Shown: in pieces, positions 1 to 25,483 of the stretch
Position numbering within the stretch: the first letter of the stretch is position 1
How the letters are laid out: each line of letters begins with the position of its first letter
From: a virus
DNA: 25,483 bases
IMG/VR virus record: IMGVR_UViG_3300036835_000185
Location: 1 to 25,483 of that record
Direction: 5' to 3' (one strand)
Program-made: the position numbers and the translations under genes
Notes under the pieces: generated by a model
Told to the model about the DNA's origin: nothing
The model's input: the letters and a program-made list of their open reading frames with translations, nothing else
Databases searched by the model: none

Positions 1-97
1 CTTCGTACAGGATCGCGATCGTGAACATGTTCAGGGCGGTCCCGAGCGCGACCGCGAGGATCAGCGAGATCAGCCAGGCGCCCTGCTTGCTGTCCAT
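1..97 (-). CDS. Holin-like small membrane protein, N-terminal part only (variant copy)
   Basis: The gene is cut by the window edge. About 32 codons remain from the ATG at 97, starting MDSKQGAW and running into a hydrophobic helix. The peptide matches the first 32 residues of the complete gene at 25035-25295 with only conservative changes (D/N, S/T, L/V, S/A, V/I, L/I). That full copy has two membrane segments and precedes a muramidase, which suggests a holin. Here it directly follows the acidic-protein gene, whose stop lies at 98-100, the same arrangement as at the right end. It is most likely a second allele of the same locus caught at the contig end, not a second gene in the same genome. 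The reading frame is clear; the holin role is inferred from size and context. Confidence 0.6.
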   Translation of the reverse strand, partial: MDSKQGAWLISLILAVALGTALNMFTIAILYE

Positions 98-285
98 TCA
101 CGCCTCCGCGCTCTCGTTCTCGGTCTGCACCTGGTCTTGGGTTTGCTGCTCGCGCTCGTCCTGGGGTGTCTCGTGGTCTGACTGGTAGTGGTCGTAGGCG
201 TTCTGATAGTCGGCCTGGAACTGCTCGAGCTCCTCGGGACCGGCTTCAATGGCGGCCTGGCGCAGCTCGTCGATCGTGTCGTGGT
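1..285. repeat. Left copy of the terminal repeat (variant allele followed by exact 127-bp identity)
   Basis: This aligns without indels to 25199-25483 at a constant offset of 25,198. Bases 1-158 carry 18 mismatches against the right copy. Bases 159-285 are identical, 127 in a row, up to the last base of the window. It covers the start of a holin-like gene and the 3' part of the acidic-protein gene. The exact length of the identity suggests an assembly word size rather than a biological repeat (inference). Confidence 0.85.
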
Positions 286-355
286 CGCCGTCGTTAAGCG
301 CCTGGTAGATCGCGGTTTCCTGGTCGGTGGGGTCGTGTTCGTCGGTGGTGCTCAT
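98..355 (-). CDS. Small acidic protein of unknown function (85 aa)
   Basis: This 85-residue protein is very rich in Asp, Glu and Gln, with no membrane segment or cysteine; it is probably soluble and mostly helical or disordered. The ATG at 355 overlaps the stop of the 103-aa tail gene by four bases (ATGA), so it is translationally coupled to the tail operon. The holin-like gene starts directly after its stop. I do not recognise a family. Its place between the tail tip genes and the lysis genes fits a small late protein, for example a lysis modulator or chaperone, but nothing in the sequence proves that. A partial second copy lies at 25296-25483. The changes between copies are conservative (E/Q, D/E, T/S), which suggests that both are translated alleles. 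Confidence 0.75.
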   Translation of the reverse strand: MSTTDEHDPTDQETAIYQALNDGDHDTIDELRQAAIEAGPEELEQFQADYQNAYDHYQSDHETPQDEREQQTQDQVQTENESAEA

Positions 356-663
356 GCGGCGATTCCTGTTGCGGTGAACGTGAACGGCTGGTTTTGCGCG
401 GCCGCGGCCGTGCTGTAGGTGTTGATCGTGAAGTCATCGCCGCCCGGAACGTTGGCGTTGTTGACGATCCAGAATCCCCCGTTTTGCAGGGTTACGACGA
501 GTGATAGGACGGCGCGCAGCCGCGGACGGAACCGCAGCACGTAGACGCCGGTTGCGGTGGTGGTCACCACGAACCCGGTGCCGTATGAGATGACGGCGGC
601 GCCTGTGACGGTGCCGGTTATGGTGCGCGTGCGCGCTGGCGTGTCCTGCTGTTGTGTTCTCAC
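352..663 (-). CDS. Small beta-rich protein after the tail fibre, unknown function (103 aa)
   Basis: The start is the GTG at 663, chosen because it overlaps the stop of the fibre gene as GTGA, the coupling pattern used throughout this operon. The protein is rich in Thr, Val, Ala and Phe in alternating strand-like patterns (GTVTGAAVISYGTGF; FTINTYSTAAAAQ), with no charged helices and no signal peptide. The composition resembles the C-terminal beta modules of phage fibre and spike proteins. Placed straight after the fibre, it may be a fibre-tip, fibre-assembly or receptor-binding accessory subunit. That is inference; I recognise no named family. The next gene, the acidic protein, overlaps its 3' end by four bases. 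Confidence 0.7.
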   Translation of the reverse strand: MRTQQQDTPARTRTITGTVTGAAVISYGTGFVVTTTATGVYVLRFRPRLRAVLSLVVTLQNGGFWIVNNANVPGGDDFTINTYSTAAAAQNQPFTFTATGIAA

Positions 664-2390
664 GCGACGACTCCGAGGTCGATGGTGTGCTGTGATGGGA
701 GCGTGTCGGCGACCCATAGGAGGGTGGTGGCGTCGACGCGTTCGACGTGGTCGCCGGCGTTTTTGGGGCTGCCGCCGGCGTCTTGGCTGCCTTTGGCGTA
801 CAGGCCGAGGATCTCGGCCTGGCTGACCGCGTAGGCGCAGACGAATACGCCGTCGATCTGCCCGGTGAACCAGCTGCTGTTGTCTTGGTTTGAGCCGATC
901 CGGAGCCGGTTTGCGCCGGCGAGCGTGATCGCGTTCATCACGGTGGATCCCCCGACGAGCCGGCCGTCGACATACAGTTTGCGTCTGACGCCGTCGCCGG
1001 CGGTGTTGTCTTCGACGACGACCGCCAGGTGCCATTGGCCGTCGGCGGCATAGGGTCCGGTGATCGCGTCGCCGCCGCTGGTCGCGGCGACGTATCCGGC
1101 GGTTGGGAAGCCGACGAGCAGCCGCGCGTCGGCGGTCGGCACGGTCCCCCAGGTGACCACGCCGGCGGCGACCGGGTTGCTGGTTTTGAACCAGCAGCCG
1201 TAGGAGCGTGCAGTGAGCCCGCCGGGCAGCCCGGCGTCGGTGGCTGAGAGTGACTGTTGTGCGCTGCCGGTGAAGTTGTACGCGTTGCCGGGCGTGCCGT
1301 CAGCACCGGCGGTTGGGAGAGCGGTGCCGTTGTTGGTGAGCGCGACGGCGCCGGTGCCCTGGTCGGTGAGCGCCCCGGCGGTGAAGTTGTGCAGTCGGAC
1401 GGGCTGGTTGATGAAGTCGGTGACGGCCCAGCTGCTGCCCTTGCGGCGGCGGTGCACTTTGAGCCGGGCGGTGCTGGGGATGGTGCCGAGCGTGTGCGCG
1501 AGCCTTGAGGCGTAGAGCAGCATGACCTGTTCGTCGGTGAGGACGTCGGCGGTGATGAATGCTTCGTCGACGCGTCCGTAGTGGGGGTTTACGCCGGCGG
1601 TCGCGCCGCTGGCGCCGTAGGCGCCGATGTTGACGGGCGCAGCACCGGGGAAGATGAGTCCGCTGCCGGTCACCGCGGTCTCGAGCGTCCCGTCGACGTA
1701 GCAGCACAACACGGCGCCGTCGAAGGTGCCGACGGCGAAGTGCCAGCGGTCGTCGCAGACGTCACTGACGCTCGTGGCGGTGATGGTGCTCGTCCCGTCG
1801 AGTGAAATGTCGGCGGCGACGGTGTTCTGCAGATTGTTTGTGCCGATCCCGTAGCCGTATTGGCCGGCGGTGCCCGAGAACCGTGCCAGCGGGCGCTGCA
1901 GCGCGCCGCGTTTGGCGGTGCGAAACCAGCAGCCCCAGGAGCCGGTTCTGATCCGGAACGGGTCCGCGGCGCCCGAGTCGGCGATGTACAGCGCCTGGCC
2001 CGTCGAGCCGGCGAACACGGCGCAGCTGGTCGCGACCCCGTTGATCCCGACGCCGAACGGGACCGAGCCGAGATTGACCAGGGGCCGCCCGTCGGATCCC
2101 TGGTTGGTGAGATCGGAGAGGTTCCACAGTCCGAGCGGGGCGGACAGGCCCAAGCCGGTGAAGTCAGCGCCCGACAGTTGCCGACCGGCGCGAACCTGAC
2201 CGGCCAGGCCGACGTCGAGGACCGGCGCGGCCTGCAGCGGGATCGTGCCACCACCGCCGCCGCCGCCGTTGCCGCCGCCGCCGAGGAGCGCGTCGAGCTT
2301 GTCCGCGAGCGCTTTGATGTCGCGCGGAACGTCGGCGGTGTCGGTCAGCTCCGGGTAGGGCAGCCCGAGGTTCGGCGTGTTCTGGCTCAT
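660..2390 (-). CDS. Tail fibre / receptor-binding protein with two LamG-like lectin domains
   Basis: This 576-aa protein is the likely host-recognition fibre. Residues 1-35 are a short leader (NTPNLGLPYPELTDTADVP) typical of proteins that attach to phage tails. Residues 36-49 are a nearly pure glycine linker, encoded by a GCC/GCC-rich stretch near 2246-2285. Two concanavalin/LamG-like jelly rolls follow, roughly 75-290 and 330-545. They are recognisable by paired motifs that occur once in each: GSWGCWF and RSYGCWF, then DDRWHFAVG and DGQWHLAVV followed by YVDG. The two look like an internal duplication. LamG domains bind glycans or proteins, so a cell-surface polysaccharide receptor is plausible (family knowledge). 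The start ATG overlaps the preceding gene as ATGA, and the stop overlaps the next. Confidence 0.85.
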   Translation of the reverse strand: MSQNTPNLGLPYPELTDTADVPRDIKALADKLDALLGGGGNGGGGGGGTIPLQAAPVLDVGLAGQVRAGRQLSGADFTGLGLSAPLGLWNLSDLTNQGSDGRPLVNLGSVPFGVGINGVATSCAVFAGSTGQALYIADSGAADPFRIRTGSWGCWFRTAKRGALQRPLARFSGTAGQYGYGIGTNNLQNTVAADISLDGTSTITATSVSDVCDDRWHFAVGTFDGAVLCCYVDGTLETAVTGSGLIFPGAAPVNIGAYGASGATAGVNPHYGRVDEAFITADVLTDEQVMLLYASRLAHTLGTIPSTARLKVHRRRKGSSWAVTDFINQPVRLHNFTAGALTDQGTGAVALTNNGTALPTAGADGTPGNAYNFTGSAQQSLSATDAGLPGGLTARSYGCWFKTSNPVAAGVVTWGTVPTADARLLVGFPTAGYVAATSGGDAITGPYAADGQWHLAVVVEDNTAGDGVRRKLYVDGRLVGGSTVMNAITLAGANRLRIGSNQDNSSWFTGQIDGVFVCAYAVSQAEILGLYAKGSQDAGGSPKNAGDHVERVDATTLLWVADTLPSQHTIDLGVVA

Positions 2391-2638
2391 GGTGTGACGC
2401 TCCCGATGCAGAGAATGAAGTCCTTGGTGACGAGCAGGTAGGCGGCCTGGCCGGGCGTGTCGGTGACGCCGTGCAGCATCGGCACCCGGATCGTCTGGCC
2501 TTGCAGGATCACGTTGCAGTAGGCGTTGCTGGGATCCGGGGTGTCGAACTCGGCGACCACGAGCCTGACCGCCGGGGCGTTGTTGAGCGCGCCGCGCAGC
2601 ACAGCTGTGAGTGATCGGGTGACCGGGACGGTGGTCAT
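2387..2638 (-). CDS. Small tail-tip-region protein, unknown function (83 aa)
   Basis: The start is the ATG at 2638, which overlaps the preceding minor tail gene as ATGA; an upstream in-frame start exists but would run into that gene. The 83-residue product has no signal peptide or membrane helix and reads as a compact beta-rich domain (VRLVVAEFDT; VILQGQTIRVPMLHG; AYLLVTKDFILCIGSV). The alternating hydrophobic pattern resembles an OB-fold or small barrel, as in baseplate or tail-tip insertion domains. It lies between the DUF5047-type hub protein and the LamG fibre, so a structural adaptor joining fibre to tail tip is a reasonable inference. No family is recognised with confidence. Confidence 0.75.
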   Translation of the reverse strand: MTTVPVTRSLTAVLRGALNNAPAVRLVVAEFDTPDPSNAYCNVILQGQTIRVPMLHGVTDTPGQAAYLLVTKDFILCIGSVTP

Positions 2639-3798
2639 GCGGCGAGCTCCTGCCACGCCTGGTGGCCGTAGAACAGCTGGTCGCGCAGCGGGGTCGCGCC
2701 GATCGTTGGGGTGACGTGCATGCGGGTGACGATCTGCTGCGCGCTGGTCCCCAGATCAGTGGTAACGGCGTCGACGAGATGCGTTTCTGAGCGGCCGTCG
2801 GGAAACAGGATCTGGATCGTGTCTCCGGCCTCCAGAGCCGGATTCGGGGCCGAGGTGAGGTTCACGTTGCGTGTCTGCTTGAGACGCAGCGCCAGGAGCC
2901 CTCGTGCGGTCTGGGATGCCTGTTCTACGGTCTGCACCGTTGTGGATTGCGCGATCAGCGCGACCTTTCCGAACGGGCCGCCCCACCGGATCGGGCTGCT
3001 CGGGTCGCTGTACGTGGCCAGGCCGGTGATCGGCGGCTGGGTCGCGTCCGGTTGGCCGACGACGAGGACGCCGTTGTAGATGCCGGTGCGGTCCTGGTTT
3101 TCCTGGGCGTTGACCATCACGCCGGTCGCGCCGGCGTCGACGGTCCACACGACGGGCGCGTTGTCAGCGGGCGCCTGGTCGAACACGAAATCGCCGTTGG
3201 CGTCGAAGTACAGCTCGGCGTTGACTGACTGCGCGAGATCGGAGAGCGCGTCTGAGCGCTGGTCGGAGTAGACGGCGTCGACGATCACATCAGTGGGCTT
3301 GTATGGCGTGTGGTAGGCGATCGAGCTGCCGAACACGCCCTGGACGATCTCGACGGCGGCCTGCCAGTGCGTCTTACCAGCGGCGCTGTATGGGGCGGTG
3401 AACGGCTCGTCTCTGACCTGGGCCATCCGGTCGGCGAGCTCGAGGCTCGCTGAGGCGTCGAGTGTGTCCCAGCTGACGCTCTCGACCCGCAGCCGGCCGA
3501 GCCCGACGAGCTCGGTTGACCCGTCGGCGTACCGGATCCCGCGGCTCACGATCGCATAGCCGCCGAGCGACAGGGACCGGAGGTCGACGCCGAGGTCTTC
3601 GCCGGCTTTCAGTGACCAGGGGATCTGGACGGTGCCGGCGCGGCGGTTCTCCGCGGTGCGGTCGATCCGGACGTTGCCGTCCTGCACCGGAACCGGGACG
3701 GGGTCGCCTGTGCTGCCGGGGAAGATCAGCTCGCAGCTGGCGGCGATCACGTGCGACTGGCGGACGAGCTCGAGGAACTGGTCGGATACCGGTCTCAT
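2635..3798 (-). CDS. Minor tail protein, DUF5047-like tail-tip hub
   Basis: This 387-aa protein opens with MRPVSDQFLELVRQSHVIAA. It continues with the pattern of actinophage DUF5047 minor tail proteins: an N-terminal beta domain with DGNVRIDRTAENRR, then a long middle with SDLAQSVNAELYFDANGDFVF. The middle part looks like the gp27/gp44-type hub fold, where 'LSDLAQ..nae.yFD..G.fv' recurs. The C-terminal half carries the QTARGLLALRLKQTRNVNL and AGDTIQI elements seen in such hubs. It probably forms the tail tip between tape measure and fibre. It is coupled by ATGA to the upstream minor tail gene and to the 83-aa gene downstream. Family placement is from motif memory. Confidence 0.8.
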   Translation of the reverse strand: MRPVSDQFLELVRQSHVIAASCELIFPGSTGDPVPVPVQDGNVRIDRTAENRRAGTVQIPWSLKAGEDLGVDLRSLSLGGYAIVSRGIRYADGSTELVGLGRLRVESVSWDTLDASASLELADRMAQVRDEPFTAPYSAAGKTHWQAAVEIVQGVFGSSIAYHTPYKPTDVIVDAVYSDQRSDALSDLAQSVNAELYFDANGDFVFDQAPADNAPVVWTVDAGATGVMVNAQENQDRTGIYNGVLVVGQPDATQPPITGLATYSDPSSPIRWGGPFGKVALIAQSTTVQTVEQASQTARGLLALRLKQTRNVNLTSAPNPALEAGDTIQILFPDGRSETHLVDAVTTDLGTSAQQIVTRMHVTPTIGATPLRDQLFYGHQAWQELAA

Positions 3799-4625
3799 AC
3801 GTCGTTGGGGGGCCAGGGGACGATGTCCGACGGCGCGACACCCGTCCAGCCGTACAGGAGCGCGTCGTATGTGGCGCGGTCGGCGCGGAGCTCCTGATAC
3901 GTGGCGTAGGCGGCGCGGACGTCCTGGTAGAGCACGGCGGTCAGTGGCGCGTACAGGTCCGGGTCCGGGCGCGATACCTGTCTGCAGGAGATGACGAACC
4001 GGCGGTCGGTGACCGTGCCGAGGCTGACGATCCGCTGCTCTTTGAACTCCAGGACCGACAGGTACATGTTCCCGATCCCGTCCTCGGGCGGCGTGCGCAA
4101 CAGGACCGGCACGCCGTTACCCAAGAGCGCGCGGGCGCGCTGGCGTTCGTCGTCGCTCTCGGTGAGGATTGACACCTCGAGGCTGGGTGTGTGTGCGATA
4201 TCGGATGTGACGATCGGCGCGCGGCGGGTTATCACCTCATGCACGCTGTTGGGGACCGGGTAGTCCAGCTCGGGGATCTGCTCGAGCACGACGTTCAGCG
4301 TGTTCCCGACTCGCGCGAGGTCGTTCAGCCACGTGTCCGAGCAGCCGCCGGACGGGATCGTGATCGTCAGCGTCTGGGTGTCGAGCTCGGCGCCGTTGCC
4401 GTCGCGGCAGTCAACCGTGTAGGTGATCGGCACGCCGATCGGCGCCTCGTAGTCGCGGGCGGTGACCTGCACCTCCGGAGTGACCGGCGTGCCCGCCCAG
4501 CCGCGGACGGTGGCGGCGACGCCGGACGGGCCGGCGCGGGTGAACGTGACCGTGGCGGCGGCGTCCGGGGTCTCGTAGTCGAGCCGGACGTTCTGATACT
4601 GGGGTTCGACCTGGGCGGTGAACAT
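3795..4625 (-). CDS. Minor tail protein (distal-tail position), 276 aa
   Basis: The start chosen is the ATG at 4625, which shares one base with the stop of the tape measure (TGATG). The open frame continues far upstream, but that part is an arginine-rich shadow of the tape-measure gene. Residues 1-100 form a beta-sandwich-like stretch (Ig/FN3-like alternation, ending VDCRDGNGAELDTQTLTITIP). A second part follows with WLNDLARVGNTLNVVLEQIPELDYPVPNS and a beta-rich C terminus. The place right after the tape measure is that of the distal tail protein (Dit) in siphoviruses, and the two-domain build suits it. The tail ends in a Tyr/Ala-rich helix (QELRADRATYDALL). Function is inferred mainly from position. 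Confidence 0.75.
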   Translation of the reverse strand: MFTAQVEPQYQNVRLDYETPDAAATVTFTRAGPSGVAATVRGWAGTPVTPEVQVTARDYEAPIGVPITYTVDCRDGNGAELDTQTLTITIPSGGCSDTWLNDLARVGNTLNVVLEQIPELDYPVPNSVHEVITRRAPIVTSDIAHTPSLEVSILTESDDERQRARALLGNGVPVLLRTPPEDGIGNMYLSVLEFKEQRIVSLGTVTDRRFVISCRQVSRPDPDLYAPLTAVLYQDVRAAYATYQELRADRATYDALLYGWTGVAPSDIVPWPPNDV

Positions 4626-6538
4626 CACGCCGCTCCCGCCAACAGGGTGCGGGCGATCCCGGTGTTTGAGTCGATGATCTCGGTGCGGATCATGTCGGTC
4701 AGCTCGGTGTCGCCGATGAACACGCGGACCTGCACGCTCTGCTGTCCGACGATCTCCCGCAGCAGGGACTCGGGGGTGACGATCTCGCGGCCGGCCTCGC
4801 CGATCAGCGCCAGTGTCGGCTGGTCGACGACGCCGCCGGCGGCGAGCAGGGGGATGTCGGGGAACGAGATCGGCCCGAACCCGAACGACCCGCCGCCGAT
4901 CTTGTGGCCGAACACCTTGACCGATGGAAGGTTGATCGCCACGCGCGGGATCGCCAGGCCGTTCCAGGCGCTTATCACCGCGTTGATCGGTCGTTTGATC
5001 GCGTTCGCGACACTGGAGGCGGCGGCGCCGATCCGCCCGACGATCCCGTCGATGAAGTTCACGATCCCGTCCAGCGCGCTTTTGACCCCGGCGAGCGCGT
5101 CCTTGGCGCCGTCGACGATCTTCGAGAACACGGCTTTCGCGGCGTTCACCGCCGTGTTCAACGCGCCGTGCGCGAACCCCGATACCCATGACGCGAGGCT
5201 GCTCAAGGCGCTCTTGACGTCCCCGACGACGTCGCTGACCTTGTTTTTGATCGCGGTGAACACCGAGACGGTGACGCTGCGCAGCGTGTTCCATGCGTTC
5301 GAGACCGCGCCGGCGACCGCGCCGGCCACGTTGGAGACGGTGTTCTTGATCCACGTCCACGCCGCCGAGGTAGCGCCCCTGATCGCGTTCCACGCGGCGG
5401 TGGTCGCGTTGGTGATCGTGCTCCAGTGCCGGATGACCATCGCGACCGCCAGCCCGATCGGGCCGGTCAAGATCCCGAGCAGCAACGGCCAGTTCGCTTT
5501 CAGCCATCCGAACACCGCCGAGGCGGCCTGTTTGATCGCGTTGAATCCCGCGGATAGGACGGCGGTGACCTTGTCCCAGTTCTTGGCCAACAGGATCGCG
5601 ACGGCGATCAGCCCGGCCACGGCGGCGGCGATCCCGAGGATCAGCAGCATGTACGGCGCGGTGATCGCCGCGCTCACCGCCAGCGCGGCGTTCAGGACGA
5701 CCATCGCGGCCGCGAGCCCCAGGATCGCGATCGTCAGCGTCTTCGCCAGTCCGGGGTGCTCGACAAAGAACTTGGTGACCGCTGCGAACGCCGGCGCCAG
5801 GGCGCCGACGATCTCCCCCGCCAGGTTCTTGAACGACTCTTTGAGAATGTTCAGCTGCCCCGGCAGCGTCTTGCCGGCGGCGGCTGCTGAGCCGCCGAAC
5901 TCTTTGGTCAGCTCCGCCAGGATCACCTTTTGAGCGCCCATGATGTTCCCGGAGTCCTGCATCGACTTGATCTGCTTCTGTTGCGCGTCAGTGAAACTGA
6001 CACCCACGCGCCGCAGCGCAGTGATCCCCCGGATCGGATCGTTGAGCGCCTTACCTAGCTGGATCGCCGAGCTTTTTGTGTCCTGCCCGAGCGCCACTGA
6101 CATGTCAGTCATGATCCGTGTGGCGCGAGTGAAAATGTCGTTGCCTCGCCCCGCCTGGTTCTGGATATTGCGGAACGTCAGTAGCAGGTTCTCGCCGGAC
6201 TGCACGGCCTCGTCGTCAATCCCGGTTTTCATCATGATCGAGGTCGCGAGACGCTCGACCTGCTTGGCGGTCACCCCGGCGGCGCCGCCGGTCGACTTGA
6301 GCACCGCCTCGGTTTGCGCGCTGACCTTCGCGGCGTCCGCGAACTCGCTGATCCCGACCTTCAGGGTGCCGGTCAGCGCCGCGAGCCCAGCGGCGCCGGC
6401 GGCGACGACCCCGGCTTTCGCGAGCCCCTTGACCCGCGAGCCGAACCCTTCCGTGCCGGCGGACGCCGACTTGAACCCGTCGTTGAGCGACTTGGTGTTC
6501 GCGATGAAGTCAACGACGACGCGCGGGTTGCCGGCCAC
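4625..6538 (-). CDS. Tape measure protein
   Basis: This 637-aa protein sets tail length and usually enters the cell envelope during DNA injection. It starts with the GTG at 6538, immediately after the TAA of the chaperone extension (TAAGTG). The N-terminal pattern is typical of the family: FIANTKSLNDGFKSASAGTEGFG, then an Ala/Gly-rich stretch (AGVVAAGAAGLAALTG). About residues 70-230 are helical. Residues 255-320 hold two or three strongly hydrophobic helices, which tape measures need to cross membranes. A repeating Trp/Ala-rich zone follows at about 330-480 (AAWNAIRGATSAAWTWIKN). At around 100 Å per 70 residues, the length suggests a short tail of about 90-100 nm (family rule, rough). No peptidase or lytic domain is evident. 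Confidence 0.93.
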   Translation of the reverse strand: MAGNPRVVVDFIANTKSLNDGFKSASAGTEGFGSRVKGLAKAGVVAAGAAGLAALTGTLKVGISEFADAAKVSAQTEAVLKSTGGAAGVTAKQVERLATSIMMKTGIDDEAVQSGENLLLTFRNIQNQAGRGNDIFTRATRIMTDMSVALGQDTKSSAIQLGKALNDPIRGITALRRVGVSFTDAQQKQIKSMQDSGNIMGAQKVILAELTKEFGGSAAAAGKTLPGQLNILKESFKNLAGEIVGALAPAFAAVTKFFVEHPGLAKTLTIAILGLAAAMVVLNAALAVSAAITAPYMLLILGIAAAVAGLIAVAILLAKNWDKVTAVLSAGFNAIKQAASAVFGWLKANWPLLLGILTGPIGLAVAMVIRHWSTITNATTAAWNAIRGATSAAWTWIKNTVSNVAGAVAGAVSNAWNTLRSVTVSVFTAIKNKVSDVVGDVKSALSSLASWVSGFAHGALNTAVNAAKAVFSKIVDGAKDALAGVKSALDGIVNFIDGIVGRIGAAASSVANAIKRPINAVISAWNGLAIPRVAINLPSVKVFGHKIGGGSFGFGPISFPDIPLLAAGGVVDQPTLALIGEAGREIVTPESLLREIVGQQSVQVRVFIGDTELTDMIRTEIIDSNTGIARTLLAGAA

Positions 6539-6700
6539 TTAGCGCGCCTTTCGTTTCGCGTCACGAATCGCGCGCTGCTCGGCGCGCTGCTCACTGATCG
6601 CGTAGTCGATCATCGCGGCGTACTCGTCGGGGTAGAGCCGGTCTACGTCGCGGGGGTGCATGTTCCAAAACCGGCAGAACCGGACCAGGGCCTTTAGCTG
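6539..6700 (-). CDS. Tail assembly chaperone, frameshifted extension (T-like part)
   Basis: This 53-codon stretch follows the stop of the G-like chaperone gene in the -1 frame. It encodes a conserved-looking segment (LVRFCRFWNMHPRDVDRLYP, then EYAAMIDYAI and a basic Gln/Arg-rich end). The -1 frame is open from 6539 up to 6748, but from 6748 to the first internal ATG (MHP) it has no ATG, GTG or TTG. That points to production as a G-T fusion by -1 frameshifting, as in lambda-like and many other siphoviruses. The nearest slippery-like word is GGACCCT at 6712-6718, which fits the canonical rule only partly. The protein ends directly before the tape-measure start, the standard order. The extension is convincing; the exact shift site is not. 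Confidence 0.75.
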   Translation of the reverse strand, partial: QLKALVRFCRFWNMHPRDVDRLYPDEYAAMIDYAISEQRAEQRAIRDAKRKAR

Positions 6701-6987
6701 ACGAGCTTCGTAGGGTCCACGACCATCTCGGTCATGTCGGGCCGCACGTCACCCGCCTCGATCCAAGTGCACTCATAGCCGGCGCGGCGCAACGCGATCC
6801 ACACCAGGGACTGGATGCGGTCGGGGGCCTTGTCCATGTCCTCGGGGTCGCCGCCGAGCAGCTCTGAGAGGTCGCGGCCGGTCTCCTGTTTGAGCGCCCG
6901 GAGCTCGTTGGGGGTGAAGTCCTGCGCGACGCGGATCTGGTCGGGAAGGCTGCGCGGGAGGTTCACAACTCGGTCGGGGTCGGCCAT
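6694..6987 (-). CDS. Tail assembly chaperone (G-like)
   Basis: This 97-aa protein begins at an ATG preceded by a good ribosome site (GGAGG, five bases away). The core FTPNELRALKQETGRDLSEL and the Trp-rich LVWIALRRAGYECTW are typical of siphovirus tail assembly chaperones that bind the tape measure before tail-tube polymerisation. The gene overlaps the neck-protein gene upstream by 25 bases. Downstream, a -1 frame extension reaches the tape-measure start, so two products (G and G-T) are expected. The unshifted protein ends ...DPTKLVS. The family call rests on these motifs plus position between the major tail genes and the tape measure. Confidence 0.85.
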   Translation of the reverse strand: MADPDRVVNLPRSLPDQIRVAQDFTPNELRALKQETGRDLSELLGGDPEDMDKAPDRIQSLVWIALRRAGYECTWIEAGDVRPDMTEMVVDPTKLVS

Positions 6988-7376
6988 AGCATCCTCCGGA
7001 TCTCGTTGTTGGCGGCGGTCTCACCGGCGCGTTTGAGCAGCGGTCCGGCGTTGGTCGCGACGGGGGTCAGATACCGCCCGGAGTCGATGTACGCGCGGCC
7101 GTGTCCGCCGCCGAACTCGATCCAGCCGGCGTACAGCAATCCTTCGCCCATCCCGACCATGGTGCTCCCGGATTCGCCGACGGGCTCGCCGACTACGCTG
7201 CTCGCGAGCCGGCCGGTGAGCCGTGGGACGCGGCCGCGGACGAGGCTCGCGACCTGGTCGGCGGTGGTGCGGAACTCGCGGTCAGCGGCGGTGCCGATGT
7301 TCTCGAACAGGCGGCGTGACCCGGACGCGAGCTCGCGGGTGCCGTAGATCTTGACGTCGACCTGCTGGTCGGTCAC
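6963..7376 (-). CDS. HK97 gp10-like neck / tail-completion protein
   Basis: The GTG at 7376 is taken as start because it overlaps the stop of the major tail gene as GTGA; a longer form would enter that gene. The 137-aa product has the HK97 gp10-like pattern: an N-terminal helix after KIYGTRELASGSRRLF, then ADQVASLVRGRVPRLTGRLA, an Ile-Glu-Phe-Gly segment (WIEFGGGHGRAYI) and a C-terminal helix. In this family the protein joins head connector and tail (neck Ne1 or tail completion). It is unusual that it lies after, not before, the likely major tail protein. The chaperone gene begins within its 3' end. Confidence 0.8.
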   Translation of the reverse strand: MTDQQVDVKIYGTRELASGSRRLFENIGTAADREFRTTADQVASLVRGRVPRLTGRLASSVVGEPVGESGSTMVGMGEGLLYAGWIEFGGGHGRAYIDSGRYLTPVATNAGPLLKRAGETAANNEIRRMLWPTPTEL

Positions 7377-7822
7377 GGCGCCGTGGTGCTCTTGGTCGGC
7401 TCGGCGGTCAGTGACCATTCAAGCTCGATCTGGCTGGCGTCGCCGGCGTCCCCGTTGATCGGGCTGTAGTCCTTCGGGACCGCCTCACCGGACCACGACG
7501 GATTATCAGCGCCGACCGGACGGTCGCGGTAGCCGACGACCTCGTAGGTCGGCAGCGTCCCGTCGGCGCGGTAGGCGGCCATGATGGCGCTGAGGACATC
7601 CTCGGTTGCGCCGGGATCAAACGACTGGTAGAGCGTCGCGACGAGCGACCATTTCACGGTGCCGGGATAGTCCTTTGACCCGCACATCGTGTCCAACGTC
7701 GTCACGCTGGTATCCGGGCTCAACTCGATGTGGTTCACGACGCACGCGAGCTCGGTGTCGTTGAGCTTCAGCCCGGCGTTGGTGAGGATCAGCGGCATCG
7801 GCTCCGGGGTGGTGACAGACAA
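7373..7822 (-). CDS. Major tail protein
   Basis: The frame has no ATG near its natural start. A TTG at 7822 lies five bases after a perfect AAGGAGG, so I start there (149 aa). Motifs include LKLNDTELACVVNHIELSPD, MCGSKDYPGTVKWSLVA and LYQSFDPGATEDVL, a combination I associate with tail-tube proteins of actinophages. The beta-rich content and the C-terminal ELEWSLTAEPTKSTTAP fit a tube subunit that ends in a flexible tail. It sits between the tail-terminator-like gene and the neck-like gene. It should be one of the most abundant proteins of the operon, and its ribosome site is the best one in the structural region. Confidence 0.85.
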   Translation of the reverse strand: MSVTTPEPMPLILTNAGLKLNDTELACVVNHIELSPDTSVTTLDTMCGSKDYPGTVKWSLVATLYQSFDPGATEDVLSAIMAAYRADGTLPTYEVVGYRDRPVGADNPSWSGEAVPKDYSPINGDAGDASQIELEWSLTAEPTKSTTAP

Positions 7823-7833
7823 CTTGTCCTCCT

Positions 7834-8247
7834 TCAGACGGTGGTGGGTACGGCGTAGTTGATCCGCGCGCCGAGATACGAGATCCCGGCGATGTCGAAC
7901 ACGCGCGGCGCGCCGACGATCCCCGGCGGCCACGGATAGACGTCCTGGCGAAACTTGTCCAGGGCGACCGAGACCATGTTCTCGAGCGTCTCGATCCCCG
8001 GCCCCGGCTCCAGCCTCGAGGCGACACACAGGACCTGGAGGTTCGCGGTCCACAAGCAGGGGCCCATCACCGGACCGCCCGGCCCGACCTCGAGCCACGG
8101 ATCAGACCAGACGAGCATGTACGCCGGCGGGGTGAGACTGTCGACCACGTCGACGATCACCGGCGGCGCATAGACGTCCTCGGACTCCAGAACCGCGCCC
8201 GCGGCCGCGCGCAGGCCCGTCAGCGGAATCAAGGTCGCGGTGCTCAC
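7834..8247 (-). CDS. Tail terminator / tail completion-like protein
   Basis: The start is the GTG at 8247 (GTGA overlap with the connector gene). The 137-aa product reads as a mixed alpha/beta domain: PPAYMLVWSDPWLEVG, then LWTANLQVLCVASRLEPG, a helix IETLENMVSVALDKF and a final strand ISYLGARINYAV. This order matches tail terminator proteins (lambda gpU / HK97-like Tc1), which cap the tail tube and join it to the neck. It lies between the gp6-like connector and the major tail protein, where a terminator is expected. The assignment depends on the fold pattern and context; a head-closure role is the alternative. Confidence 0.7.
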   Translation of the reverse strand: MSTATLIPLTGLRAAAGAVLESEDVYAPPVIVDVVDSLTPPAYMLVWSDPWLEVGPGGPVMGPCLWTANLQVLCVASRLEPGPGIETLENMVSVALDKFRQDVYPWPPGIVGAPRVFDIAGISYLGARINYAVPTTV

Positions 8248-8573
8248 GCGACGCCCCACTGCTCCCGCAACGGCGTCAACGCCAGCGCATGCCTGGCGAA
8301 TGCGTTCTTGGGGGCCTGCAGCGCGCCCGTATCGGCGAACCCGATCACCCCGAACGCGGCGTCGCTGGCCTTCCACCACTCGACCGCGCGGACCAGGTTG
8401 ACCTGGCCCGCGAGCGGATCATCCGGATCAATCGGCGATCCGCTCAAGCGGTCGGTGTAGTGGTCGATCTCCTGCGCGGCGGCGTCAACGCACGCCTGCA
8501 GCATCGGCTCGTTATCCGGCGTGACGCGGATCTTGAGCTTCGCCGCGAGGTCGTCGACGGTCGTGTACGCCAT
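8244..8573 (-). CDS. Head-tail connector (gp6-like adaptor, Ad1)
   Basis: This 109-aa helical protein starts MAYTTVDDLAAKLKI and continues with MLQACVDAAAQEIDHYTDR. That matches the 'tvddla..l......d...l...id.A...id..t' signature of phage gp6-like head-tail connectors, which form a ring under the portal. A later part, RAVEWWKASDAAFGVIGF, is also typical of actinophage members. The gene follows the small HeH/SAP-like gene by five bases and overlaps the tail-terminator gene as GTGA. Length and place right after the capsid module agree with the family. Confidence 0.85.
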   Translation of the reverse strand: MAYTTVDDLAAKLKIRVTPDNEPMLQACVDAAAQEIDHYTDRLSGSPIDPDDPLAGQVNLVRAVEWWKASDAAFGVIGFADTGALQAPKNAFARHALALTPLREQWGVA

Positions 8574-8578
8574 CGGCG

Positions 8579-8806
8579 TTAGGCGGCGTCCTTGATCGCC
8601 TGGCGAATGTCGTCCTTACGCGACCCGGCGTCGACGTCGACGCCGTGCTGTTGCGCGTAGGCGAGCAGCTCGTCCTTGGTCATCGCGTCCAGGTCATCGC
8701 CGGCGGTGGACTCGGGCGCCGTCGTGGCGCCCGAGCCCTCCTGCGATGGTCCGGAGCCATCAGCTCTGACGACCTGCTGGTTGGGTGCGTCGAGGCGATC
8801 GGTCAT
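8579..8806 (-). CDS. Small protein with C-terminal SAP/HeH-like motif
   Basis: The ATG at 8806 overlaps the stop of the major capsid gene (ATGA). The 75-aa product has a low-complexity Ser/Gly/Thr N-terminal half. It ends in a compact helix-extended loop-helix motif, MTKDELLAYAQQHGVDVD followed by SRKDDIRQAI, typical of SAP, HeH and Rho-N type nucleic-acid-binding modules. Such small proteins commonly follow major capsid genes in actinophages; they may bind DNA at the portal end or act in head maturation. The motif is clearly visible; the role is inference. An Arg-rich upstream extension of this frame is a shadow of the capsid gene and was left out. Confidence 0.8.
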   Translation of the reverse strand: MTDRLDAPNQQVVRADGSGPSQEGSGATTAPESTAGDDLDAMTKDELLAYAQQHGVDVDAGSRKDDIRQAIKDAA

Positions 8807-10014
8807 GGCGTCTTGGTGACCTTCACGATCCCCGCCGGCTCCAGCGGAAGATCCGCGAAATAGCCGGCGTACGCGACCTGCACACCGAGCACCGACGGCT
8901 CGACGACCTGCAGGCTCCCGATCCGGTCCTCGTAGACCTCGGCGGCCGCGGACGACAGCACCAAGATCGTGTTGTTCGCCAGCCCGTTGGTGACGACGAT
9001 CGGGATCCCGGCGATCGCGCCGGCGACACCCGGTCCCAGAGATCCGACCGTGAATCCGGCGCTGGACGCGTTCTGCGGGTTGACCGGCGGGAACAACGGG
9101 CCGAGCAGCCCCATCATCTGCGGCGGCGCCGCGGCGAACAGCCGCCCCTGGCCGGCGGTGGCGGCGAGCACCGAAGCCGCCGCAGCCCAAAGGGCGCCGA
9201 GCACCTCGTCAGACGTCGGTGTCCCGGTCGGCAGCACCGGCCCGGCGGTCGCGGCCGTCGCAAAGTCCGCGCATGCCACCGACTCAGTCTCGATCGCGTA
9301 CTGCGCCGCCAGGTCGTTGATGATCAGGTCCATTACCGCCGGCTGTGACCAGTCGACGTTCTGGCGGCTGACGTTCACGTACCCGCCATACGTCTTCGCG
9401 GTGACCGGGACGCTGCCGACGATCATCTTGCGGCTGACGAGCTCGGTTTTCTCGCCCGCCTGCGGGCCTGTCTGAGTGTGCTGAGTGACCCTCGGCCGCG
9501 ACCATTGACTGGACGGCAGCTGCCGGGCACCGAGCGTCGACACCAACGGCCGGGAACCGTCAATGAAATTGACGACCGGCCCGATGATCGGCTCGGGGAT
9601 CAACCCCGGATTGTCCGTGGTGGTCTGGTGCGCCGCCGCGCGGTGATACAGGTCGATTCGCGCCTCAGCGCCCTTGTCTCCGAGCCCGGCCTTCCACCGC
9701 TCGAGGATGTACGCGCCGGCGGACCGGTACTCGAGCTTCTTGGCGGCCTCGGGGTCGCGGGCCTTCTCGAACTGCTCCGCGATCTCCGCGGTCCGCCGCC
9801 TGCTGTCGACCGCGATCTGCGCCGCGAGCTGCAGCGGTTCGATCTGCTCGTTGATCTTCGTGATCCGCTCCCTGGTCCGGGTGAGCAGGGTCATCTCCTG
9901 CTCGTTTAGATCACGCTTGTCCTTCTCGGCGGCCTCGACAAGACCGTCCATGAACTGCGTGCGTTCCTCAACCTCGCCTTGGAGGCGGGCGAGTAGCGCG
10001 TCGGTTGAAGCCAT
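8803..10014 (-). CDS. Major capsid protein, HK97 fold
   Basis: This 403-aa protein forms the head shell. Residues 1-100 are a charged coiled-coil region (ALLARLQGEVEERTQFMDGL; ITKINEQIEPLQLAAQIA), as in HK97-type delta/scaffold domains that are cut off by the prohead protease. The mature part contains QWSRPRVTQHTQTG, KMIVGSVPVTAKTYGGYVNV and DLIINDLAAQYAIETE. These are the N-arm, E-loop/strand and spine-helix elements of phage_capsid family members. The C-terminal third carries GAIAGIPIVVTNG and DRIGSLQVVEPS. The start is the ATG at 10014, with a purine-rich AAAGGAAA about 14 bases upstream. A 134-bp gap, large for this operon, precedes it and may give the gene its own expression signal. Confidence 0.95.
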   Translation of the reverse strand: MASTDALLARLQGEVEERTQFMDGLVEAAEKDKRDLNEQEMTLLTRTRERITKINEQIEPLQLAAQIAVDSRRRTAEIAEQFEKARDPEAAKKLEYRSAGAYILERWKAGLGDKGAEARIDLYHRAAAHQTTTDNPGLIPEPIIGPVVNFIDGSRPLVSTLGARQLPSSQWSRPRVTQHTQTGPQAGEKTELVSRKMIVGSVPVTAKTYGGYVNVSRQNVDWSQPAVMDLIINDLAAQYAIETESVACADFATAATAGPVLPTGTPTSDEVLGALWAAAASVLAATAGQGRLFAAAPPQMMGLLGPLFPPVNPQNASSAGFTVGSLGPGVAGAIAGIPIVVTNGLANNTILVLSSAAAEVYEDRIGSLQVVEPSVLGVQVAYAGYFADLPLEPAGIVKVTKTP

Positions 10015-10148
10015 CAGAGGGAATTTCCTTTCTGGCAGACGAAAACGAACAAGGGTTCGCTAGCGATGTCTGCGCATCCCCTCAACAGCCGGCCCCGCCT
10101 AGCAGGTCTACAACGGCTGGCGTTCAGCGCACCCGGGACTGTAGCGCG
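10015..10148. other. Gap upstream of the major capsid gene
   Basis: This 134-base gap is one of the widest within the late operon. It holds the capsid leader and a small palindrome-like GAGGGAATTTCCTTTC at 10016-10031. I see no convincing promoter hexamers or U-tailed hairpin. It could carry a promoter or RNA-processing site that boosts capsid expression (inference). Confidence 0.3.
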
Positions 10149-10652
10149 CTAGGCGGCGCTGATCAGCGTCGCGATCACGCCACCCTTTTTCCCGGCGGGC
10201 GGATAGCCGCCCGGGCCCGTCACGATGTGCTCGACCGTCAATTGCGCCCACGTCCCCTGCTGTGCGACTGCGGTCACGCGATAGCGAACGAACGCGTCGC
10301 CGTTGTCGAGGTCCTGCACGTCCACGCGCACTAGGTAGGAGATGAACCGGCGGGCCTGGTCGACGCCCTGATCGTCGAGGTTCGCGAACGCGAGCGTGGT
10401 CGCCTGATCCAGACTGGTGGTGTTGGCGCGAAACTCGCCGTCCGCGGGCGGCGGGACAGCGGCGTTGTAGGTGTACGCGGCCTCGTGCGTGATGACCGTG
10501 AACGACACCCACGCCGACCCGTTAAACCAGCAGTATCCCGACTCGTGGGAATAGGAGAGGTCGCCTTCAGTCCAGCCCGGGTTCGCGTCCCGGTCGGCGT
10601 CGGCGCGAAACAGCGGGATCGACGTGACGATCCCGGCCGATTGGCCGGTCAT
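10149..10652 (-). CDS. Hypothetical head-region protein (167 aa)
   Basis: This 167-aa protein is encoded between the prohead protease and the major capsid gene; its start overlaps the protease stop as ATGA. It has a beta-rich N-terminal part with an aromatic patch (WTEGDLSYSHESGYCWFNGSAW) that resembles short carbohydrate-binding or fibre-base motifs. A C-terminal part follows with a long polar strand/helix mix (RRFISYLVRVDVQDLDNG). There is no signal peptide or membrane helix. Possible roles are head decoration, a scaffold-like protein or a head fibre; position alone suggests a head-assembly part. No family is recognised. Confidence 0.75.
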   Translation of the reverse strand: MTGQSAGIVTSIPLFRADADRDANPGWTEGDLSYSHESGYCWFNGSAWVSFTVITHEAAYTYNAAVPPPADGEFRANTTSLDQATTLAFANLDDQGVDQARRFISYLVRVDVQDLDNGDAFVRYRVTAVAQQGTWAQLTVEHIVTGPGGYPPAGKKGGVIATLISAA

Positions 10653-11248
10653 ATTTGCGCGTACCGCCGTTCGAGAATCCAGCCGCGAACGATGTCCAGA
10701 TTCGGGGTCGCGACCTTCACCGCCGCCGGCGGCGCGGGCTCGTCCGCGGACCGCACAGCGAGCACCTGGGCGCCCTCATACGCGGGCTCGGGGGTCATCG
10801 CGACATGCCCGAGCCAGCAGCGGCTGTACTGGACGTGATCGCGGTCTGCCCAGTGGGTGCCGCCGGGCATCGGCGCGAACCCCGCGGACGCGTCGAGACT
10901 CTCGTCGTTGGCGAGCTCGAGCGTCTCATCCCCGAGTGGAGTGCGGCTGATCTTCACGGTCGCGATCAGCCCCCGCGGATCCTCCGGGTGAAACGACAGG
11001 GCCCGCCCGACCGTCCGCCGCAGATCATGATCGCGGTTGACACGAACGCGGTTCGCGCGCTTCTCGATCCCGTCGAACGACCCCGGCGCGACCCGCTCAT
11101 ACACCATCCGCCCGTTGTAGTGCACCAGCGCTTCCTCGTCGTAGGGCATCACGACCAGGTCGATCGTCCGCTCAGAGAAGTTGACGCCGATCTGTTGCGC
11201 CGTGCGGTACAGCCACTCGCCGGCGACGGGGCGAGCATCCTCGGTCAT
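10649..11248 (-). CDS. Prohead protease (HK97 family, S78-like)
   Basis: This 199-aa serine protease matures the prohead by cleaving the capsid N-terminal domain. The visible signature is RTIDLVVMPYDEEA near the N terminus, followed by RVAPGSFDGI, the catalytic-His segment NRDHD (His74) and the catalytic-Ser segment SLDASAGFAP (Ser121). The usual order is portal, protease, capsid, and it is kept here with one extra gene inserted before the capsid. The start ATG overlaps the portal stop by four bases. The last 40 residues are Pro/Ala-rich and end ILERRYAQI, perhaps a self-cleavage or capsid-targeting tail. Confidence 0.92.
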   Translation of the reverse strand: MTEDARPVAGEWLYRTAQQIGVNFSERTIDLVVMPYDEEALVHYNGRMVYERVAPGSFDGIEKRANRVRVNRDHDLRRTVGRALSFHPEDPRGLIATVKISRTPLGDETLELANDESLDASAGFAPMPGGTHWADRDHVQYSRCWLGHVAMTPEPAYEGAQVLAVRSADEPAPPAAVKVATPNLDIVRGWILERRYAQI

Positions 11249-12429
11249 GTTCCAGCTCCAATCGCGGTCGTAGTCGTCGTTGCGAGCATCTCGTCGAACC
11301 GCTCCAGGCGGCGGACCTCATCCGGGGCCACGACCCCGAGATTGACGTATACCTGCCAGGTCTGCGCGCGCTGCAACGGGTCGGGTTGCACGTAGCTGTC
11401 GCGGTTCAGTTCGATCCGGGTGCCGGCCGGAAGCAGCCATTCCGACAGGCCGCCCATCACCGTCGAGGCCTTCGGACGCAGGCCGGCGCGCCAGTGATAG
11501 TCGAAGATCGCCGACACGTTCGCGTACGTCATCGGATCCCCGCCCGAGGGGAGCCCGACGAGGAACGGCGGCACGCCCAGCATCACCGCGATCCGCGACT
11601 CGGAGAACTTCTGCAAGTCCGCCATCGCCATCTTCTCGGGATCCAGCTGCGTCGCCTCCCACGTCACGCCGCCCGACAGCACGGCGGGCTCGCCGATGCT
11701 GCTCTGCCGCGACGCGATCCACTGCGCCTTCAGATCGGCGGCCTGCTGCTTTGTGAGCCCCTCGGGGCTCGTCAGCACGCTCGACGGGACGCCGCCGGAG
11801 CCGACCAGCCCGTACGCGTAGTCCTTCCACATCTGCGCCGCGATCACGCTTCCCGCGCCGGCCTCCAACGGCCCGATGCCGTGCGCCTGATCGACCGACG
11901 ACTTGTAGCGCAAATGGAGCATGTCGCCGGTGACGTCGGTGCTGCCGATCGTGTAGGTCCGCTGGCCGGCGGCCAGGTCGACCTGCACAGCCCAGATCGG
12001 CACGACGTGAAACCGCGCGGGCCACCCGGTCGCGTACCGGGCGGTGCACAGCACGAACGCTTCGCCGAGCTGAAAGTCCCAAAAGAGCTGTTTGGCGAAC
12101 TCCTCCCACGACGAGTACACGAGCGGGTCGGGGTTGATCAGCCACGACGCGTCCAACGAGCTCGCCGAGTCCACCAAGTACGGCGGCATCGTCGACAGGA
12201 TCGACGCGTTGAGGTCAACGCACGTCCAGGCGGTGTCGGTCAGCTCCTGCACCTGCCCGTATGGGACAGCCCAGCCGGATGGCCAGCCCTGCCACGGCTG
12301 CAGGAAGCTTCGTGGCAGCGGCGGCGCCGGGGGAGCCTCGGTCGGGTCGAAGATGATCCCGTCGGGGTCGCCGCCGGTGTCGGGTGGCAGCGGGTCCGGT
12401 GGCCGGATCGCCCGAGTGATCAGCCCCAT
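11245..12429 (-). CDS. Portal protein (HK97-like)
   Basis: This 394-aa protein forms the dodecameric DNA gate of the head. After a Pro-rich N terminus (about 1-45), it shows typical HK97-portal elements: AWTCVDLNASILSTMPPYLV, WEEFAKQLFWDFQLGEAFV, MLHLRYKSSVDQAHGIGPLE and the stem/crown region SESRIAVMLGVPPFLVGLP. The family length is usually 400-500, so this is a compact member. The stop overlaps the protease start, and 34 bases separate it from the terminase stop. The C terminus carries a Thr run (ATTTTTA). The call rests on motifs plus the terminase-portal-protease-capsid order. Confidence 0.93.
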   Translation of the reverse strand: MGLITRAIRPPDPLPPDTGGDPDGIIFDPTEAPPAPPLPRSFLQPWQGWPSGWAVPYGQVQELTDTAWTCVDLNASILSTMPPYLVDSASSLDASWLINPDPLVYSSWEEFAKQLFWDFQLGEAFVLCTARYATGWPARFHVVPIWAVQVDLAAGQRTYTIGSTDVTGDMLHLRYKSSVDQAHGIGPLEAGAGSVIAAQMWKDYAYGLVGSGGVPSSVLTSPEGLTKQQAADLKAQWIASRQSSIGEPAVLSGGVTWEATQLDPEKMAMADLQKFSESRIAVMLGVPPFLVGLPSGGDPMTYANVSAIFDYHWRAGLRPKASTVMGGLSEWLLPAGTRIELNRDSYVQPDPLQRAQTWQVYVNLGVVAPDEVRRLERFDEMLATTTTTAIGAGT

Positions 12430-12463
12430 AGCCGCACAAGTGTACGCAGAGCGAACGACACTG

Positions 12464-14368
12464 TCAGTAGATCGCCGGGACCTTCGCGGGACGGTCCGCG
12501 GCAGCGACCGCCCACACCACCGCCCGGATCAAGTGCGTCGGCCCGCGGGCCGCGAGGAACAGCCCGGATGGGGCTTCGCGGACCTGCGCGACCGACACCG
12601 CCATGTCCAGGTCCTGCGTCGTCGAGTCGTGCGCCAGCCGCCCGCCCGCGGCGAGATCCCGGAACACCGCGAGCGCCTTACGCGTCTCGGTGCCGCCGGC
12701 AGGCACCGGTGTCGGCAGGCCGGACGGGATCCGGTCAAGCAGCGAGCTGCCGACAACCAGTTGCCGCACACCACCCTCGGCGAGCTCGACGACGTCGACG
12801 ATCGCCGAGTCCCAGTCGGCGCGCAGCCACCCGTCGACCTCGAGACGTCCATCCTCGAGCACGCGAGCGGCCGCGACCGCGGCGCCCAGGCCGTAGTCGT
12901 CCTCGATCGCCACGAACAACTCACCGGTGCCCGACACTCCCGGCTCGCGCAGCTCGTCCCACAGCCCGGGCTCGAGCAGATCCTCGGTCGCGCCCGCCGG
13001 CTCGGCCTTACGCCGCGGCCACTGGTTCAGCCACTGCGCGCGAAACGCCTCGATCGGATCGGGCTCATCCGGATCATCGGTCTCGCCCGACCGGGCCGCG
13101 TCGAGCCGCTGACGGATCATCCGCTCACGCCGGCTCGTCCAATAAGGGGACGCGAGCCGCCACGCCGAGACATCGTCGAGGTCTGAGTCCCGAGGCGCCG
13201 ACCATTCGATCAGCAGATCACCCTCGCCGGTCTCGAGATACTCGAGCGCGAGCGCCCGACGGCCCAGCATCAGACTGGTGGCCATCCGGTGCGCTGTCGA
13301 GACGAGCCACAGCTGCGGCTGCTCACGCTCGGCCATCGTCGGCGTCAGCCCCTCCTCGACCGACGAGACCCGTACCTTCCACGCCTCGTCGACCAGTGCG
13401 CCTGACACCGAGTAGCCGTACGTCGCCTCCTTGGCTCGCAGCATCCACCGCGACCCGTCGGCGAGCAGCTCGATCTCCTCCTGCCCGTTGACCTCCCGCA
13501 CCCGATAGTCATCGGGCCGCTGCTTGGCATAGATCCGGGCGACCCGCTGCACCTCCTTGCAGATCGTCAGATCCCGGCCGGTGTGCAAGATGTCCTGCGG
13601 CTCGCCGAACCTGTCGCCCTGCGCCATTCGCCAGAGACAGATCTCGCGCAGCAGCCACGACTTCCCCAGCTGCCTCGCCAGCGTGAGGATCACCGCCTCC
13701 CACACCAGCCGTCCCTGATCGTCGACCTCGAGCAGCCGGACCGCGACCAGCCGCTGCCACCACCGCAACGGCCGCCCCGACCGGCGCTGCGCGCTGCGCA
13801 CGAACTCCGCGCCCAGCGACCCGACCGCCCTGGGGTGCGGAACGGTCATCAGCCGAGGCCAAGTCGCGTCGCGCGGCACGCGACGCAGCGGCCGCAGCCA
13901 CGGCACGTCCCATCGAGGATCCTTGCGGCCCACGCCGGCGCGTTCGGGCGCCAGGTCCTCGACGACCGGTGAGTCACCCGGCCGCCACCGGCCGAGCGCG
14001 ACCATCTTGCCGCCCTCGCGGTTGCACTGAGTACAGCTCGGGATCAGCCGGCAGCACCCCGATCCCTCACGGTGCACGTGCATCGCCAGCGGGGGATCGT
14101 GATCGGCCTCGGTCGCCTGGCGGCGCTGACAGTGCGCACAGAGAACGGGCGGGTCGAGCAGCTGCGCGCGCTGACGCCGGTACTTCGCGCCATACGGGGA
14201 CCGGCTAGCCAAATCGGCCCGTTCGGGGGAGAAAAGTGCCCGTGAGAGCGTCAACGGGGCGCGCGCCACAAAAAAACCGGGGGGCGTGTGGCGCGTGGCG
14301 CCGACGGCGCGTGTGGTGTGATGTGTGTGTGTGTTGGGGGGGTGGGGTGGGGGTGTGAGGCATGGCAT
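12464..14368 (-). CDS. Terminase large subunit with fused N-terminal HNH nuclease domain
   Basis: This DNA-packaging motor appears to carry an extra nuclease. With the longest frame (634 aa), residues 75-120 form an HNH/McrA-like domain: Cys77-x2-Cys80, the catalytic-type A-D-H at 88-90 followed by DPPLA, and IPSC-x2-CN (Cys112, Cys115, Asn116). The terminase follows: LRWWQRLVAVRLLE, Walker A ARQLGKS at 231-237, Walker B ALVDEAW at 324-330 and motif STA at 357-359. The RNase-H-like nuclease includes FVAIEDD near 486-491. The first 50 residues are low complexity and doubtful. Alternative starts are GTG at 14269 and TTG at 14254 or 14212, all without a clear ribosome site. The longest form is given because it leaves only a 15-base gap to the upstream gene. 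No separate small subunit was found. Confidence 0.88.
   Translation of the reverse strand: MPCLTPPPHPPNTHTHHTTRAVGATRHTPPGFFVARAPLTLSRALFSPERADLASRSPYGAKYRRQRAQLLDPPVLCAHCQRRQATEADHDPPLAMHVHREGSGCCRLIPSCTQCNREGGKMVALGRWRPGDSPVVEDLAPERAGVGRKDPRWDVPWLRPLRRVPRDATWPRLMTVPHPRAVGSLGAEFVRSAQRRSGRPLRWWQRLVAVRLLEVDDQGRLVWEAVILTLARQLGKSWLLREICLWRMAQGDRFGEPQDILHTGRDLTICKEVQRVARIYAKQRPDDYRVREVNGQEEIELLADGSRWMLRAKEATYGYSVSGALVDEAWKVRVSSVEEGLTPTMAEREQPQLWLVSTAHRMATSLMLGRRALALEYLETGEGDLLIEWSAPRDSDLDDVSAWRLASPYWTSRRERMIRQRLDAARSGETDDPDEPDPIEAFRAQWLNQWPRRKAEPAGATEDLLEPGLWDELREPGVSGTGELFVAIEDDYGLGAAVAAARVLEDGRLEVDGWLRADWDSAIVDVVELAEGGVRQLVVGSSLLDRIPSGLPTPVPAGGTETRKALAVFRDLAAGGRLAHDSTTQDLDMAVSVAQVREAPSGLFLAARGPTHLIRAVVWAVAAADRPAKVPAIY
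14336..14353 (+). other. G-quadruplex-prone G runs next to a GT repeat
   Basis: The plus strand has runs of 7, 4 and 5 G separated by single T residues. A (GT)n-like stretch lies just before them at about 14311-14335. The seven-G run can supply two triplets, so an intramolecular four-run G-quadruplex is possible. It lies at or just inside the possible start of the terminase gene, on the template strand of the leftward transcript. Its role is unknown; a packaging-site or transcription-pausing function is only a suggestion. Confidence 0.5.
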
Positions 14369-14383
14369 ACCCCACCCCGTCCC

Positions 14384-14662
14384 CTACCTGCTGCGCCTGG
14401 TGCTGGCACCGGTCGGTCGGCTGTTGCCTACTGCCATGCCGGGGTACCGTCGGCGTACGGCGGCGGCGACCTTGGCGTAGGAGCCGCTGGTGCCGGGCTG
14501 TGCTGCTCGAGACAGGGCGGCGCGTGCCCGGCGTCGGGTGTTGATGGGGTACTGCCTGGTCTTCGGGTAGACGAACGCCGAGGCGGGCAGCCGGCTGACG
14601 CCTTTGGCTGTGCTCTTGGCTCTGGGTCTTGGGACCATCTTGGCTCTGGGTCTTGGGACCAT
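14384..14662 (-). CDS. Small basic DUF6582-like protein
   Basis: This 92-aa basic protein starts at the ATG at 14662, eight bases after AGGAG; that ATG also shares a base with the stop of the upstream gene. The core LPASAFVYPKTRQYPINTRR, followed by RAALSRAAQPGTSGSYAKV and AVRRRYP, matches a widespread short module ('lp.saFayP..rkYPI....ARnALaR...hgt......v...v..ryP'). I recall it as DUF6582, common near phage capsid and packaging genes. Its function is not established. A 24-bp tandem duplication repeats the first eight codons, so a second in-frame ATG lies at 14638. Its place just before the terminase is where a small terminase would be expected, but it does not look like one. Confidence 0.75.
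   Translation of the reverse strand: MVPRPRAKMVPRPRAKSTAKGVSRLPASAFVYPKTRQYPINTRRRARAALSRAAQPGTSGSYAKVAAAVRRRYPGMAVGNSRPTGASTRRSR
14615..14662 (-). repeat. Perfect 24-bp tandem duplication covering a start codon
   Basis: Two identical 24-base units (14615-14638 and 14639-14662) encode the octapeptide MVPRPRAK twice at the start of the DUF6582-like gene, each unit with its own ATG. Only the first ATG has the AGGAG ribosome site. The length is a multiple of three, so the frame is kept. Perfect identity suggests a recent slippage or duplication event. Confidence 0.9.
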
Positions 14663-14886
14663 CAGTCCTGCTCCTGTCTTGCTGGGATCCAGTCGATGCA
14701 GACGACAGCATGGGCCGGCCATGACTGCCAGTGGTCGTTGGTGTCGGCGAGCCAGTGGATCCACCCGTCGGTGATGCGTGCGAACCCTTCGCTGGTGTGG
14801 TGTTGGCGTTGGCCGAGCTCGGTGTACTCGAGTGTGAGCCGGGCGCGGCGGTCGCCGGGGCTGACGTCGGGCTGGTCATCGTTCAC
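14662..14886 (-). CDS. Hypothetical protein after the M15 lysin (74 aa)
   Basis: The GTG at 14886 overlaps the M15 lysin stop (GTGA) and defines the start. The 74-residue product, LTLEYTELGQRQHHTSEGFA and then DGWIHWLADTNDHWQSWP, is rich in Trp and His and reads as a small alpha/beta domain ending in CIDWIPARQEQD. There is no membrane helix, so it is not a holin. The longer open frame upstream is a shadow of the lysin. Its stop shares one base with the next start. Close coupling to the lysin hints at a lysis-related or late role, but no family is recognised. Confidence 0.7.
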   Translation of the reverse strand: MNDDQPDVSPGDRRARLTLEYTELGQRQHHTSEGFARITDGWIHWLADTNDHWQSWPAHAVVCIDWIPARQEQD

Positions 14887-15500
14887 CCTGGGTTGCCCAT
14901 TGGTTGCCAGGCGATGCTCTTGCCGCCGTCGGTTGTGTACCACTTGCCGTTGGCCTGGTTCTGCCAGGTGTGGAACACCTGGCCGGTGTCTGCTTTCTGC
15001 ACGAACACTTCGATGGCGCCGTTGTGTTTGAGGATGGTGGCGATGCTGTCGTCTGGTGTGATGGGTTCGGGTGTTGGCTTGCCTTGTGGTCCTGGGTCGG
15101 TGCCGTGGTAGTGGCCGGATTGGTAGACGATGTGCCACCACTCGGTGGGCGCATCGGACCAGGACTTCGAGTAGCCGTATTGCTTGCCGATCTGGTCGAC
15201 GATGGTGCGCATCTGTTGGGTGGCGAGGTCGACGGCGTCGCCCCATCCGTGGTTGCTTGTGCCTGGCTTGGCGGCGAGATTGCCGGTGCCGTTGAGGTAG
15301 GCGTTGTAGAGCTCGACCTGCTGCTCGTAGGTGCGATAGGAGGACTTCGATCCGGTCGGGTACAGCTGCAGTCCACGCTTGCGGGCCTCGACGTTCATGG
15401 CGTTCCAGCCGGCGGCGGCCTCGGTCTTGAGCTGGCCCTGGTAGATGGGTGCGAGTGCTGATGCTGGTAGCCGGCCGTTCTGGTAGTTGCCGTTACTCAT
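14883..15500 (-). CDS. Endolysin: M15 (VanY/D,D-carboxypeptidase-like) peptidase with C-terminal WQ-rich module
   Basis: This 205-aa protein probably cuts peptidoglycan stem peptides during lysis. The zinc peptidase occupies about residues 10-135. YPTGSKSSYRTYEQQVELYN is the family's substrate-side stretch. The zinc ligands are His84 and Asp91 in SNHGWGDAVD, with Glu120 and His123 in EWWH; all key residues are present. A Pro-rich linker (about 133-147) leads to a 58-residue module (AIEVFVQKADTGQVFHTWQN; GKWYTTDGGKSIAWQPMG). The same module ends the GH25 lysin at the far right. It resembles one blade of the PLL/tectonin-like beta-propellers of actinobacterial lectins, so cell-wall binding is likely. 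There is no signal peptide, so release would need a holin. Confidence 0.9.
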   Translation of the reverse strand: MSNGNYQNGRLPASALAPIYQGQLKTEAAAGWNAMNVEARKRGLQLYPTGSKSSYRTYEQQVELYNAYLNGTGNLAAKPGTSNHGWGDAVDLATQQMRTIVDQIGKQYGYSKSWSDAPTEWWHIVYQSGHYHGTDPGPQGKPTPEPITPDDSIATILKHNGAIEVFVQKADTGQVFHTWQNQANGKWYTTDGGKSIAWQPMGNPG

Positions 15501-15741
15501 CGTGTTGTCCCCCCGTTCGACCGACGCTTAGCCCCCGAAGCGAGCGGTCGGTCCAGGCGGCCAGCGGCGTCGTGAACTCGGCCAATCGGTTGCGCCCCAC
15601 GCAACCCACAACCTCATCAGTTACAGGGTCGTGGTATTCGTACATCGCGCCTTCGTTGACAGGCTCTAGCCGCACGATGACGTGTCGCTGCTTGCCGTCC
15701 TTGAAGCGAATCCGTGCCACGCTTAGGCCCAGGTCAGGCAT
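15493..15741 (-). CDS. Hypothetical protein upstream of the M15 lysin (82 aa)
   Basis: The ATG at 15741 is chosen because it lies just inside the end of the upstream gene (eight-base overlap); the longer frame is a shadow. The 82-aa product has no signal peptide or long hydrophobic helix. Its N-terminal half is beta-rich (ARIRFKDGKQRHVIVRLEPV; YEYHDPVTDEVVG) and its end is basic and Gly-rich. The stop lies within the first codons of the lysin gene, so translation of the two is coupled. I recognise no family. The compact beta pattern might be an OB or SH3-like domain. Confidence 0.7.
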   Translation of the reverse strand: MPDLGLSVARIRFKDGKQRHVIVRLEPVNEGAMYEYHDPVTDEVVGCVGRNRLAEFTTPLAAWTDRSLRGLSVGRTGGQHDE

Positions 15742-15985
15742 TTGCGGCCTCCGCTTCGTCGGCAGCCTCAAAGAGCCGCCGCGCGTCAGCGCCCCAACCC
15801 TGACGCTGATCAAGGACGTAGCTCAACTCGCGGGCATCGACGGAATCCAACTGCCAGATGACGCGGCCATTCTCGACCCTGATGCCGTCACTCAACCTTA
15901 CGTTCTGGCCCAGGTGGGTGGGGTCGGGAGTGTCCGCTCCCGACCCCGTTCCAGGAGCCTTGCCTGGAAGTCCTGACTGGCCCAT
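15734..15985 (-). CDS. Hypothetical protein (83 aa)
   Basis: The ATG at 15985 shares one base with the stop of the preceding gene (TGATG). The first 25 residues are Gly/Pro/Ser-rich and look disordered. The rest is a small domain with NVRLSDGIRVENGRVIWQLD and then a helix ARELSYVLDQRQGWGADARR, ending in an Ala/Glu-rich helix. It has no cysteines or membrane segments. Its place among other small late genes between the integrase and the terminase gives little clue. No family is recognised; coding status rests on overlap coupling at both ends and sensible composition. Confidence 0.7.
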   Translation of the reverse strand: MGQSGLPGKAPGTGSGADTPDPTHLGQNVRLSDGIRVENGRVIWQLDSVDARELSYVLDQRQGWGADARRLFEAADEAEAANA

Positions 15986-16194
15986 CAGGATCGCTCCCGA
16001 CTCGGAGGTTTACGTTCGCTCTGGTCGAGCTTCCGCGCCCGCTCCTTGACCCACGCTCGTTTACGGGCGATACCGCCGCCTTTGGCCGTACCGCGCCGGG
16101 GCTGCCAAGCAGCCGCACGCAGCAGTTGCAACTCGCGGTGGATTCGCAGGCGCTCCGCACGCAGGTCGTCGCTCGGACGCTCACTTCGGCCCAT
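15985..16194 (-). CDS. Small basic protein, possible nucleic-acid binder (69 aa)
   Basis: The ATG at 16194 shares one base with the stop of the upstream 35-aa membrane gene. The 69-residue product is strongly basic (RAERLRIHRELQLLRAAAWQ; GIARKRAWVKERARKL), mostly helical, with Arg/Lys on one side. Such small basic proteins often bind DNA or RNA, but no HTH or zinc motif is visible. The longer frame upstream is Arg/Asp-rich noise from the neighbouring gene. Its stop overlaps the next start. Function unknown. Confidence 0.65.
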   Translation of the reverse strand: MGRSERPSDDLRAERLRIHRELQLLRAAAWQPRRGTAKGGGIARKRAWVKERARKLDQSERKPPSRERS

Positions 16195-16301
16195 CAGGAC
16201 CCCACGATCAGGATCGTGAAGATCAGCCAGACAACGAGCGCGTAGCCGGCCACGATCCCGACCAGGCACGCCGCGGCGATGACGGCCAGGTCCCGCATCA
16301 T
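16194..16301 (-). CDS. Tiny single-span membrane protein (35 aa)
   Basis: The start is one of two adjacent ATG codons (16301 or 16298), which overlap the stop of the 29-codon ORF upstream as ATGATG. The 35 residues are almost entirely one membrane helix (AVIAAACLVGIVAGYALVVW and on to ILIVGS) behind a short positive N terminus (MMRD). A protein this size with one hydrophobic span could be a pinholin, a lysis accessory or a membrane anchor. The nearby M15 lysin otherwise lacks an obvious holin, so this is the best local candidate, by inference only. Confidence 0.65.
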   Translation of the reverse strand: MMRDLAVIAAACLVGIVAGYALVVWLIFTILIVGS

Positions 16302-16387
16302 CGTGGCCTCACGGCGACGACGGCGACGCACCACGACTGGGGGACCAGGAACGTGACGACCAGGTTGCCGGGGGTCGTGACATTCAT
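16298..16387 (-). CDS. Tiny ORF (29 aa) bridging two overlapping genes
   Basis: A 29-codon frame starts at the ATG at 16387, inside the stop of the RlpA-like gene (ATGA), and ends with a TGA that overlaps the ATGs of the next membrane gene. This double coupling is the main reason to call it. The peptide is hydrophobic in the middle (NLVVTFLVPQSW and VAVVAV) with an Arg-containing end, and could insert in a membrane. It may be a real microprotein or only a relay that hands ribosomes to the next gene. Confidence 0.5.
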   Translation of the reverse strand: MNVTTPGNLVVTFLVPQSWCVAVVAVRPR

Positions 16388-16704
16388 GGGATCTCCGACC
16401 AGCGCAGCCAGCACAGGCCGCCGCAGCGCAGCCTGTCACGCAACGCCGGGTTCAGATCGAACGACCGGCCGATGATGTACGGGCCGTGGTCCTCGAGCCG
16501 GCCGACAGCGCACCGGCCGCGGTGGCAGAACCGGACGCGGTGTCCCCATCGTGACTCGAACATGAGGCTGGCGTACCCGTAGCGGTAGTGGCGTCCCGAT
16601 GCGGTCGCGCCGGCGTCGTAGAACCAGGACGCGAGCGCGTGATGCTGGCTGGGCGCGAACTGCAGCGCGACCGCGGCGACCAGGGCGGCGATCACGCCCA
16701 TCAC
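16384..16704 (-). CDS. RlpA-like double-psi beta-barrel protein with N-terminal hydrophobic signal
   Basis: This 106-aa product begins GTG-ATG, overlapping the zinc-finger gene. Residues 2-17 are hydrophobic (VIAALVAAVALQFAP), a signal peptide or anchor, so it is likely exported. The rest fits the RlpA/expansin double-psi barrel: SWFYDAGATASG, YGYASLMF, RVRFCHRGRCAVGRLEDHGP, then YIIGRSFDLNPALRDRL. This is comparable to the family's 'V.V.DRGP....R.iDLs..aa..L'. The catalytic-type Asp of DRGP appears here as Asp-His in EDHGP. Four cysteines (two pairs) suggest disulphides outside the cell. RlpA proteins cut or bind denuded glycan strands. In a phage it may be a wall-remodelling or lysis accessory protein. 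Confidence 0.75.
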   Translation of the reverse strand: MMGVIAALVAAVALQFAPSQHHALASWFYDAGATASGRHYRYGYASLMFESRWGHRVRFCHRGRCAVGRLEDHGPYIIGRSFDLNPALRDRLRCGGLCWLRWSEIP

Positions 16705-16949
16705 GACGCGACCCTCGTTCGGGCGTCGGCATCGAGCTGGCGGACGGCGTGAACGCCCGCCATCTCCCGCGGCTCAAGAACGCTGCGGCAGTATTCACCT
16801 GGCGCCGCGAGACAGAACGAGCACGGGATCTCGAGCGGATCGACGTTCGGCGGGAACCTTCCGCGGGTTCGATTCCCGCCGTCTCCACTAAATCCCTGGT
16901 AATCACGTAGTTCGGGCTCGGTTTTCGGGGGGAACACTTGGCGTGACAT
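16701..16949 (-). CDS. Small zinc-finger protein whose 5' part overlaps the attP core
   Basis: This 82-aa frame starts at the ATG at 16949, four bases after the integrase stop. The second half is clearly protein-like: PCSFC-x6-YC-RSV and then MAGVHAVRQ. This is the 'CP.C.a.pG..Cr...g.....H..R' short zinc-finger pattern common in actinobacterial and actinophage proteins, probably DNA-binding. The first 40 residues include a translation of the tRNA-like sequence (GDGGNRTRG), which is suspicious. No ribosome site is visible, so expression may depend on integrase translation. Integration at attP would separate the 5' end and perhaps switch or replace the start, so this gene may be expressed differently in phage and prophage (inference). 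Confidence 0.6.
   Translation of the reverse strand: MSRQVFPPKTEPELRDYQGFSGDGGNRTRGRFPPNVDPLEIPCSFCLAAPGEYCRSVLEPREMAGVHAVRQLDADARTRVAS
16863..16890 (+). other. attP: Probable attP core: tRNA or tmRNA 3' end
   Basis: The plus strand carries a perfect T-arm (stem GCGGG/CCCGC around TTCGATT, 16863-16879). It is followed by CGTCTCC (acceptor 3' strand), a discriminator A and CTA. The rest of the RNA gene is absent, so this is only the 3' end. Temperate phages carry such a copy to restore the tRNA or tmRNA gene after integration, and the tyrosine integrase gene starts its 3' end 63 bases away. The A discriminator and CTCC-A ending would suit tmRNA (ssrA) as well as a tRNA; I cannot tell which. 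Confidence 0.8.
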
Positions 16950-16952
16950 TCG

Positions 16953-17999
16953 TTACAGGTTCCCGTCTGCCAGCCACTGGTTGTAGAGCTCCATCGCTCG
17001 CTCGAGATCCTTCTGGTCCTGGTGGCCGTAGACGCCGAGCGTGGTGGAAAGGTCGGTGTGACCGAGCGCTTGGCTGGCGCCTTCGATGCCGGCGACGCGG
17101 CGGAGCTCGATCGCGAATGCGTGCCGTGCCTGGTGCATGTTGAGCCCTGAGGTGACGCCTTGGCCGACGAGGCCGGCGGCCTGGAGCTGGTGATACCACC
17201 AGACGTGGACGACCTTGCCTGAGGCTCTGTCTTTGGGGCGCCCGCTTAGGCGCCACTGGATCTGGCCTTCGGAGCCCTTGCCGCATGCGCGACGGTCGGT
17301 CGGATAGACGAGGTAGTCGTCGGGTTCGGGTGGCCGTCCGACGTGCGGCAGGTCGGCGCTGAGCGCCAGCTTGAGCTCGGCGAGCATCAGCGGCGGCAGC
17401 GGCAGGATCCGTTCCTTTTGGCCCTTGCCGAACACGACGAGCTGTTTGCGTTCGGTGTCGAAGTGGCGGAACTGGATGCCGGCTAGCTCGTTGCGCCGCA
17501 CGCCGCGGATCAGCAGGCAGTAGAGCGCGAGCCGGTCGCGGGGTGTCCGGATCTCCTCGAGCAGCTGGGGGCGTGCCGCGAGCGGGAGCACCTTAGCGAC
17601 CCGGCGCTCCGCTCGCGGCCGCCTGATTCTGGCGGCCGGGTTCACAGCGACGAGCATCTGCTCCTCGCACCAGCCCCAGAACGCTCTGATCACGCTCGTG
17701 ATCTTCTGCCGGGTCCGCGCCGATTGCATCGCCCAGAGGTCGATCACCTCGCGCAGGTCTTCGGTGCTGACCTCGATCAGCTCGCGGTCCGCCAGCGCGA
17801 TGCTCATGCGGGCGAGGATGGCTTCGTAGTCCCGGACGGTTGAGGGTGTGGCGCCCCACTCGTTGCGCAGCCAGCGGATGTAGCGCCCGACCGTCGTCCC
17901 TACCGGGGTCGCGCGGTAGGACTGGTCTTTCACTGCGGCGCGCATGATAACCGCGAGCTCAGCGAAAGTCAGGCGGTCATGGTAGGCAACCGGGGCCAT
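16953..17999 (-). CDS. int: Tyrosine-type site-specific integrase
   Basis: This 348-aa recombinase inserts and excises the phage at the tRNA/tmRNA-like site beside it. The ATG at 17999 follows GGAG by five bases; a GTG two codons upstream would sit on that ribosome site. Residues 1-115 form the core-binding SAM-like domain (TVGRYIRWLRNEWGATPSTV; RQKITSVIRAFWGWCEEQ). The catalytic domain shows the usual set: Arg168 in RGVRRNEL, Lys195 in GKGQKER, His289 and Arg292 in HQARH, His314 in ALGH and the nucleophile Tyr324 in TTLGVYGH. Nothing is missing or truncated. It reads towards the att site, and the next gene starts four bases on. Confidence 0.95.
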   Translation of the reverse strand: MAPVAYHDRLTFAELAVIMRAAVKDQSYRATPVGTTVGRYIRWLRNEWGATPSTVRDYEAILARMSIALADRELIEVSTEDLREVIDLWAMQSARTRQKITSVIRAFWGWCEEQMLVAVNPAARIRRPRAERRVAKVLPLAARPQLLEEIRTPRDRLALYCLLIRGVRRNELAGIQFRHFDTERKQLVVFGKGQKERILPLPPLMLAELKLALSADLPHVGRPPEPDDYLVYPTDRRACGKGSEGQIQWRLSGRPKDRASGKVVHVWWYHQLQAAGLVGQGVTSGLNMHQARHAFAIELRRVAGIEGASQALGHTDLSTTLGVYGHQDQKDLERAMELYNQWLADGNL

Positions 18000-18080
18000 C
18001 AGCACTCCGCCCCGAGATGCCGATAATTAAGGTAGCCCGCCCGGAATCCGCCGCACGGGCTTGCGAGATAGGAGGGTCTC

Positions 18081-18143
18081 TTGCAGACCACTCTGATGCT
18101 CGCGCTACTGGTCGTTCTGATCCTTGTGATCAGGGGCCGGTAG
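18081..18143 (+). CDS. Candidate 20-aa membrane microprotein
   Basis: On the strand opposite to the integrase, a perfect AGGAGG (18070-18076 area) stands five bases before a TTG at 18081. That opens 20 codons encoding Thr-Leu-Met-Leu followed by a strongly hydrophobic helix and a basic tail (VIRGR), then TAG. Six bases after the stop begins a strong hairpin (18149-18190). The ribosome site, single membrane span, basic end and terminator together make a real gene plausible. Comparable tiny membrane peptides act as toxins or regulators, but no family can be named. Confidence 0.5.
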   Translation: MQTTLMLALLVVLILVIRGR

Positions 18144-18148
18144 CAGAG

Positions 18149-18190
18149 CCGGGAGTCGGTGGTCGGCGCCAATCCGGCCACCGCTCTCGG
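18149..18190. terminator. Strong hairpin, likely bidirectional terminator
   Basis: An inverted repeat of about 18 pairs (left arm 18149-18166, right arm 18174-18190, seven-base loop CGCCAAT) contains one bulge and G-U pairs. It lies six bases after the stop of the rightward 20-aa ORF and 42 bases beyond the stop of the leftward nuclease gene. No U-tract follows on either side, which is common in actinobacterial terminators without U tails. Confidence 0.6.
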
Positions 18191-18231
18191 TTCGGATGAT
18201 ACCGCCCAGCCTGACGTTCTGGAAAGCCCCA

Positions 18232-18528
18232 TCATGGCCATTCGTTCTCGGGGATCCAGTGCAGCTTGCCGCGCGGCGGCCACCATGCCAGCAGGGCGTC
18301 AGCGCCGGCCATCCTGGCGGCGAACACGAGCTCGCTTCGGTCCTTGGGGCCGAAGTGTTCGTAGGGGCCGCCGGCGGTCGACTTGACCTCGATCAGCCGC
18401 GGGCGGCTGCCGGCCCTGAGCGCGATCACGTCGGCGACGCCGAGCGATGCGGGTGCGCGGAACGCGAGCCAGTCCTCCCCGGCGAGGAGGCTGCGCACCG
18501 AGCGCTCGCGGTCGGTGCCGCGGCTCAT
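18232..18528 (-). CDS. Hjc-like PD-(D/E)XK nuclease (Holliday junction resolvase family)
   Basis: The ATG at 18528 overlaps the preceding gene (ATGA). The 98-aa product keeps the whole small resolvase fold. It shows SRGTDRERSVRSLLAGEDW with the first acidic residue Glu8, then RAPASLGVADVIAL with Asp33, IEVKST with Glu47 and Lys49, and a helix SELVFAARMAGADALLAWW before WIPENEW. This order matches archaeal-type Hjc resolvases found in many actinophages, which cut four-way junctions in replicating DNA before packaging. It is the last gene of its operon and precedes the hairpin terminator. The long upstream frame is a shadow. Confidence 0.88.
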   Translation of the reverse strand: MSRGTDRERSVRSLLAGEDWLAFRAPASLGVADVIALRAGSRPRLIEVKSTAGGPYEHFGPKDRSELVFAARMAGADALLAWWPPRGKLHWIPENEWP

Positions 18529-18746
18529 CTGCGCCGGTGCCTTTCGGCGTACGGGCAGCGAGCGAAATGGCTGGTGTACAGCAGCCCCTCGCGCTCCGCC
18601 TTTGGGACGACGCGGGCGATCGGGGGATGCCCGGGCTCGAGCTTGATCGAGCCGCCCTCGACCGGGTCCTGGTCGATGGGCATCGAGTTGCCTTGCTCGG
18701 TCAGCGCCCAGATCACGGGTGCTTTGCATGATCGGCAGACGGTCAA
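18525..18746 (-). CDS. Small zinc-finger phage protein (73 aa)
   Basis: The start is the TTG at 18746, which overlaps the stop of the upstream gene as TTGA; a GGAG lies about eight bases before it. The 73-aa product has CRSCKAPVIWALTEQGNSMP near the N terminus and a C-terminal LYTSHFARCPYAERHRRR. The four metal-binding residues would be Cys-x2-Cys and His-x3-Cys. I recognise the layout ('C..C...I.Wa.t..g..mP.D..P...G.i.l....... y.SHfatCp.A..R') from many actinophage early regions. Its function is unknown; nucleic-acid binding in replication or recombination is probable from the neighbouring resolvase. Confidence 0.78.
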   Translation of the reverse strand: MTVCRSCKAPVIWALTEQGNSMPIDQDPVEGGSIKLEPGHPPIARVVPKAEREGLLYTSHFARCPYAERHRRR

Positions 18747-19219
18747 AACTCCCACTCCTGCGCCGCAGGCGTCTCGGCCTCGAGCGGCAGCGCGCGACGC
18801 AGCGCCGCCAGCGTGTATGCGACCCCGTAGCCGCACCGGTCACAGGACGCCGTGAGCTGCTCGCACGCCAGGTCGACGACGACCATGTCGCCCGAGCACG
18901 GCTCGTCGTCGTGGCCGCAGCGCTGCTGCAGCGTCGCGTGTGGCTCGGCGACCGAGCCGACCGAATAGCGGCGCGCGTAGTCCCCGAAACGCGGGCCGGC
19001 CGGCGCCGGCCGGGAGCTCGCCGCGGGCGCGTGCTCGTCGAAGTCGCGGTCGCGAATCCAGCGGACGAGCAGCCCGGGCGTGACGCCGGTCTGGCGGTCC
19101 CAGCGGTGGCAGACGGCGAGGATCTGCTCGGGTGTGCCGCACCGCGCGAGCTGCTCGGGCGCGTTGACGCCGCGATCGAGCAGCGCCTGGACGGCCTCGG
19201 CCGACTCGGTGTCAAACAC
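18743..19219 (-). CDS. Hypothetical early protein with C-terminal cysteine cluster (158 aa)
   Basis: I place the start at the GTG at 19219 (VFDTESAEAVQALLDRGV); upstream residues of the open frame are Arg/Ala noise. The first half is helical with a winged or HTH-like build (CGTPEQILAVCHRWDRQTG; TPGLLVRWIRDRDFD). The second half has a cysteine/histidine set (RCGHDDEPCSG, then CEQLTASCDRCGYG) that could bind zinc. It opens a three-gene leftward operon ending in the Hjc-like nuclease, so a part in replication or recombination is likely. No named family is recognised. A direct-repeat region lies upstream and may control it. Confidence 0.7.
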   Translation of the reverse strand: MFDTESAEAVQALLDRGVNAPEQLARCGTPEQILAVCHRWDRQTGVTPGLLVRWIRDRDFDEHAPAASSRPAPAGPRFGDYARRYSVGSVAEPHATLQQRCGHDDEPCSGDMVVVDLACEQLTASCDRCGYGVAYTLAALRRALPLEAETPAAQEWEF

Positions 19220-19248
19220 GACTACTCTGCCTCGCGCGGGCCGCCGTG

Positions 19249-19335
19249 CTCGGGCTGTCGAGTCGGCGGCCCGCACAAGTCCGTCGGGCCCGAGTCTTAT
19301 GCTGCGCGGTCGCCCCTCGGGCTGTCGAGTCGGCG
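19249..19335. repeat. 20-bp direct repeat in a divergent promoter region
   Basis: An exact 20-bp sequence (ctcgggctgtcgagtcggcg) occurs at 19249-19268 and again at 19316-19335, 67 bases apart. It lies in the gap between the leftward zinc/HTH-like operon and the rightward nuclease gene. Its position suggests operators for a regulator of both directions. I see no clear -35/-10 pair nearby. Confidence 0.75.
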
Positions 19336-19343
19336 CGTCGCCT

Positions 19344-19934
19344 ATGACCGAGCAGCCCGAACAAGCACTCTTCGACGAACTGGTCGACGTCTGGGCGCTG
19401 AAGTCTGTCGCGAACGAGATTCGTGCAAGAGAGCCCTTGCACGGGCCCGCGGTCCGTGCAGCAGAGTCTTTGCACGAGTCGGGCCTGAGAAAACAGGAGC
19501 TGGGCGATTCCAGCGAGCTCCACTTCGGCAGCCTTGTCAGGGACCACCACGGAAACTGGCAGCCCGCGGGCACTCCCGCGCAACCCTACGACTGCCTCGT
19601 CATCTTCGGCGGCGAGCAAAGTCTGGTGCAAGTCAAAAGCAGCGAAACCCAGCAGCGCTCGGGCAGCTACAGATTCGACCTCGGCAGGCATCGGATGAAC
19701 GTCAAGGCGTTCGCACTGATGGTCCGACACAAAGACATGTGGATGCCCCCACACATCGTTCCCGCCGATCACGTCAGAACGCTCGACTGGGTCCAAGTGT
19801 GGCCGGGCTATCACAAGTCGCGCAAAGGCGAATTCAATGCGGCTCGATGGCGGAGCGCCTGGTGGGTGGTTGACCCCTCCGAACGCACAGAAGCCCATCG
19901 GAACGCCCTTAGATTTATCGGCCGTACCGCCTGA
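19344..19934 (+). CDS. PD-(D/E)XK nuclease-like cargo protein
   Basis: This 196-aa protein runs against the surrounding operons. Residues 1-65 are helical (ALFDELVDVWALKSVANEIR). The core has PYDCLVIFGGEQSLVQVKSS and then GSYRFDLGR. These match 'yDlvv....l..vQVKts....g.y.f', the pattern of the PDDEXK_5 group (PF11645). Asp83 and Lys98 fit the active site, but the middle acidic residue is Gln96, as that group shows. The start is the ATG at 19344; an in-frame ATG at 19299 is possible, and no ribosome site is seen for either. Isolated orientation and its own flanking repeats suggest a moron-type cargo gene, perhaps defence or DNA processing (inference). Confidence 0.72.
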   Translation: MTEQPEQALFDELVDVWALKSVANEIRAREPLHGPAVRAAESLHESGLRKQELGDSSELHFGSLVRDHHGNWQPAGTPAQPYDCLVIFGGEQSLVQVKSSETQQRSGSYRFDLGRHRMNVKAFALMVRHKDMWMPPHIVPADHVRTLDWVQVWPGYHKSRKGEFNAARWRSAWWVVDPSERTEAHRNALRFIGRTA

Positions 19935-19970
19935 CCACCCACGACCGGCCGTTCTCACCAGAGAATTTCT

Positions 19971-20014
19971 CCACCACCACCAGCCACGTAGTACGTAGAC
20001 GTTGGTGGTGGTGG
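19971..20014. terminator. 12-bp perfect hairpin between convergent genes
   Basis: The arms CCACCACCACCA (19971-19982) and TGGTGGTGGTGG (20003-20014) pair perfectly around a 20-base loop rich in ACGTA repeats. It lies 37 bases after the stop of the rightward nuclease gene and beyond the stop of the leftward early operon. A two-way terminator is the simplest reading; no U-tract follows. Confidence 0.55.
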
Positions 20015-20054
20015 TGTTAAACGGGTCGGGACGGGACGCCCGCGCGGGCGCGCG

Positions 20055-20098
20055 AGGCGGAATCCAGGCGGAATCCACGCAGAATCTACGCGGAATCA
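20055..20098. repeat. Four tandem 11-bp iteron-like repeats
   Basis: Four consecutive units (20055, 20066, 20077 and 20088) follow aggcggaatcc, aggcggaatcc, acgcagaatct and acgcggaatca. Each is one helical turn, so a protein would meet the same face four times. The array ends at the stop of the early zinc-finger gene. It could be a replication origin iteron set or an operator. Confidence 0.75.
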
Positions 20099-20320
20099 CA
20101 GTAGGCTCTCCTGTCCCGGCGCAAGCCTCTGCTTCAGCCGCGAGACGCACCGATCACACGCGAATCTGTCGCGTGGCTGGCGTAATGCGATGTCGCTGCC
20201 GCTCTTTCGAGACGCCGCCGTCGCCTTACGCTCCCAGCCGACAACTAGGCGCCAAGTGAACCTCGACTCGGGATCGATCGGGCTGTCGCAATAAGCGCAC
20301 TTGACCGTCAAACCGCTCAC
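20096..20320 (-). CDS. Small four-cysteine zinc-finger protein (74 aa)
   Basis: The GTG at 20320 overlaps the stop of the replication-like gene (GTGA). The 74-residue protein has CAYCDSPIDPESRFTWRLVV, then GWERK, and a second pair FACDRCVSRLKQRLAP. The two Cys-x2-Cys knuckles, with GWER between them, form a layout seen often in early regions of actinophages, usually unannotated. It is the last gene of the early operon, and its stop touches the iteron-like array. Single-strand or duplex DNA binding is probable from the knuckles; nothing more can be claimed. The longer upstream frame is a shadow of the neighbouring gene. Confidence 0.8.
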   Translation of the reverse strand: MSGLTVKCAYCDSPIDPESRFTWRLVVGWERKATAASRKSGSDIALRQPRDRFACDRCVSRLKQRLAPGQESLL

Positions 20321-20652
20321 GGTTTGACTCGCTTTCGCATCACGTCTGAGCGTCGTTTGCGCGTCACTTGTTCGCGCGACGGGTTGTAGTCGAGGTAGTC
20401 GTGGATCTCCCAGCCGCTCCCGTTCGGGACCCATAGGCCGGCATCGACCAGGGCGCCGACGGCGCGGTGCTGGCGCCTCGGGGTGCGAAACCAGGACCGG
20501 ACGAACAGCCCGTCGATCCGCCCGTCGGTCAGGTACGCGGCGGAGTGCGAGAGGGCGAACAGTTCGAGGCCGACGGATGCGGGCTCCTGCTCCCAGGCTG
20601 CGCGGAACTTCGGGTGCGCGTGCAGGTGATCGTCGATCCGCACCCACGCCAC
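20317..20652 (-). CDS. Replication-initiation-like protein (N-terminal winged-helix type), 111 aa
   Basis: The start is the GTG at 20652, four bases past the stop of the RecT-like gene. The sequence WVRIDDHLHAHPKFRAAW, then ASVGLELFALSHSAAYLTDGRIDGLFV and GLWVPNGSGWEIHDYLDYNPSREQV, matches the N-terminal domain of phage replisome organisers/DnaD-like initiators. These use 'hPK......a.GLw..als.sa...TDGfi' followed by a 'W.ihd..dynPs..' segment. Only this first domain is present: the protein stops where a C-terminal helicase-loading domain would start. It may act as a stand-alone origin binder or regulator beside the iteron-like repeats. Confidence 0.75.
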   Translation of the reverse strand: MAWVRIDDHLHAHPKFRAAWEQEPASVGLELFALSHSAAYLTDGRIDGLFVRSWFRTPRRQHRAVGALVDAGLWVPNGSGWEIHDYLDYNPSREQVTRKRRSDVMRKRVKP

Positions 20653-20656
20653 CGTG

Positions 20657-21871
20657 CTACTCCTGGCCGGCGTTGCGCGCGTCGATGATCGCGCTCATCT
20701 CGGCGAGCAGCTCGCCGGCCTGTTTCTGGGACAGCTGCCGAAAGGTTTCATTGCCGAGCGGACCGCGTTCAGGCACGGAAACTCCGTAACCACGGAGTTT
20801 TTCGCGCAGCCAGCTATCGGGGACGCCGGACTCTGATCGTGCCCAGGTGAGCATCCCTACCCGGGCGTCGGTGACGTCGACGATCTCGTCCTCGTCGAAC
20901 GAGCGCTGCTCGCTCGCGGGCTCCTCAGACGCCGCCGGCTCGGTCGGGAGCTCGGCCGGCGGCGCCGAGGCGGGGGCAGATTCGAGCGCGTCGATCAGCG
21001 TCGAGGCTTCAATGTCGGTGAGCTCGTTCGCGGAGGCGATCTCGCGGTCGAGGTGCTCGTTGGCCCATCGCAGCCGCTCGTCGCGGTCGCGCAGGTTGTG
21101 TTCGCCGAACAGCGCGAAGAGTTTTTTCATCTGCTGGTCGGTGGCCCTGGGCGTTGGGGACTGGTCGTCGAGCGGCGGCTCGTCGGGTGTGGGCTGTTCG
21201 GTGTGGGCCTGTGAGCGCGTGGCGAGCGCGGGCGCGGCGGGTTTGCGGCGACGCCGCAGTGGTTTCGCGTCGGCCGGCGGCTGGGGCTCGGCGGGTTCGA
21301 TGTCGTCGTCTTCGAGCTCTTCGATGGCGTAGGGGACGCCGAGGATGGCGTCGGCGGCGACGAGGCGGGCGACTTCGGCGGTGGCGCGGGCGATGAGCAT
21401 GTTTCGGGGTTGGGTGCGCCAGTTGCGTTTGCCGGCGATGCCGCGGCTGCGGGCGTCGTCCATGGTCCAGGTGACGCGCTGTTCGTGCGTGTCGCCGGCG
21501 CGGACGCCTGCGACGGCGGCGCGGGTGTTGTTGGCTTCCTCGACCCAGATGCGGTGGCCGGCGCCGAGCACGATCGCTCGTAGGGCGAGCGCGGATAGGG
21601 CGGGTGAGGAGTTGATGACGTGGATGGAGCGCAGCGAGGCCATCGGCTCGAGCCCGAGCTCGCGGCCGGTGAGGATCGCGGCGGTGACCTGCGCGGCGGT
21701 CGCTTCGCTGTCGTAGTCGCGGCCGTTGTTGCGGAACACGCGTAGCGACTCGGGCACGAACGCGGTGCGGGCCATGTCGCCTGAGACGCGAGCGAGGGTG
21801 AGGAACGATTGCGCCCACTGCTCTAAGCCGGCGGGGCCGGGCTCGAGCGGCTCGGCTAAGACGACGCTCAC
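20657..21871 (-). CDS. recT: RecT-like single-strand annealing protein
   Basis: This 404-aa recombinase pairs with the exonuclease gene just upstream. The GTG at 21871 overlaps its stop (GTGA). Motifs of the actinophage RecT group are visible: DSEATAAQVTAAILTGRELGLEPMASLRSIHVI, here given in pieces as TAAILTGRELG and PMASLRSIHVI, then SALALRAIVLGAGH, VTWTMDDARSRG and PRNMLIARATAEVARLV. The N-terminal 250 residues are the annealing domain. The C-terminal part has a Pro/Glu-rich linker (about 225-275) and a helical segment, DQQMKKLFALFGEHNLRDRD, then NELTDIEASTLID, as in other members. The role is annealing of 3' single strands during replication-linked recombination; it is not an ATPase. Confidence 0.87.
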   Translation of the reverse strand: MSVVLAEPLEPGPAGLEQWAQSFLTLARVSGDMARTAFVPESLRVFRNNGRDYDSEATAAQVTAAILTGRELGLEPMASLRSIHVINSSPALSALALRAIVLGAGHRIWVEEANNTRAAVAGVRAGDTHEQRVTWTMDDARSRGIAGKRNWRTQPRNMLIARATAEVARLVAADAILGVPYAIEELEDDDIEPAEPQPPADAKPLRRRRKPAAPALATRSQAHTEQPTPDEPPLDDQSPTPRATDQQMKKLFALFGEHNLRDRDERLRWANEHLDREIASANELTDIEASTLIDALESAPASAPPAELPTEPAASEEPASEQRSFDEDEIVDVTDARVGMLTWARSESGVPDSWLREKLRGYGVSVPERGPLGNETFRQLSQKQAGELLAEMSAIIDARNAGQE

Positions 21872-22641
21872 GACGCCGCCTGCGTCGCCGGCGCTCGCAG
21901 CGATTCGCCGACCCATTCGCGCTGGTGGTCTTCGCTGGCGTGCCGGGTGACCCAGAGCAGGTGGCGCCAGGCGAGCCAGATGTCGTCGTCTGCGACGAGC
22001 GGGTAGAGGTCGTAGCCGTCGGCGCGGACGTGCACTGCTCCGACGCGGGTGATCGCGAGCTCGGCCATGTCGTGCTCGTTGCCTTGGTCGTCGACGTACA
22101 CCTCGGCGCGGGCGTAGGCGCACAGCTGCAGTGCGGTCTCGCCGAAGATCCCGGACCGGCTGGTTTTGATGTCAAGGAGCCAGCGGTCGCCTGCGAGATC
22201 GGCGACCTGGTCGAGGGTGCCGCAGTAGCGCAGGCCGCGGTGAGCGATGACGGCTTCGACGAGCACCGGCTGCACGTCGAAGGCGTCGAGGAAGCTGATG
22301 TAGCTCTCGACGTGGCCGCGTAGCTCCTCGGGGGTCTGGTCTGCGACGTCTTCGCCGGCGACTGTTCGCTCGGCGAGGCGGTGCACTTCAGTGCCTCGTC
22401 TCGCGGCGGCGTCTCGCTCCTCGTAGCGGGCTTTCTTGAGCCGGTCGAGGCGTTTGCTGGGGGTGAGCTCTGAGAGCTCGTCCCAGTAGTCGATGGCGTA
22501 GCTGGCGGTTGTGTCGCCGGCCCAGTTGACCAGGGCGGGTTTGGGGAGCGCGTTTCGCAGGATGGTGGTGACACCGTCGACCTTGGTCCCGTCGATGGCG
22601 TAGGAGTGGCCTCTGCCGTGGTTTCGGCGGGTGATGCTCAT
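21868..22641 (-). CDS. Cas4/RecB-like PD-(D/E)XK exonuclease
   Basis: This 257-aa nuclease probably chews duplex ends to give the 3' tails used by the RecT-like protein. The RecB-family set is complete: RRGTEVHRLAE with His87, LVEAVI with Glu129, CGTLDQVADL with Asp144, LLDIKTS with Asp157 and Lys159, and ETALQLCAYA with Gln172. No iron-sulphur cysteine cluster of true Cas4 is visible, so it is closer to phage RecB-like exonucleases. The start ATG overlaps the upstream gene (ATGA) and the stop overlaps the recT-like gene. No cas genes lie nearby, so a CRISPR role is not supported. Confidence 0.88.
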   Translation of the reverse strand: MSITRRNHGRGHSYAIDGTKVDGVTTILRNALPKPALVNWAGDTTASYAIDYWDELSELTPSKRLDRLKKARYEERDAAARRGTEVHRLAERTVAGEDVADQTPEELRGHVESYISFLDAFDVQPVLVEAVIAHRGLRYCGTLDQVADLAGDRWLLDIKTSRSGIFGETALQLCAYARAEVYVDDQGNEHDMAELAITRVGAVHVRADGYDLYPLVADDDIWLAWRHLLWVTRHASEDHQREWVGESLRAPATQAAS

Positions 22642-22838
22642 GCGGGGTCCTTGGGGTCGGCGGGGTAGGTTTGGACGGCGCCGGTGTGGGGGTGTAGGCG
22701 GGCGGCGACTTCCTTTTCGGTGAGGTCCATGCGGCGTTCGGTTTGCCGGACGCGGATTCGGAGTCGGGCGAGTCCGAGGGAGGCGCCGGTGAGGTAGCCG
22801 AGCGTGCCGCCGACGATGAATCCGAAGGCGACGGTCAC
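22638..22838 (-). CDS. Small membrane-anchored hypothetical protein (66 aa)
   Basis: The GTG at 22838 overlaps the stop of the HTH gene (GTGA). The first 25 residues form a Gly-rich hydrophobic helix (FGFIVGGTLGYLTGASLGLA). A charged helix follows (RIRVRQTERRMDLTEKEVAA), then a short Pro-rich tail. The build is a single-span membrane protein with a cytosolic helix. It sits between regulators and recombination genes in the early operon. Possible roles include superinfection exclusion or membrane tethering of replication; neither is shown by the sequence. Confidence 0.7.
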   Translation of the reverse strand: MTVAFGFIVGGTLGYLTGASLGLARLRIRVRQTERRMDLTEKEVAARLHPHTGAVQTYPADPKDPA

Positions 22839-23038
22839 GCGGCGGCCTCGTTGCCGTTCTCGACCGGCCAGATGTCGGTGACGAGGACGTCGTAGAAGTC
22901 GGCGATTCGCTTCGCGTTCTCTGGCCGCGGCCGCGTTCCGGTCTCGGCTGCGCGTAGGACGTATGGCGGGACGCCCATCGCGTCGGCGGCGTCGTTGACG
23001 CCGAGTCCGCGGTTGAGTCGCTCAGCCTTGAGATTCAT
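22835..23038 (-). CDS. HTH regulator, Cro/CI-like (67 aa)
   Basis: This 67-aa protein is a bare HTH_3-type DNA-binding domain: MNLKAERLNRGLGVNDAADAM, then GVPPYVLRAAETG and ENAKRIADFYDVLVTDIWP. The turn lies around residues 14-34. It is the second gene of the early operon, after another HTH gene. Two successive HTH genes suggest a Cro-type regulator plus an excisionase-like or CII-like activator, though this one lacks a clear Xis pattern. It starts with an ATG overlapping the previous gene (ATGA). The exact task is not defined. Confidence 0.82.
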   Translation of the reverse strand: MNLKAERLNRGLGVNDAADAMGVPPYVLRAAETGTRPRPENAKRIADFYDVLVTDIWPVENGNEAAA

Positions 23039-23265
23039 GCGGCGACATCCCTTCGGTCGAGGCTGAGCGGGAAGATCGTGTCTACCTCGACCCCAAGGTC
23101 CTTGGCGAACTTCAGCTGGGTCGAGCGGAACGGGGTGTAGCCGGCCTCGACTCGGCGGACGGTCATGCCAGAGACGCCGATCAGGACGCCGTATTGCTCG
23201 GGACTCAATCCGAGCCGCACGCGGTGCTGGTGGATTCGACGTCCTGCAAGTCGGTTGGAAGCCAT
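23035..23265 (-). CDS. HTH regulator, Cro-like, first gene of the early operon (76 aa)
   Basis: This 76-aa protein contains a HTH_3/XRE domain (RRIHQHRVRLGLSPEQYGVL, then GVSGMTVRRVEAG and STQLKFAKDLGVEVDTIFPL). The ATG at 23265 is six bases from the TAAGCT of the proposed promoter, so the mRNA would be leaderless and no ribosome site is needed; none is seen. The gene faces the divergent HTH gene at 23380 across a 114-bp operator region, the typical Cro position. It opens the leftward early operon and would repress lysogenic transcription and start lytic growth (inference from position). Confidence 0.85.
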   Translation of the reverse strand: MASNRLAGRRIHQHRVRLGLSPEQYGVLIGVSGMTVRRVEAGYTPFRSTQLKFAKDLGVEVDTIFPLSLDRRDVAA

Positions 23266-23300
23266 GCAGATAGCTTAGAAGTTGTTTGCATGCATGTCAA
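23266..23300 (-). promoter_or_regulatory. Leaderless early promoter (TTGACA-17-TAAGCT)
   Basis: On the minus strand, a perfect TTGACA (23295-23300) is followed after 17 bases by TAAGCT (23272-23277). Six bases then remain before the ATG at 23265. A start point six to seven bases after the -10 box falls on the A of the ATG. The early mRNA would therefore have no leader, a common arrangement in actinobacteria. Confidence 0.75.
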
Positions 23301-23321
23301 ATCATTTCGATGGGTTCTAAG
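23274..23321. promoter_or_regulatory. Operator-like repeats between the two divergent HTH genes
   Basis: The region holds CTTAGAA (23274-23280) and its inverse TTCTAAG (23315-23321). It also holds a near palindrome TTTGCATGCATGTCAAA (23285-23301) over the -35 box, and a repeat of the ATTTGCA type near 23323. This is a likely binding region for the Cro/CI-like proteins. Confidence 0.55.
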
Positions 23322-23379
23322 TCATTTGCAGACCCTTTGACGCACGTGAAGGCTCAGAGCGGTATTCCTGGAACAAGGA

Positions 23380-23757
23380 ATGCCTCCAAACCATCAGCAA
23401 CTCCCGAAGGACGAGCGCAAACGCCGAATACACGCCGCCCGCGTGCTCCGGGGCCTTCGATCGGTGGACCTCCAAAGACTTCTGACCGACGAGGGATTAG
23501 GAAAGACCGATGCTGGTCGCACCGAGCGAGGCGAGTTGCCCCTAACGCCTGTCCGGTTACGGACACTCGTCGACATCCTGCGCATGCCCGAGCGCTGGTT
23601 TACCGAGGAATCGGTCGACGCGATCGTCGGGTTTAGTCGACCAGGCGAAGATGAGTCGGCGAGGGAGGAGGCTCTCCGTCGGCTTCGCGAAGCAGGTTTT
23701 CGCTCCACCAATCCAGACGATCATGAAGCGGATTCGGACTCGTCAACAGACTCATGA
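23380..23757 (+). CDS. HTH repressor-like protein (CI position), 125 aa
   Basis: The rightward gene facing the early operon encodes an HTH_3-like domain: RRIHAARVLRGLRSVDLQRL, then GLGKTDAGRTERGELPLTP and LRTLVDILRMPERWF. A charged helix and an acidic Ser/Asp-rich tail (DHEADSDSSTDS) follow. It has no LexA-type peptidase domain, so induction would not work by self-cleavage. Position and orientation suggest the lysogeny repressor. Only a weak AAGGA stands before the ATG at 23380. The last 125 bases overlap, in antisense, the gene at 23633-23809, and the C-terminal tail is the less certain part. Confidence 0.72.
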   Translation: MPPNHQQLPKDERKRRIHAARVLRGLRSVDLQRLLTDEGLGKTDAGRTERGELPLTPVRLRTLVDILRMPERWFTEESVDAIVGFSRPGEDESAREEALRRLREAGFRSTNPDDHEADSDSSTDS

Positions 23758-23809
23758 CCAGACGCAGCGAAACGGCGGCGGCGATCAGTCCTTCGCGCTC
23801 GGTGAGCAC
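23633..23809 (-). CDS. Small hypothetical protein antisense to the repressor 3' end (58 aa)
   Basis: A very good ribosome site (GGAGGAG, four to seven bases away) precedes the GTG at 23809. The 58-aa product is protein-like: LTEREGLIAAAVSLRLVMSL, then DRLDWWSENLLREADGEPPP and a short end. The helical pattern with a WW motif resembles many unnamed early phage proteins. Its 3' 125 bases overlap the repressor-like gene on the other strand. Either both are real and transcription is antagonistic, or the repressor tail is shorter than given. The longer frame to 23833 lacks a better start. Confidence 0.6.
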   Translation of the reverse strand: MLTEREGLIAAAVSLRLVMSLLTSPNPLHDRLDWWSENLLREADGEPPPSPTHLRLVD

Positions 23810-23926
23810 GTTCTCCTCCTCGCCCCCGGCCACGGGACGTTAGGTGTGGGGCCGAACATCTCATCGGGCGTGTCAGCAGCGCGTAAAGCTCGACGCGGAG
23901 TTGCCGATAACGAATAGGAAGGACGC

Positions 23927-24247
23927 ATGAGACGCCTCGCCACACTCACCACCCTCGCGGTCCTCGCGACCGTTGCCGTGCCCGCGGTCGCGGCGGCGCT
24001 GCCGGCGGGCCCGTATCGCACCGACAAGCAGGCGGCCCGGTACGTGCATCGTGTCCGCGGCGGAAGCGTGTACTGCGTCAACGGCTACTACAGCCGCCAT
24101 GAGCAACGCACCCACCGCCATTTCCGTCAGCGCTACAACGGGACGTCGCGGAGCTTCACGTGCTCATGGGTCGCCCCGGGGAGGCGCAGCGTGCAGTTGT
24201 ATGTCGTGACTCGCTGGGGTCCTTGGCGGATCGTCCGCGACCGGTAG
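23927..24247 (+). CDS. Small secreted protein (moron candidate), 106 aa
   Basis: The ATG at 23927 follows AGGAAGG by about four bases. Residues 1-24 form a clear signal peptide: MRRLATLTTLAVLATVAVPA, with an Ala-rich end suitable for signal peptidase I. The mature part (about 80 aa) is basic and aromatic, with two cysteines (SVYCVNGYYSRHEQR; SFTCSWV) that could form a disulphide, and ends RWGPWRIVRDR. It stands alone on the plus strand, tail-to-tail with the GH25 lysin (gap of zero bases), outside the phage operons. An exported cargo protein expressed by the prophage and altering the host surface is plausible. No family is recognised. Confidence 0.75.
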   Translation: MRRLATLTTLAVLATVAVPAVAAALPAGPYRTDKQAARYVHRVRGGSVYCVNGYYSRHEQRTHRHFRQRYNGTSRSFTCSWVAPGRRSVQLYVVTRWGPWRIVRDR

Positions 24248-25042
24248 TTAGCCGCCGGGCTTGCCCATCGCCTGCCAGCCGATCGTCTTTCCGCCGTCGG
24301 CGGAGTACCACTTGCCGTTTTCGGCTTGCTGCCAGGTGTGGTAGACGCGCCCGTCGTCCTTTTCGACGAACACCTCGAGCGCGCCGTTCTTCTTGACCAC
24401 TGCGGCGATCATGTCTTCCTCCGTTATTGGTTCTGGGGTGGGTGATGGTGTTGGTGCCTGGCCGCCGCGCACTTGTTTGATGAAATCATCGGCGGTCTTG
24501 TGCGCGAGGTTCCCGTCACACGAGCCGATCCCGTCGAAGTGGTAGCTGTCTGAGAACTGCCACAGATCGTGATGATCAGACGGCTCGCTCGAGCTGTAGG
24601 CGGCGATCCAGATCGGGCGCGAACCCCAGTGCCCCACGCCCGAGAGCTGGTCACGGAAGAAGTACAGCGACGCGTACAGCATCGACTGAAAGCCGGCCCA
24701 CTTGTCGACGACATCGAACCATGCCTGCGCGCGGCTGGTCTGACTGCCGGAGCCTTCCTCGACGTCGAGGATCGCCCACTCGTTGTCCTTCAGCTGACCG
24801 ACGGCGTTGATGAACCCGTTCGCCTGCGTTTTGGGGTCGACATCGGACGCCAGGTAGCAGTAGTAGCCGATCCCGGTGAACGCGTATTTGCGCAGGTAGT
24901 CGCGGCGGCCGGGGAACGTCTTGTCGGCCCGGTAGCCGCTGTAGGCGCGGGCGATGATGCACTTGTGACCGGCGTTCAGGTAGGCGGGCGCGTCGACGTT
25001 TGACTGCCATTCGGACACGTCGGCCATGCGAATGTCACTCAT
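24248..25042 (-). CDS. Endolysin: GH25 muramidase with C-terminal WQ-rich module
   Basis: This 264-aa enzyme should cleave the glycan strands of peptidoglycan. The ATG at 25042 overlaps the holin-like gene by eight bases and has GGAG nine bases upstream. GH25 features are visible: MADVSEWQSNVD with Asp8, HKCIIARAYSGYRADKTF, the catalytic ILDVEEG (Asp93, Glu95), then QSMLYASLYFF, IWIAAYSS and HDLWQFSD. After a Thr/Pro linker (about 200-212) comes the same 58-residue module as in the M15 lysin (ALEVFVEKDDGRVYHTWQQ; GKWYSADGGKTIGWQAMG). There is no signal peptide, so the neighbouring holin-like protein should release it. The long upstream extension of the frame is a shadow. Confidence 0.93.
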   Translation of the reverse strand: MSDIRMADVSEWQSNVDAPAYLNAGHKCIIARAYSGYRADKTFPGRRDYLRKYAFTGIGYYCYLASDVDPKTQANGFINAVGQLKDNEWAILDVEEGSGSQTSRAQAWFDVVDKWAGFQSMLYASLYFFRDQLSGVGHWGSRPIWIAAYSSSEPSDHHDLWQFSDSYHFDGIGSCDGNLAHKTADDFIKQVRGGQAPTPSPTPEPITEEDMIAAVVKKNGALEVFVEKDDGRVYHTWQQAENGKWYSADGGKTIGWQAMGKPGG

Positions 25043-25295
25043 TGGGCGGCACTCCATCCGTTGGGGGTGAACCGTTCTGTGACGCGCCGACGCGGTAGCC
25101 GACATACGCGCCGATGATCCCGACGATCCCGCCGCCCCAGCCGGTCAGGATCTGTGTCGCGTTCTCTGACACTCCGGAGCTCCCGGTGCGGAAGATCGCT
25201 TCGTAGAGGATCGCGATCGTGAACATGTTGATCGCGGTTCCGAGCGCGATCGCGAGAATGAGCGCGATCACCCAGGCGCCCTGCTTGGTGTTCAT
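25035..25295 (-). CDS. Holin-like membrane protein (86 aa)
   Basis: This 86-aa protein has two hydrophobic helices: about 5-35 (QGAWVIALILAIALGTAINM) and 50-70 (TGWGGGIVGIIGAYVGYRVG). A short polar loop joins them, and a hydrophilic Pro/Gly-rich C terminus follows. Size, topology and direct coupling to the GH25 lysin fit a class II holin that opens the membrane for the lysin. The start ATG lies next to the stop of the acidic-protein gene. A second allele of its first 32 codons lies at 1-97. The holin call is contextual, since holins share little sequence. Confidence 0.8.
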   Translation of the reverse strand: MNTKQGAWVIALILAIALGTAINMFTIAILYEAIFRTGSSGVSENATQILTGWGGGIVGIIGAYVGYRVGASQNGSPPTDGVPPNE

Positions 25296-25483
25296 TCACG
25301 CCTCCGCGCTCTCGTTCTCGGATTGCACCTGCTCCTGGGTTTGCTGCTCGCGCTGATCCTGGGGTGTCTCGTGGTCTGACTGGTAGTGGTCGTAGGCGTT
25401 CTGATAGTCGGCCTGGAACTGCTCGAGCTCCTCGGGACCGGCTTCAATGGCGGCCTGGCGCAGCTCGTCGATCGTGTCGTGGT
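25199..25483. repeat. Right copy of the terminal repeat
   Basis: Matches bases 1-285 without gaps. Bases 25357-25483 (127) are identical to 159-285; the preceding 158 bases differ at 18 positions. The window stops exactly where the identity has reached 127 bases, which points to assembly closure on a shared word. Confidence 0.85.
25296..25483 (-). CDS. Small acidic protein, partial at window edge (second copy)
   Basis: The last 62 codons and stop of the acidic-protein gene are present and the start lies off the window. They match the gene at 98-355 with a few conservative changes near the C terminus (E/Q, D/E, T/S). The upstream 127 bases are identical to those of the first copy. In the proposed circular unit, this end and bases 159-355 form one gene that continues into the holin-like gene at 25295. 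Function is unknown, as for the full copy. Confidence 0.65.
   Translation of the reverse strand, partial: HDTIDELRQAAIEAGPEELEQFQADYQNAYDHYQSDHETPQDQREQQTQEQVQSENESAEA

Follow-up and report, generated by a model that had tools for sequence, protein, structure and literature searches.

The window examined here, the whole 25,483-nucleotide stretch (positions 1 to 25,483 of IMG/VR virus record IMGVR_UViG_3300036835_000185), encodes a phage terminase in which an HNH domain, a large-subunit (TerL) ATPase, and an RNase H-type nuclease domain form a single chain. This fusion is real and conserved among relatives. We consider it probable that the HNH domain is the cos nuclease, covalently tied to the packaging motor, and that the RNase H-type domain has no cutting role.

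A terminase gene that joins an HNH domain to TerL

The gene, its domains, and the genes that follow it are located as follows.

12464 to 14212, minus strand: HNH-TerL single-chain terminase gene, 582 amino acids; start TTG at 14212-14210, from the aligned starts of relatives and the in-frame stops 5' of those
13979 to 14194, minus strand: HNH (His-Me finger, zinc) domain, type A, with C25, C28, D37, H38, C60, C63, and N64; from motif, fold, and profile
13013 to 13858, minus strand: TerL ATPase domain, Walker A at 13658-13675 and Walker B DE at 13385-13390; from phrog_9 and fold 6z6d
12482 to 12991, minus strand: RNase H-type nuclease domain, degenerate active site; from fold 5c12 and acid counts
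12899 to 12904, 12743 to 12754, and 12524 to 12538, minus strand: nuclease-domain sites E437-D438, VGSS for D2, and THLIR for D3, respectively
11245 to 12429, minus strand: portal gene (Phage_portal, E = 1.4e-43), 34 bp after HNH-TerL
10649 to 11248, minus strand: prohead protease (Peptidase_S78, E = 2.9e-8)
8803 to 10014, minus strand: major capsid protein (phrog_2263, E = 9e-65)

The open frame at 12464-14368 to which the earlier note had pointed is present, on the minus strand, with the C..C, DH, and C..C-N motifs preceding Walker A (ARQLGKS) and Walker B (DE). The frame is open throughout, but coding as far as 14368 did not hold up: the 52 N-terminal codons (14213-14368) are probably noncoding because relatives carry in-frame stops there and the stretch contains the predicted genome end. 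We therefore rejected an ATG start at 14368, from which the gene would cross that end. In several relatives (L081, L041, L044, L013, L031, and L036), an in-frame stop lies directly before the aligned start, and the likely start is the TTG at 14212-14210, a codon choice predicted from the alignment.

IMG/VR contained at least 171 relatives, of which we analyzed the best 80. Together with the window, these 80 comprised 67 distinct sequences at 90% identity, with a median pairwise identity of 62% and a minimum of 50%. As the earlier note had proposed, we looked for other HNH-TerL single chains and found them: a complete HNH was in frame with TerL in 75 of these best 80 relatives, and the remaining five end at a contig edge. 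The carriers are a family of small soil phages. A sequencing frameshift between two genes, named in the note as what would undo the claim of a single chain, is excluded by the recurrence of the same frame across ~75 independent contigs. We thus give practically no chance to an assembly or sequencing artefact that fused two genes; the metagenomic origin of the sequence is all that speaks for it, and the identical frame in contigs from many samples already refutes it.

No fusion of this family was found in cultured phages, and no description of one was found in the limited selection of papers searched. The components are already known; what we did not find in those papers is an HNH-TerL single chain whose TerL nuclease is degenerate. 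Sequence searches of the PDB found no relative, and neither did two scans of genome contigs for the host.

The HNH domain and its two sequence types

By motif and profile (phrog_589 and phrog_1808), the N-terminal part is assigned to the HNH/His-Me finger endonuclease family. Its first 96 amino acids from the corrected start matched the phrog_589 HNH endonuclease (E = 3.5e-5). The structure prediction suggested in the earlier note gave, for this part, an AF2 model with a pLDDT of 84.8, and the top structural match was the GVE2 phage HNH endonuclease (PDB 5h0m; Z = 5.3, rmsd 3.7, 70 residues, 27% identity), with the next rows at 4.2 and lower. The Z score is only modest because the domain is small (96 residues); Foldseek alone returned no significant HNH match for the model. 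Like the fused HNH, the GVE2 enzyme has zinc C..C pairs and a catalytic His, but it is free-standing, and its third motif residue is a His, whereas the fused HNH has an Asn after the last Cys.

Two sequence types occurred among the best 80 of the at least 171 relatives: type A in 53 rows (C..C, DHxPPLxMH, CC.....C..CN) and type B in 22 (C..CG..I.PGEPWDLGH..GPEH..CN). In type A, the DH and both C..C pairs were present in 53/53 and the CN asparagine in 50/53, being absent in three; in type B, the catalytic and zinc residues were present in 22/22. Zinc C..C pairs and a catalytic His thus characterize every row of both types. Type B matched phrog_1808 (E = 6e-13); in cultured phages, its free-standing relatives lie at the right genome end, most of them annotated as HNH endonucleases. 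On a quick tree of the TerL part, the HNH type switches four times, with at least three switches forced by well-supported branches, and the fusion is retained each time. Because the fusion outlasted at least three swaps of type, an HNH of one kind or another seems to be needed.

HNH-like stretches also occur in phrog_4581, as if an HNH had been joined to another terminase subunit. The profile hits are weak, and, unlike the fused protein, phrog_4581 is not a TerL; the name under which it is filed, terminase small subunit, is a database label only. It weakly matches HNH genes in two stretches, which hints at HNH-TerS fusions.

An intact ATPase and a degenerate RNase H-type center

The TerL part matched the phrog_9 terminase large subunit (E = 6.3e-31), while Pfam alone gave only sub-threshold hits. 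In the TerL model, pLDDT was 79 overall and >85 through nearly all of the nuclease domain. The whole-chain model matched HK97 TerL (6z6d) with a Z score of 17.6, and the C-terminal domain matched the Sf6 nuclease (5c12) with a Z score of 14.5 (rmsd 2.7, 157 residues).

The nuclease acids of HK97 TerL are D302, D388, and D471 (PMC9410871). All three are invariant in 80 HK97 relatives, with D at the second position (D2) in 80/80 and at the third (D3) in 79/79. Because direct profile alignment of the HNH-TerL family to the HK97 nuclease failed (hhalign gave no alignment), D2 and D3 were mapped via intermediates (Quenya-type terminases), secondary structure, and a joint alignment. Among the best 80 of the at least 171 relatives, the D1 equivalent is acidic in 80/80 (E in 76, D in 4). 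The family has VGAS at the D2 (HK97 D388) equivalent, with an acid in 0/80, and THLVRA at the D3 (HK97 D471) equivalent, with an acid in 0/79 and R or K in 78. A D three residues past the D2 site is present in 76% of sequences, and D438, D466, D519, and E546 are highly conserved in the family.

Walker A GKS and Walker B DE, on the other hand, are intact in all of the best 80. With complete Walker motifs and without the D2 and D3 acids, the ATPase is therefore intact and the RNase H center degenerate. The protein is a TerL by its ATPase and fold, and its nuclease domain, lacking the three-acid center, reads as no canonical TerL nuclease. A rearranged acid center is possible, and the loss of the second and third acids suggests that the domain is probably unable to cut.

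Contig ends point to a cos site just upstream of the gene

Two further features lie upstream of the start.

14246 to 14250, minus strand: predicted genome end (cos), left end at ~14246 and right end at ~14249-14250, then TTTTCTCCCCC towards the gene; from the contig-end pile-up in relatives
14270 to 14276, minus strand: T-run, a conserved landmark upstream of cos

Contig left ends fell 8 to 14 nt before a C-tract just upstream of the HNH-TerL gene in 24 of 66 relatives' ends, and a few more left ends at the same place were recognized by eye (e.g., L003 and L036). Right ends lay ~20 to 21 nt past the T-run in four linear contigs that start at cos (L014, L037, L044, and L066); where contigs are uncut, the T-run comes just before this same site. 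The window itself is uncut at the predicted cos and has both landmarks. The two ends of one relative contig overlap exactly over 127 bp (a circle of ~25.9 kb), another contig overlaps itself through cos, and end-to-end distances vary between contigs. Since contig ends cluster on both sides of one site, these appear to be cos phages whose linear genome opens with the HNH-TerL gene; the contig ends of relatives give the fixed ends near the terminase gene that are typical of HK97-type cos phages. Of the earlier proposal, the single chain and its link with cleavage at cos of the HK97 kind stood, with cos-like ends just upstream, but the part in which the HNH replaces or assists a small subunit found no support.

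Non-fused relatives and the HK97 system

We examined a non-random sample of eight non-fused relatives: Quenya, Ghobes, Greenhouse, Maja, Trine, Mahdia, Wizzo, and phi673. Their phrog_9-like actinophage terminases belong to the same TerL lineage as HNH-TerL (22 to 26% identity where aligned) and share with it the loss of D2 and D3, found in 8/8, and an HNH at the genome end next to the terminase. They differ in that the HNH is a separate gene, last or next to last at the right genome end in 8/8, with the genome end between HNH and TerL, and in that several also carry a TerS. For the Corynebacterium phage phi673, 13-nt 3' cohesive ends have been proven (PMC6132909). This phage was considered as an exception without an HNH and rejected as such when a phrog_338 search revealed an unannotated HNH gene (MG324353, 44197-44457, plus strand; E = 1.8e-24) at the right end, adjoining the cohesive end. 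In 14 fused genomes, no separate HNH was found; three HNH families matched the fused copy only or nothing. A right-end HNH in non-fused phages and no second HNH in fused ones is the pattern predicted if a cos-side HNH moved into terL.

In HK97, the HNH protein gp74 promotes cos cleavage together with TerL (PMC9410871). HK97 (TerS gp1, TerL gp2, HNH gp74) resembles the fused phages in having an HNH and TerL at cos, the ATPase and RNase H folds of TerL, and portal, protease, and capsid genes after TerL. It is unlike them in that its HNH is a separate protein encoded across cos, it has a TerS, and D302, D388, and D471 are intact.

As a side observation, many actinophage TerLs (L082 to L086 and L292 to L294), including that of Cutibacterium phage Wizzo, are without the second and third canonical acids, and the Wizzo TerL seems to lack all three.

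The small terminase subunit

That no TerS is seen, as the earlier note reported, was confirmed as far as tested: there is no gene in the 34 bp between HNH-TerL and portal, and the small ORFs scanned gave no TerS family hit. Searches with PF05119 and the Quenya TerS over 35 relatives were empty; PF05119 also misses the HK97 TerS, which makes it a weak probe for this subunit. No conserved TerS candidate emerged in 12 near-complete genomes; what at least 11 of these 12 have in common is HNH-TerL, portal, protease, and capsid genes plus, beyond the last of these, small genes that probably serve head completion. A TerS that evolves rapidly may have escaped detection, as may a second HNH of divergent sequence.

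One ORF just 5' of cos was considered as a TerS and rejected, as only 4 of 35 relatives carry it.

14384 to 14764, minus strand: ORF with phrog_16160 and weak DUF6582 similarity

Inside this ORF, at 14614-14663, are two exact 24-bp tandem copies.

Proposed roles of the two nuclease domains

We read the phage as a small, temperate, tailed one of the cos type, whose terminase has at the N terminus of TerL the HNH that relatives keep as a separate cos-side gene. The ATPase part would package the DNA, and the N-terminal HNH would make, or be needed for, the cos cuts that begin and end each genome, work normally attributed to the motor itself. With the HNH tethered to the ring motor, cutting would be coupled to translocation; the RNase H-type domain may be retained as a structural or DNA-holding part. 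We assign the cos cuts to the HNH because the RNase H-type domain, without its second and third acids, probably cannot make them. With these two acids lost, the likely meaning of the fusion changes from a helper attached to a nuclease supplied. HK97 gp74, a TerL helper, is the nearest precedent, and by this analogy the helper here seems to have turned into the main cutter. Against such a role stands HK97 itself, whose TerL nuclease is intact and receives no more than assistance from the HNH.

The HK97 arrangement may instead apply directly, the RNase H-type domain still cutting with rearranged acids and the fused HNH stimulating it or making one nick, like gp74. The well-kept nuclease fold, the D1-like acid in 80/80, the other conserved acids that remain, and the joint action of gp74 with TerL are all in keeping with this reading; we nonetheless think it unlikely, as two of the three canonical positions are never acidic, D3 is mostly R or K, and the site has decayed equally in relatives with a nearby HNH. 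A broader version of the HNH as cutter, in which the RNase H domain is dead in the whole TerL lineage and the HNH alone cuts the ends, acting in cis here and in trans in many actinophages, we put forward tentatively, at somewhat short of an even chance.

Two further readings give the HNH a different task or none. It would be quite improbable, in our estimate, that the HNH is mainly a cos-binding element in place of TerS, with cutting secondary: no TerS was found, the HNH part occupies the usual TerS position, and its zinc domain could bind DNA, but the catalytic DH is invariant in 53/53, in non-fused phages the corresponding HNH gene lies across cos, and Wizzo, phi673, and Quenya carry both an HNH and an annotated TerS. 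The suggestion in the earlier note of an HNH that stands in for, or helps, a missing TerS is accordingly unsupported, the counterpart of the HNH being a separate cos-adjacent gene, in some phages alongside a TerS. The several exchanges of HNH type would suit a selfish homing endonuclease that inserted itself, in frame, at the start of terL and has no packaging role. We judge this very unlikely, since the HNH is found in every relative with a complete 5' end, down to 50% identity and never out of frame, rather than as an optional, mobile element, and since its free homologues generally occupy the cos-side genome end in phages.

There is no settled explanation for the HNH protein that so many cos phages require next to their terminase; Kala 2014 is reportedly the key paper on HNH in packaging. 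A natural HNH-TerL with a decayed RNase H site offers a one-protein system in which simple point mutants could separate the two nuclease activities. The favored assignment of the cos cuts to the HNH predicts that many actinophages, including phages of Cutibacterium acnes, have their DNA cut by an HNH.

Other features of the window

A tyrosine integrase and an exonuclease/RecT pair (16953-18005; 21868-22641; 20657-22123) mark a temperate phage that carries recombination genes of its own. No tRNA was found in the window. The window also encodes a VanY-type peptidase and a GH25 lysozyme, two cell-wall enzymes whose genes lie far apart (14883-15500 and 24248-25105).
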